Shown: in pieces, positions 1 to 64,000 of the stretch
Position numbering within the stretch: the first letter of the stretch is position 1
How the letters are laid out: each line of letters starts with the position of its first letter
NCBI RefSeq assembly: GCF_002305875.1
Contig: NZ_CP022098.1
Coordinates: 4,836,001-4,900,000 of the forward strand
Reading direction: 5' to 3'
Source of the DNA: Cystobacter fuscus
Lineage (GTDB): Bacteria; Myxococcota; Myxococcia; Myxococcales; Myxococcaceae
Length of the DNA stretch: 64,000 nt
The notes under the pieces: generated by a model
Seen by the model: the letters and a program-made list of their open reading frames with translations, nothing else
The model's database searches: none
Told to the model about the DNA's origin: nothing
Program-made: the position numbers and the translations under genes

Positions 1-1
1 T

Positions 2-145
2 CAGGTGAAGAAATTGGCCCAGATGGCGCGTAAGCTGGCGGCCGAAGTGTCCGGATGTCGGCGAGTCCCCCACGCCGTCGCTGAGCGGGCGAGCGCCCTG
101 GCCCAGGATCTCGAGGAGTGCGCTTCGAGCGTGAATGACGCCTGA
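2..145 (+). CDS. 3' end of an unrecognised gene (partial)
   Basis: An open frame enters from the left edge and stops with TGA at 143-145, giving the last 47 residues of a protein. The fragment is helical-looking and rich in Ala, Arg, Lys and Glu (starts QVKKLAQMARKLAAEV) with two cysteines and no recognisable domain. It is followed by a 206-bp gap before clpX. Its sequence is not the end of ClpP, the usual partner encoded upstream of clpX. The assignment as coding rests only on the open frame and its myxobacterial codon pattern, so it is moderately sure. Confidence 0.45.
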   Translation, partial: QVKKLAQMARKLAAEVSGCRRVPHAVAERASALAQDLEECASSVNDA

Positions 146-351
146 ACGAGTGTTACTCAACGCTGACCTCGTCCAGCGGTGCACAAGCCGATGGGCGCCA
201 CATTCGGGATGGGCTTCCTGTGGATTCGGGAGGCGCCTATATTTCGCTCGACGGTTGTTCGCGACGTGGGCAGCCGGGCGACTTGGGTGTGGTGAGGGTG
301 TCGGCTAGGCAGGCTCCGGGGGACCGGGGTCGGTAGAACTCGGAGGCGGCA

Positions 352-1629
352 GTGAAGAAGGAGCACCACGTCAACCTGTCCTGCTCGTTCTGCGGCAAGT
401 CGCAGCGCGAGGTCCGCAAGCTCATCGCGGGCCCCACGGTGTACATCTGCGACGAGTGCATCAAGCTGTGTAACGACATCATCGCGGACGAGAACGAACG
501 CGAGGAGGGCAAGCCGCAGGTCAGCCTGCCCACGCCGATGGAGATCAAGGCGTTCCTCGACGACTACGTCATCGGCCAGGACCAGGCGAAGAAGGTCCTG
601 TCGGTCGCCGTGTACAACCACTACAAGCGCATCTACCAGAAGAAGCCGGCGGCCCGGCCTCGTCCGGGGATGAAGCCCTCGGGCTCCGAGGACGTGGAGC
701 TGAGCAAGAGCAACATCCTGCTCGTGGGCCCCACGGGCAGCGGCAAGACGCTGCTGGCCCAGTCGCTCGCGCGCTTCCTCAACGTTCCCTTCACCATCGC
801 CGACGCCACCAGCCTCACCGAGGCCGGCTACGTGGGCGAGGACGTGGAGAACATCATCCAGAACCTGCTCCACAACGCCGACTACGACGTGGAGAAGGCG
901 GCGCGCGGCATCGTCTATATCGACGAGATCGACAAGATCGCGCGCAAGGGTGACACGCCGAGCGCCACGCGCGACGTGGGCGGCGAGGGCGTGCAGCAGG
1001 CGCTCTTGAAGATCATCGAGGGCACGCGCGCCAACGTCACGCCGCGGGGTGGCAAGAAGTACAACCAGCAGGAGTACGTGCAGGTTGATACGACGAACAT
1101 CCTGTTCATCTGCGGCGGCGCCTTCCACGGCATCGACGGCGTCATCAAGCGCCGCGTGGGTGAGAAGGGCCTGGGCTTCGGCGCGAAGATCACCCACCGC
1201 GAGGAGCGCAGCGTGGGCGAGCTGCTCGCCATGGTGGAGCCGGAGGATCTGATGAAGTTCGGGATGATTCCCGAGTTCATCGGCCGTCTGCCGGTGGTGG
1301 CGACGCTCAACGACCTGAAGGAAGAGGATCTCATCACGATCCTCACCCAGCCCAAGAACGCCCTCATCAAGCAGTACCAGAAGCTCTTCGAGATGGAGAA
1401 GGTGAAGCTGACCTTCACCAAGGAAGCGCTCAAGGCGATCGCCCGCGAGGCCATGCGTCGCAACTCCGGAGCGCGCGGCCTGCGCGCCATCCTCGAGGAC
1501 GCCATGCTCGACATCATGTACGACGTGCCGTACCGGGACGGCGTGAAGGAGTGCAAGATCACCGAGACGGTGGTGACCAAGCACGACGCGCCCCAACTGG
1601 TGCTGGAGAAGGAAAAGAAGTCGGCGTGA
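352..1629 (+). CDS. clpX: ATP-dependent Clp protease ATP-binding subunit ClpX
   Basis: ClpX is the hexameric AAA+ unfoldase that recognises tagged proteins and threads them into ClpP in the cytoplasm. The 425-residue product has the full family layout: an N-terminal four-cysteine zinc-binding domain (CSFC about residue 11, CDEC about 34), a Walker A motif GPTGSGKT near residue 126, pore loop GYVGED, Walker B IVYIDEID near 190 and the sensor-2 segment GARGLRAI near the C-terminus. The length is normal for ClpX. Translation starts at a GTG with a GGAGG ribosome site at 342-346. No clpP is adjacent on the visible upstream side and the downstream gene is an unrelated oxidoreductase, so it appears to be transcribed alone. 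A possible GC-rich hairpin follows the stop. The product is certain; which ClpP it serves is not visible here. Confidence 0.97.
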
Positions 1630-1651
1630 GTGTCCGCCAGGGCCTCCCTTG

Positions 1652-1676
1652 CCTCTCCCCTTCCGGGGGGAGGAGG
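1652..1676 (+). terminator. possible GC-rich hairpin after clpX
   Basis: Twenty-two bases after the clpX stop, a CT-rich arm (CCTCTCCCC) is followed by a short TTCC loop and a G-rich arm (GGGGGGAGGAGG). They can fold into an imperfect stem. There is no T-run, so intrinsic termination is only a guess. Confidence 0.3.
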
Positions 1677-1809
1677 GCGGGGGAGTGTCCCGGGCGATTG
1701 TATCGCTCCCGCTTCATGGCCTCTTCGATTCTGTCCCGATTCTGAAAGAGCGCCGCCGCGGCAGATTGACCTCCGTGGGTGCGACTTCCGCACCTCGCTG
1801 GAGGCGGTC

Positions 1810-2646
1810 ATGGCTCGGAAGATCTGGTTCATCACGGGAATCTCGCGCGGTTTCGGCAAGGCGCTCGCCCAGGCGGTGTTGGCCCGGGGAGACGTCGTCA
1901 TCGGCACGACGCGCGATGGCGCGGCCGGGCTCGACGCGGGGGCGGGAGCGCTGCACGTGTTGCCGCTGGAGATCACGGACAAGGCGGCCATCGCGAGCTG
2001 CGTCGAGCGGGCCTTCGCGCTGCACGGGCACGTGGACGTGCTGGTGAACAACGCGGGCTACGGCCTGCTCGGGGCCATCGAGGAGTCGACGGAGGAGGAG
2101 ACGCGGCGCGTCTTCGACGTGAACTTCTTCGGCCCGCTGGCACTCATCAAGGCCGCGCTGCCCTGGCTCCGGGCACGAGGCCGCGGGCACATCCTCAATG
2201 TCTCGTCCATCGCGGGGCTGGCGCCCATGGCGGGCTCGGGCCTCTACGCCGCCGCGAAGTTCGCGCTGGAGGGCATGTCCCAGTCGCTGGCGCAGGAGCT
2301 CGCGCCCCTGGGCATCCGGGTCACGCTCATCGAGCCCGGAGCGTTCCGCACCGACTTCCTGTCGGCGCACTCCATCCGCAAGGCGGACACGTCACTCGAG
2401 GCCTACGCCGGAACGAGCGGCAAGGCGGTGCGGTACCTGGAGCAGCTCGAGGGCCGGCAACCGGGAGATCCCGAGCGCGGCGCCCGCGCCATCCTCCAGG
2501 CCGTCGATGCGCGGACACCCCCCATGCACCTGGTGCTCGGGTCGGACGCGCTCCAGCGCTCGCGCGCGCAGGTGGCCCTCATGAGCCGCGAGCTGGACGC
2601 CTGGGAAGCCCTCTCCCGGAGTACGGACTTCCCCTCGGAGGCGTGA
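1810..2646 (+). CDS. SDR family NAD(P)-dependent oxidoreductase
   Basis: A 278-residue classical short-chain dehydrogenase/reductase of the Rossmann type. The glycine-rich cofactor motif TGISRGFG is at residues 9-16, the structural NNAG motif is near residue 80, and the catalytic Ser-Tyr-Lys set is visible as NVSS followed by YAAAK with Tyr146 and Lys150. The family oxidises or reduces alcohol/carbonyl groups with NAD(H) or NADP(H); the substrate cannot be read from sequence. The open frame extends to 1630, but the fold begins at the ATG at 1810 and the upstream residues look like non-coding DNA, so this start was chosen. It stands alone 180 bp after clpX. Confidence 0.93.
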   Translation: MARKIWFITGISRGFGKALAQAVLARGDVVIGTTRDGAAGLDAGAGALHVLPLEITDKAAIASCVERAFALHGHVDVLVNNAGYGLLGAIEESTEEETRRVFDVNFFGPLALIKAALPWLRARGRGHILNVSSIAGLAPMAGSGLYAAAKFALEGMSQSLAQELAPLGIRVTLIEPGAFRTDFLSAHSIRKADTSLEAYAGTSGKAVRYLEQLEGRQPGDPERGARAILQAVDARTPPMHLVLGSDALQRSRAQVALMSRELDAWEALSRSTDFPSEA

Positions 2647-2849
2647 GCCCCTCCCTCCGAGCTGGGGGGCCCTGGTGGCCACTGTAGGTGTGGTGCGCTC
2701 ATTCGCGCGGGTTGAGCCCCCGCGCTTTCGCGCCCACCTTCTCGCGCCAGCGGCTCCGCCCCCTCTCGAGAACCTTTCCCGCTCTCGTGACTTCATGGAG
2801 ACTCGCGTCAAACCAGTTTTCCTGGAATTTTACATAAGTGTGAATGTGT

Positions 2850-2867
2850 TGAAATTTATCAATTTCA
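2850..2867. promoter_or_regulatory. AT-rich inverted repeat in the promoter region of the FG-GAP/Kelch gene
   Basis: The 310-bp gap 2647-2956 is GC-rich at its left end but turns sharply AT-rich from about 2810 to 2890. Within this island TGAAATT and AATTTCA form a perfect 7-bp inverted repeat around a TATC centre. An AT island of this size is rare in this window, so a promoter with an operator for the downstream lipoprotein gene is likely. No good -35/-10 pair could be fixed. Confidence 0.4.
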
Positions 2868-2956
2868 CTTGAATTCGGAAAGTTCCTTTGTTAAACCGGG
2901 CTCGTCCTCCAGGGCCAATGCGATGGGCCCGGGTTCCACGCGGCAAGGGGAAACAC

Positions 2957-5449
2957 ATGAAGACGAGCGCGAAGAGCCGAAGCACGCGGCGCATGAATCG
3001 GCGGGTGATGGGTAGTTCGGTGGCGCTGGCGTTGTCGACGCTGGTGGCGTGTCAGGGGACGGCCGACGAGGCGCCCTCGGAGTCGGGCGAGGGACTCACG
3101 GCGGATGGCTCCCAGGCGCTGGTGTCCTCCGCGATCGCGCCGACGCTGAAGTGGGCGTGGACGGGCAGCGAGGTGCTTCCCGACTACAAGCAGGTGATGA
3201 CCACGCCGGTGGTGATCGACCTCAACCGGGACGGCGTGCCGGACATCGTCTTCAGCACGTTCGCGGGCTCGAACTACAGCAGCGATGGCGTGCTGCGCGC
3301 CATCAGCGGCGACGACGGGCACGAGCTGTGGACGGTGACGGAGTCGACGCTGCGCGTGAAGGCGGCGGCGGGCCTGACGGCGGGCGACCTCGACGGAGAC
3401 GGCCGGGTGGAGGTGTGCGCCATCCCCGAGAACGGGCGCGGCGTCATCTGCTTCACGAATGAAGGTGCCTTCAAGCTGCGCACCCCCGAGGGGGCGTACG
3501 ACTACAACGAGTGGGGCGGCCCCGCGCTGGCGGACCTGGACGGTGATGGCCAGGTGGAGATCCTCGACGGCAACCGCGTCTACACCGCCACGGGCGCGCT
3601 CAAGTGGGTGGGCTCGGACGGCATGGGTGGGGCGAAGTACACCGGCCCCAACGCCTTCGCGGCGGACATCGATCAGGACGGCCGGCAGGAGCTCATCAAC
3701 GGCCGCTCCGTGTACCGCGCCGATGGCTCGCTGCTGTGCGCTCCCTCCACCGTGCCCCACGGCTTCGCCGCGGTGGGCAACTTCGACGCGGATGCCCAGG
3801 GCGAGATCGTCGTGGTGGGACGTGAGCAGGTGAGCCTGGTGGACGACAACTGCACCGTGCTGTGGAGCGTGGCGGTGCCGGGTGGCGGCCACGGTGGCGT
3901 GCCCAACATCGCCGACTTCGACGGCGACGGGCAGCCGGAGATCGGCGTCGCTGGCAACAACCTCTACAGCGTGCTGGAGGCGGACGGCACGGTGCGCTGG
4001 TCGCGCCCCATCCGCGACCTGAGCTCCGGCAAGAACAGCTCCACCACCTTCGACTTCGACGGTGACGGCAAGCTCGAGGTGGTCTTCACCGACGAGACGT
4101 ACCTGCGCATCTACGACGGCGCCACGGGCACGGTGCTCTTCGAGACGAAGAACAGCTCGGGCACCACGCACGAGGGCCCCGTGGTGGCGGACGTGGACGG
4201 GGACTACCAGGCGGACATCGTGGTGGGTGCCAACAGCCACGCCTACCCGGGCTTCAACGGCATCCGCGTGTTCCACGGCGAGGGCTGGCGCAGCGCCCGC
4301 CGCATCTGGAACCAGCACGCCTACTCGGTGACGAACATCGAGGATGATGGCTCCATCCCCGCCCAGCCGGTCGCCAACTGGCTCACCGAGGGGCTGAACA
4401 CCTTCCGCTCCAACGGCCCCGGGCCGGCCGCCCCCTACTGCGCGCCGGGCGCCTGGACGTCGGCGCCCAGCCTCGCCGCGCCGCGCATCCTCCACACCGC
4501 CACGCGGCTGACCGATGGGCGCGTGCTGGTGCTGGGCGGCTTCAGCCGCACCTCCGAGGTCTTCAACCCCTCCACCAACACCTGGTCCAACACCGGCAAC
4601 ACCCGCACCACGCACCGCTACCACACGGCCACGCTGCTCAATGACGGGCGCGTGCTCGTGGCGGGCGGCGATGGCGCCAACGCCACCTCCTCGGCCGAGG
4701 TGTACAACCCGGCCACGGGCTCCTGGTCGGCCACGGGCAACCTGAGCACCTTCCGCATGCGCCATGCCGCCGCGCGCCTCAAGGACGGACGCGTGCTGGT
4801 GGTGGGCGGGCAGAACACCGCGGGCGGCGCCGCGCTCGCCTCGGCCGAGCTGTACGATCCGGCCACGGGCACCTGGTCCTCGACGGGCAGCCTGAACCAG
4901 GCGCGCTACACCTTCACCGCCACGGCGCTGTCCAACGGCCGGGTGCTGGTGGCGGGTGGCTCCAACGGCGGGGCGAACCTGTCCTCGGCCGAGGTGTATG
5001 ACCCGGCCACGGGTCGCTGGACGGCGGTGGGCTCCATGGCCCACGGGCGCCTGGATCACTCGGCCACCGCGCTGTCGGGCAGCAAGGTGCTCGTGGTGGG
5101 CGGCGAGGCGAACGGCACGGTGAACGGCGCCACCGCCGAGCTGTTCGACGCGGCCACCAACACCTGGTCGCCGGCCGGCAGCCTCTCCACGCCCCGGCGG
5201 GATCACACGGCCACGCTGCTGCCCTCGGGCGCGGTGCTGGTGGCGGGCGGCTACAACCCGAAGAACTCGGGCATCCTCACCACGGCCGAGCTGTTCGATC
5301 CCTCGCGCCGCACCTGGTGCCCGGCGGCCAGCATGAGCACGGACCGCTACTACCACACCGCCACGCTGCTGCTGGATGGCCGCGTGCTGGTGGTGGCCGG
5401 CAACAGCAACACCAACCAGGGCGCCGTCGAGCTGTTCCAGCAGCAGTAA
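2957..5449 (+). CDS. lipoprotein with FG-GAP/VCBS repeats and a seven-blade Kelch-type domain
   Basis: An 830-residue exported protein. The N-terminus is basic (KTSAKSRSTRRMNRR) followed by a hydrophobic stretch ending in the lipobox-like LVAC, so it is probably a lipoprotein. Residues about 75-450 carry FG-GAP/VCBS-type Asp-rich repeats such as DLDGDGQVEI, which bind calcium in beta-propellers. From about 490 to the end there are seven repeats of the form HTATLL-DGRVLVAGG-SAEVYDPATG-W, the Kelch/galactose-oxidase type, probably one closed seven-blade propeller. No copper-ligand domain of true galactose oxidase follows, so an enzymatic role is not supported; binding of sugars or surface structures is more likely. 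The ATG at 2957 was chosen because the signal peptide starts there. A strong hairpin terminator follows. Confidence 0.85.
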   Translation: MKTSAKSRSTRRMNRRVMGSSVALALSTLVACQGTADEAPSESGEGLTADGSQALVSSAIAPTLKWAWTGSEVLPDYKQVMTTPVVIDLNRDGVPDIVFSTFAGSNYSSDGVLRAISGDDGHELWTVTESTLRVKAAAGLTAGDLDGDGRVEVCAIPENGRGVICFTNEGAFKLRTPEGAYDYNEWGGPALADLDGDGQVEILDGNRVYTATGALKWVGSDGMGGAKYTGPNAFAADIDQDGRQELINGRSVYRADGSLLCAPSTVPHGFAAVGNFDADAQGEIVVVGREQVSLVDDNCTVLWSVAVPGGGHGGVPNIADFDGDGQPEIGVAGNNLYSVLEADGTVRWSRPIRDLSSGKNSSTTFDFDGDGKLEVVFTDETYLRIYDGATGTVLFETKNSSGTTHEGPVVADVDGDYQADIVVGANSHAYPGFNGIRVFHGEGWRSARRIWNQHAYSVTNIEDDGSIPAQPVANWLTEGLNTFRSNGPGPAAPYCAPGAWTSAPSLAAPRILHTATRLTDGRVLVLGGFSRTSEVFNPSTNTWSNTGNTRTTHRYHTATLLNDGRVLVAGGDGANATSSAEVYNPATGSWSATGNLSTFRMRHAAARLKDGRVLVVGGQNTAGGAALASAELYDPATGTWSSTGSLNQARYTFTATALSNGRVLVAGGSNGGANLSSAEVYDPATGRWTAVGSMAHGRLDHSATALSGSKVLVVGGEANGTVNGATAELFDAATNTWSPAGSLSTPRRDHTATLLPSGAVLVAGGYNPKNSGILTTAELFDPSRRTWCPAASMSTDRYYHTATLLLDGRVLVVAGNSNTNQGAVELFQQQ

Positions 5450-5473
5450 TCCCGACGCTCGGGTGTGGTTTCA

Positions 5474-5522
5474 GGCCCCGGCCTGGGTGCGCGACGCGCT
5501 CCCTCGCCGGGGCCCGGCTTTT
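5474..5522. terminator. intrinsic terminator between the Kelch gene and the Hsp70 gene
   Basis: GGCCCCGGC (5474-5482) and GCCGGGGCC (5506-5514) are perfect 9-bp inverted arms, and the rightward copy is followed by CTTTT at 5518-5522. It lies between two convergent genes and probably ends the rightward transcript. Confidence 0.6.
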
Positions 5523-5604
5523 GCGGGCGAGGCCCACGGACGCGCGGAGTCCACCGGAAAGGGAAGGGGTGAGGAAGGGGCGGGGGCGAAGCGGGGCGGA
5601 GGCG

Positions 5605-7122
5605 TCAGGAGCTGACGCGCACCGTGGTGGTCATCTCGCGGCCCGTGGCCGGATCTCGCGCGCGCATGGTGAGGATGCCTTCCACGTTCACGTCGAAGGT
5701 GATCTCCACCTGCACCGAGCCGGCCTTGGCCGGGCGGATGCCGGAGAAGGTGAACTCGCCGAGCAGATCGTTCCTCGCCACCTGCTCGTGGTCCCCCTGG
5801 AAGATGCGCATGGCCAGCTCGGTCTGGCTGTCGCGGCTGGTGGTGGCCACGAGCTGCTTCGCATTGGGAATGGGCGCGTTGCGCGGGAAGACCGTGTGGA
5901 AGGCCCCTCCGGCGCGCTCCAGGCCAATGGCCATGGGAATCACGTCCAGCAGTTGCAGGCGCAGGCTGGAGTTGTCCTCCAGGCTCTTGGCGTAGAGCGC
6001 CGCGCCCACCGCCACGGCCTCGTCCGGGTGCACGCCCTTGCTCGGCGTCTTGCCGAAGAACTTCGTGAGCCGGTCCTGGACAATCGGCATGCGCGTCTGG
6101 CCGCCCACCAGCAGCACCTCGTCGATGTCCTTGGTGGACAGCCCCGAGTCCACCAGCACCCGCGCCACCATCTGCAGGGTGCGGTCCACCAGGTGGTTCG
6201 TGAGCTGCTCGAGCATCTTGCGCGTGAACTTCATCTCGATGTTCAGGGGCTGGCCCTGCGACGTCATCGTGATGAAGGGGATGTTGAACTGGACGTCGTC
6301 GCGCGCGGACAGGTCGATCTTCGTGCGCTCGGCCAGGTCCTTGATGCGCTGCATCGCCACCGGATCCGTCGCCAGATCGAGGCCCGTCTTGGACGCGAAG
6401 TCCTTGAGCACGTGGTGGATGATGGCGTTGTCGAAGTCGATGCCACCCAGGAACACATCGCCGCCGGTGGCCTTCACCTCGAAGACGCGGTCGCGGATCT
6501 CGATGATGGACACGTCGAAGGTGCCACCCCCGAGGTCATACACGAGCACCTTCTTGTTGACGCTCTTGCCCGCGCCATACGCCAGCGCCGCCGAGGTGGG
6601 CTCGTTGATGATGCGCACCACCTCCAGATCGATCAGCTTGCCCGCCTCCTTCACCGTCTGACGCTGCCGGTCGTTGAAGTACGCGGGCACCGTCACCACC
6701 GCGCGCTTGATGGGCGTCTTGAGGTAGTTGGCGGCCACGTCGCGGATTTTGTTGAGGATCTTCGCGCTGATCTGCTGGAGGGAGAACTCCTTCTTGCCCA
6801 CGTCCAGCAGGACTTCGTTCTTCTTGCCGGGGCGCATCGAGTACGCCACGACCTTCTTCATCTCCGTGACGACGTCGCTCTGGAAGGAGCGCCCCACCAG
6901 CCGCTTGGAGCCGTAGATGGTGTTCTTCGGGTTGAGCTGCCACTGGCGCTTGGCCTCGTAGCCGATGAGCTCGTTGCCCTTGTCGTCGATCGCGAAGATC
7001 GAGGGAATAGTGTACTCGCCTCCTTTGTAGGGGATGAGTTTCACGTTCCCACCGTCCTCGACGATCGCGGCGCACGAGTTGGTCGTGCCGAGGTCGATGC
7101 CGATGATGGGATCCTTTTGCAT
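5605..7122 (-). CDS. Hsp70 (DnaK-like) chaperone lacking the C-terminal lid
   Basis: The N-terminal actin-like ATPase domain is complete: phosphate-1 motif IIGIDLGTTNSC at residues 6-17, VTVPAYFNDRQRQ in the middle, phosphate-2 VLVYDLGGGTFDVS and adenosine motif VLLVGGQTRMP. The interdomain linker leads into a beta-type substrate-binding domain ending TMRARDPATGREMTTTVRVSS. The chain stops there at 505 residues, whereas DnaK has a further helical lid of about 100 residues. It is therefore a specialised, lidless paralogue, not the main cell chaperone. Myxobacteria carry several such paralogues, some linked to motility and development (SglK in Myxococcus is one), but orthology cannot be claimed. 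It diverges from the PrkA gene across 347 bp and has no DnaJ or GrpE beside it. Confidence 0.9.
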   Translation of the reverse strand: MQKDPIIGIDLGTTNSCAAIVEDGGNVKLIPYKGGEYTIPSIFAIDDKGNELIGYEAKRQWQLNPKNTIYGSKRLVGRSFQSDVVTEMKKVVAYSMRPGKKNEVLLDVGKKEFSLQQISAKILNKIRDVAANYLKTPIKRAVVTVPAYFNDRQRQTVKEAGKLIDLEVVRIINEPTSAALAYGAGKSVNKKVLVYDLGGGTFDVSIIEIRDRVFEVKATGGDVFLGGIDFDNAIIHHVLKDFASKTGLDLATDPVAMQRIKDLAERTKIDLSARDDVQFNIPFITMTSQGQPLNIEMKFTRKMLEQLTNHLVDRTLQMVARVLVDSGLSTKDIDEVLLVGGQTRMPIVQDRLTKFFGKTPSKGVHPDEAVAVGAALYAKSLEDNSSLRLQLLDVIPMAIGLERAGGAFHTVFPRNAPIPNAKQLVATTSRDSQTELAMRIFQGDHEQVARNDLLGEFTFSGIRPAKAGSVQVEITFDVNVEGILTMRARDPATGREMTTTVRVSS

Positions 7123-7469
7123 CGCGCGTGAACTCCGGGGAAGTGGGCGGCGGGGCGGGGGGCGCGCCCCCGCTTATCAAGTCGCGACGTTAGTGCAACT
7201 TCACGGGAGCGCGCGAGCGCGAGGTCTCCTTTGGCCCGTCGGAGGGGGAGGCGCCAGGGGGCGGGAGCCGGTGGGACGGGGGACGAGCCCGCCCGGGGGG
7301 TGGGGGGAGGGCCGGCGGAGAGCAAGGCCCCGGACACAAAGCGACGAGGACCCTGGACTTCGCGCGGGCCGGGAGGAAAGGTCTGAGGGCCCCCGGCGTT
7401 TCGTGGCGGCGGCCCGCCCAGGTTGATTCGAGTGGGTTCCCAACATCCAGGCATAGGAGGAGAAGACCC
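7123..7469. other. 347-bp divergent intergenic region between hsp70-like and prkA genes
   Basis: This stretch must hold the promoters of two divergent genes. It is extremely G+C-rich with long purine/pyrimidine tracts. I see a strong ribosome site (TAGGAGGAGA, 7454-7463) for prkA but no convincing -35/-10 or -24/-12 pair, no RNA gene and no credible small gene. Confidence 0.5.
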
Positions 7470-9731
7470 GTGGAAGCCAAACGATACCTGCAGGAAGTGG
7501 GCGCCCAGGTGTCAGACGACTTCGTCAAGAACCGCTCCATCCTCTCCTTCGAGGAGTACCTCACGCTCTTCATGGCGGAGCCTCGAGGCCAGGCGCGCAA
7601 TGCCGCCCAGTACTTGCGCGACGTGATGGACTCCTTCGGCACGGAGACCGTGACGCACCCCACCGGGAAGATGCGCCGCTTCAAGGTCTTCGACGTGCCC
7701 GCCAGCGACCGGGACGGCCGGGTCGCGGGCCAGGAGGAGGTGCAGAACGCCGTCTACCGGATGCTCGGCAACTTCACGCGCGCCGGCCGCATCAACAAGC
7801 TCATCATGATGCACGGCCCCAACGGCAGCGCGAAGTCCACCTTCGTCAACGCCCTCAAGGCCGGCATGGAGCACTACTCGCGCCAGTCCGAGGGGGCGCT
7901 CTACCACATCAGCTGGATCTTCCCCTCGGAGAAGCTCGTCAAGGGCTCCATCGGCTTTGGCGGCGAGCGCATTCCCGCCACCAGCGGGGACCTGTCCACC
8001 TACGCGCACCTGGACGCCGACTCCATCGACGTGCGCATCCCGTGCGAGCTGAGGGATCCCCCCCTCTTCGCCATTCCCCCCTCCGAGCGCCAGCGCCTGC
8101 TGGAGGGCGCGCTCAAGAAGAAGGGCGTGGGCACGGGAGACGGGCAGGGCGAGGGCGACTTCGTCCTCTCCGACTTCATCCTGCACGGAGAGCTGTGCCA
8201 CAAGTGCCGCAGCATCTACACGGCGCTCCTGGCCAACTACAAGGGCGACTACATGCAGGTGATGCGCCACGTGCGCGTCGAGCGCTTCTACATCTCGCGC
8301 CGCTACCAGGAGGGCACGGTGACGGTGGAGCCGCAGATGAGCGTGGACGCCATGTACCAGCAGGTGTCCGCGGACCGGGCCAAGCTGCTCAACATGCCGC
8401 CCGCGCTGCACAACGTGGCGCTCTTCGAGCCCCAGGGCGCGCTCGTGCACGCCAACCGCGGCCTCATCGAGTACTCGGACCTGCTCAAGCGCCCGCTGGA
8501 GGCCTTCAAGTACCTCCTGGGCTTCAGCGAGACGGCGCAGGTGCCGCTCGAGCACTTCGTGCTGCAGCTCGACGAGGTGCTCCTCGCCTCGTCCAACGAG
8601 AAGCACCTGGGCGCCTTCAAGGAGCTGCCCGACTTCGCCTCGTTCAAGGGCCGCATCGAGCTGGTGCGCGTGCCCTACCTGCGCCGCTACAAGGCGGAGC
8701 AGCAGGTGTACGACGCGCAGATCACCCCCACCACCGTGGGCAAGCACGTGGCCCCGCATGCCACCGCGGTGGCCGCCATGTGGGCCGTGCTCACGCGCCT
8801 GAAGAAGCCCATCCCCGACCGCTACCCGCCCGGGGTCAAGGAGCTGGTGGATCAGATCACCCCGGTGGAGAAGATGTTCCTGTACGAGGACGGGGTGGTG
8901 CCCGACAGGCTCAGCCTCGCGCACGGCAAGGAGCTGCGAAAGCTGCGCGCGGACATGTACGAGGAGTCCGACGCCTACCCCAACTACGAGGGCCGCAGCG
9001 GCGCGAGCGCCCGGGAGATCAAGACGGCGCTGTTCAACGCCGCGCAGCACCCGGACTACAAGTGCCTGCACGCGCTCGCGGTGTTCGAGGAGCTGGAGGC
9101 CATCTGCAAGGACAAGAGCGTCTACGAGTTCCTCCTGCAGGAGGTGGTGGACGGCTACCATGACCACGAGGAGTTCGTGCGCGCGGTGCAGGCCACCTAC
9201 CTGGACAAGGTGGACGAGGAGGTGCGCGAGTCCATGGGCCTCGTCTCCGAGGGGCAGTACCGCGAGCTCGTCGAGCGCTACGTCTACAACGTGAGCCACT
9301 GGGTGAAGGGCGAGAAGATCCGCAACCGCCACACCGGTGCCATGGAGCGCGTGGACGAGCAGCGCATGGCGGAGATGGAGGCCATCGTCATGCCCAAGGG
9401 CGAGGATCCGGGCGAGTTCCGCCGGGGGCTCATCTCGCAGATCGGCGCGCACAAGCTCGACCATCCGGACGACGCGGAGATGGACTACCCGCGCATCTTC
9501 CCGGACCTGTTCCGCCGCCTGCGCGACCACTACTTCGAGGAGCGCAAGCGCGTGCTGCGCCGCAACAAGGAGAACGTCCTCAAGTACCTCTCCGAGGACC
9601 GCGGCACCCTGTCCGCGCGCGAGCAGGCCCAGGTGGAGAGCACCCTGAAGACGATGAGCGAGCGCTACGGCTACTGCGAGCACTGCGCCAAGGACGCCAT
9701 CCTCTTCCTCATGAAGAAGCGCTACGGCTGA
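7470..9731 (+). CDS. prkA: PrkA-family AAA+ serine protein kinase/ATPase
   Basis: A 753-residue PrkA/YeaG homologue. The AAA+ part begins after about 80 residues with Walker A GPNGSAKST at 116-124, and the protein is co-linear with PrkA up to a C-terminal helical kinase-like domain. PrkA proteins respond to starvation and sporulation; reported activities include Ser phosphorylation and, more recently, proteolysis in Bacillus, so the biochemical label is uncertain. Two CxxC pairs, Cys243/Cys246 and Cys736/Cys739, could bind metal. The usual neighbours, a YeaH/YhbH (DUF444) gene and a SpoVR gene, are absent here. The start is a GTG with an excellent AGGAGG site 7 bases upstream. The chain is longer than the roughly 640 residues of enterobacterial YeaG, mostly in internal insertions. 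Confidence 0.93.
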   Translation: MEAKRYLQEVGAQVSDDFVKNRSILSFEEYLTLFMAEPRGQARNAAQYLRDVMDSFGTETVTHPTGKMRRFKVFDVPASDRDGRVAGQEEVQNAVYRMLGNFTRAGRINKLIMMHGPNGSAKSTFVNALKAGMEHYSRQSEGALYHISWIFPSEKLVKGSIGFGGERIPATSGDLSTYAHLDADSIDVRIPCELRDPPLFAIPPSERQRLLEGALKKKGVGTGDGQGEGDFVLSDFILHGELCHKCRSIYTALLANYKGDYMQVMRHVRVERFYISRRYQEGTVTVEPQMSVDAMYQQVSADRAKLLNMPPALHNVALFEPQGALVHANRGLIEYSDLLKRPLEAFKYLLGFSETAQVPLEHFVLQLDEVLLASSNEKHLGAFKELPDFASFKGRIELVRVPYLRRYKAEQQVYDAQITPTTVGKHVAPHATAVAAMWAVLTRLKKPIPDRYPPGVKELVDQITPVEKMFLYEDGVVPDRLSLAHGKELRKLRADMYEESDAYPNYEGRSGASAREIKTALFNAAQHPDYKCLHALAVFEELEAICKDKSVYEFLLQEVVDGYHDHEEFVRAVQATYLDKVDEEVRESMGLVSEGQYRELVERYVYNVSHWVKGEKIRNRHTGAMERVDEQRMAEMEAIVMPKGEDPGEFRRGLISQIGAHKLDHPDDAEMDYPRIFPDLFRRLRDHYFEERKRVLRRNKENVLKYLSEDRGTLSAREQAQVESTLKTMSERYGYCEHCAKDAILFLMKKRYG

Positions 9732-9868
9732 GCGGCTGCTGGGCGGCCAGGGGAGCCGACGCAGGGGGGGCGGGATGCTTTCCGGTGGGGCCTCGAGGGG
9801 GGAAGATCCTTGGGGCCTCACGGTTGGAAACTCCGGCCCTCTCTCCCTTGTACCCTCCTGGAGCCTCG

Positions 9869-10759
9869 ATGAAGCGTTTCTCCCTCGGCCTGCCCGGCCT
9901 GCTCGCCCTGTTGTCCTGCGCGGCCACCTCGGCCTCGCCCGTGGCCTCCGCCCCCGCTCAAGGGGCGAGGACGGACAACACTCCGCCCGAGGTGGCGCGG
10001 CCCGTGGAGGTCCCCGCGCCGCGGCTGTCGCGCAAGGCGCAGGTCCAGCGCATCCTCCCGCACAACGTGCGGCTCGCGCTGCTCGAGGGCGAGAAGGTCC
10101 GGAGCACCGCCTCCGGGGTGGTGATCGGCAACGAGCAGACGCCCCAGGGGCCCGTCAGCTACGTGCTCACCAACGCGCACGCGGTGGACACGCGGGAGCT
10201 CGAGCACCCGGGCCTCGTCGTCATCGTGGACGCGCGGGCCGATTCCACCGAGTACCGGGCCGAGGTGGTGGCGCTCGGGGCGGTGCCAGACATGGACCTG
10301 GCGCTGGTGAAGGTGCCCGGCCTGCAGCGCACGCCCGCGCGGCTCGCCACGGACGCGGAGCTGGAGATGGGGGAGGACGTGGTGGTGGCCGCCTCGCCCT
10401 TCGGCCGCGCCCTGTCGCTCTCCGGCGGCATGGTGTCCCAGGTCGAGTGGGACAAGGAGAGCAAGCGGCCGCGCATGGTGAAGACGGACGCGCCCATCGG
10501 CTATGGCGCCTCGGGCGGCGGCATCTTCAGCCTGGAGTCCGGCAAGCTGCTCGCCATCGTCGAGGGCTACCGCACCGCCAAGGTGGGCTTCGCCGTGGCC
10601 GAGCAGAACTTCAGCTTCGATGTGCCCATGCCCGGGGAGACCTTCGCCGCGCCGGGCGCCAAGGTGCGCCAGTTCCTCGCGCAGCGGGGCTTCTCCCGGC
10701 TGCTCGCCGAGGAAGCGGGTGGCCCGGGCCCGGCGGGTGCCCAGACCGCCAGCCGCTAG
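9869..10759 (+). CDS. trypsin-like serine protease, probable lipoprotein
   Basis: A 296-residue exported protease. The N-terminus MKRFSLGLPGLLALLSC has a signal peptide ending in a lipobox-like LLSC, so it is probably lipid-anchored. The chymotrypsin-fold triad can be seen: His in VLTNAHAVD near residue 108, Asp in DMDLALVKV near 145 and the nucleophile in GYGASGGGIF near 215. This resembles the protease domain of HtrA/Deg proteins, but no PDZ domain follows, so it is a stand-alone trypsin-2 type enzyme. A Ser/Pro/Ala-rich linker of about 50 residues joins anchor and domain. The start ATG at 9869 was preferred over upstream starts because it opens the signal peptide. It lies 54 bp ahead of the deaminase gene and may share its transcript. 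Confidence 0.85.
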   Translation: MKRFSLGLPGLLALLSCAATSASPVASAPAQGARTDNTPPEVARPVEVPAPRLSRKAQVQRILPHNVRLALLEGEKVRSTASGVVIGNEQTPQGPVSYVLTNAHAVDTRELEHPGLVVIVDARADSTEYRAEVVALGAVPDMDLALVKVPGLQRTPARLATDAELEMGEDVVVAASPFGRALSLSGGMVSQVEWDKESKRPRMVKTDAPIGYGASGGGIFSLESGKLLAIVEGYRTAKVGFAVAEQNFSFDVPMPGETFAAPGAKVRQFLAQRGFSRLLAEEAGGPGPAGAQTASR

Positions 10760-10813
10760 TCGCGAAACTCGACAGGGGGCGCCTCCACGGTACATCCCAC
10801 GGGGGAGGCGCAT

Positions 10814-11278
10814 ATGGGCAACCGCAGTTCGTGGGATCAGTACTTCATGGACATCGCGCGGCAGGTCGCCAGCCGGGCCACCTGTGATCGCAAGCACGTG
10901 GGAGCGCTCCTGGTGCGAGATCGCACGATCCTCTCCACGGGCTACAACGGCTCCATCCGGGGCATGCCCCACTGCTCGGACGTGGGCCACCTGATGGAGA
11001 ACGGCCACTGCGTGGCCACCGTCCACGCCGAGGCCAATGCCATCATCCAGGCGGCCAAGAACGGCGTGCGCATCGACAGCGAGCGCGACAAGCCCACCAC
11101 CCTCTACACCACCGCCAGCCCCTGCTGGCCGTGCTTCAAGCTGATCGCCAACTCGGGCGTGAGCCGCATCGTCTATGGCGAGTTCTACCGGGATCCGCGC
11201 ATCTTCGAGTACGCCGCTCGGCTGAGCATCGAGCTCGTGGGTCCCGGGCCGGAAGAGCAACCCTCCGAGCGTCGATAA
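10814..11278 (+). CDS. dCMP deaminase family protein
   Basis: A 154-residue zinc-dependent deoxycytidylate deaminase-like protein (cytidine/deoxycytidylate deaminase superfamily). The zinc site is complete: VHAEANAI supplies the His and the catalytic Glu, and SPCWPCFK supplies two Cys ligands. The upstream GYNGSIRGMPHC segment matches dCMP deaminases (ComEB type), which make dUMP for dTMP synthesis. The length is typical for the bacterial enzyme. A purine-rich ribosome site (GGGGGAGG) precedes the ATG by about 6 bases. Base-editing or late-competence roles are possible within the family, but nucleotide metabolism is the simplest reading. Confidence 0.9.
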   Translation: MGNRSSWDQYFMDIARQVASRATCDRKHVGALLVRDRTILSTGYNGSIRGMPHCSDVGHLMENGHCVATVHAEANAIIQAAKNGVRIDSERDKPTTLYTTASPCWPCFKLIANSGVSRIVYGEFYRDPRIFEYAARLSIELVGPGPEEQPSERR

Positions 11279-11511
11279 ACGGCACCGGATGTCCAGCGGC
11301 GCACGGACCTCGAGTGCATGGGCACTCGAAGGCAGGAGAAGCGTTCGCGAGACAACATCCCGAGGGCCGAGTGGCAGACGCTTGGTGTGGGAATTCCTAT
11401 CGCCCGGCAAGAATTACCGGTCCAGGGTTGACGGTAATAACGCCAGTCCCTAAATCCTCGAAGCGACGGGGCGGCGGGAGTGACGGGCGCCAGTCAACCT
11501 CAGGAGAATCT

Positions 11512-12189
11512 GTGATCAACTCCACGGCTGCGAATAGCGGCGCGCCCCCGGTGCGCGAAGTGACGGAGACGGTGGTGGACGCCGCGCGCTACAGCACGGT
11601 GCCCTCCCTGATGGACAGCCTGCTGCACGATGTGCGCAATCCCTTGAACGCGATGTCCATCCATCTGGAGGTGTTGACCGAGAAGCTCAAGGTCGACGGC
11701 CAGGTGCCGCCCTCGCAAGAGAAGAACCTCAAGTCCATGCGTGAACAGATTCAGCGCGTGGACGGCATTCTGCGGCGTTTCGCGGAGTTCATCGTCAGTC
11801 GCCCCGGAGGTGCCGGGGACGCGGACCTGTCGGAGACGGTGACACGTGCCATGGAGGTTCTGTCGCATGAGAGCCGCAAGCGGCGGCTCCAGGTGCGCCC
11901 CACGCTCGCTCCCGGAGTCCGGGCGCGGCTGGCGGACATCGGGGAGCTGGGCTTCCTCGTGGTGCAGGCGCTGACGCGGGCCTATGGCCGCTCGGAGGCG
12001 GGGCACGAGGTCACGGTGACGGTGCGCAGTGAGGACGCGAAGGCGGTGTTCGAGGTGGTGGACGCGAACGCCGCCGGGGTGGTGGGGAGCAGTGAGGCCT
12101 CGGCCGCCCTGGAATTGCGGTGTGCGCAGCTCGGTGTGGAGCTGCATCTGCTGGCCGGCACCTGCCGGTTGAGCTTCCCGCTCGCCTGA
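11512..12189 (+). CDS. soluble HisKA-domain protein with degenerate ATPase domain (phosphotransfer or sensor kinase)
   Basis: A 225-residue cytosolic protein without membrane or sensor domain. Residues 30-100 form a dimerisation/phosphoacceptor region whose H-box reads SLLHDVRNPLNAM, with His39 as the likely phosphorylated residue. The second half has the size of an HATPase_c domain, but the N-box Asn is not apparent (LGFLVVQALTRAYGR) and the G1 motif is eroded (VVDANAAGVVG), so ATP binding is doubtful. That makes it similar in design to Spo0B-type phosphotransferases, though a divergent kinase cannot be excluded. It starts at a GTG with AGGAG at 11502-11506 and sits 77 bp before an NtrC-like response regulator, its probable partner. 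A TTGACG-containing AT-rich patch near 11427 may hold the promoter. Confidence 0.75.
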   Translation: MINSTAANSGAPPVREVTETVVDAARYSTVPSLMDSLLHDVRNPLNAMSIHLEVLTEKLKVDGQVPPSQEKNLKSMREQIQRVDGILRRFAEFIVSRPGGAGDADLSETVTRAMEVLSHESRKRRLQVRPTLAPGVRARLADIGELGFLVVQALTRAYGRSEAGHEVTVTVRSEDAKAVFEVVDANAAGVVGSSEASAALELRCAQLGVELHLLAGTCRLSFPLA

Positions 12190-12266
12190 TCCCAGGCGGC
12201 GGGGTGGTCTGAAGCTTTCTTCTCCCCTCTTTCTTCACCCGATCAGTTTTGATGTCTGGAGGTCCC

Positions 12267-13700
<1,434 letters not shown>

Positions 13701-14038
13701 GCGGACTTCGTGGACCCCCATCGCCAGGCCTACCTCACGGGTGGGGTCGCGGGCGGTGGGGGACGCGTGGATCGGGCGGCCGGGCAGACGGGTGTCCGGC
13801 TTCACGGTGGTCTTGTTTTGAGTGATGACACGCTGCGTTGGGTGAGGGGGTGACGGCCCGGTCTCTGCTTGACTCACAGGGTCGCGACGGGCGATCCTTC
13901 AGGTCACACCACACCCCATGCGGCAGCCGGTAGGACTGTTCCCCACCCGGACAGAGATCCAGCGAGCCCTGTTCATGACCGTCCCCGAGAGGACGGAGGC
14001 GGGCTCGGCCGAGGGGTGTCAAGGAAGGCCATGTGTTC
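13701..14038. other. 338-bp intergenic region upstream of the ArsA-like gene
   Basis: No credible gene, RNA or strong hairpin was found. It contains the leader of the ArsA-like gene with an AAGGAAGG ribosome site at 14021-14028 and a TTGACT at 13870 that could be a -35 element without an obvious -10. Confidence 0.4.
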
Positions 14039-16051
14039 ATGAGCGACGCACGAGTTCTTCACTTCTTCGGCGGCAAGGGTGGGGTGGGAAAGACCACACT
14101 CGCGGCGGCATACGCCCTGCGGCTGGCGGATGAAGCGCCCAAGGAGCGGGTGCTGCTCGTCTCGTTGGATCCGGTGCGTTCGTTATCGGATCTGCTGCGC
14201 AAGCCCCTGACGGGCAAGCCGACGAAGCTGGAGGCCGAGGAGACGGAGCCCGTGAAGGAGGCCCCCAAGGCCAAGGGCAAGGGAGCCAAGGCGAAGCCGG
14301 ACGGCGGCGTGTGGGCGATGGAGCTGGAGCCGGGCGCGCTGGGCAAGTCCTTCGTGAGCAAGTACGCGTCGGCGCTGCAGAAGGCGGCGGGCAAGGGCAC
14401 CCACCTGTCGGAGGACGAGCTGGGCAAGCTGTACACCCAGGCCACGCCGGGGCTCGAGGAGCTGCTGGGGTTGATGTACGTGGCGGAGCTGGCGGAGAGT
14501 GGTGAGTTCGATCGCGTGGTGGTGGACACCGCGCCCACCAGCCACACGCTGCGCGTGTTCGACATGCCGGTGGGCCTGCGCAAGTTCCTGGGCCTCGTGA
14601 GGGTGGGCTCGGAGCGGGGCTCGGGCGGCAAGGGCAAGAAGGCCGCCGCCGCGGTCGAGGAGCCCGGGTTCCTCGAGGAGCAGCTGGCGCGCGCGGAGAA
14701 GCTGCTCGCGCTGCTGAAGGATCCGGCGCGCACGGCCTTCCACCTGGTGGCGCTGGCGGAGCCGGTGCCCGAGGCCCAGACGCGCATGTACTTCGCGCAG
14801 CTGCGCGAGCGCGGCCTCCCCGTGGTCGAGGTGGTGGTCAACCAGGTGGAGGACAAGGAGGGCTGTGCCGCCTGTCTGGGCCGCCGCGGTCTCCAAGCGC
14901 CGCACGTGCGCAAGTACCAGGCGCTGGACAAGAACGTGCCGGTGCACCTGGTGGGCCGGCGCGAGGTGGCGCCGCGGGGCCTGGAGCTGCTCAAGCCCTT
15001 CGCCCAGGAGTGGGCGAGTGGCAAGGAGACCAAGACGCTGGAGTTCGCCGCCGCCGAGGGGCCTCCCGCCCTGGTGCGCGCCCCGTCCATGCCGCCCATC
15101 GCCGCGCCGCCGCTGCCGCCCACGCGGCTCATCTTCTTCGTGGGGCAGGGTGGGGTGGGCAAGAGCTCCTGCGCCGCCGCCGCCGCCGTCACGCTGACGG
15201 AGAAGGAGGGGCCGGTGCTCCTCATCTCCACGGATCCCGCGCACTCGCTGTCCGACGTGCTGCAGAGCCGGCTGACGGACGTGGAGACGCAGGTCAAGGG
15301 CACCAAGGGCCTGTACGCGCGCGAGCTGGACATGGCCGGCTGGTTCAACGCCGTGCGCAAGCGCTGGAAGGAGAAGGCGGAGAAGGCCTACGAGGGCGCG
15401 CCGAAGACGGGCAACGACGTGCCGGTGGATCTGCTGCTCTTCCGCAACCTGCTCGACGCGGCCCCCGCGGGCATCGACGAGCTGGCCGCCCTGTCCTGTC
15501 TGACGGATGCCCTGGTGCAGGAGCGCTTCAAGCGCATCGTCGTGGACGGCGCCCCCATGGTCTCCACCCTGCGCGTGGTGGAGCTGGTGGACACGGCCCG
15601 GAGCTGGTTCGGCGCCCTGCAGAGCGTGCTGTCCAAGCACAAGTCCAAGGGCCTGGGTGAGCTGGCCGAGGACATGGCCGGCTTCCTCAAGCACATCAAG
15701 CGTTTCGAGGAGGCCCTGGCCTCGCCCACCGAGTCGCGCTTCGTCGTCGTCACGCGCGGCGAGGAGCTGGCGGCCGAGCGCTCCGAGCGCCTGGTGCAGT
15801 ACCTCAAGGATCGCAAGCTCCAGGTGGAGCGCGTGCTGGTCAACCGCGTGGGGCCCAAGGCGGACTGCCCCAAGTGCGAGAACCGGCGCAAGAACGAGCT
15901 CAACGCGGCCAAGAACATCGAGAAGACGATTGGCCTGCCGGTGACGGTGGCGCCCGCCCTGGGTCGTCACCCCGCCGGCCTGCGCGAGCTCAAGGCGTTC
16001 CGCACCGCCTGGTACGCCCTGAGCGCCACCGCGAAGACGAAGGCGGCCTGA
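14039..16051 (+). CDS. tandem ArsA/Get3-like ATPase
   Basis: A 670-residue protein made of two ArsA/TRC40-type ATPase halves. Half 1 starts with the deviant P-loop GGKGGVGKTT (11-20) and has the switch II motif DTAPTSHTLR, but its switch I reads SLDPVRS instead of the usual DPAHS. Half 2 has P-loop GQGGVGKSS (369-377), lacking the signature lysine, an intact STDPAHS and an eroded switch II, DGAPMVSTLR. Each half ends with a CxxC pair, Cys276/279 (CAACLGRR) and Cys610/613 (CPKCENRR). These resemble the zinc-binding pair that holds Get3 dimers together. No ars genes are nearby, so arsenite export is unlikely; membrane-protein targeting or another client-handling role is possible. A Lys/Ala-rich insert follows residue 60. 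A GTG at 14033 is an alternative start. Confidence 0.88.
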   Translation: MSDARVLHFFGGKGGVGKTTLAAAYALRLADEAPKERVLLVSLDPVRSLSDLLRKPLTGKPTKLEAEETEPVKEAPKAKGKGAKAKPDGGVWAMELEPGALGKSFVSKYASALQKAAGKGTHLSEDELGKLYTQATPGLEELLGLMYVAELAESGEFDRVVVDTAPTSHTLRVFDMPVGLRKFLGLVRVGSERGSGGKGKKAAAAVEEPGFLEEQLARAEKLLALLKDPARTAFHLVALAEPVPEAQTRMYFAQLRERGLPVVEVVVNQVEDKEGCAACLGRRGLQAPHVRKYQALDKNVPVHLVGRREVAPRGLELLKPFAQEWASGKETKTLEFAAAEGPPALVRAPSMPPIAAPPLPPTRLIFFVGQGGVGKSSCAAAAAVTLTEKEGPVLLISTDPAHSLSDVLQSRLTDVETQVKGTKGLYARELDMAGWFNAVRKRWKEKAEKAYEGAPKTGNDVPVDLLLFRNLLDAAPAGIDELAALSCLTDALVQERFKRIVVDGAPMVSTLRVVELVDTARSWFGALQSVLSKHKSKGLGELAEDMAGFLKHIKRFEEALASPTESRFVVVTRGEELAAERSERLVQYLKDRKLQVERVLVNRVGPKADCPKCENRRKNELNAAKNIEKTIGLPVTVAPALGRHPAGLRELKAFRTAWYALSATAKTKAA

Positions 16052-16068
16052 TCGGCCGCCGTGCCCCT

Positions 16069-16087
16069 CTCCCTCGCCGGGAGGGAG
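16069..16087. terminator. hairpin between convergent genes
   Basis: CTCCCTC (16069-16075) and GAGGGAG (16081-16087) are perfect 7-bp arms around a 5-base loop, placed between the stop of the ArsA-like gene and the stop of the convergent membrane-protein gene. There is no T-run; a bidirectional terminator is likely from its position. Confidence 0.45.
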
Positions 16088-16091
16088 TGCT

Positions 16092-16550
16092 TCAGCGCAG
16101 GTGCAGCCCGCCCATGTTGCGCAGCACGCGCGGCAGTTGGTAGCGCAATCCCTCCAACAACGGGTGCGTGGGCCGTGGGCGGAGCACCTGGGGCAGGGCC
16201 TGGCCCTGTTCGAGCTGGAGCGCGATCGCCGGGCCCGCCAGCATCAGGCAGAGCGCCGGGACGATGCACAGCCCCACCGGCACCACCGTCGCGCCCACCA
16301 GGTGCAGCGCGCGCCGCGTCGCCGAGGGCCGCCCCGGCAGCGCCGTCAGCGTGCTCAGGCACCCTGCGAACAGCGCACCTCCGAGCAGCCCCAGCAGCGC
16401 CGCCAGCAGCCAGCTCGCCCCGCCCAGTGGCGTGCCCAGCACGGGCTCGACGACGCCGGGCGCCGACGCCGCCAGCAGGAAGGCGAAAAAGAAGGGCGTC
16501 AACGCCACCAACGCCACCAACCCCCACTGCCGTCCCTCGAGTCTCACCAT
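16092..16550 (-). CDS. small integral membrane protein of unknown function
   Basis: A 152-residue protein with a short charged N-terminus and about three to four hydrophobic helices (for example LVALVALTPFFFAFLLAA and a Gly/Leu-rich helix near residue 60, then VVPVGLCIVPALCLMLAG near 110), followed by a basic, proline-containing tail that probably faces the cytoplasm. No known family was recognised. The ATG at 16550 has a GGAGG 8 bases upstream (16563-16559), which supports it as a real gene. It is followed upstream on the same strand by a TPR gene 72 bp away and could be cotranscribed with it. Confidence 0.65.
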   Translation of the reverse strand: MVRLEGRQWGLVALVALTPFFFAFLLAASAPGVVEPVLGTPLGGASWLLAALLGLLGGALFAGCLSTLTALPGRPSATRRALHLVGATVVPVGLCIVPALCLMLAGPAIALQLEQGQALPQVLRPRPTHPLLEGLRYQLPRVLRNMGGLHLR

Positions 16551-16622
16551 CCCCACCACCTCCCCAAGACAAGGGTGGGACGGGCCCCCCGGGCCGCCAA
16601 GTCCGTCAGGTGGTGATCCGTT

Positions 16623-17309
16623 CTATGCATCGCACTCCGGCGGCAGATCGGTGAACGTCCCCAGCGTGCCGAGCTGGAGCGCCCCCTTGTCGGTCAACGT
16701 GCCCTGGACGGGGGGCTCGTTCGGCAGGGTGACCTGGAGGGTGCGCCCCTGGAGCGTGTAGGTGCCGGTCCGTTTCCGGGTGGTGACGCGTTGGGTCTCC
16801 TCGTCGAAGCCCGTCCGTTCCACCACCACCTTCCGGGCGTCCGGGAAGGTGAGCGTCGTGCGGGCGTGCATGTCCCCCTCGGTGAGCCGGAACCACGTCA
16901 CCCGGCGCAGCAGCTTGGGCACATCGGCCTCGTTCTGGGGGGACAGGCCCAGCAGGCGCTGCCAGCCCAGGGTGTCGCGGATGGGGTCCAGGTCCGCGTC
17001 CTTCTTGGCGCGCGCGAGCCGGCGGGCATCCAACTCGACCGAGCGCGTCAGGCGCTCGACGATCGTCTCCCGGTAGGCCGAGTAGTCGCAAATCTTCCCC
17101 TTCTTGCGCAGCACCCCCAGGGTCGCCGCCACGTTGTAGTGGGCCAGGGCCATCTTCGGGTCCGCCCGGGCCGCGGCTTCGAACTTCTCCAGGGCCTCGG
17201 GGTATTTGCCCGCCTGGTAGAGGCGGAAGCCCTGGGTGTTGAGGGTACGCGCCGAGGGGGCGGGCGCGGCGGACAGCAGGAGGGCGAGCAGCAGCGGGAG
17301 GGCGTCCAT
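16623..17309 (-). CDS. exported TPR-containing protein
   Basis: A 228-residue protein with a short signal peptide (LPLLLALLLSAAPAPSA), so probably periplasmic or cell-surface. Residues about 22-60 form a TPR-like helical pair (TQGFRLYQAGKYPEALEKFE...ARADPKMALAHYNVAA). The rest is a C-terminal domain with beta-strand character (DARKVVVERTGFDEET, TYTLQGRTLQVTLP) that recurs in myxobacterial small TPR proteins but has no assigned function. It diverges from accA across 95 bp. A scaffold or sensor of envelope state is possible, but nothing proves it. Confidence 0.78.
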   Translation of the reverse strand: MDALPLLLALLLSAAPAPSARTLNTQGFRLYQAGKYPEALEKFEAAARADPKMALAHYNVAATLGVLRKKGKICDYSAYRETIVERLTRSVELDARRLARAKKDADLDPIRDTLGWQRLLGLSPQNEADVPKLLRRVTWFRLTEGDMHARTTLTFPDARKVVVERTGFDEETQRVTTRKRTGTYTLQGRTLQVTLPNEPPVQGTLTDKGALQLGTLGTFTDLPPECDA

Positions 17310-17404
17310 GTCGTTCCGACGAGGGGGGGAGGTGGGGATTCAGCGTACCGCGTAACAGGTTGCGCGTTGTCAGGTTGGATGGCGGGTGATAGGGCTCCCG
17401 CGCC

Positions 17405-18373
17405 ATGGCGAACGGCATCAACTATCCACTCGATTTCGAGCGCCCGCTCATCGAGCTGGAGAAGAAGATCGGCGAGCTCAAGACGCTCTCGGAGAGCGGC
17501 TCGGTGGATTTCTCCTCGGAAATCTCCAAGCTGGAGAAGAAGGCGAAGAAGCTCCAGACGGAGATCTTCAGCGACCTGTCGCGCTGGCAGGTGGTCCAAC
17601 TGTCGCGTCACAGCTCGCGGCCCTACTTCCTGGACTACGTCCAGTACCTGTTCACGGACTTCCTGGAGCTGGCCGGGGACAGGCACTTCGGGGATGACTC
17701 GTCCATCGTGGGCGGCTTCGCGCGCTTCGATGGGCAGGTGGTGATGCTCATCGGCCACCAGAAGGGGCGCAACACGAAGGAGAACATGGCGCGCAACTTC
17801 GGCATGCCGCGCCCGGAGGGCTACCGCAAGGCGCTTCGGCTGATGGAGATGGCCGAGCGCTTCGACAAGCCCATCCTCACCTTCGTGGACACGCCGGGCG
17901 CCTACCCGGGCATCGGCGCCGAGGAGCGCGGCCAGGCCGAGGCGATCGCCGTCAACCTGGAGGTGATGAGCCGGCTCAAGGTGCCCATCGTCTCCACGGT
18001 GGTGGGCGAGGGCGGCTCGGGCGGCGCGCTCGCCATCGGCGTGGGCAACCGCGTGCTGATGCTGGAGAACAGCATCTACTCGGTCATCTCCCCGGAGGCG
18101 TGCTCCTCCATCCTCTACCGCGACTCCACCAAGGCGGAGAAGGCGGCGGACGCGCTCAAGCTCACGGCGCGCGACCTCATGGGAATGAACGTCATCGACG
18201 AGATCATCTCCGAGCCCGCGGGCGGCGCGCACCGCGACCACGCCAAGGCGGCGCAGAACGTGGGGCAGGCGCTGCGCAAGCACCTCGACGAGCTGTCGGG
18301 CCTGTCTCCGGACGATCTCGTGAGGGATCGCTACGAGCGCTTCCGCAAGCTCGGTGTGTTCTCCGGACGTTAG
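17405..18373 (+). CDS. accA: acetyl-CoA carboxylase carboxyltransferase subunit alpha
   Basis: AccA forms, with AccD, the carboxyltransferase that moves a carboxyl group from biotin to acetyl-CoA, the first committed step of fatty-acid synthesis. The 322-residue product matches the family over its whole length: N-terminal helical LEKKIGELKTLSE, core GDRHFGDDSSIVGG, the crotonase-fold oxyanion segment TPGAYPGIGAEERGQ and GEGGSGGALAIG, and the closing VISPEACSSILYRD. It begins with an ATG at 17405. cmk follows 34 bp downstream in the same direction, so the two probably form an operon that links lipid and nucleotide supply. Confidence 0.97.
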   Translation: MANGINYPLDFERPLIELEKKIGELKTLSESGSVDFSSEISKLEKKAKKLQTEIFSDLSRWQVVQLSRHSSRPYFLDYVQYLFTDFLELAGDRHFGDDSSIVGGFARFDGQVVMLIGHQKGRNTKENMARNFGMPRPEGYRKALRLMEMAERFDKPILTFVDTPGAYPGIGAEERGQAEAIAVNLEVMSRLKVPIVSTVVGEGGSGGALAIGVGNRVLMLENSIYSVISPEACSSILYRDSTKAEKAADALKLTARDLMGMNVIDEIISEPAGGAHRDHAKAAQNVGQALRKHLDELSGLSPDDLVRDRYERFRKLGVFSGR

Positions 18374-18407
18374 CCGCACCGTGCCGCCTCCAGGAGAGAG
18401 CCCCTCA

Positions 18408-19097
18408 ATGAGTTCCAGACCCTTCATCGTGGCCATCGACGGACCGGCGGGCGCGGGCAAGTCCACCGTGTCCAAGGTGCTCGCTCGCCGCCTGGGCTTC
18501 GCCCTGGTGGACACGGGTGCCATCTACCGGTGCGTGGCGCTCAAGGCGCGGCGCGAGGGGATCGCGTTCGACGACGACGCCGGGCTGGGCGCGCTGCTGG
18601 CGAGCGTGCACGTGTCCTTCGAGGTGGTGGGCGAGGACAACCACGTGTTCCTGGATGGCGAGGACGTGTCGGAGGAGATCCGCACGCCGGAGAACTCCAT
18701 GGCGGCCTCGCAGGTGTCGAGCCGGCCCGTGGTGCGGGAGGGGCTGCTGTCGCTGCAGCGGCGGCTGGCGCTCCAGGCGCCCAAGGGCGCCATCCTCGAG
18801 GGGCGCGATATCGGCACGGTGGTGTTCCCGGACGCGGACGCCAAGTTCTTCCTGGAGGCGGATCCCGACATCCGCGCCCGGCGCCGCTTCGAGGAGCTGT
18901 TCCAGAAGGGCGTGGAGCGCACGCTGCCGGACGTCCTGGCCGATCAGGTCAAGCGCGACCAGGATGACGCTTCGCGCGCCGTGGCACCGCTCAAGCCGGC
19001 GGACGATGCCCGGCGGGTGGACTCCTCGCTGCTGCCGCTGTCCGAGGTGGTGCGCACGCTGGAGCAGGAGATCCTCGCGCGCATGGCCCGGCGCTGA
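18408..19097 (+). CDS. cmk: cytidylate kinase
   Basis: Cytidylate kinase phosphorylates CMP and dCMP with ATP. The 229-residue product has the P-loop GPAGAGKST at residues 12-20, the family signature VDTGAIYRCVAL, the substrate-binding GRDIGTVVFPDADAKFFLEA and the lid RDQDDASRAVAPLKPADD. The ATG at 18408 has a CAGGAGAG ribosome site about 11 bases upstream; the longer open frame that overlaps accA was rejected for that reason. It ends 9 bp from the convergent methionine sulfoxide reductase gene. Confidence 0.96.
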   Translation: MSSRPFIVAIDGPAGAGKSTVSKVLARRLGFALVDTGAIYRCVALKARREGIAFDDDAGLGALLASVHVSFEVVGEDNHVFLDGEDVSEEIRTPENSMAASQVSSRPVVREGLLSLQRRLALQAPKGAILEGRDIGTVVFPDADAKFFLEADPDIRARRRFEELFQKGVERTLPDVLADQVKRDQDDASRAVAPLKPADDARRVDSSLLPLSEVVRTLEQEILARMARR

Positions 19098-19106
19098 GCG
19101 CCCCGC

Positions 19107-19604
19107 CTACTTGCGCCGGGGCCGGGAGAACCAGCCCATGATCGCCTCGAGGGCGCGGCGGTCCGCGTCGTCGAAGGTGGCCTTGTGCTCGGAGTCGATG
19201 TCGAGCACGGCGATGAGCTCGCGCTGGGGATTGTAGACGGGCACGACGATTTCCGAGGCCGAGCGGCCATCGCAGGTGATGTGGCCCGGGAAGGCGTGCA
19301 CGTCCTCGACGATGACGGTGCGGCCCTCGGCGGCGGAGGTGCCGCACACGCCCTTGCCGAATCGGATCTCCAGGCAGCCGAGCGTGCCCTGGTAGGGGCC
19401 GACGCGCAGCAGCCTGCCCGGCTCCACCACGCGGTAGAAGCCCGTCCACAGGTGGCCGAAGGCGTGGTGCAGCAGACAGCTCATCGTGGCCATGGCCGCC
19501 ACGTCGTCGTCGATGCCCTCCAGGACGGCCTCGACGTGTTGGTGCAGTTCGGCATAGGCCTCGGCCTTGGGTCGGCCACGCAGATCCAGGGTGACTTCCG
19601 CCAT
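19107..19604 (-). CDS. msrC: free methionine-(R)-sulfoxide reductase (GAF fold)
   Basis: A 165-residue single GAF-domain enzyme of the fRMsr (MsrC/YebR) type, which reduces free L-methionine-(R)-sulfoxide. Three cysteines at 77, 87 and 111 (GCLEIRFGKGVCGTS and HITCDG) have the same 10- and 24-residue spacing as the redox cysteines of the Escherichia coli enzyme. The surrounding ADVHAFPGHI-like segment and the ending VLDIDSEHKATFDDAD also match. The ATG at 19604 was chosen because homologues begin there; residues upstream are non-coding in character. The gene acts in oxidative repair in the cytoplasm. It faces cmk tail-to-tail. Confidence 0.93.
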   Translation of the reverse strand: MAEVTLDLRGRPKAEAYAELHQHVEAVLEGIDDDVAAMATMSCLLHHAFGHLWTGFYRVVEPGRLLRVGPYQGTLGCLEIRFGKGVCGTSAAEGRTVIVEDVHAFPGHITCDGRSASEIVVPVYNPQRELIAVLDIDSEHKATFDDADRRALEAIMGWFSRPRRK

Positions 19605-19774
19605 GGTGTGGACTCCTCGATACGGTCGCCGGAGGGGGTCCCCCAGGCGGTGCGTAGGTTTATCCTGAAGCCCTTTTCGCCGCGACTCCGAACACCGTGA
19701 CACGCAGCGGAGAACTCCTGCCGACCCTGGTGACCTTCGATTGACGGCGCGGGCCACGCGCGAGGCGGGCGGCC

Positions 19775-21508
19775 CTACTCGAAGATGGGGACGGAGTCGT
19801 CCCGGGTCTCCTTGGTGGACTTGGCGGCCCGGGTCGGGCGGGCGGGCTCCACCGCGGCGGCCTTCAGCGGCGTCATCGTCACGCTCACGTCCTGCGAGTC
19901 CGACACGATCCCGGTGAAGTCCAGCTTGAGCTTGCGCTCCTCATACTGGGCCATGCGGAAGGTGAGTTCACGCACCTGGGTGCGCGGGAGCTGACGATCC
20001 AGCGGCGTCGTGCCGATCTGCACGTCCCCGTCGAACACGCTGGCGCCCGCGGGAGAAGAGCGGATGCGCACCAGGAGCGTGCCGTTGTCGGAGGGACGCG
20101 GCGCGGCGGCACTCGGCGTGGCGGGCTGTGACTTCGCCGTGACGGGGGCCGCCGAGGCCGGGGCGGGCTTGTTGGAGGGCCGCAGCGCGACGACCGCTCC
20201 GGCCGTGGCGAAGAGCACCAGCGACGCGACCGCGATGGAGATCTTCTTCACCGACCACTTGAAGGGCACCTCCTGGTGGGGCGGGGTGGATCGGGACGAG
20301 TTCGTCCTCGGGCGCATGCCCGGCGAGGTGGCGCCCACGCGGGAGGTGCCTCCCCCGACGCTGCTGGGCTGGCGCGATCCCGGCGCCGCGTTCCTCACGG
20401 CGGAAGGCTGGCCGGCACGGGAGCCAGAGGCGGGTGTCCCACTCCGGGCGCCCGAGCCCGGCTTGGGACGCACGGCGCTCGCGGAGGAGCGGCTGCGCGA
20501 CCCGCTGCGCTGGCCGCCCCTGCTCTTGCTGCCACCGCCCGCTGCTTCGGGCGAGGAGTTGGTGGGCAGCGCGTCGAGCTGCTGCGCGGACAGGGACGCC
20601 ACCGCTTCCAACATGGCGTCGATGAACTCCTCGGCGCTCTGGTAGCGGTCCTCCTTCTCGGGGGCGAGCGCGATCTGGAAGAACTCCTCCAGGGCCTGGG
20701 GCACGGGCGCTCCCTGGCGCTTGGAGGCCACCGTGGGCACCGGCTGCGTCAGCGCGGCGGTGAGCGCCTTGCGCACCGAGTTGGCCCCATAGGGCGAGGT
20801 GCCCGTGAGGCAGTAATAGAAGACGCCGCCCATCGAGTAGAGGTCGGAGCGGTGGTCCACGTGATCGCCCCCGGCCTGCTCGGGCGGCATGTACTGGGGC
20901 GTGCCGAGCACCTGTCCGGTGGTGGTGAGCTGCTGCTCCTCCTCGATCTCCAGCGCCTTCACCAGGCCGAAGTCCAGCACCTTGACGAAGTCCCGCCCGT
21001 CGAGCTGCTGCACCATGATGTTGTGCGGCTTGATGTCGCGGTGGACGGCGGCCTGCTCGTGCGCGTGGGCGAGGCCCCGGCATGCCTGCTCGATGACGTC
21101 CACCGCGCGGCGCAGGCTCATGGGGCCATCGCGCTTGACGAGCTCGCGCAGGCTCTCGCCCTCGAGCAGCTCCATGACGTAGTAGCAGGTACCGTCCTGG
21201 GCGCGGCCGAAGTCGTAGATGGTGATGACGTTGGGGTGGCGCAGCCGGCTGGCGACCTCCGCCTCGCGCCGGAAGCGCTCGAAGAACTGGGGCGCGGCGG
21301 CGAGCGAGGGGTTGAGCGTCTTGACGGCGACCGGACGCTGCACGGACGTCTGGGTGGCGCGGAAGACCATGCCCATGCCTCCCTGGCCGAGCACGTCCTC
21401 GATTTGATAGCGGCCATCGAGCACCTGCCCGATGAGCGCCATCTGGGAGCCGCCGCAGAGATGATCGGGACCGTCGGTGCTGCCGCAGTGCTGACAGGGG
21501 GAAGCCAT
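19775..21508 (-). CDS. membrane-anchored Ser/Thr protein kinase with N-terminal Cys motif and C-terminal PEGA domain
   Basis: A 577-residue Hanks-type kinase. It opens with a short zinc-ribbon-like segment (CQHCGSTDGPDHLC), then a complete kinase domain from about residue 34: glycine loop GQGGMGMVF, Lys in VAVKTL, catalytic AVHRDIKPHN, DFGLVK and GTPQYMPPEQ. A long Ser/Arg/Pro-rich juxtamembrane linker precedes one transmembrane helix (ISIAVASLVLFATAGAVVAL), then a periplasmic PEGA-type beta domain (RIRSSPAGASVFDGDVQIG). It is typical of the many myxobacterial kinases that sense the envelope. The ATG at 21508 begins the Cys motif. Nothing nearby identifies its substrate. Confidence 0.94.
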   Translation of the reverse strand: MASPCQHCGSTDGPDHLCGGSQMALIGQVLDGRYQIEDVLGQGGMGMVFRATQTSVQRPVAVKTLNPSLAAAPQFFERFRREAEVASRLRHPNVITIYDFGRAQDGTCYYVMELLEGESLRELVKRDGPMSLRRAVDVIEQACRGLAHAHEQAAVHRDIKPHNIMVQQLDGRDFVKVLDFGLVKALEIEEEQQLTTTGQVLGTPQYMPPEQAGGDHVDHRSDLYSMGGVFYYCLTGTSPYGANSVRKALTAALTQPVPTVASKRQGAPVPQALEEFFQIALAPEKEDRYQSAEEFIDAMLEAVASLSAQQLDALPTNSSPEAAGGGSKSRGGQRSGSRSRSSASAVRPKPGSGARSGTPASGSRAGQPSAVRNAAPGSRQPSSVGGGTSRVGATSPGMRPRTNSSRSTPPHQEVPFKWSVKKISIAVASLVLFATAGAVVALRPSNKPAPASAAPVTAKSQPATPSAAAPRPSDNGTLLVRIRSSPAGASVFDGDVQIGTTPLDRQLPRTQVRELTFRMAQYEERKLKLDFTGIVSDSQDVSVTMTPLKAAAVEPARPTRAAKSTKETRDDSVPIFE

Positions 21509-21653
21509 GGGGTGGCGAGTATAGGGGAACCTCGGAGGCCGGGGGCAGGGGGAGTGGCGGGGATCCCGCATGGATTCCGGGCTGCCCAGGAGGCGGGCAG
21601 GCAGATCAGCCGTTCCCGTCCGAGCGGCGGGCTGTTACACCCCCGGATCCGCC

Positions 21654-23615
21654 ATGAGCCTCGTCATCGCCCAGGACATCTGCCTCTCCTACGGGAAGAA
21701 GGTTCTCTTCGATTCTGAGAGTTTCACGCTCGGCCCCAAGGACCGTGTGGGCCTGGTGGGCGCCAACGGCACCGGCAAGAGCTCGTTGATGAAGATCCTC
21801 GCCGGGGTTCAGCACCCGGACTCGGGGACGCTCACCTACCGGCGCAAGGCCCGCGTGGGCTACCTGCCCCAGGAACTCGCCGGGCTGCCCGATGGCTCGG
21901 TGGTGGACGCGGTGATGAGCACCGTGCCCGGTCGGGACTCGCTGGAGGCGCGGCTGCGCGACACGGAGGCGGCGCTCGCCGCGGCCGGCTCCGAGGAGGA
22001 GCAGCTGGAGCTCGCCCAGGCGCTCGCGGACCTGCACGCGGAGCTGGATCACTTCGAGGACCACTACGGACGGCACCACGCCGAGCGCATCCTCAAGGGC
22101 CTGGGCTTCCGGGAGGCGGACCTGGCCAAGCCCACGGGGGCACTCAGCGGCGGGTGGCGGATGCGCGCGGCGCTCGCGGGGCTCTTGCTCCAGGATCCGG
22201 ATCTGCTCCTCATGGACGAGCCCACCAACCACCTGGACGTGCCCACCCAGGCGTGGTTCGACGGCTTCCTCAAGCGCTCGCGCAAGGCGGTGGTGCTCAT
22301 CTCCCACGACAAGGACTTCCTCAACCGGCAGGTGGGCCGCATCCTGTCGCTGGAGCTGGAGGGGCTGCGCTCGTACGTGGGCAACTACGACACGTACAAG
22401 CGCCAGCGCGCCGAGGAGAAGGAGCAGCTCAAGGCCCAGGCCGAGCGCGTCGAGGCGCGCAAGGCGGAGCTGCAGGGCTTCATCGATCGCTTCGGCGCCA
22501 AGGCCACCAAGGCCCGCCAGGCGCAGAGCCGCGCGAAGATGCTCGAGAAGCTCGAGGACGTGCAGGTGCTCGAGGAGCGGGCCACCATGCGCTTCCGCTT
22601 CCCGGAGGTGGAGCGCTCGGGGCGCGACGTGGTGACGCTGGAGGGCATCCAGAAGCGCTACGGCGAGGCGGTGGTGTACTCGGGGCTGGATGCGCGCGTG
22701 GAGCGCGGCCAGCGCATCGCGGTGGTGGGCGCCAACGGCGCGGGCAAGACGACGCTGTTGAAGATCGTCGCGGGCGAGCTCGCGCCGGACGGCGGCACGG
22801 TGAAGCTCGGGCACAACGTGGTGATGGGGTATTACGCGCAGCACCACGGCGACAAGCTCGACAAGCGCAACACCATCATCGAGGAGGTGCGCCCCCTGGC
22901 GGCGGACAAGCCGGAGAGCTTCGTGCGCGGGGTGCTCGGCTCGTTCATGTTCTCGGGCGATGACGTGGACAAGCCGGTGGGCGTGCTCAGCGGTGGAGAG
23001 CGGGCGCGCGTGGCGCTCGCCAAGCTGCTCCTGGTGCCCTCCAACCTGCTGCTCATGGACGAGCCCACCAACCACCTGGACCTGGACTCGACGGAGATGC
23101 TCATCGAGGCGCTCCAGGGTTATGGCGGCACGCTGCTCTTCGTGTCCCACAACCGCGCGTTCGTGAACGGGCTGTCCACGCATGTCTGGGACGTGGTGGG
23201 CGGCAAGGTGGAGACGCACCCGGGCAACCTGGACGACTACCTCTACCACCAGGAGCAACGGCGCCTGGCGCTGGAGGCGGAGGGCGGGGGCGACAAGCCG
23301 GTGGAGAAGGGCGCGGCGGCGGGGCTCTCGGAGAAGGAGCGCAAGCGCCTGGAGGCCGAGGCCCGGCAGCGGCGCAGCGTCGTCGAGGGCCCCATCAAGA
23401 AGGAGATCGCCAAGCTGGAGGAGGCGATCGCGAAGCTGGAGCAGGCGCAGAAGGAGCGCGAGACGCAGCTCGCCGACTCCGCGCTCTACAACGACTTCGC
23501 CAAGGCCAAGCCGCTCATGGACGCCCACCGGGACGGCAAGAGCGAGCTGGAGCAGCTCTACGCGCGGTGGGAGACCGCGCAGGAGAAGCTCGCCGAGGCG
23601 TCCGCCTCGCTCTGA
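21654..23615 (+). CDS. ABC-F family ATPase (Uup-like)
   Basis: A 653-residue soluble ABC-F protein with two ABC ATPase domains and no membrane segments. Domain 1 has Walker A VGANGTGKSS and LSGGWRMR; domain 2 has VGANGAGKTT and LSGGERAR; both end in LLMDEPTNHLD. A charged linker (about 245-310) separates them, and after domain 2 there is a Lys/Glu-rich coiled coil from about 560 like that of Uup. ABC-F proteins act on ribosomes or in DNA/ribosome maintenance; drug-resistance function is not indicated. The ATG at 21654 is preferred to upstream starts because the first strand of the ATPase starts there. It diverges from the kinase gene. Confidence 0.93.
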   Translation: MSLVIAQDICLSYGKKVLFDSESFTLGPKDRVGLVGANGTGKSSLMKILAGVQHPDSGTLTYRRKARVGYLPQELAGLPDGSVVDAVMSTVPGRDSLEARLRDTEAALAAAGSEEEQLELAQALADLHAELDHFEDHYGRHHAERILKGLGFREADLAKPTGALSGGWRMRAALAGLLLQDPDLLLMDEPTNHLDVPTQAWFDGFLKRSRKAVVLISHDKDFLNRQVGRILSLELEGLRSYVGNYDTYKRQRAEEKEQLKAQAERVEARKAELQGFIDRFGAKATKARQAQSRAKMLEKLEDVQVLEERATMRFRFPEVERSGRDVVTLEGIQKRYGEAVVYSGLDARVERGQRIAVVGANGAGKTTLLKIVAGELAPDGGTVKLGHNVVMGYYAQHHGDKLDKRNTIIEEVRPLAADKPESFVRGVLGSFMFSGDDVDKPVGVLSGGERARVALAKLLLVPSNLLLMDEPTNHLDLDSTEMLIEALQGYGGTLLFVSHNRAFVNGLSTHVWDVVGGKVETHPGNLDDYLYHQEQRRLALEAEGGGDKPVEKGAAAGLSEKERKRLEAEARQRRSVVEGPIKKEIAKLEEAIAKLEQAQKERETQLADSALYNDFAKAKPLMDAHRDGKSELEQLYARWETAQEKLAEASASL

Positions 23616-23636
23616 GGCGGAGCGCCCGGACGGGGC

Positions 23637-24686
23637 TCAGCGGTTGCGGACCGGGGTGGCGTCGTGCCGGCCCCATCCTCCACCTCGAGGACCGTCGTTG
23701 TCTCGGCCGCGGGGACCGTCGTGGTCCCGGCCTCGAGGACCGTCGTGGTCCCGGCCACGAGGACCGTCGTGGTCCCGGCCACGAGGACCGTCGTGGTCCC
23801 GGCGGGGGCCGTCGTAGCGATCCCTCCAGGGCCCATTGGGCCCGGAGTCGTGGTGGCGCGGTCCGCGATCCCAGTCCCGGTCCCGGTAGTAGGGAGGCGG
23901 GTTGTAGCGGGGGCCATGGCGGTACCCGTACGGCCGACTCCAGTGGAACATGGGGTAGCGGCGCCAGGTGTGCACGAAGTAGCTCGGTCGGCCCCAACCC
24001 ACGGAGATGCGCGCGTACCGGTACTCCGGCACGACGACCCGGGTCGAGCCATGCATTGCCCAGCCCCCACCCACGAAGTACCAGGAGGGGCCGCGACGCA
24101 CCCAGCGCGGCGTGACGAAGACGAGGTCCGGACGGGGCGGAGCCATCCAGCTCCCAGTCACCCAGGACCAGTTGACCCCGGACCAGTACCAGTACCCGGG
24201 AGCCCACGTGTAGGAAGGCGCGGGCGCGGGGGGAGGCGTTTCCATCTGGGGCGCTGGAGGAGCCTGGGAGGCGACGACCTCCTCGTTGGTGACGGCGATG
24301 GGAATCTCCACCTGCGTCGAGCCGGGCCGCGCCCAGCCGCCGGAGATCCACCGCCAGCCCGAGCCCTCCTGCTGCCAGTAGCCGTTGATGAACTGGTAGC
24401 CCGGCATGGAGGCGATCCAGGTGCCCGGATTGAAGCGCCACTCGTTGCCGTCCCAGTACCAGTGCCCGGAGGCCCACACCGCGTCGCGGAAGGGGCGGGC
24501 CGTCTGCGTCTCGTTGGGCAGGGCCGGAGGAGCGTAGGGGGCCAGGGGGCCCGCCTCCTCCTCGGAGTACTCATCCTCGTCGTAATACCCCTGCGAGGAG
24601 TCCTGCGAATAGGAGGGCGCGGTCTGCCCGTGAACGACGGGGGCCGCCAACCCGATCATCAGACACATCCACCACCGAGGGGTCAT
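23637..24686 (-). CDS. exported WXXGXW-repeat protein with Asp/Gly/Arg tandem repeats
   Basis: A 349-residue exported protein with a signal peptide (WWMCLMIGLAAPVVHGQ). The body has about six to seven Trp/Tyr-rich WXXGXW-type units, such as VWASGHWYWDGNEWRF and WAPGYWYWSGVNWSWVTG, a family of unknown function common in Deltaproteobacteria-like envelopes. The last 90 residues are Arg/Asp/Gly-rich, with five nearly identical 8-residue units (RGRDHDGP) encoded by a 24-bp tandem repeat. The low-complexity basic tail may bind polyanions; that is a guess. The ATG at 24686 has GGAGAG just upstream; TTG at 24698 is an alternative. Confidence 0.8.
   Translation of the reverse strand: MTPRWWMCLMIGLAAPVVHGQTAPSYSQDSSQGYYDEDEYSEEEAGPLAPYAPPALPNETQTARPFRDAVWASGHWYWDGNEWRFNPGTWIASMPGYQFINGYWQQEGSGWRWISGGWARPGSTQVEIPIAVTNEEVVASQAPPAPQMETPPPAPAPSYTWAPGYWYWSGVNWSWVTGSWMAPPRPDLVFVTPRWVRRGPSWYFVGGGWAMHGSTRVVVPEYRYARISVGWGRPSYFVHTWRRYPMFHWSRPYGYRHGPRYNPPPYYRDRDWDRGPRHHDSGPNGPWRDRYDGPRRDHDGPRGRDHDGPRGRDHDGPRGRDHDGPRGRDNDGPRGGGWGRHDATPVRNR
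23689..23808. repeat. 24-bp tandem repeat, five copies, inside the WXXGXW gene
   Basis: Five head-to-tail 24-bp units begin at 23689, 23713, 23737, 23761 and 23785, all with the core GGACCGTCGT. Units 3 and 4 are identical, the others differ at a few bases. The unit keeps the reading frame (8 codons, RGRDHDGP), so copy number can vary without breaking the gene. Confidence 0.9.
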
Positions 24687-24901
24687 GACACTCTCCAATC
24701 CATTCGGTCCCGGCCCGTCGTCGCACGAACGGAGCGTGCCCGGGCTTGGAATCTGTGGAGGTGGGGACGTCCGTCACGGCGGAGTATTCATGCCACCTCG
24801 CCTCCCCACCCCATGGCCATCCTTCCCCCGGGAGGCAACCCCCTTCAAGCGGACGAGCAGGGGGACAGAGCGCGGAGTGTCCAGGGCGGGAAACGCGGGC
24901 C

Positions 24902-26524
24902 TCAAGGGACCCGGCGTCGCGAGGGGAGGGCGCGTCCGAGCAGCAGGAGCCCGCCGAGCACCAGGGCCGTGGGCCCCAACCAATCCCCCCAGGCCACCAG
25001 GAGGGTGGTCAGCCGCGGCGGGGGCGGCACGCTCAGCGCGAGGCTCGCGCGGTGATCATCGGGCACCTCGGTGAGCACCTCGCCCGTGGCGCTGATGAGG
25101 GCGGAGATGCCCGAGTTGGTGACGCGCACCTGCGGCAGCCGTGTCTCGATGCTGCGAAACGCCGCGTGCATCAGGTGCAGCTTGGGCCCGGGTGTCCCCT
25201 GGAACCAGGAGTCGTTGGACAGCGTCACGATGAGCTCCGCGCCCCGCCGCGCCTCCTCGGCGACGTAGCCGGGGAAGATGGACTCGTAGCAGATGAGCGG
25301 CGCGATGGTGAGTCGCCGGCCCTCGCGCAGGGCCAGCTCCAGCGCGCGCGGTCCCGGCCCCCGCTTCCAGTAGCCCGTCCACGGCAGACGCTCGCGCAAC
25401 CACGGCGAGTCGAGCGACTCGGGCACCCACTCGGTGAGGGGAAAGAGCATCGTCTTGCGGTAGGCCGAGCGTGTCAGCTCCCCTCCGTGTCCCGGTCCCA
25501 CGAACACGGCGGCGTTGTACTCGCGCTCCTGCTCGAGCTCGTAGGTGCCGAAGAGCAGGGGCACCCGGCGCTCGGAGATGAACCCGGAGAGGTCCGCGTC
25601 GAACTCGGCGCCCGCCTCGCTCTTGGGCGAGCCGTACGTCGTCGGATACACGGTCTCGGGCCAGATGAGCAGATCCACGCCCCGGCCCTGGAGCAGCTCG
25701 TCCGAGAGCCGATAGTGCGTGTCGAGGATCATCCGCACCACCTCGTACATGCCCGTCTCCGCCGCGAGCTTGTCGTATTTGGTGATGTTCGCCTGGACGA
25801 CGCCCACCTCCAGGGCGGGCCCACGCGCCGTCTCCCGCGCCACCTGCCAGATGCGAAGCCGCCCATACCCGCTCCCCGCCAGGACGAGCACTGCCAGCAC
25901 GGCCAGCGGCACCGCCACGCGTCGGGGGGCCTCGCGCGCCGCGAGCGCCTTGCCCGCGGCGAGCACGCACTCGTTGCCGATGAGCAGCAGGAAGGTGAGC
26001 CCGTGTGCTCCGGCGAGGTCCGCGACCTGCCGGAGGGACTCGGAGGCGTAGAAGCCCTGGCCCAACGTCTCCGCGAAGAGCTTGGGGCACAACCACTCGG
26101 TGCCCACGTACACGAGGGCGCAGGTGAGGGTGATGCGCCCGAAGCCGAGGGGCTCCGGGGTGGTACGCCGCAGGTGGTGGCGCACGAGCGCGTAGATGAT
26201 GAACTGCGACTCCATGAGCGGTGCCAGCAGCAGCACGGCGAGCCAGCACACCACGAGGGGCGCCTGGGAGTAGCCGTGCAGCGCCTCGGGGAACCAGCCG
26301 AAGATGGCCGCGGTGAAGGTCATGGCGAGCGCCGTGCCCGCGAGGACGGCCTCCTTCCCGGAGCGGGTGCGATCCAACACCCACAGCCAGGGGACGAGCT
26401 CCACCCAGCCGAGCGCCACCCACCGGGCCTCCAGGCGCGCGAACCACGCGAGGAGGGTGGTACTCGCCAGGATGCCGAGCAGCGCGGGCCCCCATCTCCC
26501 CGCGCGTGCCGCCCACCCGCTCAT
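24902..26524 (-). CDS. lnt: apolipoprotein N-acyltransferase
   Basis: Lnt adds the third acyl chain to the N-terminal cysteine of lipoproteins in the inner membrane. The 540-residue product has about seven hydrophobic helices in the first 220 residues and then a nitrilase-type periplasmic domain with the Glu-Lys-Cys set: Glu in LLIWPETVYP, Lys in AYRKTMLFP and Cys in LICYESIFPG. A last helix closes the chain. The length is slightly above Escherichia coli Lnt. Its ATG overlaps the stop of the upstream membrane gene by 4 bp (ATGA at 26524-26521), so the two are translationally coupled. The organism's many lipoproteins fit this enzyme. Confidence 0.95.
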   Translation of the reverse strand: MSGWAARAGRWGPALLGILASTTLLAWFARLEARWVALGWVELVPWLWVLDRTRSGKEAVLAGTALAMTFTAAIFGWFPEALHGYSQAPLVVCWLAVLLLAPLMESQFIIYALVRHHLRRTTPEPLGFGRITLTCALVYVGTEWLCPKLFAETLGQGFYASESLRQVADLAGAHGLTFLLLIGNECVLAAGKALAAREAPRRVAVPLAVLAVLVLAGSGYGRLRIWQVARETARGPALEVGVVQANITKYDKLAAETGMYEVVRMILDTHYRLSDELLQGRGVDLLIWPETVYPTTYGSPKSEAGAEFDADLSGFISERRVPLLFGTYELEQEREYNAAVFVGPGHGGELTRSAYRKTMLFPLTEWVPESLDSPWLRERLPWTGYWKRGPGPRALELALREGRRLTIAPLICYESIFPGYVAEEARRGAELIVTLSNDSWFQGTPGPKLHLMHAAFRSIETRLPQVRVTNSGISALISATGEVLTEVPDDHRASLALSVPPPPRLTTLLVAWGDWLGPTALVLGGLLLLGRALPSRRRVP

Positions 26525-27144
26525 GGCAGGGGCTCCACTCCTTCGGGCCCCTCGGGAAGCTCCAGGACTTCCAGGGGCATGCCCGGGGGAGCCAGCTCCA
26601 TCGGGACGACGCGGTTGGCGGGCAACTCCACCGGCTGTCCGTTCGAGTCGGTCGGGTGGTAGTCCGGATGGAACATGAGGATGGGCTTCACGGCCTGCCC
26701 TTCATCCGTGGACTGGTAGTGGCGCACGTAGCCGGGGGGCAGCTCGAAGCCCTCGGGCACGACGAGGCCCTGCTTGAGGGGCTTGGTTCCCGGGCGGTAC
26801 AGGTGGACGCCGTCCGAGGGTTCCGCGGGCTCGTCCCGTGGCGGCACGGGCTCCGGAGCGGGCGAGGGCGGAGCCTCGGCGTGGGGGAGGGGGGCGGGCG
26901 TGTTGCCCGTGCGCGGTGGCGGCGGAGGGGGACGGGTCGCCGTGACGCGCGGGGGCGCGATCCGCTCGGGCGCGGGGGAGGGATCCTCGGGCCACAGCAG
27001 CCACGCGCACAGGGCCGCGCAGCCGGCGGTGAAGCCGAGTGCCAGCCAGATGAGCCAGGTGCCCTGGGACGTGTTCTTCTTCTGGATGCGGGTCACGCCA
27101 TCACCATCGACGTGCCGCTCATAGGTAGGAGGCCGCGAAGCCAT
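26521..27144 (-). CDS. single-span membrane protein with proline-rich linker, coupled to lnt
   Basis: A 207-residue protein with a short cytoplasmic head (YERHVDGDGVTRIQKKNTS), one transmembrane helix (WLIWLALGFTAGCAALCAWLL), a long Pro/Ala-rich linker from about 55 to 110 and a C-terminal region of no known fold that includes VPEGFELPPGYVRHYQ. No family was recognised. The 4-bp overlap with lnt shows that it belongs to the same operon, and an envelope or lipoprotein-related function is plausible but unproven. The ATG at 27144 was chosen because upstream residues have no conserved character; it diverges from the next gene across 64 bp. Confidence 0.72.
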   Translation of the reverse strand: MASRPPTYERHVDGDGVTRIQKKNTSQGTWLIWLALGFTAGCAALCAWLLWPEDPSPAPERIAPPRVTATRPPPPPPRTGNTPAPLPHAEAPPSPAPEPVPPRDEPAEPSDGVHLYRPGTKPLKQGLVVPEGFELPPGYVRHYQSTDEGQAVKPILMFHPDYHPTDSNGQPVELPANRVVPMELAPPGMPLEVLELPEGPEGVEPLP

Positions 27145-27208
27145 TCTCGCCCCTGTTCTTCGGGCCCCGTATGCTACGGACCCCTCGCCTCCCGGGCAAT
27201 CCGTCCCC

Positions 27209-28117
27209 ATGTCCTCTCCGCACGCCGATGCCGCCCCGGCGCCCGCCGCTCCGCGTCAGGCCACACTCCCGGGCTTCCCCGTTCGCGCCTGGACGGCACC
27301 GCAACGGCTCGCCGACGCCGTGCTCCAGGCCCTGCTCGTGGCCACCGTCCTCGCCGCCGCGGTGCTCATCCTCCACTTCACCTTCGAGGGCGAGGCCAAC
27401 CCGACGCCTCCGCCTCGGGCCGGAATGCTCGGGTTGCTGGCGCTGGGCCTGTATGGGCTCCTCCGCCTGTTGCGCTGGCGCTCGGCCGCCACCCTCCAGG
27501 TGGAACCCGAGCGGCTCGTGCTGGAGCGCCGCGGGGACCGGTTCGAGATTCCAGTGTCCTCGGTGGAGTCCGTTCGCGGGTGGCGGTTGCCGCTGCCGGT
27601 CGCGGGGCTCGCGCTGCGGATGCGCTCGGGGAGGCGCTTCCAATACGGCGTCCAGGTGGAGGATCCGCTCCCCGTGCTGGAGGCGTTCGGCCAGGAGCAT
27701 GCCCAGGCGCGCGAGGAGGCGCGGCATCCGCTCACCGCCTTCGCTCACGCCCGGGCAACGGTGATGCGTCCGGGGGCGCTCCTGTTCGCGTTCAAGTTCT
27801 TCCTGTTTCCCCTCATCCCCGGCGGCATCATGTTCCGGGCCAATCAATACATCACCTACGGTGGGCCGTTCGCGCAGTACCGCATGTATGGACTCGCGCC
27901 CTATCTGCAAAGCCTGTTCACCTATTGGGTGTACTTCGGAGCGGCGCTCGTCGTGTACGCCACGCTCCTGCGTGTCCCGGCGGAAGTGCTGGCATTGGGG
28001 GGAACGTGGTTGTCTCCACGCCGCGCGCGAGGGGTCCGGCGGTTCGTGGAGATCACCTGCGCGCTGCTCTACTTCGTGGGCTCCCTCGCGCTCATGGCGG
28101 TGCAATTCCTGTCGTGA
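27209..28117 (+). CDS. membrane protein of unknown function
   Basis: A 302-residue protein with about five hydrophobic segments: two near residues 37-58 and 72-90, one near 190-206 (LLFAFKFFLFPLIPGGIMF), one near 238-256 and one at the C-terminus (LLYFVGSLALMAVQFL). Between the second and third lies a soluble beta-rich part (LQVEPERLVLERRGDRFEIPVSSVESVRGW) that resembles a PH-like fold found in some bacterial membrane proteins. No catalytic motif is seen. The ATG at 27209 follows directly the diverging operon. It ends 9 bp before the convergent ArsR-type gene. Confidence 0.7.
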   Translation: MSSPHADAAPAPAAPRQATLPGFPVRAWTAPQRLADAVLQALLVATVLAAAVLILHFTFEGEANPTPPPRAGMLGLLALGLYGLLRLLRWRSAATLQVEPERLVLERRGDRFEIPVSSVESVRGWRLPLPVAGLALRMRSGRRFQYGVQVEDPLPVLEAFGQEHAQAREEARHPLTAFAHARATVMRPGALLFAFKFFLFPLIPGGIMFRANQYITYGGPFAQYRMYGLAPYLQSLFTYWVYFGAALVVYATLLRVPAEVLALGGTWLSPRRARGVRRFVEITCALLYFVGSLALMAVQFLS

Positions 28118-28126
28118 CGTCTCCAC

Positions 28127-28810
28127 TCATGGCGCGCCGAAGTGACGACGCAGTCCCCGCTGGCCCGCGGGCGTGACGATGAGTCCGCGCGAGTCGGGTT
28201 GACGCTCGACCCAGCCCAGCGCGAACACGCGTGAGGCGAGCGCCGCCCCCAGCGCACCGGCGAGGTGATCCCGTCGTTCGCTCCAGTCGAGGCAGCGGTG
28301 GGCGAACTGGCGCCGCTGCTCGCGCAAGGGGGCCACTTCGATTCCAAAGGCCTCGAACCACTCCTCACCGCTCGGTGTCAGCGCGAAGGCTCGCCGCCGG
28401 AGGGAGAGGTGCCCGTTGCGCAGGAGCGCATCGGTGATGCCCATCCCGAGCCGCCCCGCGAGATGGTCATAGCAGTAGCGCGCGGCCCGGAGATTCTCCG
28501 GCGTCGCCGACGCGCGAGGCCCTCGGACCGCCACGGTCATCAGCGCTTCCACCATGCGCGCCACGGTGGGCGTGGCGAGCCGGAACACCTTGTTTCGCCC
28601 CTGTCGGGTCGAGCGGATCAACCGGGCCTGCTCCAGCCGCCGGAGGTGGACCGTCGCCGTCGCGGGGCTCACGCCCGTGCCGAAGGCCAGTTCCTTGGCG
28701 ACGAGCGACCGGCCTTCCATGAGCAATTCCAACATCCGGATCCGCGTGGCATCTCCGACGGCTCCGGCCAGCTCGGCGAGGTCCGGCCCCGCGTTCATCG
28801 TTCGTTCCAT
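28127..28810 (-). CDS. ArsR-family winged-helix transcriptional regulator
   Basis: A 227-residue regulator with an N-terminal ArsR-type winged helix: LAELAGAVGDATRIRMLELLMEG, then the recognition helix SPATATVHLRRLEQARLIRS and the wing RQGRNKVFRLA. The second half, 110 residues long, is a separate helical domain (NLRAARYCYDHLAGRLGMGITDALL) seen in a subgroup of larger ArsR proteins that may bind small organic ligands. No metal-binding CxC motif is present, so metals are not the likely signal. It diverges from the P450-monooxygenase pair across 62 bp and is the obvious candidate to repress it. Starts at 28798 and 28810 are both possible. Confidence 0.88.
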   Translation of the reverse strand: MERTMNAGPDLAELAGAVGDATRIRMLELLMEGRSLVAKELAFGTGVSPATATVHLRRLEQARLIRSTRQGRNKVFRLATPTVARMVEALMTVAVRGPRASATPENLRAARYCYDHLAGRLGMGITDALLRNGHLSLRRRAFALTPSGEEWFEAFGIEVAPLREQRRQFAHRCLDWSERRDHLAGALGAALASRVFALGWVERQPDSRGLIVTPAGQRGLRRHFGAP

Positions 28811-28872
28811 GACGAACCATTTCCTAGCACACGGAGGGGTCAACAAGGGCAGTGTCTTCCGGGCGAGGACCG

Positions 28873-30018
28873 ATGACACCCCCCACCGACCCCTATCAGG
28901 CCGTCACGCACCCCGACCCCTATCCGTACTACGCGAGCCTGTGTGCCCGCGGAGGTCTGCAACGCATCGCGGGCTTCGAGCCCTGGATCGCGGCGGATGC
29001 CGCCACGGTGCGCGCCGTGCTCACGAGCGAGGCCTGCCGGGTTCGCCCCCAGGCGGAGCCCGTCCCGTCGCACCTGCTCGGCTCTCCCGCTGGCGCGCTC
29101 TTCGGGCGGCTCGTGCGGATGAACGACGGAGCGCCCTCCGCGGCCGTGAAACAAGCCCTGGCCTCCGCGCTTCCGACGGTGATGCGGGCCGTGGATGCGG
29201 AAAGTCGCCGTTGGTCGGCCCGGCTCTTCTCCGAGCCGCGCCTGTCGCTCCTGCCAGAGAAGGCGCTCCAGCTTCCCGTGTTCGTGCTCGGCTGCCTGCT
29301 GGGATTTCCCGAGGAGTTCCTGGCGGAGAGCGTGCGGGAGGTGGATGCGTACGTTCGTTCGGTGACCCAACCGGGGGCGCGGACAGAGGGCGCTCTGGGC
29401 GCCGTGCGGCTCGTCGAGCGCGTGACGGCGTGTCTCCAGGCGAAACCCCGTGCACCGGAACTGCTCGGTGCCTTCTCCTCGCGGATGCGGGAGGAGGGAG
29501 GGGCGCTGGAGGCACTGGTTCCCAACGCGGTGGGGCTCCTCACCCAGGCGTATGAGGCGACCGCCGGCCTCCTGGGGGCCGCGCTGCTCGCGTTCGCGCG
29601 GATGCCCGCGCTGCGGGAACAACTCGCTCGGGGCGAGTGCTCCATTGACGACGTGGTCCGGGAGGCGGCGCGCCACGAGTCCCCCATCCAGAACACCCGG
29701 CGCTTCATCCACGCGTGCGCGACCGTTGCGAATCAGGAGTTGGAGGCGGGGGCGACGGTGGTCGTCGTGCTCGCCGCCGCGAACCGCGATCCCCGGGTGA
29801 ATCCCCAGCCCGACGTGTTCCTCCCACGCCGCCCCGAACGCCAGACCTTCACCTTCGGCCTGGGCGCCCATGCCTGTCCGGGCCGGGAACTCGCGGTGAC
29901 GATGGTCTCCGCGGCGGTGGAGCGCGTGCTCGCGAGTGGCCTGGAACTCACCCCGCTGTCGAAGTCCATCACCTGGCGTGCTTCCACGAACGCTCGCATC
30001 CTGGGAGGTCTACAATGA
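28873..30018 (+). CDS. cytochrome P450
   Basis: A 381-residue soluble P450, short for the family. The haem-thiolate loop FTFGLGAHACPGRELA has its ligand at Cys335, the ExxR helix reads REAARHESP, and the I-helix reads LLTQAYEATAGLL with Glu228. The conserved oxygen-activating Thr after the acid is Ala229, as in EryF-type enzymes. No ferredoxin or reductase gene is next to it, so electrons come from elsewhere or the enzyme is peroxide-driven. The stop overlaps the ATG of the following ABM-domain gene (ATGA), so both act in the same step or pathway, and the divergent ArsR gene probably controls them. The ATG at 28873 gives the normal N-terminus. Confidence 0.92.
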   Translation: MTPPTDPYQAVTHPDPYPYYASLCARGGLQRIAGFEPWIAADAATVRAVLTSEACRVRPQAEPVPSHLLGSPAGALFGRLVRMNDGAPSAAVKQALASALPTVMRAVDAESRRWSARLFSEPRLSLLPEKALQLPVFVLGCLLGFPEEFLAESVREVDAYVRSVTQPGARTEGALGAVRLVERVTACLQAKPRAPELLGAFSSRMREEGGALEALVPNAVGLLTQAYEATAGLLGAALLAFARMPALREQLARGECSIDDVVREAARHESPIQNTRRFIHACATVANQELEAGATVVVVLAAANRDPRVNPQPDVFLPRRPERQTFTFGLGAHACPGRELAVTMVSAAVERVLASGLELTPLSKSITWRASTNARILGGLQ

Positions 30019-30359
30019 TTGCCGTCATCTTCGAGGTCTGGGCCCACGAGGACCACCGCCAGCGGTATCTCGATCTCGCCGCGGCCTTGCGGCCCCTGCT
30101 GTCGGGTATCGACGGATTCATCTCCATCGAGCGCTTCCAGAGCCTCGGCGATCCAGGCAAGTTGCTGTCGCTGTCCTACTGGCGCGACGAGGCGGCGGTG
30201 GCCGAATGGCGGCGCCAGCAAGCCCATCGGGAAGCCCAGGGAGAAGGCCGGGAGGGCGTGTTCCGCGACTACCGTCTGCGCGTGGCCCACGTCGTCAGGG
30301 ATTACGGCTTGAAGGACCGGGCGGACGCGCCCGCCGACAGCCGCACCGTGCACGGTTGA
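30015..30359 (+). CDS. antibiotic biosynthesis monooxygenase (ABM)-domain protein
   Basis: A 114-residue ferredoxin-like alpha/beta protein of the ABM family. It opens with IAVIFEVWAHEDHRQRYLDLAA, keeps the typical GFISIERFQSLGDPGKLLSLSYWRDEAAVAEWR core, and ends near HVVRDYGL. ABM proteins include small cofactorless quinol monooxygenases, but some only degrade or sense. Its ATG overlaps the P450 stop by 4 bp, which ties it to that enzyme. The last 12 residues are an unmatched tail. Confidence 0.88.
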   Translation: MIAVIFEVWAHEDHRQRYLDLAAALRPLLSGIDGFISIERFQSLGDPGKLLSLSYWRDEAAVAEWRRQQAHREAQGEGREGVFRDYRLRVAHVVRDYGLKDRADAPADSRTVHG

Positions 30360-30409
30360 CCAGGGACCGCCTCGAGGACACTTTCAAGGCCCGCGGCTGC
30401 CGCGTCTGC

Positions 30410-33400
30410 TCATCCGATGGTCGACGGCAGGGAGATGATGAAGGTCGCCCCCTGGCCCTCCTGCCCATCGACACTGAGCATCCCACGGTGCCCCTGCACC
30501 ACGATTTCGTAGCTCAAGGACAGGCCCAGCCCCGTTCCGACACCGGGGGGCTTCGTCGTGAAGAAGGGCTCGAAGACCCTGCTCTTCAACGCGGCCGGGA
30601 CACCCACGCCGTTGTCCTCGACCAGGATCTCCACGTTCTGGCCCTGCCTGCGTGTGCGGACGGTGACCCTGGGGATGTACTGTCCCCGGGGCACGGAGAG
30701 TTGCCGCTCTCGAACGGCATAGAAGGCGTTGTTGAGCAGGTTGACGAGGACACGCCCGATGTCCTGCGGCACCAACTCGGCTTTGCCGGCCGCCCCGTCG
30801 TAGGCCCGCTCGAGTACCACCCCGCCTTGCTCCTCCAGCCCCTTCAGGCCATGTTGCGCCAGCTTGACGTACTCGTCCACCAACGCGTTGACGCCGGTGG
30901 TCTGGCGCTCGCCGGAGGCCCCGCTCGCGTGCTGCATCATGCTGCGGATGATGTCGTCGGCTCGTTTTCCGTGCTCGAGGATCCGCTCTCCATTGGTCTT
31001 CACATCCGCGAGCATGCTCTCGATGTCGCGCGGGGAGAACGAGGGGTTGTTCTTCAGCTCATCGAACAGCTCCCGGATGAGCTCGACGTTGAGCTCGGCG
31101 AAGTTGTTGATGAAGTTGAGAGGGTTCTTGATTTCGTGCGCGATGCCGGCGGCCAGTTGCCCCAGCGAGGCCATCTTCTCTGCCTGGACGAGCTGGAGCT
31201 GCGTCTCCCGGAGGTGCTGGAGCGCGGACTGCAGGTCCGTGTTCCTGGCCCGCAGCTCCTCGGTCCGTTTCTCCACCTTCTTCTCCATGTCGTCGTAGAG
31301 CAGCGCGTTCTGGATGGAGATGGCGATCTGGTGCGACAGCAGGCGCAGGAACTCGAGCCGCTCCTGGGTGAACGCGCCGGTGGTGAGGTTGTTCTCCAGG
31401 TACAGGATGCCCACCAGTTGCCCCTGGGTGATGAGGGGAGTGCCCAGGATGGAGCGGGGTTCTCGACGGGTGACGTAGGGGTCTCGCGTGAAGTCTCCCT
31501 CGTGGAGGGCGTCGTTGAGGATGACGCTCTCCTTCGTCCGAGCGACGTAGTTGATGAGGCCTTGCGCGATGGACGGGTAGCTGTCGGCCGCCATGGGGAG
31601 CGCCTGGGCCCCGGACGCATTCCGCGCATCCTGGCCCTCATCCACGTGAACCGTCAGCCGTCCGTCCCTCGCGAGGAGGAGGATGCCACGCTCTGCTCCG
31701 GCGTTCTCGATGACAATGCCCATCAGCTTGGAAAGGAGCTTGTCGAGCACGATCTCACTGGAGATGGCCTGACACGCCTTGACGAGGCTGATGAGATCGA
31801 GCGCACCGGCAGCCCCGGGTCTCGTGTTGCCGGAAGGAGCCGCGCTGGGTCTGGCCTCCTCCGTGTCCTCGCGCAGATGCGGGTACTTCGCGGCCAGGTC
31901 CTTCACCTTGTGCTCGGCTCCCCACAACCGGTAGCCGTAATAGGCGGCGTCCAGGAGTTCGCGAGCGCGCTGCTCCTGGCCTCGTTTCTGGAAGAACCGC
32001 GCGGCCAGCTCATTCGCCAGTGCTTCCTGGTGGGGGAAGCCGTGCTTGTTGGCCAGCGCGATGGCCTGCTCGTACAGGCCCACCGCCTCGGCGTCCTTTC
32101 CGGAGAGCTGGGCCTGCTCCGCGGCCACCAGGGCGTGCATGTGTGCGAAGTTCGCGGGACAGCTCTCCGCCCACTGCTTCATCTGTTTCTGATGGGCCTC
32201 GAGCCGTGCCCAGGACTTCTGACGCTCGTCCTCGGACTGCTTCAGGTAGTCCGCGGCGAGGCTGAGTGAGGTGTAGAAGATGTGTTGGGCCACCACTGCG
32301 TTGTTGGCGATGGCGCGGATGAGTTTCTCCGCGTTCCTCGACGCTTCGAGGGCGGCGGATGTCTCGCCATAGTGACAAAGAACCATCGTCTTGAAGACGT
32401 AGAAGAAGCAGCTGGCCGGAGCGCTTTTGTTCGCCTGGCATTGAGTGAGGAACTCTTCCTCGGTCAGGCCTTCCATGCTGAAGTCCAGTCGCCCAGCCGT
32501 CATCCCGCTCAGGTTGGCGACGATGAGCTTTGTTCCCTGCAGGCAGTCCACACTGAACTGGTTCTTGATCTTCTCATTGAACAGAAGGAACTGTTGCTGG
32601 TCTGCTCGTACCTGGGAGAGCAGCCTGCCCTCCTGGAGTTGGTAGAGTATTCTGGAGATGAGGGAGAACCCCGCGTACCTCAACTCACCCGATTCGAGCC
32701 CTGCCCGGTAACTGACGTCGTGCAAGGCATAAGCGGTTCGGAGATGCTCCACCCAGGGGGCCAGGTTGTTCGCGATGAGGAAGCTCACCCTGCACTGGCT
32801 CGCGGGATTGTTGAATCGCTCGCTCAGCTTCAGCCCCAGCAATCCGAACTGGTAGCCGGAGCGGTACTGGCCCGTCATGACATCGAGAATGAACCCATAG
32901 CTGGCGAATACGTCCAAGGACTCCGTGTGCGGTCCGTACCGGAGCTGCAGGTTCATCGACTTGAGGAGGAGCAGCGTATACAGCGTCTGATCCAGAAGGT
33001 ACGCGGTGGCCAGAGCGGTGCCCAGGAGCCTCGTCATGCATCTGGCATGGGGATCAGACATGGGAGGCAGGTGTAACAGCGAGGAGGGGTCACGGCCCCC
33101 CAGGTTCTTCTGGACCTCGGCGAACTCCGCCTGCATGGCCGCCGTCGCGTCACCCTCTGGGAGCTCGATGCCCAGGAGCGCGAGACCATTCCGGGCTTCC
33201 TTGAGGGCCTCTTGGTGCCTGGCCAACATCGCGTACTGGATTACCAGCATCTGGTGGATGTGGGCCTTCTCGATTGGCGTCCGTGCGCGTTCCAACGCTC
33301 GCCGGAGGAGCGGTTCGGATTTATCATGATTGCCATTCAACCGCTCGAGTTCGCCGAGCTCCCGGTGCAGGTGAATGGTCTCCTCGTAGTGCTCCTCCCA

Positions 33401-35755
33401 GCTCCGTTCGGTGAGCGGCTCCATCGCCACGGTGAGGTACTCCCGCGCCGCGGCGTAGGCCATTGAGGACCGGGCCCTCTTCGCGGCCTCCATGTTCATC
33501 CGCACCAGCGCGAGCCGTTCCGCTTCATCCGTCATCAACGCGCGCCCGAGGTTCGACTGACGCACGAGCTCGAAGACCCGCTCGCTACGCTCCTGCTCCG
33601 TCGCGTTCGCGAGCATCAACCGGCTGATCCGCAGATGGGCGGCCTGGCGCTCATTCTCGCCGATGAGCGCATATGCCGCCTGCTGCACTCGATCGTGCAC
33701 GAACTTGTAGTCGTGGACCAGCAGCGAGTCCTCGCCCCCCTTCTCCTCGGTCCTCACCTCCGGCTCCGATGCCGTGAGAAGGAACCCCGCCTGGAGGGCC
33801 GGTGTGAGCCGCGCCGCCGTCTCCGCGAGCGATTGCTCCACGATGGTGGCCAGCGTGCGCAGATCGAAGGTGTGTCCAAGACACGCCGCGAGCTTCAGGG
33901 CCTGTTGCGTCTGCATCGACAGCCGCTTCAGGTTTCCGACCATCAGCTCCACGACGTTGTCGGTAATGCCTTTCTCCTCGATGCGGGCGATGTCCCAGCG
34001 CCAGCGTCCCTCCTGCGCGTCGAAGGTGAGCAGTCCATCCTGATGCACCCGCTTGAGAAGCTCGTTGACGAACAGGGGAGTGCCTTCGGTCTTGCGGTGG
34101 ACGAGCTCCGCCAGCGGCCCGAGCGCCTCGGAAGTCTGTCCCACCGCGTCGGCGATCAGCTCCGTGGTCTGGTCCAGGCTCAACGGACCGAGGTGCAGCT
34201 CCTCGAGAACGGCGCCGCCCTCGCGGAGCGAATCGAGGAGCATCGTCAGCGGATGGGCAGGGCCCACCTCGTTGTCCCGGTACGCGCCGATGAGGAAGAA
34301 GTGGCGGAGCTCATCGTCACGCATCACCAGCTCGATGAGTTTCAAGCTGGCGGAGTCCGCCCATTGGAGGTCGTCGATGAAGAGGGCGAGCGGGTGTTGA
34401 GGTTGGGCGAACACCCGCATGGCGCTCTGGAAGACCAGGTTGAAGCGGTTCTGTGCCTCGGTCGGTCCGAGCTGCGCGACGGCAGGCTGTTCGCCGATGA
34501 TGAGCTCCACCTCGGGGATGACCTCGATGAGGACGCGCCCATTGGGGCCGAGCGCGCTCAGCAGCCGTTCCCGCCACTGATTGACCTGGGACTCGCTCTC
34601 AACGAGCAGTTGTTTCACCAGCGACCGGAAGGCGCTCGCCACGGCGGAGTACGGTGTGCTCCGCTGGAACTGCTCGAACTTTCCCGAGATGAAGTAACCC
34701 CGCCGAGCGGTGAGCGGCTTGTAGAGCTCCCGCACCAGCATCGATTTGCCGATTCCAGGGTGGCCCGTCACCAGCATCAGCTCGGCGCTCCCCTGGGCCG
34801 CCGCTACCCGGTCGAAGCTGGCGAGCAGCCGCTCCAGCTCCTTCTCTCGTCCATAGAGCTTCTGCGGAAGCTGGAACCGCTCGAGTGTGTCATGCCGCCC
34901 GAGGAGAAAGTCCTCCACGGTCCCACGCGCCCGAAGCTGGTTCAGGCACTCTTGCAGGTCGGCCTTGATGCCATGGGCGTTCTGGTAGCGGGACTCGGCC
35001 GTCTTGGCCATCAGCTTCATGACCAGCTTCGAGATGGGCTTGGGGATGGCCGGGTCGAGTTGATGGGGTGGGGTGGGTTGCCGGGCGATGTGGCAGTAGA
35101 CGAGCTCCAGGGGCTCCGTGGCCTGGAAGGGCAGCTGGCCGGTGAGCAGCTCGTAGAGCGTCACGCCGAGCGAGTAGAAGTCCGAGCGGAAGTCGATGGC
35201 CCGATTCATCCGCCCGGTCTGCTCGGGCGAGATGTACGAGAGCACGCCCTCGATGACGTCTGGAGTTCTCGGCGGAGTGCTCTGCTGCGGAAGCTCCGTC
35301 GCGATCCCGAAGTCGATGAGCTTGAGTTCGTCGCGCTCCGGGTTCCAGACGATGTTGCCGGGGTTGATGCTCTTGTGGATCAAGCCTCGCTGGTGAACCT
35401 GGCCCAGCGCGCTCACGAGTTTGATCGCCAGCGTGAGCACTTCCTCCAGCGACAACCGGTGCCGCCGCAGGATGCGGTCGAGCGACTGACCTCCGAAGTC
35501 CTCCAGCACCATCACCCAGCGGTACTGGCTGGTCCCCAGTTCGTGGGCCTTCACCACTCCAGTGGTATCCAGCGCGCGAAGCACGTCGTATTCGCGCTTG
35601 AACCAGGCAATCTTCTCCGGAGAAGGATAGGCGGGCTTGAGTTCCTTGAGTACCACCGCCAGTCCGTCCGAATTCCGTACCCCCCGGTAGACGGTGGAGC
35701 CTTGTCCGTCGTGGAGTTGCTCCGTCACCCGATAACCGGGCATGGACGTGACCAT
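30410..35755 (-). CDS. multidomain kinase-like / AAA ATPase / GAF / sensor histidine kinase
   Basis: A 1781-residue signalling protein. Residues about 5-265 form a Ser/Thr-kinase fold with DGQGSTVY, Lys37 and DFG (148-150), but the catalytic loop reads IHKSINPGN (127-134): the catalytic Asp is Ser129, so it is probably a pseudokinase. From about 290 a large STAND/AAA-type ATPase module (Walker A TGHPGIGKSM) with a long helical TPR-like middle follows. A GAF domain precedes the kinase end. The histidine-kinase core has H1540 in IAHEIKNPLNF and an intact HATPase (EDNGVGVP, GTGLGLSLSYEIV). No receiver domain is present, so its partner regulator is elsewhere. The ATG at 35755 has GGGAGAA eight bases upstream. 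Such proteins are frequent in myxobacteria and cyanobacteria. Confidence 0.93.
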   Translation of the reverse strand: MVTSMPGYRVTEQLHDGQGSTVYRGVRNSDGLAVVLKELKPAYPSPEKIAWFKREYDVLRALDTTGVVKAHELGTSQYRWVMVLEDFGGQSLDRILRRHRLSLEEVLTLAIKLVSALGQVHQRGLIHKSINPGNIVWNPERDELKLIDFGIATELPQQSTPPRTPDVIEGVLSYISPEQTGRMNRAIDFRSDFYSLGVTLYELLTGQLPFQATEPLELVYCHIARQPTPPHQLDPAIPKPISKLVMKLMAKTAESRYQNAHGIKADLQECLNQLRARGTVEDFLLGRHDTLERFQLPQKLYGREKELERLLASFDRVAAAQGSAELMLVTGHPGIGKSMLVRELYKPLTARRGYFISGKFEQFQRSTPYSAVASAFRSLVKQLLVESESQVNQWRERLLSALGPNGRVLIEVIPEVELIIGEQPAVAQLGPTEAQNRFNLVFQSAMRVFAQPQHPLALFIDDLQWADSASLKLIELVMRDDELRHFFLIGAYRDNEVGPAHPLTMLLDSLREGGAVLEELHLGPLSLDQTTELIADAVGQTSEALGPLAELVHRKTEGTPLFVNELLKRVHQDGLLTFDAQEGRWRWDIARIEEKGITDNVVELMVGNLKRLSMQTQQALKLAACLGHTFDLRTLATIVEQSLAETAARLTPALQAGFLLTASEPEVRTEEKGGEDSLLVHDYKFVHDRVQQAAYALIGENERQAAHLRISRLMLANATEQERSERVFELVRQSNLGRALMTDEAERLALVRMNMEAAKRARSSMAYAAAREYLTVAMEPLTERSWEEHYEETIHLHRELGELERLNGNHDKSEPLLRRALERARTPIEKAHIHQMLVIQYAMLARHQEALKEARNGLALLGIELPEGDATAAMQAEFAEVQKNLGGRDPSSLLHLPPMSDPHARCMTRLLGTALATAYLLDQTLYTLLLLKSMNLQLRYGPHTESLDVFASYGFILDVMTGQYRSGYQFGLLGLKLSERFNNPASQCRVSFLIANNLAPWVEHLRTAYALHDVSYRAGLESGELRYAGFSLISRILYQLQEGRLLSQVRADQQQFLLFNEKIKNQFSVDCLQGTKLIVANLSGMTAGRLDFSMEGLTEEEFLTQCQANKSAPASCFFYVFKTMVLCHYGETSAALEASRNAEKLIRAIANNAVVAQHIFYTSLSLAADYLKQSEDERQKSWARLEAHQKQMKQWAESCPANFAHMHALVAAEQAQLSGKDAEAVGLYEQAIALANKHGFPHQEALANELAARFFQKRGQEQRARELLDAAYYGYRLWGAEHKVKDLAAKYPHLREDTEEARPSAAPSGNTRPGAAGALDLISLVKACQAISSEIVLDKLLSKLMGIVIENAGAERGILLLARDGRLTVHVDEGQDARNASGAQALPMAADSYPSIAQGLINYVARTKESVILNDALHEGDFTRDPYVTRREPRSILGTPLITQGQLVGILYLENNLTTGAFTQERLEFLRLLSHQIAISIQNALLYDDMEKKVEKRTEELRARNTDLQSALQHLRETQLQLVQAEKMASLGQLAAGIAHEIKNPLNFINNFAELNVELIRELFDELKNNPSFSPRDIESMLADVKTNGERILEHGKRADDIIRSMMQHASGASGERQTTGVNALVDEYVKLAQHGLKGLEEQGGVVLERAYDGAAGKAELVPQDIGRVLVNLLNNAFYAVRERQLSVPRGQYIPRVTVRTRRQGQNVEILVEDNGVGVPAALKSRVFEPFFTTKPPGVGTGLGLSLSYEIVVQGHRGMLSVDGQEGQGATFIISLPSTIG

Positions 35756-35970
35756 CGTTGGGTTCTCCCTGTCGCTCTTTCCAGAGCCAGCGCGGCAATC
35801 TAACCGAGGAGGGCAGCGAACGGGTGCTACCCGGGCTGTGCGCGGGGCCGTGGGCCTGTGGGCACCTGTTGCTCGGGGTTCAACACCTGGCGATGCGGAC
35901 CCACAAAGATCACTTGAATCCAACCCCGAAGACCGGGAAGGAGGCGGCCGCAAAGGAGCGTCCCATCTCA

Positions 35971-38064
35971 ATGAACCTTCGTCACCTGCCCGTCGTCGTT
36001 CGTCGTACCGGACTGGCCGTAGTCTTCGCCACCGTCGTTGCCTGTGGCGTGAAGCCGGAGAACGACCCCGAACTCCAAACGCGAACCGCCGCGCTCACGG
36101 CGGGCACCCGGCTCATCAGCGTGCAATCCGGCCGTTGCCTCGACGTGGCCCAGAACAGCCAGACGCCGGGGCAAGGGCTCAACATCTATGACTGCCACGG
36201 GCAGGCGAACCAGCGGTTCCTGTTCACGCCCGAGGGCGAACTGCGCGTGTTCGACGGCGCCTGGTGCGTCCAGCCCGCGACCGCCGGCGCTGGGGCACGG
36301 GCGGTCATCGGCGCCTGCACCGGGGCGGCGAACCAGCGGTGGGTCCGCAACGCCAACGGCGCGGTGATCCATACGCCGTCCTCGCTGTGCCTCGACGTCT
36401 CCGACCAGGCCACCACCAACAGCTCGCCGGTGATCCTCTGGAATTGCAACGCCCAGACGAACCAGCAGTGGTCGCTGCCGCCCGACACCCAGTCGCCCAC
36501 CGTGCCCACCGGGCTCATCCTGTCCAACGTGACGTGCAACTCGGCCACGCTCTCGTGGTCTCCGTCCACGGACAACGAGGGAGTCGCCTTCTACGACGTC
36601 TACCACGACGGCCAGCTCATGAAGAGCGTCTCCGGCGCCACGGTGTCGACCGTTCTGACCGTGGTCCCTGGCGCCACCTGGGGTCTGTACGTGAACGCGC
36701 GGGATGCGGCGGGCAACGTCTCTCAAGGCAGCGCCTCGCTCTCCATCACCCCGCCGCCGTGCCAGGTGGACACCCAGGCCCCCAGCGTCCCGACTGGCGT
36801 CACCGCCACTGCTTTGGGCACCAGTGTGACCGTGAGCTGGAGCGCGTCGACCGACAACCTGGGCGTGAGCGCGTACGACGTGTTCCGAGGGGGCGTGAAG
36901 ATCGGAACGGTGTCCGGCTCGCCGCCCGGGACGACTTTCGTCGACAGTGGCCTCTCCCCGAACACGGCCTACACCTACGCCGTGCTCGCCCGTGACGCCC
37001 AGGGCAATGCGTCGGCCCAGAGTCCGGCCGTGACGGTCACCACCGGCCAGGCCTGCGCGAACGCCGTCTGCTCCGTCATCCAGGTCGCCACCGACACGGA
37101 CATCCCGTGGGGCCTGGTGAACCTGCCGGACGGCTCGGTGCTCTACGGCCGCAGGGACGCGCAGAACATCGTTCGCCTGGACCCGGCGACAGGCCAGAAG
37201 ACGTCGGTGGGAACCATCCCCAACGTGCAGAGCACGGACGGCGAGGGCGGGCTGATGGGGTTGGCCCTCTCTCCCACCTTCTCCAGCGACCACTGGCTGT
37301 ACGTGATGCACACCTCTCCGACCGACAACCGCATCGTGCGTCTGCGGTACGAGAACGGGGCCCTCGACACCGCCTCGCTCCAGGTGCTGATCCAGGGCAT
37401 CGGTCGCAACAAGTTCCACAACGGCGGGCGCCTGCGCTTTGGACCGGACGGGAAGCTCTACGCGTCGACCGGGGATGCCCAGAACGGCTCCTACGCGCAG
37501 GACATCAACAACCTGGCCGGCAAGGTGTTGCGGCTCAATCCCGACGGCGGCGTCCCGTCCGACAACCCCTTCGGCAACTACGTGTGGAGCTACGGCCACC
37601 GCAACCCGCAGGGGCTGGCCTTCGATTCCCAGGGCCGCCTGTGGGAACAGGAGTTCGGCAACTCCGTGATGGACGAGACCAACCTCATCCAGAAGGGCGG
37701 GAACTACGGCTGGCCGGACTGTGAAGGGACGGTGTCCCAGGGCGGTTCGGGCTGCGCGACGGCCGGGTACATCGCTCCGAAGCAGACGTACTCCACGGCG
37801 GACGGCTCCTGCTCCGGCATCGCGGTGGTCCGCGACGTCCTCTACGTGGCCTGCGCCCGCGGCTCACGCCTCTACCGCGAGGTCATCAGCGGCTCCAGCT
37901 TGACCAACGTGCAGCAGTTCTTCGTCGGCACCTACGGCCGGTTGCGCACCGTCGAGCCGACCCCCGACGGCAACCTGTGGTTGACCACCACCAACCAGGG
38001 CGACAAGGACAGCATCCCCGACAACAGCAACGAGAAGATCTTCCGCGTCGTTCTCGGGCAGTAG
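35971..38064 (+). CDS. lipoprotein with ricin-B lectin, two FN3 domains and a PQQ-type sugar dehydrogenase propeller
   Basis: A 697-residue exported protein. A signal peptide with lipobox VVAC (about residue 27) is followed by a ricin-B-type lectin (QSGRCLDV, then QxW-like ANQRW and TNQQW) to about 170. Two fibronectin-III domains (each with SPTVPTG or SVPTGVTAT and GLSPNTAYTY) come next. From about 365 there is a six-bladed PQQ-dependent glucose/sorbosone dehydrogenase-type propeller (WGLVNLPDGSVLY, HNGGRLRFGPDGKLYASTGD, YGHRNPQGLAF, NYGWPDCEG). The His in the last two motifs is typical of the active site. It probably binds and oxidises sugars outside the cell. It diverges from the giant kinase across 215 bp. 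AAGGAG lies upstream of the ATG at 35971. Confidence 0.9.
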   Translation: MNLRHLPVVVRRTGLAVVFATVVACGVKPENDPELQTRTAALTAGTRLISVQSGRCLDVAQNSQTPGQGLNIYDCHGQANQRFLFTPEGELRVFDGAWCVQPATAGAGARAVIGACTGAANQRWVRNANGAVIHTPSSLCLDVSDQATTNSSPVILWNCNAQTNQQWSLPPDTQSPTVPTGLILSNVTCNSATLSWSPSTDNEGVAFYDVYHDGQLMKSVSGATVSTVLTVVPGATWGLYVNARDAAGNVSQGSASLSITPPPCQVDTQAPSVPTGVTATALGTSVTVSWSASTDNLGVSAYDVFRGGVKIGTVSGSPPGTTFVDSGLSPNTAYTYAVLARDAQGNASAQSPAVTVTTGQACANAVCSVIQVATDTDIPWGLVNLPDGSVLYGRRDAQNIVRLDPATGQKTSVGTIPNVQSTDGEGGLMGLALSPTFSSDHWLYVMHTSPTDNRIVRLRYENGALDTASLQVLIQGIGRNKFHNGGRLRFGPDGKLYASTGDAQNGSYAQDINNLAGKVLRLNPDGGVPSDNPFGNYVWSYGHRNPQGLAFDSQGRLWEQEFGNSVMDETNLIQKGGNYGWPDCEGTVSQGGSGCATAGYIAPKQTYSTADGSCSGIAVVRDVLYVACARGSRLYREVISGSSLTNVQQFFVGTYGRLRTVEPTPDGNLWLTTTNQGDKDSIPDNSNEKIFRVVLGQ

Positions 38065-38074
38065 GGAACTCCGG

Positions 38075-38094
38075 GCCCCCGACGCATTGGGGGC
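38075..38094. terminator. possible hairpin after the dehydrogenase gene
   Basis: GCCCCC and GGGGGC form a 6-bp stem with an 8-base loop, 10 bp after the stop. No T-run; low to moderate support. Confidence 0.4.
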
Positions 38095-38197
38095 TCACTC
38101 GAGTCGACAAGGGCGACTGCGACGCGCTCGTGATGTTCCAACGAGCGCGTCGAGCCGGGTCGTGGATGCCATGCATCGCGGCTAGAGTGCTCGGACC

Positions 38198-38776
38198 ATG
38201 AGAGTCCCGCTCGATCTCCGCCGCGCCTACAAGCTGCTCAACCACGGACCCACCACGCTCGTCACGAGCGCCGCGCATGGCCGCACCAACGTCATGGCCG
38301 CCGCCTGGGCCATGCCCGTCGACCTGGTGCCGCCCAAGGTCGCCGTCGTCATCGGGGAGGGCACCTTCACGCGCGAGCTGGTGGATGCCTCGGGTGAGCT
38401 CACCCTGTGCGTCCCCACGCGCGCACAGCTGGACGCGGTGTACGCCGTGGGCTCGGACTCCGGGCGCGACGAGGACAAGTGGGCGTTGTCGGGGCTGAGG
38501 GCGGCTCCCGCCTCACGCGTGCAAGCGCCGCTCGTGGAGGGCTGCGTGGGGTGGTTGGAGTGCCGCGTGCTGCCCGAGTCGGACGTCCAGCGCAAGTACG
38601 ACCTGTTCCTCGCCGAGGTCGTCGCGGCCTGGGTCGAGGACTCGGTGTGGAAGGAGGGTGGGTGGGACTTCAGCGCCGGAGAGGAGTACCGCCCCATCCA
38701 CCACCTGGCTGGCGGCGTGTTCTTCGCCACGGGTGAGCGGATACAGGCGCACAAGCCCGAGGGCGCGAAGAAGTAG
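38198..38776 (+). CDS. flavin reductase-like (FMN-binding split-barrel) protein
   Basis: A 192-residue flavin-reductase-like protein. The N-terminal part TTLVTSAAHGRTNVMAAAWAMPVDLVPP is the conserved FMN-binding split-barrel entry, followed by KVAVVIGEGTFTRELV and a C-terminal AEVVAAWVED. The family reduces or carries FMN; some members serve monooxygenases. There is no partner monooxygenase next to it, so the role is open. The chain length fits single-domain members. Ribosome site is weak; the ATG at 38198 fits the fold. Confidence 0.85.
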   Translation: MRVPLDLRRAYKLLNHGPTTLVTSAAHGRTNVMAAAWAMPVDLVPPKVAVVIGEGTFTRELVDASGELTLCVPTRAQLDAVYAVGSDSGRDEDKWALSGLRAAPASRVQAPLVEGCVGWLECRVLPESDVQRKYDLFLAEVVAAWVEDSVWKEGGWDFSAGEEYRPIHHLAGGVFFATGERIQAHKPEGAKK

Positions 38777-38794
38777 CCTCGCTGCTGTTGCGCC

Positions 38795-39406
38795 CTATGG
38801 CCATCTCAAGACGAGGCCGACCCCATTGGGGGCGGGAACCAGCCGGGCGGTGAGCCTCGAGTTGATGTTCGAGTTGAGCACCCACAGCACGGTGTCGAAG
38901 AGCAGCAGGAAGCCGCCTTGCAGCAGCAGGCTCTTGCCCCATCCCCGCAGCCGCGCCGAGTCCGTGCGATACCCCCGTTCCAGCAGCAGGCCCCCGAAGG
39001 CGATGTAGCCCACGTCCAATCCGGCGTTGAGCAGCAGGAGCTTCTCCATCTTCTGTCCCTCGGAGAGGCTGCGCGCCAGGTCCCAGGACCCCGGAGAGGC
39101 CGTGGCCTGCCCGTGGAGACTCAAGCCCGCGATGGCCAGGTTCACCACGTTCCAGGCCGCGTTGGCCTGCCAGAAGGCCTGCGTCTCCCCCTGGGTGGCG
39201 AAGTGTCCCGCCGTGCCGGTGGCGATGTTGAGCGCGGCCCAGCCGAGCAGCACCGTCATGGCCGTCTGATTCATCCGCGCCGCTTCCGTGTTGTGCCTGG
39301 CGAGGAAGGACTCCGGAGACGTCACTTCCGCCGCCTGGGCCGAAAAGGACAGACAGAGGAGGAACACGAAGACGAGCCGCGCGCGGCGAGGGGGTGAGTC
39401 GATCAT
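38795..39406 (-). CDS. exported/membrane protein of unknown function (DUF6992-like)
   Basis: A 203-residue protein with a signal peptide (RLVFVFLLCLSFSAQAAE) and four hydrophobic segments (for example TVLLGWAALNIATG, LLLLNAGLDVGYIAFGGLLL, GFLLLFDTVLWVL). It resembles a family of small four-helix proteins of unknown function, perhaps DUF6992, in Bacteroidetes and myxobacteria. It faces the flavin reductase gene tail to tail, 18 bp apart. No catalytic motif. The ATG at 39406 opens the signal peptide. Confidence 0.7.
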   Translation of the reverse strand: MIDSPPRRARLVFVFLLCLSFSAQAAEVTSPESFLARHNTEAARMNQTAMTVLLGWAALNIATGTAGHFATQGETQAFWQANAAWNVVNLAIAGLSLHGQATASPGSWDLARSLSEGQKMEKLLLLNAGLDVGYIAFGGLLLERGYRTDSARLRGWGKSLLLQGGFLLLFDTVLWVLNSNINSRLTARLVPAPNGVGLVLRWP

Positions 39407-39480
39407 GGACGGATCCGGAGTCGAGGGGAGGTGCCTGGATTCTTCACCGCCCTCCGGGTCTCGTGGTGGGCGGGATCGCC

Positions 39481-39588
39481 GGAGTGCCCGGTACTACACG
39501 GCTCTCCGATGGGATTCAGTTGGGGCGCTGCCTGCCTCGGTACGTGGAGCGGGATTTCGCCAGGTAACTGGAATGTGGCAAGCAGTAG
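39481..39588 (+). pseudogene. decayed fragment resembling an IS91-family transposase N-terminus
   Basis: One frame reads LGRCLPRYVERDFAR, then an in-frame TAA, then LECGKQ and a second stop. This matches from memory the start of the zinc-binding domain of IS91/IS801-type transposases, which typically read LPRYVERDFARYLECG; a Tyr codon has become TAA. No initiation codon, no further homology and no ends are visible, so the fragment is short and the call is tentative. Confidence 0.4.
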
Positions 39589-39900
39589 ACGCCCACGCCC
39601 CTGCTGCCTCCCGCCTGGGTGGGCCGCCTGGGCGGGCGTGTACCCCAAGGGGCTGCACGGTCTCTCCTTCGGCCCGGCGTACAGCCCGGGCGGCACCAGC
39701 TCGCGATCCTCCTCGGTCCCTCTGCCCCAACTCTCGCCCTCAACAGGCCACCTGTTCGCTCTATGCGTCTTTGCCGAGAAGCGCAAGCCCGTCTACAAGG
39801 TCTGCAGAGGCAGTGGGACAGGGAGAGAGACGGGTTCGATTTTCCGCAGGACGCAGGAGAAACGAGATATTTTCTTGCGGAGTATGGGAGGAAGAGAGAC
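39589..39900. other. 312-bp gap before the PAAR gene
   Basis: No gene was recognised. An open frame runs from about 39763 into the PAAR gene, but its codon use is unlike its neighbours. The last 60 bases are relatively AT-rich (for example GATATTTTCTT at about 39866) and carry GGGAGG at 39886-39891, the ribosome site of the PAAR gene. Confidence 0.4.
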
Positions 39901-40266
39901 GTGCCACCAGCCGCGCGAGTCGGAGACATCCAATCCTGTCCCTTGGTGAATCCAGGACCCACTCCACACGTGGGGGGTCCCATCACTTCGGGTGAGAACA
40001 CTGTACTCATCGAGAGTCGCCCCGCTGCCCGAGTAGGTGATCCGGCGTTGTGTACGGGCGTCGGGGCCGAGGCCAAGACGGGCTCGGGTGCCTCTACCGT
40101 TATCATCGGTAACCAGAAGGCGGCGCGCCTGGGAGATACCTTGTGCCATGGCGGCAAGATCGTCTCGGGAGCGGCGACAGTATTCATTGGCGATGAGTCA
40201 TACAGCGCGATGAGCGCGGCTCGCGACAACGCCGCTCCCTTCGTTAGCATCGACATGGCCGAGTGA
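39901..40266 (+). CDS. PAAR-domain spike protein
   Basis: A 121-residue PAAR protein. PAAR proteins cap the VgrG spike of the type VI secretion needle and recruit effectors. It starts PPAARVGD and holds repeats of the type PAARVGD, TVLIE and TVIIGNQKAARLGD, with CxxG-type Cys/His ligands (CPLVN, CTGVG, CHGG) that fit the zinc site at the tip. A short insert GVGAEAKTGSGA interrupts the domain. The start is a GTG at 39901 with GGGAGG nine bases upstream; an ATG at 39763 would add a 46-residue tail with no family match. The next gene, rhs, follows after 48 bp and is the likely cargo. Confidence 0.88.
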   Translation: MPPAARVGDIQSCPLVNPGPTPHVGGPITSGENTVLIESRPAARVGDPALCTGVGAEAKTGSGASTVIIGNQKAARLGDTLCHGGKIVSGAATVFIGDESYSAMSAARDNAAPFVSIDMAE

Positions 40267-40314
40267 TGTCCTCCGGTCTTCTATTTCGCCCAACAGGTCT
40301 CTGGGAGAGCGAAT

Positions 40315-43300
40315 ATGCCAACTCCACCGGTGAGCTCCGCGTCGTGGCTCAATGCCTCGGCGATTGGTGATGATGAGCTCCTCAGGGAAAGCCGGCGAGG
40401 CTCGCTCTTCGCCGTGCTCGATTCCTGTGGCAGTCCGGAAGTGCTTGCGCAGGTGTCTTCCCTGGGCATCGATCGGGCCTGTTGCTTGTACAAGGGCTCG
40501 GCAGCCAACAATTTCGCTGAACAGGCTCCCTACCTCGTCCAGGTGGACGAAGAACGGTTGCGATGGATCCTCCGCGATCTTTCAGGCCGGCCGTGGGGCA
40601 TATTCGTTCATGCCCAGGCCCCGTTCGCCGAGGTCTTCAGTCACCTTCGCAAGTTCCTGACAGTCGACTCGCCAGCGGGTGAGCGCTGGCTCTTCCGGTA
40701 CTACGATCCGCGTATCCTCCGTGCGTTCCTTCCGGTTTGCACCGTCGGGGAATTGGAGGACTTCTTTGGCCAATTCGCGGCCTTCTCGGTTTTCTCCCAG
40801 GCAGAAGGTGGTCAGAGATTTCAGCGGCCGTCCTCTGGATACCTGAAGGCCGTCAGCCCCTGGCCCGTAGGCAAGCGCTTCCGCATGCGCGAGTCCCACG
40901 TCGTTGCCTTCCAGCCGCTCGTGAATCAGCACGTTCCCGAGCGACTCCTGAAGCTCCTTCGTGAACAAGGGCACACCGTCTGGCGGGAATCCTCCACTGG
41001 CGATCTCGTTGGGCACGATGCCCTGAACCACCAGACACGAATCTCCTTCGGACCCGGCTTCCTCCCCCAGAAACTGGTGACCCCGGCAGGTTCAATCTAT
41101 GGGCTCGAGAACGATTCGAAAGGCAGACTGCGTACGGTCGTGCTCCCGGATGGCGAACGCTTCGAGCTTGGACGTGACGTTCGTGACCGGCTCATCTCCG
41201 CCAGCCACGTGGGTGTTTCCACTTACCAGTTCAGCTACGACGAGCAGGATCGCCTCCAGAGCATCCTCCATCCTGACGGAATAAAGGAGGAATGGGAGTA
41301 CGCCGAGGGGGGCCGGGTGACGGAGTGGCGGGAGCGGTCGGGAGCGGTTCGGCGCTATGGCTACGATGCGAAGGGGCAACTCCAGTGCTCCATTGATCCG
41401 CTGGGGCGCCGGACACTTCTCGACTTTGACGATCAGAGCAACCTCGCATCCATCTCCTATCCAGACGGCTCGCAAGAGTTTTTCTCGTACGATCCGATCG
41501 AGCGGACAGCCGTCATGACCGGGAGGGACGGGAAGCCCGTCCTACGGAGACTGGATGAGCGTGCGAATATCCGGGAGATCTGCTGGGCTGATGGCACGAC
41601 CGTGCGTCTGGAGACGGATGAGCTGGGTCGCCTCCTGGCCATCTCCAACCCACACGCCCGAACCGAATACGGCTACGACGCGTCGGGCCGTCTCGAATAC
41701 GAGCGCTCCGGAGATACTACAGTCCAGCATCAGTACGACGAGGCCGGCCGCCTGGTCGCCTCGCTCGCGGAACCTGGGCCCTCCACCCATTACGAATACG
41801 ACGCTGATGGAAAGCTGCTGTGCGTCCGGGCCTGGGGAAAGACGGTCTCTTTCGAGTACACGTCCACGGGAAGACTCGAGCGTTTGCGCTACGGCGACTC
41901 CCTCCAGGAAGAGCGAGAGTACGCGCGTGGCCGGCGACTGACCCATGCCCGGGTCACAGCTTGCTCGGGCCACAGCCTGGGTGAGCAGCGCTATCTCTAC
42001 GACACCTGTGATCGGCTGGTAGCGCTCTTCTCGCGGGAGTTCGAAACGCCGTGGAGCGAGCGCTCGTTCGAATATGACCGGGGCGGCAGGTTGCTTGCCG
42101 AGTCGGTCGGCCAGAATGGCACGGTCCTGCGCTCCGTCAGGTATGGCCATGATGCCAATGGGAATCTCATTCGGGACGGCGATACGCTCCGGAAGATTGG
42201 CCTCATGGACGAGGTCGTCATCCACGGGAGAAACCCGGTCACCTATGACGCACTGGGGCAAGCGACCCGGGTGCCTGGCAAGAAGGGTGACCTCGGATGC
42301 CAGCATGGGCTGGATGGCACTCTCCAGGAGGTCCGCGCCAACGGCGTGTCGTGGCGGTTCAAGTACGATGCGCTCGGTCGACGGATCGAGGCGACTGATG
42401 GGCAGCGCACCTGGCGCTATGGCTGGTCTGGGCTCCAGTTGATCTGGGAGGAGCTTGTCTCCTCCGCGGAACAGCCTCCGCTCCGCCGGGAGTATCTCTA
42501 CTTGCCGGGTGGCAACACGCCCATCGCCTTCCACGAGGCGGGACGGACGTTCTGGCTGCAACAGGACACGCGAGGCGCTGTCATCTGTGCTTTCGACGAG
42601 GAGGCACGGCTTGTCTGGAAGGCAAGCTATGACTCGTTTGGCCAGGCACGTGTCGAGGTCGGAGAGATTCGCCAGCCCTGGCGTCTTGCTGGCCAATACG
42701 AGGACGAGGGCACCGGGCTCTATTACAATCTGGGACGGTATTATAGCCCCATCCTCAAGTCGTATCTCTCGCGCGACCCCTTCTGGTTCAAGCACGGTGC
42801 GACGGCCTACAGCTACTGCGACAATGATCCCTGGAACCGCATCGATCCGTACGGGCAATGGGCCTGGATCGCGGCGGGGGCTATCATTGGCGCCGTCGTC
42901 AGTGGTGTCATGGCGGCAAGTGAGGGCAAGAGTCCGCTAGAGATCGCCGCCGCCGCGCTCGAGGGGGCTGTCGTTGGTGCGGCGTTCGCGGTCAATCCCT
43001 GGTTGGGGGCTGGCGCCATGATGGCGGCGGACGTGCTCCACCAAGGATTGGAAAATGGCTGGTCGAACGTTTGCATCGCCTGTGCTGCAGCCAAGGCCCT
43101 CATCACGCTGGCGGGAGGTTGGATACTGGGGCGGCTCGCGGGCTTCATCGGCCGCGGCATCGTGCGGAGCGTGGGCAGCACCAAACTGGCTTCCACTATT
43201 GGTTCCTGGTTGCCGCGGTGGGCTCTACGGCCTTGGGGATTGCCAAAATCCCTCCGGGGATATCTGATCGAAGGACACCTCGGGGGAAAACTGCCCTACG

Positions 43301-43611
43301 GATTCCCTGTCATCGACAAGTTCTCCAGAGGCGTGGCAACCAGCATCAAGTCCATTAATTTGCGAGCCGCGACCTATCAAAATCCATCTCGACTCTCGTC
43401 GTTGCTCAACGGGTATGTCAACAAACTCGCGAACTTCCGTGGAGCTTCTCGGATGGGCCAGACCATCAGCCAGAGCCAAATTCAGTCTCGCGTCCTCGAA
43501 GTCGTCATCCCAAAGGGGGCAGTGAGCCCAGCCCAGCAACAGGTCATCAACCAAGCAATCCAAAATGCCAATAGCCGTGGCATTCTGATGAAGGTGATTG
43601 AGATTCGATGA
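40315..43611 (+). CDS. Rhs toxin with N-terminal DUF4123 and C-terminal CdiA-CT-like nuclease
   Basis: A 1098-residue Rhs (YD-repeat) polymorphic toxin. Residues about 25-150 look like a DUF4123 (Tap-1/TEC) adaptor domain: SLFAVLDSCG, YLVQVDEE, GIFVHAQAPFAEVFSHLRKFL, WLFRYYDPR. About 240-850 are YD repeats (e.g. RTEYGYDASGRLEYERSGD) with the core-closing YSYCDNDPWNRIDPYGQ. After a hydrophobic stretch (about 850-910, IAAGAIIGAVVSG) comes the toxin. Its last 120 residues show YLIEGHLGG, PVIDKF and VATSIKSINL, giving candidate Glu986, Asp1001, Ser1010 and Lys1012 as in CdiA-CT nucleases of the Bp1026b type (PD-(D/E)XK fold). That match is from memory, not a search. The Rhs cage would hold the toxin until delivery. 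The stop overlaps the immunity gene. Confidence 0.85.
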   Translation: MPTPPVSSASWLNASAIGDDELLRESRRGSLFAVLDSCGSPEVLAQVSSLGIDRACCLYKGSAANNFAEQAPYLVQVDEERLRWILRDLSGRPWGIFVHAQAPFAEVFSHLRKFLTVDSPAGERWLFRYYDPRILRAFLPVCTVGELEDFFGQFAAFSVFSQAEGGQRFQRPSSGYLKAVSPWPVGKRFRMRESHVVAFQPLVNQHVPERLLKLLREQGHTVWRESSTGDLVGHDALNHQTRISFGPGFLPQKLVTPAGSIYGLENDSKGRLRTVVLPDGERFELGRDVRDRLISASHVGVSTYQFSYDEQDRLQSILHPDGIKEEWEYAEGGRVTEWRERSGAVRRYGYDAKGQLQCSIDPLGRRTLLDFDDQSNLASISYPDGSQEFFSYDPIERTAVMTGRDGKPVLRRLDERANIREICWADGTTVRLETDELGRLLAISNPHARTEYGYDASGRLEYERSGDTTVQHQYDEAGRLVASLAEPGPSTHYEYDADGKLLCVRAWGKTVSFEYTSTGRLERLRYGDSLQEEREYARGRRLTHARVTACSGHSLGEQRYLYDTCDRLVALFSREFETPWSERSFEYDRGGRLLAESVGQNGTVLRSVRYGHDANGNLIRDGDTLRKIGLMDEVVIHGRNPVTYDALGQATRVPGKKGDLGCQHGLDGTLQEVRANGVSWRFKYDALGRRIEATDGQRTWRYGWSGLQLIWEELVSSAEQPPLRREYLYLPGGNTPIAFHEAGRTFWLQQDTRGAVICAFDEEARLVWKASYDSFGQARVEVGEIRQPWRLAGQYEDEGTGLYYNLGRYYSPILKSYLSRDPFWFKHGATAYSYCDNDPWNRIDPYGQWAWIAAGAIIGAVVSGVMAASEGKSPLEIAAAALEGAVVGAAFAVNPWLGAGAMMAADVLHQGLENGWSNVCIACAAAKALITLAGGWILGRLAGFIGRGIVRSVGSTKLASTIGSWLPRWALRPWGLPKSLRGYLIEGHLGGKLPYGFPVIDKFSRGVATSIKSINLRAATYQNPSRLSSLLNGYVNKLANFRGASRMGQTISQSQIQSRVLEVVIPKGAVSPAQQQVINQAIQNANSRGILMKVIEIR

Positions 43612-44063
43612 GCGCTTCTGCACAAAGTATTCAGGTCTATTTTTTTGAGAATCGCTTCTACGTCCCAGATGTCGGGCGGACGATGGATGACGTTTCCGTG
43701 GATATCGAGCCAGTCCGTGCTGTCGAGATGGCGGACGTGGCAGGGTTGGCTGGCGCGCTTCAAGCCACGATCGAGCGTGGCAATCCGCGAATCCCCACTC
43801 CCAACCGCAACACCTACGAGCCCATCATCATCAAGGCATCCGGTGCGAAGAACTGGCGGGATTTCGAGAAGCGTGCCCTCTGCTTCATGATTACGCACCT
43901 GCCCGATCGCTTCGAACTCGTCCCCTCGAAGCGTACTCGGGGGGGCAAGTGGGACTTCAATCATTCTGACATAGGAAGCCTGCCTGGCACTGCGGCCCCG
44001 AAGACGCTTGCCGAGTGGCTGGTGAACCATGTGAAATCGGTAGGGGGCTCGGCTTCCACCTGA
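43608..44063 (+). CDS. probable immunity protein for the Rhs toxin
   Basis: A 151-residue soluble protein with no recognised family (start SIQVYFFENRFYVPD, later YEPIIIKASGAKNWRDFEK and WDFNHSDIGSLPG). Its ATG lies in the last codons of rhs (ATGA overlap, 43608-43611), and its base composition is lower in GC than most of the window, like the toxin tip. This order, toxin then small overlapping gene, is the standard one for immunity genes of polymorphic toxins, and immunity is the inference. Acidic and aromatic residues suit binding a basic nuclease. Confidence 0.75.
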   Translation: MSASAQSIQVYFFENRFYVPDVGRTMDDVSVDIEPVRAVEMADVAGLAGALQATIERGNPRIPTPNRNTYEPIIIKASGAKNWRDFEKRALCFMITHLPDRFELVPSKRTRGGKWDFNHSDIGSLPGTAAPKTLAEWLVNHVKSVGGSAST

Positions 44064-44403
44064 GTCCCGCTCACCCTCACGAGCAAGGCTCAGGGCTGGG
44101 TCGCTTGCAGCGCCGCCACTCCCTCGCGGGAGTTCGCGTCTTCGAGAAGCAGGCGGAAAATAGTGGAGTGCATGGCAGCCGAGTTGGAGATGAGCTTCGA
44201 GGTGGTCTGCCGGCAAGCGGGTACTTCGCTGCTGGTGGCGCGCAGCACGATCGACCTGCGTCGGCTCGCCGCGGTGCGGAACCTGCTCGCGCCGCACGAG
44301 CGGCCCCACTTTGAAAGTCGTATCGTCCACCTGTGCCGTGGGCCGGAATCGCCTTGACCGGGAAGGAGGAGCAGGGGTGCGTCCTGCTCCGCCCGTCAAC
44401 GCC
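44064..44403. other. 340-bp gap after the immunity gene
   Basis: No supported gene. The longest frames (about 60-100 residues on either strand) lack a ribosome site and show no family. It may hold remains of other immunity genes or transposase, but I cannot show it. Confidence 0.35.
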
Positions 44404-44697
44404 TCAAGGACAGACGCAGCCGCCCGTACACGCGTACTCACGCCAGCACTCGGAGCCGCCACATGCGGTGGTGCACTGCGTCTGCGTGCTGTAGAAGGTC
44501 TGGAAATTGCACGTCCACTTCAACGGGCAGATGCCCACCAGGGCCGTGCTCTGCAAGGACTCCTGCTCTCCGGTGGGGGCCTGCTCCGAGACGGCGGCGG
44601 GCTCGGACGACGGGACCACCACGGCCTCGGTGCCACAGCCCATCAGGCCGAGGGTGAGGCCCGCGATGGAGACAGCGAGAAAGGACTTGATACGCAT
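44404..44697 (-). CDS. small Cys-rich lipoprotein
   Basis: A 97-residue lipoprotein with a clear signal peptide and lipobox (FLAVSIAGLTLGLMGC, Cys at about 21). After a Glu/Ser/Pro linker the C-terminal 40 residues hold eight cysteines (CPLKWTC, QCTTAC, ECWREYACTGGCVC), enough for four disulfides, with no cytochrome CxxCH. The type recurs in myxobacterial genomes without known function. AGGAG lies 9 bases before the ATG. Confidence 0.82.
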   Translation of the reverse strand: MRIKSFLAVSIAGLTLGLMGCGTEAVVVPSSEPAAVSEQAPTGEQESLQSTALVGICPLKWTCNFQTFYSTQTQCTTACGGSECWREYACTGGCVCP

Positions 44698-44836
44698 GGA
44701 GGAAGCTCCTGGGTTCTTCTACGGGGGACGGCCGGGAACACGTTACTCCTGTGTCTTCCTCGGAGTCGAGACCGAAGGAACAACACCAGGGCAGGGTAGG
44801 GCGGACCGCGTCCTTCGACATGGATGGGGATGGATT

Positions 44837-44868
44837 GCGCACCCAATGCTCCAGTCCATTGGGTGCGC
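44837..44868 (-). terminator. hairpin after the GH92 gene
   Basis: GCGCACCCAATG (44837-44848) and CATTGGGTGCGC (44857-44868) are perfect 12-bp arms around an 8-base loop, immediately downstream of the GH92 stop in its direction of reading. No T-run follows, but the stem is strong. Confidence 0.6.
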
Positions 44869-44874
44869 TGTGCT

Positions 44875-47800
44875 TCACTTGGATTCGCCGAGCGAGATGG
44901 CGTACACCTCGAACCGCGCGTCGTTCGGCAGGGTCATGGAGTGCACCTGCTTCGCCGGGTCGAGTGCGAGTGACTGGCCGAACAACCGCACCGGCGGCCC
45001 GTCCACGCCGCTCCCGGCCTTGATCCGATGAGGCATGTCGAGCAACACGGTGGTGCCGGACGGCGTGCTTCCCGCCCAGTCCCCCGCCGTGACCGGGATG
45101 TCCGTCTGGCTACCATCCGAATACCGGACGGTGATCGCCGTCGTCACGGGACCATTGTGCGACACGGAGATCAGGTGAAGCGTCTGGTAATTGCCCCGCG
45201 GAAGGAGGATTCCCTGACCGCGAGCCTCCACGAAGTTGTTCGCACTCCCGCTCGGATCGGGTGCCGAGTACGTCACGCCCGACCAGGTAATGGCTCCGGC
45301 CACGGGGAGCAGGTTCGCGTCGTAGCTCCAACCCTGGCCGTCGAAGTTGCCCTCTCGCGATTGGGCGACCGTCGCGGTGCCGTCATGGTTGCGATCGTTC
45401 GCCAGATCCACGGCGCATTGCTCGGGAATGCTGGGCATGCAGGCCCCCGCCGGCCGTACCTCGATGGTCACGTTTCGGGTCACGGTGTTCGCGCCATCCG
45501 CCGAGACGGCCACCTGGAGTGGATACACGCCCAAAGGAGTGTTCGCGGGCACGGTGATGGTGAGTGGCCCCGTCCACTGCACGGGCAGACGCTGTGACGA
45601 CAACCGGAACGAGGGCGCCGTGGCGGACCAGCCCGCCGGGACGGTCGGCGTCACGGAAACGTCCAACCCGACAGGCGCCTGGCCGAGCACGTCCAGGGCC
45701 AGCTCGACCGTCTGTGCCTCGTTGCTCGCCGCGATGACAGCCGAGGAAGGCCGCACGGACGCGTCGACATGACCGCGGGAGTCCCCCTCGGCCTGATTGA
45801 CCGACGGTGGCCTCGCGGTGCTCGCGGTTCCCCAGCTCGAGGGCTCGCCGCCGAGCGTATGCGCCAGGGTGCCGCCCCGCACGAGCTCGTTCCACTCCAG
45901 GTAGGTCCGTGGGACATCCTGCCCGTCGAGCGTCACGCGCTGGATGTACCGCTGGGTGTCGCTGGCGCCGGGCGCCGTGACTTTCAGCGTGCCGCCCTGG
46001 CGGGTGCCGAAGGACCCGATGCGGACCACGGCGGACTCGAACTGGGGGCTGGAGAGGGCGAGGAAGTTCGCGCCACTCATCGTCGGGTACAGCCCGAGCG
46101 AGGAGAACACATACCACGCCGACATCGTGCCCAGGTCGTCGTTGCCAGTCATGCCGTCCGGCCCCGTGGTGAACAACGTCATCGCCGCGCGCACCACCGT
46201 GGCCGTCTTCGCGGGCGCTCCCGCCCACAGGTACATGTAGGGCGCGAGCAGGTCGGGCTCGTTGTTCGGGTTGTACGTGGGCTTGCCGTAGTAGTCGTAG
46301 GGCTGGGTGATCCATTCCCCGCGAGCGGTTCCCGTGGGATCGGCGAGCAGCTTGTCGTAGGCGAAGAAGGCATCCAACCGCTGTTCGGTCGCGCGCTCAC
46401 CACCCATGAGTGCGACCAGCCCGGCGGGATCCTGTGGCACCAGCCACTGATATTGGTAGGCCCCTCCCTCGTGGAACTGGTGGGAGGCCGCCACCGGGTC
46501 GTACGGCGTCATCCACGTGCCGTCGACCGTGCGTGGACGGAACTGGCCGAGGGACGAGTCCCACAGGTTGCGGTACCACTGCCCACGCTCGGCGAACAGC
46601 CGTGCATCGTCCTCGTGCCCGAGCCCCCGCGCCATCAACGCGAGCGCCGCGTCGGCCGCCGAATATTCGAGCGTCGCCGATGCCGGGTGCACGCAGTCGT
46701 TGTCACCGCCCTTGTGCGCGCAGTCGACGCCCAGGCTCAGACCGGACGGGAGGTATCCGCGGGTGTTGTAGTACTCGATACCCGAACGTCCGTTGTAGGG
46801 CGAAGAGGAGGGGGGCGTGCTGAGCGCGTTCTTCCGCAGCAGCGCGTAGGCCTCTTGTTCATGGCCCTCGAGCAGCCCTCGGGCCCAGGCCTCGACGAGG
46901 AACGGCGTGACCGGATCCCCGGTCATGATGTTGGTCTCGCTGTTGGCGAGCGCCCAGCGTGGCAGCCAGCCCCCTTCCCGGCCAATGGCGAGGATCGACA
47001 GCGCGATGTCCCGAGCGACCTGGGGTTCGAGCAACTCCAGCAACTGGTTCTGGGGACGGTACGTGTCCCACAACGAGAAGTTCTGGTACGGCGTGTAGCC
47101 GCTCGCGGTGTGCACCTGGTTGTCGAAACCGACGTACCGACCGTCCACGTCGCCGGCCAGGTTCGGGTGCAACTGCGCATGGTACAGCGCGGTGTAGAAG
47201 GCGACCTGCCGGTCGCGGGAACCCCCGCTGATCTTGATCGCCCCGAGCTTGTCGACCCACGCGTCATGCAGCCGGGTCCGTGTGGCATCGAAGTCGAATG
47301 ACTCGCCCGTCTCCTTCGCGAGATTCCGTCTGGCTCCGTCGAGCCCGGTATAGGACAGCCCGACCTTCACCGTGACGTCGAGATCCGTGGTCGTGTCGAA
47401 CGTCACCCAGGCCCCGTTGCCTCCTGGTCCGGCCGCGTCCCGCGAGCCCGGTGTCGGGGTGGAGCCGCGCCAGGAGCCGTGGGACGCGAAGGGCCGGTCG
47501 AACGTGGCCGTGAAGTACACCGTGTGCTGGTCACGCCCGGCGCAGAAGCCGCCGGCCCTGATCCGGCCCTCGAGGGTCCGATCCCCGACGACGTGGATTT
47601 CCGAGTCCTGAACCGCCTGGTTGGCCTTCCCGGTGTTGAACAGGACATTCGCGGCGGCCGTGGCCGGGAAGGTGAAGCGCAGCCAGCCGGTCCGCTCGGT
47701 GGCCGTGAGCTCGGCCTTGATGCCGTAGCGGGAGAGGCCGACGCGGTAGTACCCGGGCGTGGCCTCCTCGTCGTCATGCGAGTACTTCGACTTGTAGCCG

Positions 47801-48174
47801 TTGACGTCGACGGTCTCGACGGCGCCGGTCGTGGGCATGATCGGCAATTCACCCATGACGCCGCAGCCGACACCGGACAGGTGCGTCTGGCTGAACCCGT
47901 AGATGGAGTCCTGCTGGTAGTCGTAGCCGCCCTGTCCACCCGTGTCCGGGCTGACCTGCACCATTCCGAAGGGCGCACTCGCGCCGGGAAAGGTATTGCC
48001 GAAGTTCTGGGTGCCGATGAAGGGGTTGACGAATGGGGTGGGATCCACCTCGGTGGGCTCATCCCCTCCCGGGACATCGGGCTCGTCGACCGGGGGGGGC
48101 ACGGTGCTCTTGCAGCCGGCGAGCAGTCCAGCGACCACCAGACCCGCCATTCTTTTCTTGCCGCGCAACCACAT
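44875..48174 (-). CDS. GH92 family alpha-mannosidase, secreted lipoprotein
   Basis: A 1099-residue exported enzyme of glycoside hydrolase family 92, calcium-dependent exo-alpha-mannosidases (mostly alpha-1,2) that trim N-glycan-like mannans. The signal peptide ends in lipobox LLAGC (Cys21). The N-terminal beta-sandwich starts VDPTPFVNPFIGTQNFGNTFPGA, and the catalytic alpha/alpha-barrel has the family motif MTGNDDLGTMSAWYVFSSLGLYP, with the two acids of the general base. After the GH92 end near 750 come C-terminal domains: an NEW3-like Ig segment and a last module (ITWSGVTYSAPDP). The frame runs upstream to 48429, but the ATG at 48174 with GAGGAG opens the signal peptide. Mannan or glycoprotein degradation of prey is likely. 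Confidence 0.92.
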   Translation of the reverse strand: MWLRGKKRMAGLVVAGLLAGCKSTVPPPVDEPDVPGGDEPTEVDPTPFVNPFIGTQNFGNTFPGASAPFGMVQVSPDTGGQGGYDYQQDSIYGFSQTHLSGVGCGVMGELPIMPTTGAVETVDVNGYKSKYSHDDEEATPGYYRVGLSRYGIKAELTATERTGWLRFTFPATAAANVLFNTGKANQAVQDSEIHVVGDRTLEGRIRAGGFCAGRDQHTVYFTATFDRPFASHGSWRGSTPTPGSRDAAGPGGNGAWVTFDTTTDLDVTVKVGLSYTGLDGARRNLAKETGESFDFDATRTRLHDAWVDKLGAIKISGGSRDRQVAFYTALYHAQLHPNLAGDVDGRYVGFDNQVHTASGYTPYQNFSLWDTYRPQNQLLELLEPQVARDIALSILAIGREGGWLPRWALANSETNIMTGDPVTPFLVEAWARGLLEGHEQEAYALLRKNALSTPPSSSPYNGRSGIEYYNTRGYLPSGLSLGVDCAHKGGDNDCVHPASATLEYSAADAALALMARGLGHEDDARLFAERGQWYRNLWDSSLGQFRPRTVDGTWMTPYDPVAASHQFHEGGAYQYQWLVPQDPAGLVALMGGERATEQRLDAFFAYDKLLADPTGTARGEWITQPYDYYGKPTYNPNNEPDLLAPYMYLWAGAPAKTATVVRAAMTLFTTGPDGMTGNDDLGTMSAWYVFSSLGLYPTMSGANFLALSSPQFESAVVRIGSFGTRQGGTLKVTAPGASDTQRYIQRVTLDGQDVPRTYLEWNELVRGGTLAHTLGGEPSSWGTASTARPPSVNQAEGDSRGHVDASVRPSSAVIAASNEAQTVELALDVLGQAPVGLDVSVTPTVPAGWSATAPSFRLSSQRLPVQWTGPLTITVPANTPLGVYPLQVAVSADGANTVTRNVTIEVRPAGACMPSIPEQCAVDLANDRNHDGTATVAQSREGNFDGQGWSYDANLLPVAGAITWSGVTYSAPDPSGSANNFVEARGQGILLPRGNYQTLHLISVSHNGPVTTAITVRYSDGSQTDIPVTAGDWAGSTPSGTTVLLDMPHRIKAGSGVDGPPVRLFGQSLALDPAKQVHSMTLPNDARFEVYAISLGESK

Positions 48175-48220
48175 GGACGGAACTCCTCGTTGTAACGACG
48201 TTGTCGGGAAAACGCGTCCC

Positions 48221-48249
48221 TTTATACGCCGAGGGGCCGGCTTTGACAG
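48221..48249 (-). promoter_or_regulatory. sigma-70-type promoter of the GH92 gene
   Basis: Read on the minus strand, CTGTCA (48249-48244) and TATAAA (48226-48221) are separated by exactly 17 bases. TATAAA agrees with the -10 consensus in five of six positions, CTGTCA with the -35 in four of six. It lies 47 bp before the ATG at 48174. Confidence 0.55.
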
Positions 48250-48304
48250 CTTTTCACCCCGACGACTTTTCATCTTGACAGTGCCTTGCTTTGACAAGAT
48301 TTCA
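48241..48304. promoter_or_regulatory. repeated TTGACA boxes, probable operator
   Basis: The boxes CTTTGACAGCTTTTCA (48241-48256) and CTTTGACAAGATTTCA (48289-48304) agree at 13 of 16 positions and lie 48 bp apart; a third TTGACA is at 48275-48280. The first covers the -35 of the GH92 promoter. A regulator binding site, perhaps for a mannan-responsive protein, is inferred. Confidence 0.45.
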
Positions 48305-48385
48305 ACCAGATAAAAAAGGTAGGGACACTTGATGTTGACGTGTGAATCCCTAACTTCATGGCTCGGCCAACCCGAGGCATGAACC

Positions 48386-48796
48386 ATGTCAAAGACCAGA
48401 TCCCAACCCCACGTTACATCCAAGGCCATTCACGTCGAGACGGCCGCAACGGTTCAGGGACCCGCCGCGACCAGCATCTCGGTGGAAGTCGACGAGGAGA
48501 AGCTCGGCCGGGACGTCGCCGACGGCGGTCAGGCCGACCGGGCGGTCGCCCTGATTCCCCGGACCCATGGGGGCAAGCAGGAATGGAACGAAGAGGAACT
48601 GAGGCACGCTGGTCGACGGATCACCGATGATGATCGCGTCGTGAAAACCTTCAATGCGACGGTGCGGGGGCCGATCGACGCCAAGCAGTCCGGAGTCTCG
48701 GTGAAGGTCGAAACGCCCGGAGGTGCTGTCTGGGCCAACGATCAGGACTCGCGCCCGATACGGGATGCTGACAAACCAGCAGCCGACGAGGATTGA
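48386..48796 (+). CDS. hypothetical protein
   Basis: A 136-residue hydrophilic protein with no signal peptide and no known family. It is highly charged (Asp, Glu, Lys) with VDEEKLGRDVADGGQADR and ends in KPAADED. A GAGG lies 8 bases before the ATG at 48386, and codon use is normal for the window. It diverges from the GH92 gene across 211 bp. Function is not visible. Confidence 0.6.
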   Translation: MSKTRSQPHVTSKAIHVETAATVQGPAATSISVEVDEEKLGRDVADGGQADRAVALIPRTHGGKQEWNEEELRHAGRRITDDDRVVKTFNATVRGPIDAKQSGVSVKVETPGGAVWANDQDSRPIRDADKPAADED

Positions 48797-48861
48797 CACC
48801 GAGCCCGGAGCGAGGACCTCGCCCCGCGGACCCAGGCGGCGGGGAGGGCATTCACAGGCAG

Positions 48862-49674
48862 TCAGTCGCCAGCATCGGGGCTGGCGAGGTCCAGCCGCCG
48901 CGAGATGTACCGCGCGGGCGACGTGCCGAACGCCTTTCGAAACATCGTCACGAAGCTGCTCGCGCTTTCGTAGCCCAGGTCGATGGCCACGCTCTGCACG
49001 GAGGCTCCCCGCGTGAGCCATTGCAATGCCAGGATGATGTGAAGTTGCTGGCGCCATCGACCAAAGCTCATGCCGGTCTCGTGAACGAGCAGGCGGTTCA
49101 GCGTTCGCTCGCCAACGCCCATCCGCTTCGCCCATTCCTTCATGGTCGAGCCGTCCGCCGGATGGGCGGTGATCATCTCGACGAGCCGCCGGAGCCGCGC
49201 ATCCGTGGGCATGGGCAGCCGCAGATTCTCCACCCGCGCCGCCGCCAGCTCGTCCAGCAGTACGGCGAACAGCCGGGCCTCCGGCCCGTCGAGTGGATAC
49301 AGTGCTGGCAGCATCGCGGCGCGCAACAGCAGCTCCCGGAGCAGAGGGCTGACCGAAACCGCACAGCATTCCCTGGGCAAGGTGGCGATCGCGTCGGGCT
49401 CCACGAACAGCGCGACCCCCTCGAGAGGTGCCCGGCCCTTGATGTTGTGGTTCGTATTGCCTGGAATCCACAGCGCGGACTGAGGGGGGACGAGCCACAG
49501 GGCGTTTGATGCCTCACACGTCACTTCGCCACGGACGATGAAGAACAGCTGTGCCTTGCGGTGAGTGTGAAAGCCCAGCTCGAGTTCCCCGGTCATCATC
49601 TCCATCCCGACCACCAGGGCGGGTCGGGCGACGTCATCCGGATCGGCATCGGCAGGGAGGGTGAGGTGGGGCAT
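48862..49674 (-). CDS. AraC-family transcriptional regulator
   Basis: A 270-residue regulator with an N-terminal cupin-type sensing domain (GFHTHRKAQLFFIVRGEVTC, LVPPQSALWIPGNTNHNI) and a C-terminal double helix-turn-helix (MGVGERTLNRLLVHETG and IDLGYESASSFVTMFRKAFGTSPARY). It is divergent to the PPOX flavoprotein gene across 133 bp and may control it. Ligand is unknown. Confidence 0.92.
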   Translation of the reverse strand: MPHLTLPADADPDDVARPALVVGMEMMTGELELGFHTHRKAQLFFIVRGEVTCEASNALWLVPPQSALWIPGNTNHNIKGRAPLEGVALFVEPDAIATLPRECCAVSVSPLLRELLLRAAMLPALYPLDGPEARLFAVLLDELAAARVENLRLPMPTDARLRRLVEMITAHPADGSTMKEWAKRMGVGERTLNRLLVHETGMSFGRWRQQLHIILALQWLTRGASVQSVAIDLGYESASSFVTMFRKAFGTSPARYISRRLDLASPDAGD

Positions 49675-49807
49675 TCGGGGTCGATTCTACGTGGTGGCCG
49701 AATCTCGAAACAAGTTGGCCAGGTTGCGCAATGCGGTCAAGCGGAAATCAGGTCAGGTTGAAGGGACAGGGTCACGCCTTTCATCCTCATCAGAAGGAGC
49801 GAACATC

Positions 49808-50830
49808 GTGCGGAGGACGAGCGACTCAATCGCCACGGTTGACGAGCTGGAAGCCTACATCGGCAAGGCGCCAGCGCCGGTGAATCTCAAGGTCATCGAT
49901 CATCTGGACGAAGGCGCGCTGCGCTGGATCGCCGCGTCGCCCCTTGTCTTCGCCGGGTTCGGGGATGGCTCCCGCATCGGTGTCACCCTCGGTGGGGGCC
50001 ACCCCGGTTTCGCTGGGGGCGACGCTCATGAGCTGCGTCTGCCCACCGCGCTGCTCGACGACCCGACGCTGGCCCGGCCAGGCATGGGGTTCGGCTCGCT
50101 GTTCCTGCTCCCCGGCGTTGGCGAGACCCTGCGCGTCAACGGCAGGGTGGCGAAGGTGGACGGGGGCGAGTTCCGCATCACGGTCGAGGAATGCTATGGC
50201 CATTGCGCCAAGGCGCTGATCCGCTCGGACTTCTGGGCTGCTTCGCCTGGCGCGGCCACGCCGCGGGAGGCCGCGGCCTTCCTTTCCGCCAGCCGCTTCA
50301 TGGCGCTGGCGACGATCGACGCGCGGGGACGCGCCGACCTCAGCCCCAAGGGCGATCCAGCTGGCACGATGGCGAGTCTCGAAGATGGCGGGGCCTGGTT
50401 CGCCGATCGTCCGGGAAACCGCCGCGTGGACAGCTTCCGCAACATCATCGCCCAGCCGCATGTCGCCGCCGCGCTCCTGATCCCTGGTTCGACGCACGTC
50501 GCCCATCTATCGGGGGTCGCGCGGCTCACGACCGATGAGGCGGTTCGCGCGCGATTCGTCGTTCAGGGCAAGACGCCCACGCTGGTGACTGGCATCGACG
50601 ACCCGACCATCGATCTGCGCGAGAGCCCCACACTCGTCCGCGCCAATCTCTGGCCAGTCAAAGCGCGTACCGAAGGCATCGATCCGGCAAAGGTGTTCGT
50701 CGCGCACCTCAAGCTGAATAGCGACAAGGGCCTCGGAGCCAGGCTGGCGGGCGCGGTCCTGTCCGTTCCCGGCGTTACCGGCCTTCTGCTGAAGGGCTTG
50801 GAGAAGGACTACAAGACCAACCTCTACTGA
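49808..50830 (+). CDS. pyridoxamine 5'-phosphate oxidase-like FMN protein
   Basis: A 340-residue protein. The second half is a PPOX-type FMN-binding barrel (FLSASRFMALATIDARGRADLSPKGDPAG, then GGAWFADRPGNRRVDSFRNIIAQPHVAAALLIPG), as in the MSMEG_1061-like flavoproteins. The first half is a smaller domain around YGHCAKALIRSDFW. The family uses FMN or F420 in redox steps on unknown substrates. The start GTG at 49808 has AAGGAG eight bases before. It faces tauD tail to tail. Confidence 0.82.
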   Translation: MRRTSDSIATVDELEAYIGKAPAPVNLKVIDHLDEGALRWIAASPLVFAGFGDGSRIGVTLGGGHPGFAGGDAHELRLPTALLDDPTLARPGMGFGSLFLLPGVGETLRVNGRVAKVDGGEFRITVEECYGHCAKALIRSDFWAASPGAATPREAAAFLSASRFMALATIDARGRADLSPKGDPAGTMASLEDGGAWFADRPGNRRVDSFRNIIAQPHVAAALLIPGSTHVAHLSGVARLTTDEAVRARFVVQGKTPTLVTGIDDPTIDLRESPTLVRANLWPVKARTEGIDPAKVFVAHLKLNSDKGLGARLAGAVLSVPGVTGLLLKGLEKDYKTNLY

Positions 50831-50856
50831 AGCAACTCATCGGTGACTCCATGACG

Positions 50857-51690
50857 TCAGAACGGCTTGTCACCGAGGATGGTGGCGCGGTGCATCACCC
50901 GCCGCTGTGGGCGGTAGTCGTCGACCGCGTAGTGCTGGGTGATGCGGTTGTCCCAGAAGGCCACGTCGTTCTCTTGCCAGCGCCAGCGGAGGGAGAACTC
51001 CGGGCGGGTGCTGTGGGCGAAGAGGAAGCGCAGAAGGGTATCGCTCTCCGCCGGCTCCAGTTCATTGATGCGGGTGGTGAAGCCATCGTTGACGAACAAT
51101 CCCTTGCGTCCCGTCACCGGGTGGGTGCGCACCACCGGGTGGGTGCGCGGTGGGTTCTTGCGTTTGGCTTCCTCGTACCGGGCGAGGTCTTCCTGGGTGG
51201 TGCCGAAGCGCTCCAGGGGAAAGGAGCGGGTCAGGTCGTGGAGGGCGGTGAGGCCGTCGAGCAGTTTCTGCATCGGCTTCGACAAGGCGTCGAAGGCCGC
51301 GCTGCTGCTGGCCCACAGGGTATCGCCCCCACAGGGGGGTAGTTTCTTGGCGGCGAGCACGGCGCCGAGGGCTGGGGTTTCCAGGAAGGTGACGTCGGTA
51401 TGCCAGATGGCGTTGTCACGCACGTCGGTGACGGCGGTGTCGAGCACCAGCACTTGTGGTTGCTCGGGGATGTTCGGGTAGATGGGGTGGATGTGCAGCT
51501 CTCCGAAGCGCGCGGCGAAGGCGGCCTGCTGTCGGGGCGTCAGCGGCTGGTCGCGGAAGAACAGCACCTGGTGTTGCAGCAGGGCTTTCTCGATGGAATC
51601 ACGGTGGGAGTCGCTCAGGGGCTCGCGCAGGTCGATGCCTTCAATGACCGCACCCAGGGCGGGATTCAAGGGGGTGATCTTCAGGGACAT
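50857..51690 (-). CDS. tauD: taurine dioxygenase
   Basis: TauD is an Fe(II)/2-oxoglutarate-dependent dioxygenase that releases sulfite from taurine. The 277-residue product keeps the facial triad His-x-Asp in IWHTDVTF and the distal His in RRVMHRATI, with the 2-oxoglutarate-binding Arg after it. Start [17 protein letters not shown] is typical. It is the last gene of the tauABCD operon, 22 bp after tauC. The ATG at 51690 is preferred because the fold starts there. Confidence 0.93.
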
Positions 51691-51712
51691 CGTCTCTACC
51701 TCTTCTGAAGGT

Positions 51713-52546
51713 TCAGTGATTCTGCCCATGCCAGGGCACCAGCCTGCGTTGCAGGGCGCGAAGGCCGAGCTCCAGGGCGAAGGCGATCAGGGCGATGATC
51801 AGGATGCCGAGGATCACCACGTCCGTGACCAGGAACTGCGCCGCCGACTGCACCATGAAGCCGAGGCCACTGGTGGCGGCGATCAGCTCGGAGGCCACCA
51901 GGGTCGACCAACCCACACCGAGGCCGATGCGCACGCTGGTGAGGATGTCCGGCAGGGCGCTGGGCAGGATGACATGGCGGATCAACTGTGCCTGGGTGGC
52001 GCCCAGGGATTGCGCGGCACGCAGCCGGGTCGGATCGACATGGCGCACGCCGGTGGCGGTGGCGATGGCGATGGGAGCGAAGATGGCCAGGAAGATCAGC
52101 AGCACCTTGGACAGCTCGCCAATGCCGCACCAGATGACAATCAGCGGCAGGTAGGCCAGCGGGGGGATCGGCCGGTAGAACTCGATCAACGGGTCGAAGA
52201 TGCCTCGGGCCACGCGGCTGCGACCCATGGCGATGCCCAGTGGAATCGCGGTCAGTACGGCGGCGAGCAGGGCCACGCCGATGCGTCCCAGGCTGGCCCC
52301 CAGGTGCTGCCAGAGGCTGGCGTCCATGTAGCCCAGGGTCAGCAGCTCCCAGCCCTTCCGCGCCACGGCCTGGGGGCCCGGCAGGAACAGTGGCTCGATC
52401 AGCCCGGCGGTGGTCACCGCCCACCACAGGAACAGCAGGGTGGAGACAGTCAGGACGCTGATGACCGTGAGGCTCAGCGGGCGGCGCGGAGGCCGGACCG
52501 TGGGCTCGGGGGTGTTCGCCACGGCTGGAAGCTCGAGGCTGCTCAT
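51713..52546 (-). CDS. tauC: taurine ABC transporter permease
   Basis: A 277-residue inner-membrane permease of the SsuC/TauC type with about six helices, ending with the EAA-type cytoplasmic loop ([23 protein letters not shown]) that contacts TauB. First helix at about 28-48 ([17 protein letters not shown]). The ATG overlaps the tauB stop by 4 bp (ATGA), so translation is coupled. Substrate assignment rests on the complete operon. Confidence 0.9.
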
Positions 52547-53325
52547 GCCGTTCTCCTCTTCCGTTCGGCGAAGACCTGGGCCAGGACGTGCTCGCGGGTT
52601 TCGATGAAGCGCGGGTCGGATTTGATCGCCCGCGCGCTCTCTCCGGCGGCATGGCGCTGGCCGAAGTCGAGCTCGAGGCGTTCGCTGATCCGTCCCGGAT
52701 GGGGCGACAGGAGGATCAGCTCGGTGGCGAGGAACACCGCCTCCTCGATGTCGTGGGTGATCAGGAACACCGGCTTGGACGTGCGCTTCCATACCTGGAG
52801 CAGGAGTTCCTGCATTTGTTCTCGGGTGAAGGCATCCAGCGCGCCGAAGGGTTCATCCATCAGCAGGACGCGCGGGTCCGCGGCGAGGGCGCGGGCGATG
52901 CCGACGCGCTGTTTCTGGCCACCGGAGAGCTGCCAGATGCGCCGCGTGTCGAAACCGGCCAGGTCGACCAGGGCGAGCAGTTCGCGGGCCCGGGCCTCGC
53001 GCTGGTCACGCGGCATGCCGGCCAGTTCGAGGCCGAAGGCGACGTTGGTCAGCACGTCCTGCCAGGGCAGCAGGGCGTCGTCCTGGAAGACCACGCCGCG
53101 CTCGGCGTTGGGGCCGCGCACCGGGACGCCGTCGAGGGTGATGCGTCCACCGCTGGGTGGCACGAAGCCAGCGATCAGGTTGAGCAACGTGGTCTTTCCG
53201 CTGCCGGACGGGCCGAGTGCGACCAGCAACTGCCGTGGCCCGAGGCTGAGGGAGATGTCCGTCAGGACCGGACCGGCCGTGCCGGGGTAGCGTGCGCTGA
53301 TGCGCTCCAGTTGGAGTAGGGCCAT
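52543..53325 (-). CDS. tauB: taurine ABC transporter ATP-binding protein
   Basis: A 260-residue ATPase with Walker [14 protein letters not shown]-loop, signature [15 protein letters not shown] and Walker [15 protein letters not shown], followed by the H-loop TH. It energises uptake through TauC. It follows tauA by 33 bp and overlaps tauC by 4 bp. The length and motifs are normal for TauB/SsuB. Confidence 0.94.
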
Positions 53326-53358
53326 CGTCGTCTCGGGGAGGGGAGGGGCGGAACAGCG

Positions 53359-54339
53359 TCATTCCCTCAAGTACTTCGCGCTGACGTAGGGCGAGTAGTC
53401 GGGCCGTACCGTGTCGGTCTTGCCTTGCTCCTTGAGGAACAGGGCGGTGGCGGCAATGGCCCTGGCGGTCTCGCCTCCGAGCAGCCGTTCCTGGGCACTG
53501 GCATCCGGGAAGGTGGCGCCGGCCAGCAGTTCCGGCACGTCCTCCGGGTTCGCGCCGGTCAGCCTGGCGATCTTCCGCACCGGCTCGGAGTGGGCGGTCC
53601 AGGCCTCCTTGTGGGCGGCGTAGTCGGCGAAGGCTTCCAGACTGACCCTGGCGAAACGGGCGAGCACCTCGGGATGTTTTTCCGCGAAGTCCTTGCGCGC
53701 GACCCAGACCTCGAAGGTCGGCGCGCCCCAGGCGCCCACTTCGGCGGCGGTTGTGAGCACCTTGCCACTCCGCTTGATTTCGCCGAGGGCCGGAGACCAG
53801 ACGAAAGCACCGTCGATATCACCGCGCTTCCAGGCCGCGGCGATCTCGGTGGGGTTGAGGTTGATCACCTTCACCCGGGTCGCGTCCAGCTTCCAGTGCT
53901 TGAGCGCGCCGAGCAGGCTGTAGTGGGAGGTGGAGACGAACGGGGTGGCGATGGTCTTGCCCACCAGATCCTGGGGGGTGTTGATGTTGCTGCCATGGCG
54001 GACCACCAGGGCCTCGGCGGAGTTGATCTGCGCGGAGACCAGGAAGGTGACGATCGGCAGGCCCCGGGTGGCGGCAGCGGCCAGCGGGCTGGATCCGAGG
54101 TTGCCGAGCTGCACGGCGCCGGAGGCCATGGCGGTGATCACCTCCGCGCCGCTGTTGAAACGCCGCCAGTCGAGCTTCTGGCCGATGGCCTTCTCGTAGG
54201 TGCCGTCGGCTTGCGGCACCTTGGTCGGGTCGATGCCCGTCTGGTATCCGATGACGATGTCAGCCGCCTGGGCGGACAGTGCCAGACAGCCCCCAACCAG
54301 GACCGCCAGCAGCCGATGGGGAAACAGGGATGCGCTCAT
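53359..54339 (-). CDS. tauA: taurine-binding periplasmic protein
   Basis: A 326-residue substrate-binding protein with signal peptide (LLAVLVGGCLALSAQA). The mature start IVIGYQTGIDPTKVPQADGTYEKAIG and RRFNSGAEVITAMASGAVQLGNLGSSPLA fits TauA; later QINSAEALVVR and WVARKDFAEKHPEVL. It delivers taurine to TauBC. The ribosome site GAGGAG (54353-54348), 8 bases before the ATG, lies inside the stem of a 13-bp inverted repeat, so expression may depend on its folding or on a regulator. This is the first gene of the operon tauABCD. Confidence 0.93.
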   Translation of the reverse strand: MSASLFPHRLLAVLVGGCLALSAQAADIVIGYQTGIDPTKVPQADGTYEKAIGQKLDWRRFNSGAEVITAMASGAVQLGNLGSSPLAAAATRGLPIVTFLVSAQINSAEALVVRHGSNINTPQDLVGKTIATPFVSTSHYSLLGALKHWKLDATRVKVINLNPTEIAAAWKRGDIDGAFVWSPALGEIKRSGKVLTTAAEVGAWGAPTFEVWVARKDFAEKHPEVLARFARVSLEAFADYAAHKEAWTAHSEPVRKIARLTGANPEDVPELLAGATFPDASAQERLLGGETARAIAATALFLKEQGKTDTVRPDYSPYVSAKYLRE

Positions 54340-54343
54340 GCGC

Positions 54344-54388
54344 GACGCTCCTCGAACACGGAGTAATCAGCGTGTTCGAGGAGTCGTC
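54344..54388 (-). promoter_or_regulatory. inverted repeat that encloses the tauA ribosome site
   Basis: CTCCTCGAACACG (54348-54360) and CGTGTTCGAGGAG (54371-54383) are perfect 13-bp arms with a 10-base loop; GACG/CGTC can extend the stem past a one-base bulge (54344-54388). In the leader RNA the GAGGAG of tauA would be base-paired. It may also be a DNA operator. Confidence 0.6.
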
Positions 54389-54411
54389 TGGAGATAAATA
54401 ACTTTTTCGCA

Positions 54412-54425
54412 TGAGCATATGCTCA
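54412..54425. promoter_or_regulatory. 14-bp palindrome upstream of the tau operon
   Basis: TGAGCATATGCTCA is a perfect palindrome, 73 bp before the tauA start and beside the AT-rich AGATAAATAA. It overlaps the place of a -35 box if TTTATC is the -10. Probable regulator site; it could also serve the divergent gene at 54508. Confidence 0.5.
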
Positions 54426-54507
54426 CCGGGTTACAGCGCCGGTGACAACCGCACCATGGAGACGGAACGTCTCGCGGCCTGGAGCCGGGTGAGTATCCTG
54501 CCCGTCC

Positions 54508-55266
54508 ATGGACCTGCGAATCGTGCTCGGCCTCGTGCTGATGCTGGCGTCACCAGCGTGGAGCCAGCCGTCGGCCTCCACTGCCCCGGACTTCGAGGGC
54601 CGCATGGCGGCCACGGCGCGTGCCTACGAGAACCTCGACTACGAACATGCGCTCCAGGAGCTCGAAGGCGCCAGCCGCCTCGCGCGCGACGATGGAGAGC
54701 GGGCCCGGGTGGCCATCTACCGGGGCCTCGTGCTCGGGGACTTGAGGCGGCGCCAGGCGTCCCGGGCTGCCTTCCGCGCCGGCCTGATGCTGCGGCCCAA
54801 TGCGAGCCTCCCGGTGAAGGTGTCCCCCAAGGTGGCGAGCGACTTCGAGGACGTGCGCCGTGAAGTGCTGGCACTCAACCCGAGCCCACCGTCGGACGCG
54901 CCGCGCGCGGTGCCGGACGCGAAGCTCGCGCAGACGCCAGCCTCCGGGCTCGTCCCCCCTGGCGGAGCGGAAGCGGAGGTGCGCGCCTCGCGCTCCACGC
55001 CGGTGCTCCCACTGGCGCTGCTGGGGGCGGGCGCGGTGCTCGGCGGCGTGGGCGGCTACTTCGGCCTGCAGTCACGCGGCAACGTGAGCAACGCGCGCGA
55101 GGCCGCCTTCTACAGCGACCGGCGGGCTCACCTGGACAGCGCGCGGGGACAGGCGCTCGTGGCCAACGTCCTCCTGGGCGCGGCCGTCACCGCCGCCGCC
55201 GGGGCGGCCGTCACCTGGTTCCTCGCGGACAGGACGCCGTCGTCGCGGGTGGAGGTGTCGCCATGA
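54508..55266 (+). CDS. exported protein with TPR-like N-terminal half and a membrane segment
   Basis: A 252-residue protein with a signal peptide (VLGLVLMLASPAWS). The N-terminal half has TPR-type helices (AYENLDYEHALQELEGASRLARDDGERARVAIYRGLVLGDL), then a Pro-rich linker and two hydrophobic segments (PLALLGAGAVLGGVGGYFGL and VLLGAAVTAAAGAAVTWFL). The pattern recurs in myxobacterial genomes next to MopE-like genes. Its stop overlaps the start of the following gene by 4 bp (ATGA), so the pair works together. Function unknown. Confidence 0.75.
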   Translation: MDLRIVLGLVLMLASPAWSQPSASTAPDFEGRMAATARAYENLDYEHALQELEGASRLARDDGERARVAIYRGLVLGDLRRRQASRAAFRAGLMLRPNASLPVKVSPKVASDFEDVRREVLALNPSPPSDAPRAVPDAKLAQTPASGLVPPGGAEAEVRASRSTPVLPLALLGAGAVLGGVGGYFGLQSRGNVSNAREAAFYSDRRAHLDSARGQALVANVLLGAAVTAAAGAAVTWFLADRTPSSRVEVSP

Positions 55267-56735
55267 AGCGTGCCGTGGCCGTGGGACTCGGGTGGCTCTG
55301 CATCACCTGTACCGTGCCGGACATCGATGAGCTCGAGGCCGAGCGCCCGAGCAGTTGCGACGCGGACCACCCCTGCCAGGTCCGCGTGCTGCTGTCCTAC
55401 GACGGCTTCCGCCCGGGCTGCGTCACGCTGCGGCTCGCGGACGCGGAGGCGTCCTCGAGGACGCTGGAACTCCCGGTGGATCCTCCGGTGTTGGAGGGGA
55501 AGGGCACCCGCGAGGTGGGCTTCATCCGCAAGGCCGGCTGGAGCCACACCGTGGTGGTGTCGGCCTCCGCCCGCGAGCACTCGTGCACCGGACAGGAGGT
55601 GGCCACCGCGACGGGCCGGGTGGAGGTTCCCGACGAGGGGAGCGCGGAGGTCTCCCTGGGCCTGAGCGCGCTCGACGAGGATGGAGACGGCTACGTGAGC
55701 GCCTCCTCCGAGGGCACGGACTGCGATGACCGCTCCGCCTCCATCGCACCCGGGCTGGAGGAGCGCTGCGACTTCCTCGACAACGACTGCGACACCCGCG
55801 TGGACCCGGATCCCATCTGCGCCGGCGTCGAATGGAGGACGACACCGCCCATGAGCGGAGTGGCCCTCCGGGACGTGGCCCCCCACGCGCGCGGCCGGGC
55901 CTGGTTCGTGAGCGACAACACGGGGGTGCTCGCCTATGTCAGCCGCGAGGCCGACGGCGGCTTCGACGTGCGGCGGTTCAGCGATTGCCCGGGGGAGTGG
56001 TCCACCGCCTGGGCGAGGCCGAGCGACGGGCGCGTCTTCGTGGGCTCCTGGCTGGGCCGGCTCGCCACGCGGACGACCGTCGTCGGGGCGCCCTGCACGC
56101 TGGCGTCCTTCGACGGGGGCGGCGCGGCCATCCAGGACATCGTGGGGTTCGAGGGAGACGGGGGCACGACGCTCTACGCGGTGAGCGAGTCCGGGGACAT
56201 CCTCCGCTGGGACTACCCGGAGGACCCGGTGCGGGTGGCGCACGTGGACGCGGACCTGCGCTCCATCCACGGGCTCGACCCGCGGACGCTCATCGCCGTG
56301 GGAACGGCTGGGGGCAAGGTGCCGGTCGCCTACCACGCCAACCCGGATGGTGGCACGTGGCTGCCGGAACCGCTGCCGTCGTCCTCCGCGGGGCAGTCTG
56401 CCCTCCAGTCCGTGCACGTGGTGAGCCCGGGCCTCGCCTACGCCTCGGGAGACCAGGGGCTGCTGCTGGAGCGCGAGGGGGACACGTGGACCACGAAGCC
56501 CGCGTACCCCATCTACGTGGACGGCGGCGTCGCCCCGGACATCCTCGACGTGGTGTCCTTCGGGAAGGGCTCCGTCCTCGGACGCCTGGACACGGATGAC
56601 ATCGTCCGCTTCGACGGGACGCGGTGGTTGGACTTCCGCTTCGGCACGCAGGGCTTCTCGAGCCTCGAGGCGCTGTCGTCGGACGAGGTCTGGAGCGTGG
56701 CCGAGGATGGCACCGGCTTCCACTGGGGGCCGTAG
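55263..56735 (+). CDS. exported protein with MopE-like metal-binding motif
   Basis: A 490-residue exported protein. The start KRAVAVGLGWLCITC has a signal peptide, perhaps a lipobox. At about 140-182 it has the MopE-type putative metal-binding segment LDEDGDGYVSA...TDCDDRSASIAPGLEERCDFLDNDCDTRVD with paired Cys and Asp-rich calcium-like loops. The rest, about 190-490, is a repeat-rich propeller-like part (RAWFVSDNTGVLAYVS, GLAYASGDQGLLLEREGD). MopE segments are frequent in myxobacteria and methanotrophs. Translationally coupled to the upstream TPR-like gene. Confidence 0.8.
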   Translation: MKRAVAVGLGWLCITCTVPDIDELEAERPSSCDADHPCQVRVLLSYDGFRPGCVTLRLADAEASSRTLELPVDPPVLEGKGTREVGFIRKAGWSHTVVVSASAREHSCTGQEVATATGRVEVPDEGSAEVSLGLSALDEDGDGYVSASSEGTDCDDRSASIAPGLEERCDFLDNDCDTRVDPDPICAGVEWRTTPPMSGVALRDVAPHARGRAWFVSDNTGVLAYVSREADGGFDVRRFSDCPGEWSTAWARPSDGRVFVGSWLGRLATRTTVVGAPCTLASFDGGGAAIQDIVGFEGDGGTTLYAVSESGDILRWDYPEDPVRVAHVDADLRSIHGLDPRTLIAVGTAGGKVPVAYHANPDGGTWLPEPLPSSSAGQSALQSVHVVSPGLAYASGDQGLLLEREGDTWTTKPAYPIYVDGGVAPDILDVVSFGKGSVLGRLDTDDIVRFDGTRWLDFRFGTQGFSSLEALSSDEVWSVAEDGTGFHWGP

Positions 56736-56841
56736 CCGCGCGATGACCCGAAAAATGAGTCACCCGTCTCCTTCTGCCTGAACCTGGCGGCGTGGCCCGA
56801 GGAGGGCCGCTTGACCAGACATCGTGCATTGCGGAGGCGTT

Positions 56842-59235
56842 ATGCGGCGTCGTGCGTGTGGTTTGTCCGCCACGGTGGCGGCCATCCTGTTTCTTGGAAC
56901 TGCCTGCGGTGAGCATGACGCCCCCCCGCTGGCGAAGAGCGAGAGTTCGTTGGCCGCGGCCTGCTCCGAGTGGGCCGAAGGGACGAGCTACACGGCCGGG
57001 CAGGTGGTGACCTACCAGGGGGCGACGTACACCGCACGGGTGGCCCACACCGCACATCCCGGGGCCAATTGGAATCCGAGGGATACGACTACTCTCTGGC
57101 AGACAGGAGGGAGTTGCGGTGGAGGAAGCACGGACGGAGGTACAGGCGGAGGAACTGACGCTGGCACCGGCACTGACGCTGGTACCAGCACGGCCACACC
57201 CTGGGCCGCCAACACGCAGTACGCGGTGGGCGACGTCGTCTCCTACAATGGCGTGAAGTACCAGTGCATCTTCGCCCATACTTCCGGGCCAGGCTGGGAG
57301 CCGCCCAATGTCCCCTCCCTGTGGAAGGTGGCTCCGCCCGACACGGGAGGAGGCGGCCCCACGACGCCCTTCTGCGCACCCGCGTGGGTGGCCACCAAGA
57401 TCTATGCGAAGGGGAAGGTCGTCGGATACGACAGCAGGGCCTATCGCGCCCTGGCCGACGTGCACGGAATCAGGCCCGACGACACCGTCTACAACATGTG
57501 GCAACTCGTCGGCGTTCCGGATGCGGCCCTGTGCCCGGTGTCCATCCCCAACACCATCGATTACGGCCAGCCGTCGGTGGTGACGGGCAACGAGCGCGCG
57601 GGCAGCGTCGCGCCTTCGGGACCCATCGGCGCGGCCCACCCGGTCTCCGGCACCGGCACCGGTGGCACCCGGGGCGGTATCGATCCCTCGAAGGATCCGG
57701 GTGGCAACCACCCTGGCTTCGACGCGGACACGGGCGCGCGTGTCTCCAAGCTTCCTCCCGGGACCCTGCCACTCCAGCACAATGTGTATCAGCTGAGCGC
57801 CGGACAGGAGATCGTCGAGTACCTCGGGGACTGGGCCATCTATGGCCGTCGCTTCGACTTCAACAAGCTGCCGGTGAAGAACGTGCACCGGCTCGTCTAC
57901 GGGTTCGCGGGCATCTGCTTCCCGGCCGCGAAGAACACGCAGGACCCGGGCTTCCCCACCACCGCGCCCGCGGCGGTCAATCGGACGTGCAAGCAGAGCA
58001 ACCTGCCAGACGGTGCGATGGCCGTCGCGGACTTCGAGGCGGCCTTCCTGCGCGTTCTGCCGGGCCAGACCGGAGGCAAGGTGACGGGCACGGAGCCCAT
58101 GTATGACCTGGACCCGAAGGACGTGGCGGGCGTGTTCGGCGTCCTCTACAAGCTGCGTCAGGAGAACCCGCACCTGAAGTTGGATCTGTCGGTGGGCGGG
58201 TGGACCCTGAGCGAGGGCTTCCCGTGGATGGCGTACGACCCGACGCGGCGCAAGGCGTTCGTGGACTCGGTGGTCCGCTTCCTGGAGCAGTTCGACTTCG
58301 ATGGCATCGACATCGACTGGGAGTACCCGGGCGCGGACGGCGCGGTGCCCGGCATGTCCCGTCCGGATGATCCGCAGAACTACCTGCAACTGTTGAAGGA
58401 ACTGCGCGCCGGCATGGACTGGCTGAGCAGGAAGACCGGCAAGCAGTATCGTCTCTCCAGCGCCATCGCGGCGATCCCGAGCAAGCTGACGCTCATCAAC
58501 TGGGCGGAGACGAGCAAGTACCTCGACCGCCTGTACCTGATGACGTACGACTTCTCCGGTGCCTGGGAGCGCCAGTTCAGTCACCACACGCCGCTGCTCA
58601 CCAACCCCAACTTCAAGGATGCCCAGGGCAACACCGCGCCCCTGTCCGTGGACGCGGCGGTCCGGACGCTGAGGCAGGCGGGCGCGCCGGCGAACAAGAT
58701 CATGATTGGCATCGCCAACTACCACCGCGCCAAGGCCATCAAGCCCGGAGACATCACCGAGTACACCCACGGCCTGAAGGGGAGCTCCACCTTCGGCGAC
58801 CTGAACGCCACGGGCGTCGGGCTCGTGCTGGGCGTTGCCGGCGTCGGCTCGTGGGAGGCCGGCGTGCTGGAGGGCTATGACCTGTATCAGAACTTCCTCG
58901 ACAAGGACCTGAAGCCCAAGAACGGCTACCACCTCTACACGGACAAGGCCTCCAACGCGGACTACCTGGTCAACCCGCTCGGCTCGTTCATCACCCTCGA
59001 GACGCCGCGCACCGTGGCGCTGAAGGCCGCCTACGCGAAGGCGAACGGTCTGGCTGGCGTGTTCGGGTGGCAGGTGGAGCAGGACAACGGCTACAACCTC
59101 AACGCGCTCAACCACGTGCTCGGCAACGCGTTGGTGAGCAACCTGTCGGACGCGAAGCCACAGGACCAGATCGCGGTCTGCGGTGAGAACGTGACCGCCG
59201 CGGAGTGCGCGCAGCTCAACCAGGGCATCAAGTAG
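56842..59235 (+). CDS. secreted GH18 chitinase with three carbohydrate-binding modules
   Basis: A 797-residue exported chitinase. The signal peptide (LSATVAAILFLGTAC) may end in a weak lipobox. Residues about 30-90 and 115-165 are CBM5/12 chitin-binding modules (each with WxxGxxYxxGxVVxYxGxxY), separated by a Gly/Thr-rich linker; a third similar module is at about 180-225. The GH18 barrel from about 320 has VGGWTLSEG and the catalytic DGIDIDWEYPG, with the proton donor Glu494. The GH18 end (FGWQVEQDNGYN) is typical. It breaks chitin outside the cell, from fungi or arthropods. ATG at 56842 with GGAGG 4 bases before; GTG at 56824 is less likely. Confidence 0.95.
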   Translation: MRRRACGLSATVAAILFLGTACGEHDAPPLAKSESSLAAACSEWAEGTSYTAGQVVTYQGATYTARVAHTAHPGANWNPRDTTTLWQTGGSCGGGSTDGGTGGGTDAGTGTDAGTSTATPWAANTQYAVGDVVSYNGVKYQCIFAHTSGPGWEPPNVPSLWKVAPPDTGGGGPTTPFCAPAWVATKIYAKGKVVGYDSRAYRALADVHGIRPDDTVYNMWQLVGVPDAALCPVSIPNTIDYGQPSVVTGNERAGSVAPSGPIGAAHPVSGTGTGGTRGGIDPSKDPGGNHPGFDADTGARVSKLPPGTLPLQHNVYQLSAGQEIVEYLGDWAIYGRRFDFNKLPVKNVHRLVYGFAGICFPAAKNTQDPGFPTTAPAAVNRTCKQSNLPDGAMAVADFEAAFLRVLPGQTGGKVTGTEPMYDLDPKDVAGVFGVLYKLRQENPHLKLDLSVGGWTLSEGFPWMAYDPTRRKAFVDSVVRFLEQFDFDGIDIDWEYPGADGAVPGMSRPDDPQNYLQLLKELRAGMDWLSRKTGKQYRLSSAIAAIPSKLTLINWAETSKYLDRLYLMTYDFSGAWERQFSHHTPLLTNPNFKDAQGNTAPLSVDAAVRTLRQAGAPANKIMIGIANYHRAKAIKPGDITEYTHGLKGSSTFGDLNATGVGLVLGVAGVGSWEAGVLEGYDLYQNFLDKDLKPKNGYHLYTDKASNADYLVNPLGSFITLETPRTVALKAAYAKANGLAGVFGWQVEQDNGYNLNALNHVLGNALVSNLSDAKPQDQIAVCGENVTAAECAQLNQGIK

Positions 59236-59391
59236 TCGCCCTGTGCCCTCGTGCACACGACGGGCGTGGCGTTGTTACCGACTTCACAGGGCCAGCGAAC
59301 CTTTCCTTGCCCGGGAGCGTCCTGGCGCGGGTCCGGCATAGGATGGTCGCTGGCACCGGACTCGCGAGTGGTGCCCGAACAAGGAAGAGTC

Positions 59392-60435
59392 ATGCACACG
59401 CTTCAGCCGACCCCGCCCTCGTGGCGGCCATCGCGGAAGTCGTTCCACGCGCTCCTGCTCCTGAGCCTGGGGTGGAGCGGATGCGGGCTGTTCGGTCAGA
59501 ACTCCCCGGAGGACCAGAACCAGGCTCCCTCCCTCACCCAGGTGACCGCCACGCCGGCCTCCGTCAACGAGGTCGCGAGCACCACCCTCGCGGTGACCGC
59601 CACCGACCCGGACGGGGATCCGCTCACCTATACCTGGACACAGACCCCCGCCACCCCCGTCGGCACCTTCGGCACCGAGACCGGGTCGAGTCGCACGTGG
59701 ACAGCGCCCGCCGTGCCGGCCGACACGACCTTCACCCTGCACGTGACGGTCTCGGATGGGAAGGACGGCACGGCCGAGGGCTCGGTGGACGTGGTGGTGA
59801 AGAACGTTCCCACCGTCAACCGCCCCCCCACCGTGGATGCGGCCATCACCGCGCCTGGCTCGGTGATCGCGGGTGACACCGTCAACCTCTCCATCGGCGC
59901 CACGGATCAGGACGGGGACATCCTCACCTATGCCTGGACGGTCGATCCGGCGGGTGCGGGCACCTTCACCAACCCCACGGCCGCCGCCGCGCAGTGGCGC
60001 TCCGGCGACCTCGCCGCGGCGACGAGTTACACCTTCCAGGTCACGGTGTCCGACGGGCACGACTCGGTGACGCGCTCGGTGAACGTGGAGGTCACCCTCC
60101 CTTCATATGCCAGGGACATCCAGCCCATCTGGAACGCGCAGTGCACGAGCTGTCACAACAGCGGCACGGCGACCCGCGGAGGGCTGAACCTCGATGCGGG
60201 CAAGTCCTGGGCTTCCATGGTCAACGTCAAGAGCAACAATGCGCCCTGCGTCAGCACCAACCTCGCGCGCGTGCTGCCGAAGCAGCCCGACGACTCGCTG
60301 CTCGTGAAGAAGCTCATCGCCAATCCCCTCTGCGGTACCAGGATGCCGCAGGACAACCTGGCCTACTTCGACGAGCACCCCGGCGAGCTCACCCGCATCC
60401 GCTCCTGGATCCTCGCCGACGCGCCCAACAACTGA
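59392..60435 (+). CDS. lipoprotein with two PKD/Ig-like domains and a haem-c motif
   Basis: A 347-residue lipoprotein (lipobox SGCG after LLLLSLGW). Residues about 45-240 hold two PKD-like beta domains (VTATDPDGDPLTYTWTQTP and IGATDQDGDILTYAWTVDP). The last 100 residues start with a single CxxCH haem-c motif (NAQCTSCHNSGT) and continue as a cytochrome-c-like domain ending RIRSWILADAPN. Similar domains occur with Cys-rich myxobacterial proteins. Haem attachment would need the Ccm system. AAGGAAG lies upstream of the ATG. Electron transfer at the surface is possible. Confidence 0.82.
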   Translation: MHTLQPTPPSWRPSRKSFHALLLLSLGWSGCGLFGQNSPEDQNQAPSLTQVTATPASVNEVASTTLAVTATDPDGDPLTYTWTQTPATPVGTFGTETGSSRTWTAPAVPADTTFTLHVTVSDGKDGTAEGSVDVVVKNVPTVNRPPTVDAAITAPGSVIAGDTVNLSIGATDQDGDILTYAWTVDPAGAGTFTNPTAAAAQWRSGDLAAATSYTFQVTVSDGHDSVTRSVNVEVTLPSYARDIQPIWNAQCTSCHNSGTATRGGLNLDAGKSWASMVNVKSNNAPCVSTNLARVLPKQPDDSLLVKKLIANPLCGTRMPQDNLAYFDEHPGELTRIRSWILADAPNN

Positions 60436-60464
60436 GCCTCGGCGCACGCTGGCTGGGAGGTTGT

Positions 60465-61493
60465 CTACTCGCCAGGGGGAGCTGCCCTGGCACTCACCGT
60501 GGTTTCGAGGAAGCGCTCGATCGCCGCGCGGATCCGCTCGCGCCGTTCGGAGGCCGCCGTGTGCTCGAGAGCGAAGAGGTGTTCGAAGCGCGGCTTGCCG
60601 TCGACGCTGTCCCGCAGGGTGAAGCGCGGGTGGGATTGGAAGAGGGTCCGCCACTCATCACGGACCTCGCTCCAGAAGCCCTGTGTCTGTTTCCAGGCGG
60701 TGCTCGTCTCGGTGGAGGCCGTGTCGGCCGGCTGGCGTGTGTAGAGATTGAGTCCGTGCTCTCGTGCCAGCGCATGCGGGGTGGGGCCGAGCGCCACCTT
60801 GAGGCTGTCCTGCTCATGCACCCATCCCGTGGGCGTCAGGGCATGCCGGTTGGTGGTGACGAGCACGTCATAATCACCGCGCTTCGTGTACTCGCGGCGA
60901 GGCAGGGGCCGCCACGTCTCCTCGGACTGCCAGGCGGAGACGCCATGGGCATGGGTCCACCTCCCATGGCCCTCGTACCGGGGCCCATCGTCCACCTCGT
61001 ACACGGCCTGACTCCACGTGCACGCCACCTCGTGAGGCGCCAGAACGCGGCGCTCCCATGTCCGATGCCCGCGAAACTCCAGCAGCGTGGTGTCCTCGAA
61101 GGTCCAATCCTGCCGCCAGTGCTTCAGGGTCGCGCGCTTGCCGTCCCGCTCCATCATCAGGACATGCTGGAGCGACACCTTCCGGGGCGTGTCCTCCAAC
61201 ACCTCCACCCACTCCGTCGCGCTCGCGCGGTAGGGCGCGTGGAGCGTGTAGCCCTCGCTGAATCCCACTGTTTCGTCGAAGGCGAACTCGACCCGGTAGT
61301 TGCCCGCCATCTGGAGGATGGCGGCCCGATCCCGCTCCGGGTCGCACGCGGAGGACACGGGGTGTTCTCCGCTCCCGGCGGAGACTCCGGACCGTGAGGC
61401 ACAGGCCAGGGTCAATGACAGTGTGGACAGGGCGAGGACGACACGCCAGGGCCTTTCCTGGCGCGGCCACGAGGGGGCGGCGGACGGCGGCAT
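60465..61493 (-). CDS. DUF6607-like lipoprotein
   Basis: A 342-residue lipoprotein (signal LSTLSLTLAC, Cys at about 31). The mature part starts DRAAILQMAGNYRVEFAFDETVGF and has YEGHGRWTHAHGVSAWQSEETWRPLPRREYTKRGDY, as in the DUF6607 family, proteins of unknown function often near iron or haem uptake genes. A Fur-box-like site lies upstream (61539-61553), which supports iron control. The ATG at 61493 has AGGAG 8 bases before. It faces the haem-c lipoprotein gene tail to tail. Confidence 0.82.
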   Translation of the reverse strand: MPPSAAPSWPRQERPWRVVLALSTLSLTLACASRSGVSAGSGEHPVSSACDPERDRAAILQMAGNYRVEFAFDETVGFSEGYTLHAPYRASATEWVEVLEDTPRKVSLQHVLMMERDGKRATLKHWRQDWTFEDTTLLEFRGHRTWERRVLAPHEVACTWSQAVYEVDDGPRYEGHGRWTHAHGVSAWQSEETWRPLPRREYTKRGDYDVLVTTNRHALTPTGWVHEQDSLKVALGPTPHALAREHGLNLYTRQPADTASTETSTAWKQTQGFWSEVRDEWRTLFQSHPRFTLRDSVDGKPRFEHLFALEHTAASERRERIRAAIERFLETTVSARAAPPGE

Positions 61494-61538
61494 GCTCGGT
61501 CTCCTGGGTCAGGGACGAAGTGACGGTCTCCTCCTAGT

Positions 61539-61553
61539 TGAAATCGATTATCA
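61539..61553. promoter_or_regulatory. Fur-box-like site
   Basis: TGAAATCGATTATCA fits the 7-1-7 Fur consensus TGATAAT-N-ATTATCA at 11 of 14 positions, with the right half perfect. It lies 46 bp before the DUF6607-like gene start, within an AT-rich patch. Confidence 0.5.
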
Positions 61554-61596
61554 AAGTCAATTTCACAGTGTGGGTGTTCGTTGTGTGCGGGAGGCG

Positions 61597-61851
61597 TCAG
61601 GTGAGCGCGGCGAGCCGCTCGACCATGTCATGCGGCGTCGGGAGTCCCGCCATCTCCTCCTGGACGGCGCGTGCTGTCGCTCGGAGCGCGGCGTCCTTCA
61701 GCACCCGCTCGAGCGCCGCCTCCACGGGCTCCCGGTTCTCTGGAGTGGGGGAGAGCGACACGGCCAGCCCGCGCCGTTGGGCCGCCTCGGCGTTGTCCGG
61801 CTGGTCCGCGCCCTGGGGCAGGATGAGCTGGGTCACGCGCTTGTTCGGCAC
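61597..61851 (-). pseudogene. glycosyltransferase C-terminal fragment
   Basis: The 84-residue frame QLILPQGADQPDNAEAAQRRG...LERVLKDAALRATARAVQEEMAGLPTP matches the C-terminal end of MGT/UGT-type glycosyltransferases (the UDP-sugar binding PQGADQ-DNA segment). The N-terminal 300 residues are missing; a TAG lies 15 bases before the first codon. It is a truncated remnant. Confidence 0.75.
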
Positions 61852-61874
61852 CTGCTTCGACTACGTCTGCCGCT

Positions 61875-62351
61875 ATGAGCCGGACGGACACCGTGCTGGA
61901 TCTGTTCTACGACTACGAGACGACCACGGGCCTGAGCGCCGAGGGAGCGCAGCGCGCGCTGGAGCGCTACAACAAGCTCAAGCGCGCGCGGGGCGTCTAC
62001 ATGCACGGGCACTGGATCGATCGCGAACACCTGCTGCTGCTGCTCAGCCGCTACGGGCGCGCGGAGCTCAAGAAACAGCTCTCCGAGGTGGAATCGGCGA
62101 TCCGCCAATACACCGCCGCCGAGTTGCTGCGTGGGTATGCGTTCGACACGCCCCAGGGCAAGCGCCACTTCGTGGTGAACCGCCACCTGCGGCGCGTGTG
62201 CATCACCAACGAGGACGCGGTGCGGATCGTGAACTGGCTCAGCCTGAACTCCAGTGTCGAGGATCTGCTCGGCATCTACCCGGCGCTCGAAGCAGCGCTC
62301 GAGCCCGTTTTCGAGGACGTGGAAGAAGAGGAGATGAAAGAGGCGTCCTGA
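61875..62351 (+). CDS. hypothetical protein
   Basis: A 158-residue soluble protein without known family. It is helical (VLDLFYDYETTTGLSAEGAQRALERYNKLKRARG) and ends with an acidic tail (EDVEEEEMKEAS). Start ATG at 61875; no strong ribosome site. It lies beside the glycosyltransferase remnant and diverges from it. Codon use is normal, so it is probably a real gene; function unknown. Confidence 0.6.
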   Translation: MSRTDTVLDLFYDYETTTGLSAEGAQRALERYNKLKRARGVYMHGHWIDREHLLLLLSRYGRAELKKQLSEVESAIRQYTAAELLRGYAFDTPQGKRHFVVNRHLRRVCITNEDAVRIVNWLSLNSSVEDLLGIYPALEAALEPVFEDVEEEEMKEAS

Positions 62352-62371
62352 GCCGAGGCGTAGAGCCGGGG

Positions 62372-62398
62372 GGGCCCGCACGAGGCAGGCGTGGGCCC
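62372..62398. terminator. hairpin between convergent genes
   Basis: GGGCCCGCACG and CGTGGGCCC form a stem with one bulged base and a 7-base loop, between the stops of the genes at 62351 and 62405. No T-run; position suggests a terminator. Confidence 0.4.
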
Positions 62399-62404
62399 GC
62401 CCTC

Positions 62405-64000
62405 CTATGCGTTGCTCGCCCGCCTTCGGCGCAGCATCGCACCCAGGACCAGCCCTCCCCACGCCAGCGCGCCTCCAGGGCCCACGCCACAATCACAGCC
62501 CCGCGGGTCTTCCGCCGCCACAACCACCAGGACCTGGAAGGACTGTTGCGCGTCCGGAAGGACCCCGTTGCTCGCGCTCACCGTCATGTCCACCGTGCCC
62601 ACGCTCTCCGGCGTCCAGACGAGGACGCCGGTGCTGGAGTCGATGACCGGGCCCGCCACGCTGCTCGTCAGCGAGAACGAGGGAGCGGGCAGCCCGTCGG
62701 CCACCACCTGATAGCGATACGAGACACCCACCACCGCGGAGGTGCCAGGCGTGGACGAGATGACCGGGGCCACGGCGTCATTGTCCCGAACGGTGACGGA
62801 CACCGTGCGCGCGTCCCCTCCGGCCAGGGCCAGGGTGAGCGTGGCGGAGTCCGCCAGGTAGTCCACGTCCTTCGCGGCCGCCACGGTGACGGTCTGCGGA
62901 GTGCTCCAGTTGGCCGGGCTGAAGGTCAGGGTCGTGGCGCTGGAGACCCTGACATCCGCATCCCCCTCGGTCCGCGCCACCGTGAGCGAGACATTCCTGG
63001 AAGGGGCCTTGGAGAGCGCCACCGTCAGGGATGCGGTCTCCTCCTCGTTCAGCGTCAGGGCCGTGGAGGACAGCACCAGGCGCGCCGTGTTGTCGTCGAT
63101 GGACACGACCTGGACCGTCTCGGGGCTCAGCCCGGGTGCGGACACCGTGAAGGCCGCGCTGTCCGCCGTCACGTCCGCGTCGTCGGCGGCGGCGAGGGTG
63201 ACGCGCTGAAGCTGGTTCCAGTTGGCCGGTGTGAAGGTGAGTTCCGCGCCGTCCACCACCGTCAGATCCGCGTCGCCCGAGTCCCGCGCCACGCGGACGG
63301 TGACCTCCGCGGTGGGCGCCTCGGCCAGCCTCACCGTGAACACGGCCCTGCCGCCCTCGACGAGTGTCACGTGCAGCGCCGAGACGAGGAGCTTCTGCCC
63401 GGACGCGGTGGGAGAGATCCGCCGGAGGCTGCCCGAGTCGACCCCCACGACATACAGCGCGCCATCCGGTCCCACGTCCATATCCACGGCATGGGTGATG
63501 CCGCTTGCCCATGCATCCACGGTGGCCACCGAGCCATCCCCGGCCAGCGTGGCTCGCACCAGCCTTCCGGATATGTAGTCCCCGAAGAGGAAGTTGCCGC
63601 GGTAGTCGCTCGGAAAGAGCGTGGAGTCATAGAAGGTCCCGCCCGTCAGGGCGCTTCCCAGGGACTGCGTCGTCGCGGTGCCCCCGCCACTCGTCGCATC
63701 CACTCCCGCCTGCACCGCTGTCCACGTCGTACCGCTCGGGACGCTGGACACGTGGAGTTCCCCGTTGAAGCTCGGGTCCGTCACGCCGGCCACGGTGATC
63801 TTCTCCCCCTTGCGGAAGCCGTGGAGCGCCGTGGTGGTGAAGGTGACGCGGCCCGCGCTGCGCACGGCGCCACCCGCGGTGATGTTGCGCGTGTCCACGC
63901 CGTTGGTGCGGTACTTGATGACCGGGGTGATGAACCCCGCGGGCTGGTTGTTCTCGTAGCTGTTGTAGCCCGCATGCTCCCCTCTCCTCGTCACGAAGAT
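62405..64000 (-). CDS. cell-surface protein with PQQ-dehydrogenase-like end, Calx-beta-like and Ig-like repeats and MYXO-CTERM (partial)
   Basis: The 3' part of a long gene whose start lies beyond the right edge (531 codons visible). It begins inside a sorbosone-dehydrogenase-like propeller (GNFLFGDYISGRLVRATL, DMDVGPDGALYVV), interrupted by an insert (KGEKITVAGVTDPSFNGEL). Then follow two to three repeats of about 95 residues (e.g. VTVRVARDSGDADLTVVDGAELTFTPANWN), Calx-beta-like, and a He_PIG-type Ig domain (SSVAGPVIDSSTGVLVWTPESVG). The C-terminus, with Cys-Asp-Cys, Gly-rich helix and RRRR, is a MYXO-CTERM-type sorting signal that anchors or processes the protein in the envelope. The propeller resembles that of the gene at 35971. 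Confidence 0.85.
   Translation of the reverse strand: MFVTRRGEHAGYNSYENNQPAGFITPVIKYRTNGVDTRNITAGGAVRSAGRVTFTTTALHGFRKGEKITVAGVTDPSFNGELHVSSVPSGTTWTAVQAGVDATSGGGTATTQSLGSALTGGTFYDSTLFPSDYRGNFLFGDYISGRLVRATLAGDGSVATVDAWASGITHAVDMDVGPDGALYVVGVDSGSLRRISPTASGQKLLVSALHVTLVEGGRAVFTVRLAEAPTAEVTVRVARDSGDADLTVVDGAELTFTPANWNQLQRVTLAAADDADVTADSAAFTVSAPGLSPETVQVVSIDDNTARLVLSSTALTLNEEETASLTVALSKAPSRNVSLTVARTEGDADVRVSSATTLTFSPANWSTPQTVTVAAAKDVDYLADSATLTLALAGGDARTVSVTVRDNDAVAPVISSTPGTSAVVGVSYRYQVVADGLPAPSFSLTSSVAGPVIDSSTGVLVWTPESVGTVDMTVSASNGVLPDAQQSFQVLVVVAAEDPRGCDCGVGPGGALAWGGLVLGAMLRRRRASNA

Follow-up and report, generated by a model that had tools for sequence, protein, structure and literature searches.

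DUF4123 adaptors of the Tap/Tec family have been described as two-lobed proteins: DUF4123 forms the lobe that contacts the C-terminus of VgrG, and the other lobe holds the effector (PMC13133936). Contact with VgrG has been modelled for the DUF4123 lobes of Tla1, Tap6 and Tap14, with mutational support for Tla1 (PMC13133936). Secretion of the Rhs effector TseI requires TecI, a DUF4123 chaperone made as its own protein, which binds the Rhs core of TseI (PMC7170923). Tap/Tec DUF4123 adaptors are described as unsecreted (PMC10433429, PMC10673891), and a scan of 130,825 vgrG loci for domains that occur both stand-alone and fused recovered six families, DUF4123 not among them (PMC10673891). Because that scan stopped at the third gene downstream of vgrG, it would miss orphan cassettes such as the one described here.

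We analyzed a stretch of 64,000 nucleotides from the soil myxobacterium Cystobacter fuscus (contig NZ_CP022098.1, positions 4,836,001-4,900,000; hereafter the window), which belongs to a genome (G000) assembled as a single 12.35-Mb contig. The first-pass annotation had recognized a compact module of a PAAR gene, a DUF4123-Rhs fusion and an overlapping immunity gene, and we find all three genes in place. The features of the module are as follows; L044, L045 and L046 are cassette loci of the same genome.

39901..40266, + strand: PAAR spike-tip protein, 121 aa, a separate gene (Pfam PF05488, E 1.4e-20)
40315..43611, + strand: DUF4123-Rhs-nuclease fusion, 1098 aa (Pfam and NCBIfam domains)
40405..40755, + strand: DUF4123 (Tap/Tec adaptor) domain, residues 31-147 (PF13503)
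40756..40872, + strand: fusion linker, residues 148-186, ending near VGKR (the four fusions aligned to stand-alone adaptors and Rhs proteins)
40873..40980, + strand: start of the formerly free-standing Rhs part, residues about 187-222 (matched in alignment by the N-terminal ends of the unfused Rhs proteins of L044, L045, L046, L050 and L094)
40981..42858, + strand: Rhs/YD-repeat core, residues about 223-848 (PF05593, E 2.2e-35; Rhs_assc_core at 772-848, E 1.6e-18, NCBIfam)
42859..43134, + strand: hydrophobic post-core segment with CxxC (VCIACA, residue 919 on; alignment)
43240..43608, + strand: EC869-CdiA-CT-like PD-(D/E)XK nuclease domain (PF21111 at residues 990-1094, E 2.9e-19)
43608..44063, + strand: probable immunity gene of 151 aa, its start sharing 4 bp with the toxin stop codon

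The PAAR reading frame opens with a GTG at 39901, preceded by GGAGGAAG, and the fusion gene starts at an ATG (40315), 48 bp 3' of PAAR, with its own ribosome-binding sequence, GGGAGA. The toxin stop and the immunity start share the tetramer ATGA at 43608-43611. DUF4123 is part of the Rhs protein in the window, not a separate small protein between vgrG and effector. Pfam and NCBIfam searches found no PAAR domain in the 1098-residue protein, which is accordingly not a specialized effector of the PAAR-Rhs kind; its YD repeats, Rhs-associated core, exchangeable C-terminus and following immunity gene are those of an Rhs polymorphic toxin. Chance or sequencing error as the source of the fused frame is excluded; the same frame is open in two congeneric species and on a plasmid of Sphingomonas.

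The first-pass annotation had placed DUF4123 at about residues 25-150. Pfam confirms the domain, with measured limits of 31-147. PF13503 was matched with E 1.5e-28 in the whole protein, 9.7e-30 in the N-terminal 229 residues and 2.8e-29 in the genome search, and the domain scores 100-105 bits against a curated cut-off of 25.8 bits. Its likeness to the Tle1 adaptor Tla1 is weak (E 6e-11; 42 bits, far under the NCBIfam model cut-off of 200), and the family signature around FRYYDPR is retained in the aligned fusions. In Tap/Tec adaptors a helical, effector-binding lobe forms the C-terminus; in the fusion only about 40 residues separate DUF4123 from the Rhs start. The linker ends in VG-x-R in all four fusions, as VGKR in the window and as VGTR or VGER in the others. 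A short motif in the linker region resembles the segment that follows DUF4123 in the stand-alone protein of L115 (E 0.002 with the whole protein, 0.035 with the stretch). The motif M-x-[IL]-x-x-x-Q-[LM]-x-x-[LF] opens the separate Rhs proteins, its window copy lying at 40873-40980; weakly, the same motif starts genes near DUF4123 (the L047:13650 region, L080:8657-9040 and L097:4859-5251) and lies behind DUF4123 in L115:695-1621. It could be a shared docking segment, most of these matches being non-significant.

Downstream, the core retains the DP motifs at D821 and in the D845 region, as RDP at 820 and RIDPYG at 842; the C-terminal self-cleavage motif reads DPYGQ in place of DPxGL, with both DP positions present. 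A hydrophobic stretch with CxxC follows the core in all nine aligned Rhs proteins (four fused, five unfused) and is a candidate for membrane passage. The variants CIAC, CISC, CWSC, CLMC, CFLC and CLSC occur among the window protein and its eight relatives despite differing toxins behind them. Single-sequence AlphaFold returned mean pLDDT values of 40.8 (residues 1-245) and 37.7 (whole protein), too low to model protein contacts.

The host genome itself holds unfused counterparts of this architecture. It encodes four further DUF4123 genes, three of them in orphan cassettes with a separate PAAR, an FHA-DUF4123 adaptor and a PAAR-less Rhs protein.

L044:8311-9276: adaptor with Pfam FHA, in a cassette ordered PAAR, FHA-DUF4123, Rhs, Imm49-type immunity
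L045:8541-9494: adaptor with Pfam FHA, in a cassette ordered PAAR, Rhs, a gene in the immunity position, FHA-DUF4123
L046:7949-8821: adaptor with Pfam FHA, in a cassette ordered PAAR, FHA-DUF4123, Rhs

The L045-like order recurs in two cassettes of another genome of the genus, G145 (L050 and L052), and the L044-like order in G161, a genome of another genus (L094). The L046 Rhs gene (5582-7939, minus strand) is Gly/Arg-rich directly after the core, in a frameshift-like manner, and is probably a broken gene. The six unfused myxobacterial cassettes (L044, L045, L046, L050, L052 and L094) share with the window a homologous PAAR, DUF4123 and Rhs core, variable C-terminal toxins and the lack of an adjoining vgrG in the stretches covered; identity to the window is 44-46% for L044 and L094 and 30-32% for the others. 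Unlike the window module, they encode the adaptor on its own, and it bears an FHA domain. The unfused Rhs N-termini align from about residue 187 of the window protein, and the unfused adaptors end shortly after DUF4123. Since the adaptor match runs to just past DUF4123 and the Rhs match begins at residue 187, the alignments identify the window gene as a fusion of two neighbors in a PAAR / (FHA-)DUF4123 / Rhs cassette, the adaptor gene and the rhs gene.

The comparison also moves the emphasis. The first-pass annotation had counted the separate PAAR gene among the unusual features of the module, a view we dropped once the unfused cassettes were compared: none of the five unfused Rhs proteins run against Pfam contains a PAAR domain, and relatives within the same Rhs core group likewise have PAAR as a separate gene, which is thus the norm in this group. 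What is unusual is the missing gene boundary, which leaves the adaptor fused, and the absence of the FHA domain found in the matching stand-alone adaptors. FHA-DUF4123 adaptors adjoin PAAR genes in three myxobacterial genera. Pfam confirms the FHA domain in L044, L045 and L046, and a homemade profile alone detects it in L047, L050-L052, L081, L082, L084, L090-L092, L094, L095 and L104; Pfam finds no FHA in the L047 adaptor. We found no report of an FHA and DUF4123 combination in the literature searched. The presence of FHA on DUF4123 adaptors suggests phospho-controlled effector loading.

We searched 195 Myxococcota genomes, four of them from this genus, and obtained 57 DUF4123 matches in 41 genomes. 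Three of the 57 are fused, in frames of 1114, 1127 and 2143 codons; all three belong to this genus, where they occupy a different site in each of three of the four genomes. The first-pass annotation had called for a search for other PAAR-less Rhs proteins with an N-terminal DUF4123, and such proteins occur in G141 and G145, both of the same genus, and on a Sphingomonas plasmid. PAAR homologues adjoin the fused gene in all three, and in G141 and G145 the order is PAAR, fusion, then another gene. The G141 fusion carries the same nuclease as the window. The G145 fusion (L049:7726-14091, minus strand; 2121 residues) comprises DUF4123, an Rhs core, the hydrophobic segment, DUF6531, a second Rhs unit and a C-terminus of its own, which looks HNH-like by eye only and has no Pfam match. 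Because the C-terminus differs from that of the window protein behind a constant N-terminal part, the warhead is exchanged in the manner of polymorphic toxins. On the Sphingomonas hankookensis plasmid, PAAR overlaps a 1092-residue DUF4123-Rhs gene followed by a SUFU-family gene, and the record labels the fusion only as a 'DUF4123 domain-containing protein'. Outside Myxococcota the distribution was drawn from the plasmid collection, in which this one fusion was recognized; pattern scans of genome contigs and viral contigs returned pattern matches, among which no DUF4123-Rhs candidate was confirmed.

The DUF4123 domains of the four fusions cluster in a tree with support 100/98. The Rhs cores of the four do not form one clade, the tree rejecting a common origin of all four genes together with the cores they now carry (AU p 0.0006), and the Sphingomonas Rhs core is 35-39% identical to the L045/L046 type versus 29% to the window. 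The Sphingomonas DUF4123 forms a long branch, and a tree that unites the three myxobacterial fusions with the FHA adaptors is not rejected (p 0.13). Either two fusion events or the movement of one fused N-terminus between core types would be compatible with these trees. The flanks of the module are 94% identical in G141, with different genes between them, and in G145 the flanking stretches likewise lie near each other with other genes between. GC content is 57-64% in the module versus 65-71% around it. The variable content between the flanks and the lower GC thus mark an accessory cassette in a variable locus; we identified neither an integrase nor an insertion-sequence end at the module. A 96-bp stretch behind the cassette (44250-44345) has scattered partial copies of 82-85% identity at other places in the genus, including one right after the cassette of G145, and is possibly a repeat or mobile-element remnant.

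The C-terminus matches the PDB entries 4g6u and 4zqu (E about 1.5e-8), and the solved CdiA-CT toxins, both Zn-dependent DNases, have an active site of Glu177, Asp198, Ser209 and Lys211 (PMC9086364). The counterparts in the window protein are E986, D1001, S1010 and K1012, an equivalence based on gapped alignments, with an E-to-D spacing of 15 versus 21 in the solved toxin and a D-to-S spacing of 9 versus 11. G141 keeps all four residues, and so does a Rhizobium CdiA with a nuclease 46% identical to that of the window. The C-terminus is thereby predicted to be a DNase of the Zn-dependent type. The 151-residue protein encoded behind it shares 39% identity with the product of the gene that follows this toxin in G141; in a single comparison it is weakly similar to the protein encoded after the Rhizobium CdiA that carries this nuclease (18%, E 2e-4). 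It has no family match and no convincing homologue among PDB chains. Because of its position, its overlap with the toxin gene and its G141 counterpart, 43608-44063 is probably the immunity gene.

Delivery of this toxin would draw on components encoded elsewhere in the genome. The first-pass annotation had noted that neither vgrG nor any T6SS structural gene lies in the window, and whole-genome searches place no VgrG and no TssK there. A T6SS is not missing from the genome, which has a T6SS gene region and eight VgrGs: at about 3.83-3.86 Mb, tssF, tssG, clpV, hcp, tssB, tssC, tssM, tssK and vgrG lie together, each above its NCBIfam cut-off, a confirmed set that excludes tssA, tssE, tssJ and tssL. 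Two TssK-bearing clusters with sheath-like genes exist besides this main region, in L043 (5.912-5.932 Mb) and L042 (10.48-10.50 Mb); the TssK match in L043 is weak and in two pieces.

Taking these observations together, we think it probable that the fusion protein is a T6SS cargo effector with a built-in VgrG adaptor, encoded in an orphan, horizontally moving cassette. The PAAR protein would tip a VgrG spike supplied by a vgrG locus elsewhere in the genome, and the fused DUF4123 would dock on that VgrG, under the cassette's PAAR tip. DUF4123 would be joined directly to a PAAR-less Rhs cage holding the nuclease, and this tether may replace the three-part contact of VgrG, adaptor and effector, allowing loading without a separate chaperone. 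The adaptor domain would then leave the cell with the cage, the protein remaining whole; the hydrophobic segment may help the nuclease across the target inner membrane, and the third gene would protect kin. VgrG and PAAR binding, adaptor export, DNase activity and immunity are the functions that we infer. Speaking against this explanation are the absence of a vgrG beside the cassette and the departure of the C-terminal cleavage motif from DPxGL.

Co-export would depart from the family rule, since Tap/Tec adaptors are described as unsecreted, and it would follow because adaptor and cargo are one polypeptide, provided that no N-terminal cleavage removes the adaptor. Such a cleavage is the basis of an alternative in which DUF4123 loads the toxin and the N-terminal piece is then cut off before or during firing, so that the adaptor stays in the cell, in keeping with the description of Tap/Tec proteins as unsecreted (PMC10433429) and with the N-terminal self-cleavage of other T6SS Rhs effectors such as TseI (PMC7170923). 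However, the window protein has no DUF6531 match and no TseI-type PVSMVTG, and the myxobacterial fusions have ESSTG, EPATG and ASTRD in its place at the core start, which argues against N-terminal self-cleavage as judged from sequence. Even the cleaved N-terminal part of TseI is still co-secreted (PMC7170923), and we regard an adaptor left behind as unlikely. Instead of acting as a VgrG adaptor, the fused domain might chaperone or plug the Rhs cage from within the same chain, with loading left to the PAAR protein. The module does have its own PAAR gene, and TecI, as a separate DUF4123 protein, does bind an Rhs core (PMC7170923); but the DUF4123 lobes of Tla1, Tap6 and Tap14 were modelled on VgrG, with mutational support for Tla1 (PMC13133936), and the fused domain retains the family signature, which makes a purely internal role quite improbable.

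Delivery by a non-T6SS route, for example by an extracellular contractile injection system or at the cell surface, seems to us very improbable. The orphan position of the cassette would suit it, PAAR proteins occur with extracellular contractile injection systems too (PMC8651086), and in M. xanthus large Rhs proteins with signal peptides function independently of a T6SS. The genome nevertheless has T6SS genes as well as eight vgrGs, the literature consulted treats DUF4123 as a family of T6SS adaptors, and the protein begins with DUF4123, with no signal peptide found by inspection. A T6SS effector that carries its own adaptor therefore stays our preferred explanation.

We found no report of a DUF4123-Rhs fusion, as common or otherwise, in the open literature searched; an earlier report outside that search is possible. 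We tentatively suggest that DUF4123 may now be a permanent exported weapon part in two or more lineages of Rhs core, spread over two phyla, and that the lack of FHA may free loading from phospho-control. Export of the adaptor, if true, would be new for the DUF4123 family. This natural fusion makes the rule that DUF4123 adaptors stay in the cell directly testable, with the unfused cassettes of the same genome as matched controls, and it offers a ready-made single-chain form for studying how an Rhs cage docks on the spike. Moreover, it identifies the adaptor and rhs genes as a partner pair and marks orphan cassettes that vgrG-anchored scans would miss. The anatomy is solid, the origin is clear and the departure from the accepted view is testable; the functions proposed are predictions.

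Among known systems, TseI/TecI/TsiI of Aeromonas dhakensis (PMC7170923) is alike in its PAAR-less Rhs effector, a DUF4123 chaperone that binds the Rhs core, a DNase C-terminus and an immunity start that overlaps the toxin stop. TecI is, however, a separate gene in the hcp1/vgrG1 operon, whereas DUF4123 in the window is an N-terminus encoded behind a PAAR gene without hcp or vgrG; and where TseI has its own VgrG-binding N-terminus with self-cleavage sites, the window protein has DUF4123. The CdiA-CT toxins of the E. coli TA271/EC869 type and of Y. pseudotuberculosis YPIII (4g6u, 4zqu) share the PD-(D/E)XK family and the four active-site residues, but are delivered by CdiB/CdiA two-partner secretion with no Rhs cage, and their immunity proteins are not detectably alike by sequence. 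RIX adaptors and MIX co-effectors (PMC10435454, PMC10673891) resemble the fused DUF4123 as exported loading domains, stand-alone or toxin-fused, yet they are other domain families, and DUF4123 is ranked there with the classical unsecreted adaptors. Finally, DUF4123 has been described at the C-terminus of specialized effectors as a presumed loader of other cargo (PMC11148199), whereas in the window it is N-terminal on the toxin itself.

Follow-up and report, generated by a model that had tools for sequence, protein, structure and literature searches.

A 29-bp promoter element in front of tauABCD of Cystobacter fuscus and its counterpart at Pseudomonas tauA

In the stretch of Cystobacter fuscus DNA analysed here (the window; 64,000 nucleotides, positions 4,836,001 to 4,900,000 of contig NZ_CP022098.1), the ribosome binding site of tauA lies inside one arm of a perfect 13-bp inverted repeat, and a 14-bp palindrome stands a short distance upstream. 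The locus thus raises the question of which feature controls the taurine operon, a folding RNA leader, a DNA operator or a site of another kind. The original prediction had favoured a folding switch or an operator at the repeat, with a second regulator site at the palindrome.

The tauABCD operon and its inverted repeat

The assignment of the operon was confirmed, a complete tauABCD being recovered on the minus strand with four family models, all above their curated cut-offs. It comprises tauA, encoding the taurine-binding protein (53359-54339; TIGR01729, 419 bits for a cut-off of 304.25), tauB for the ATP-binding subunit (52543-53325; PRK11248), tauC for the permease (51713-52792 for the ORF as listed; PRK10160) and tauD for taurine dioxygenase (50857-51729; PRK09553). 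The true start of tauC is probably inside the listed ORF, as the profile match begins at residue 101. At E <= 1e-80, tauA was found in 3/96 genomes of the family and 3/145 of the order, namely the window's own genome (G000) and two congeners (G032 and G033), all of one genus; G034 had no tauA match. The tauA leader matched 3/195 genomes of the phylum (E <= 0.001). In most genomes, the top 15-23 candidates were scored in the tauA search and in the CysB search described below. Outside the genus, the best 80 of 525 tauA loci (L007-L086) all belonged to Pseudomonas, with 71-79% identity; being the best 80, they are no fair sample. Taken together, the narrow distribution of tauA and its Pseudomonas relatives suggest that the operon was transferred.

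G032 and G033 carry the tau genes at the same place as the window, the upstream flank in G032 differing by an insertion or deletion. The AraC-type and PPOX-type genes near tauD (48862-50830) are unlikely to be tau regulators, as they have little aligned counterpart in G033 (almost none for 49035-50695) and, in G032, other ORFs lie between them and tauD. The window's AraC-type gene is itself not adjacent to tauD.

In front of tauA, the arms CTCCTCGAACACG (54383-54371, minus strand) and CGTGTTCGAGGAG (54360-54348, minus strand) enclose a 10-nt loop, CTGATTACTC (54361-54370, minus strand). The ribosome binding site GAGGAG (54348-54353, minus strand) sits 8 nt before the ATG at 54339 and is the same in the three species. 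The letters and coordinates originally given for the repeat and GAGGAG were correct, as were those of the hexamer TTTATC (54398-54393) and of the palindrome (54425-54412). This is the sole perfect inverted repeat of at least 13 bp (loop 3-20) in the window, with 0.06 expected per shuffled window (12 of 200 shuffles contained any). It folds at -36.7 kcal/mol (z -5.85), and its exact sequence occurs once in the 12.35-Mb genome. Across 464 kb of the genome (the window and 20 stretches of 20 kb), six perfect repeats of at least 13 bp were detected, and only the one at tauA lay within 10 nt of a candidate start in a rough gene call (282 genes). Three of the remaining five were at predicted gene ends, as terminators would be, and one was between two divergent starts.

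Between 53300 and 55300, the single Rfam match with E up to 5 was to an intron model (53308-53414; 15.6 bits, gathering 49) and no relevant family was found; two Pseudomonas loci (L031, L072) and the G032 locus (L096) gave 0 matches at gathering. A scan of 54250-54560 returned no sigma-70-like promoter and no terminator-like site, and the overlapping open frames across the repeat showed no third-position bias (hand count, three leaders).

A promoter element shared with Pseudomonas and a CysB-like gene

Of the features in this region, the one that appears functional is a promoter element found also at the taurine operons of Pseudomonas. It is the 29-bp sequence CATATGCTCATGCGAAAAAGTTATTTATC (54393-54421, minus strand), a putative CysB-type LysR activator site by homology to the Pseudomonas tauA element. 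The view of this stretch as the control region of the operon, probably with a regulator site just upstream of the repeat, is upheld. The sequence CATAAGCTAATTCCTAAATGGTATTTATT, used as seed, or a variant of it is common upstream of Pseudomonas tauA: the best match within 2.6 kb upstream reached 20-29 of 29 bases at 79/80 loci and 18 at L070, identities that are circular inasmuch as the seed was itself taken from among the 80. Among 1600 shuffled upstream regions, 20 was reached once and 19 seven times; L070 (18/29) is within this shuffled range, yet it is among the 42 elements of the matrix described below. Downstream of tauA, the best match was at most 17 at 78/80 loci, and at the two exceptions (L071 and L074) the element recurs in front of another tauA. 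These second copies lie at L071:3925-3953 and L074:6105-6133, and the tauA genes that adjoin them are more distant (58% like the window's). At 7/80 loci, the element was about 1.2 kb before the matched tauA, with a second tauA between them in six; none was found between them at L056.

The window element aligns without gaps to the seed (21/29 bases) and to the second copies of L071 and L074 (24/29), which are the closest among the elements in the best 80 of 525 loci. A matrix built from the 42 distinct Pseudomonas elements, containing no sequence of this genus, scored the window site at 31.8 bits on a background of 68% G+C (67.7% in the window), the next site in the 464 kb scoring -0.7. On uniform and A+T-rich backgrounds, the window site scored 22.9 and 20.6 respectively, compared to -6.8 for the next site on both, and 100 column-permuted matrices gave at most -0.8. 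The G032 element scored 21.4 bits with the Pseudomonas matrix. A degenerate pattern (up to 3 mismatches) matched at one place each in G000, G032 and G033, at tauA, with no match in G034 and none for the reversed control; as the window's site was known when the pattern was drawn up, the matrix gives the less biased test. With the element at one place per genome in the three tau genomes, a wider regulon finds no support.

The same gap-free element, taken here as an activator site, therefore stands upstream of the same gene in the window and in the Pseudomonas loci. The two differ past the element: across 19 representative leaders from Pseudomonas, positions 6-22 nt beyond it are conserved as TTTTTTAGATCGATTAG, whereas the window lacks this stretch and has the inverted repeat there instead.

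At 12/80 Pseudomonas tauA loci (L015, L031, L032, L056, L059, L065, L067, L068, L069, L070, L072 and L077), the motif CCGGACC.CCGGAC was observed just past the promoter; in most of them an inverted version resembling GTCC.GTGGTCCG comes after it, as judged by eye, and the arrangement may be a leader hairpin or a repeat site. L031 and L072, for which Rfam gave no match at gathering, are the two of these loci that were tested.

With E. coli CysB as query, G000, G032 and G033 each gave one strong match (identity 41-42%, with E from 5.6e-67 to 1.0e-66), and the best matches in G034 had 29% identity. At E <= 1e-45, a CysB-like LysR gene was present in 3/96 family genomes, the same three that carry tau. 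The G000 protein is identical to E. coli CysB at 124/296 aligned positions (42%, residues 1-295), and it scores below the NCBIfam cut-offs, with 283.4 of 436 bits for CysB and 373.8 of 482 for the best model (NF009325). According to PMC4501297, the CysB proteins of Xanthomonas citri and E. coli share 39% identity, and E. coli tauABCD is under the control of CysB and Cbl. Compared by its genes, the present locus resembles the E. coli system in the operon itself and in the presence of a CysB-like regulator elsewhere in the genome; it differs in that this regulator falls below the CysB cut-off. The CysB-like gene, at 8028391-8029287 of G000 contig C1, lies 3.1 Mb from tau. No sulfur genes were recognised beside it in the ORF list, and the one A+T-rich stretch near it (in L123) is not the 29-bp element. 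Concerning published sites, the passages of PMC4254191 on the subject gave no binding site, and those of PMC9023270 on P. aeruginosa name CysB gene sets, with no motif. Open-licence literature on taurine in myxobacteria or Cystobacter, on tau regulators and on CysB sites contained nothing on this promoter among the matches listed.

Promoter geometry and the most probable reading

CysB activation sites are described as having their centre 50-60 bp before the start of the transcript, with a consensus called very weak (PMC11329422, in the part dealing with these sites). If the Pseudomonas -10 occupies the bases 11-16 or 19-24 nt beyond the element, transcription there would start 23-31 nt past it; the spacing of CysB sites would give 36-46 nt. 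Applied to the window, the Pseudomonas spacing would place the start at 54370-54362 and the CysB rule at 54357-54347, positions that fall in the loop, in the 3' arm or one base beyond it. As starts below about 54354 would cut GAGGAG, the likely range is 54370-54354, covering the loop and the loop-proximal half of the 3' arm. On both spacings, a candidate weak -10 is ATTACT in the loop (54367-54362), which agrees with TATAAT at 3/6 bases and lies 17 bp after a weak -35, CAGACG (3/6); with the -10 there, the centre of the element would be at about -52. The hexamer TTTATC (54398-54393), originally proposed as the -10, finds no support in that role: it forms the end of the 29-bp element, which in Pseudomonas sits upstream of the core promoter. 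With a start in the loop or the 3' arm, the 5' arm would be absent from the message. Two leaders with such starts fold more weakly (-12.9 and -10.0 kcal/mol), and GAGGAG is still largely paired in both, with the start of the coding region, so that a start of this kind need not leave the ribosome site free.

We consider it probable that tauABCD has an imported CysB-type promoter, and that one genus acquired operon and activator site together, the source being Pseudomonas-like. A CysB-type LysR activator would bind at 54421-54393 and switch the operon on when sulfur is short. The centre of the element (54407) would then be about 37-60 bp upstream of a start at 54370-54347, giving a short leader without the 5' arm, in which the 13-bp hairpin would be unable to lock the ribosome site and probably does not form. 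As DNA, the inverted repeat would cover the core promoter, and its presence there would be largely incidental. A sulfur signal would be in line with the 2- to 6-fold increase of the TauA and TauC proteins of P. aeruginosa in sulfur starvation reported in the relevant part of PMC12581299. Several points speak against this reading: the conserved Pseudomonas stretch past the element is not kept in the window, the CysB-like protein is below the cut-offs and has no recognised sulfur genes next to it in the ORF list, the element occurs at one place per genome, the genome searches scored the top candidates of most genomes, and a repeat above chance is left as incidental. The repeat, although commoner than chance would have it and invariant in its core among the three species, is read here as incidental or mutational.

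The operon is confined to one genus among the relatives searched, and its element can still be read, with 24/29 bases like the closest Pseudomonas copy. As the regulator gene has the same narrow distribution, the transfer of an operon with its own control becomes directly testable here. The locus also illustrates that a conspicuous hairpin and palindrome may misdirect the reading of a promoter as long as the conserved element beside them has not been compared with relatives.

Congener leaders and the alternative readings

It is unlikely that the genus swapped the core promoter of the imported operon for the inverted repeat and so placed a second, species-tuned control, either a leader hairpin or a promoter-spanning operator, on top of the inherited activator site. 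Hairpin and operator were also weighed as explanations in their own right, mainly on the leaders of the three congeners. From CATATG to ATG, these leaders align without gaps, with 2/85 differences between G000 and G033 and 9/85 between G000 and G032. The 10-bp core of the stem (20 bases) is identical in the three species, which says little, as the chance of 20 unchanged bases at 9/85 divergence is 0.107. The 5' arm varies at its three outermost bases, which are CTC in G000 and GTA or ATT in the two congeners; their partners stay GAG, so that the perfect 13-bp stem exists in G000 only. As to the leader comparison, then, the shared core stands, but the outer pairs and the palindrome are not kept.

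Leader hairpins that hide a ribosome site are familiar from RNA thermometers and riboswitches. An RNA switch of this type would have its start near 54386 and a leader consisting of the hairpin, with translation of tauA off until the stem is opened. Its likeness to the known cases is that GAGGAG can pair in a strong stem (13 bp, with the z-score given above, the core identical in three species and 16.9 kcal/mol needed to open GAGGAG in G000), but the pairing is not kept in the congeners and the start proposed above leaves out the 5' arm. Opening costs only 8.6 kcal/mol in G033, where the second GAG of GAGGAG stays free (0.96-1.0 unpaired), and 10.4 kcal/mol in G032, where one base is free. Pairing of the ribosome site is thus not maintained across these three species, the outer changes being on one side only; Rfam gave no relevant match, and a start at 54386 would set the element at -35 to -7, unlike in Pseudomonas. 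Given these results, the folding switch of the original prediction appears improbable.

An operator at the repeat, on which a dimeric regulator would block or activate the promoter, appears improbable to a similar degree. The 10-bp core arms are 20 bp apart from centre to centre, about two helical turns, and the core, identical in three species, overlies the presumed core promoter. However, the exact core was found only at tauA in G000, G032 and G033 and was absent from G034. With up to 3 mismatches it occurred at 14 other places in the four genomes and its reversed control at 8, so that any excess is small. The three tau genomes share no regulator gene next to the operon. The TauR (MocR) operons, mainly of proteobacteria, offer a parallel in that taurine uptake genes are placed under a dedicated regulator (PMC5320631, in its account of these operons), but in the 3978 bases of L001 the CTGGACYTAA direct repeats of TauR did not exceed chance (2 matches with up to 2 mismatches, compared to 2.21 expected).

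The palindrome TGAGCATATGCTCA (54412-54425), which had been proposed as a second regulator site, is a chance feature and is not conserved. Nine palindromes of at least 14 bp were counted in the window, compared to 8.84 expected (50 shuffles), and its length is 14, 12 and 6 bp in G000, G033 and G032 respectively (by eye on alignments). It joins the first bases of the 29-bp element to flanking sequence unrelated to it, its left half being beyond an indel junction; the right half and TTTATC are both pieces of the element.

A purely mutational product, in which one arm was copied over the other and an imperfect stem thereby became perfect in this lineage, is very improbable: the stem-perfecting CTC of G000, compared to GTA and ATT in the congeners with a constant 3' arm, would fit it, but the ancestral state is not fixed by three lineages and point changes explain the data equally well.

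Two further observations were made in these genomes. In G032 (L096, about 7745-7945), 185-190 bases directly before the element are absent in G000 and G033; by eye they resemble the decayed end of a VOC-type gene, a likeness that Pfam did not bear out (0 families for the 57-aa frame). Elsewhere in G000, at L110:7623-7670 (contig C1, 7707623-7707670), two predicted divergent starts flank an operator-like inverted repeat of 17 bp in which TTGTACAACC-like letters recur.
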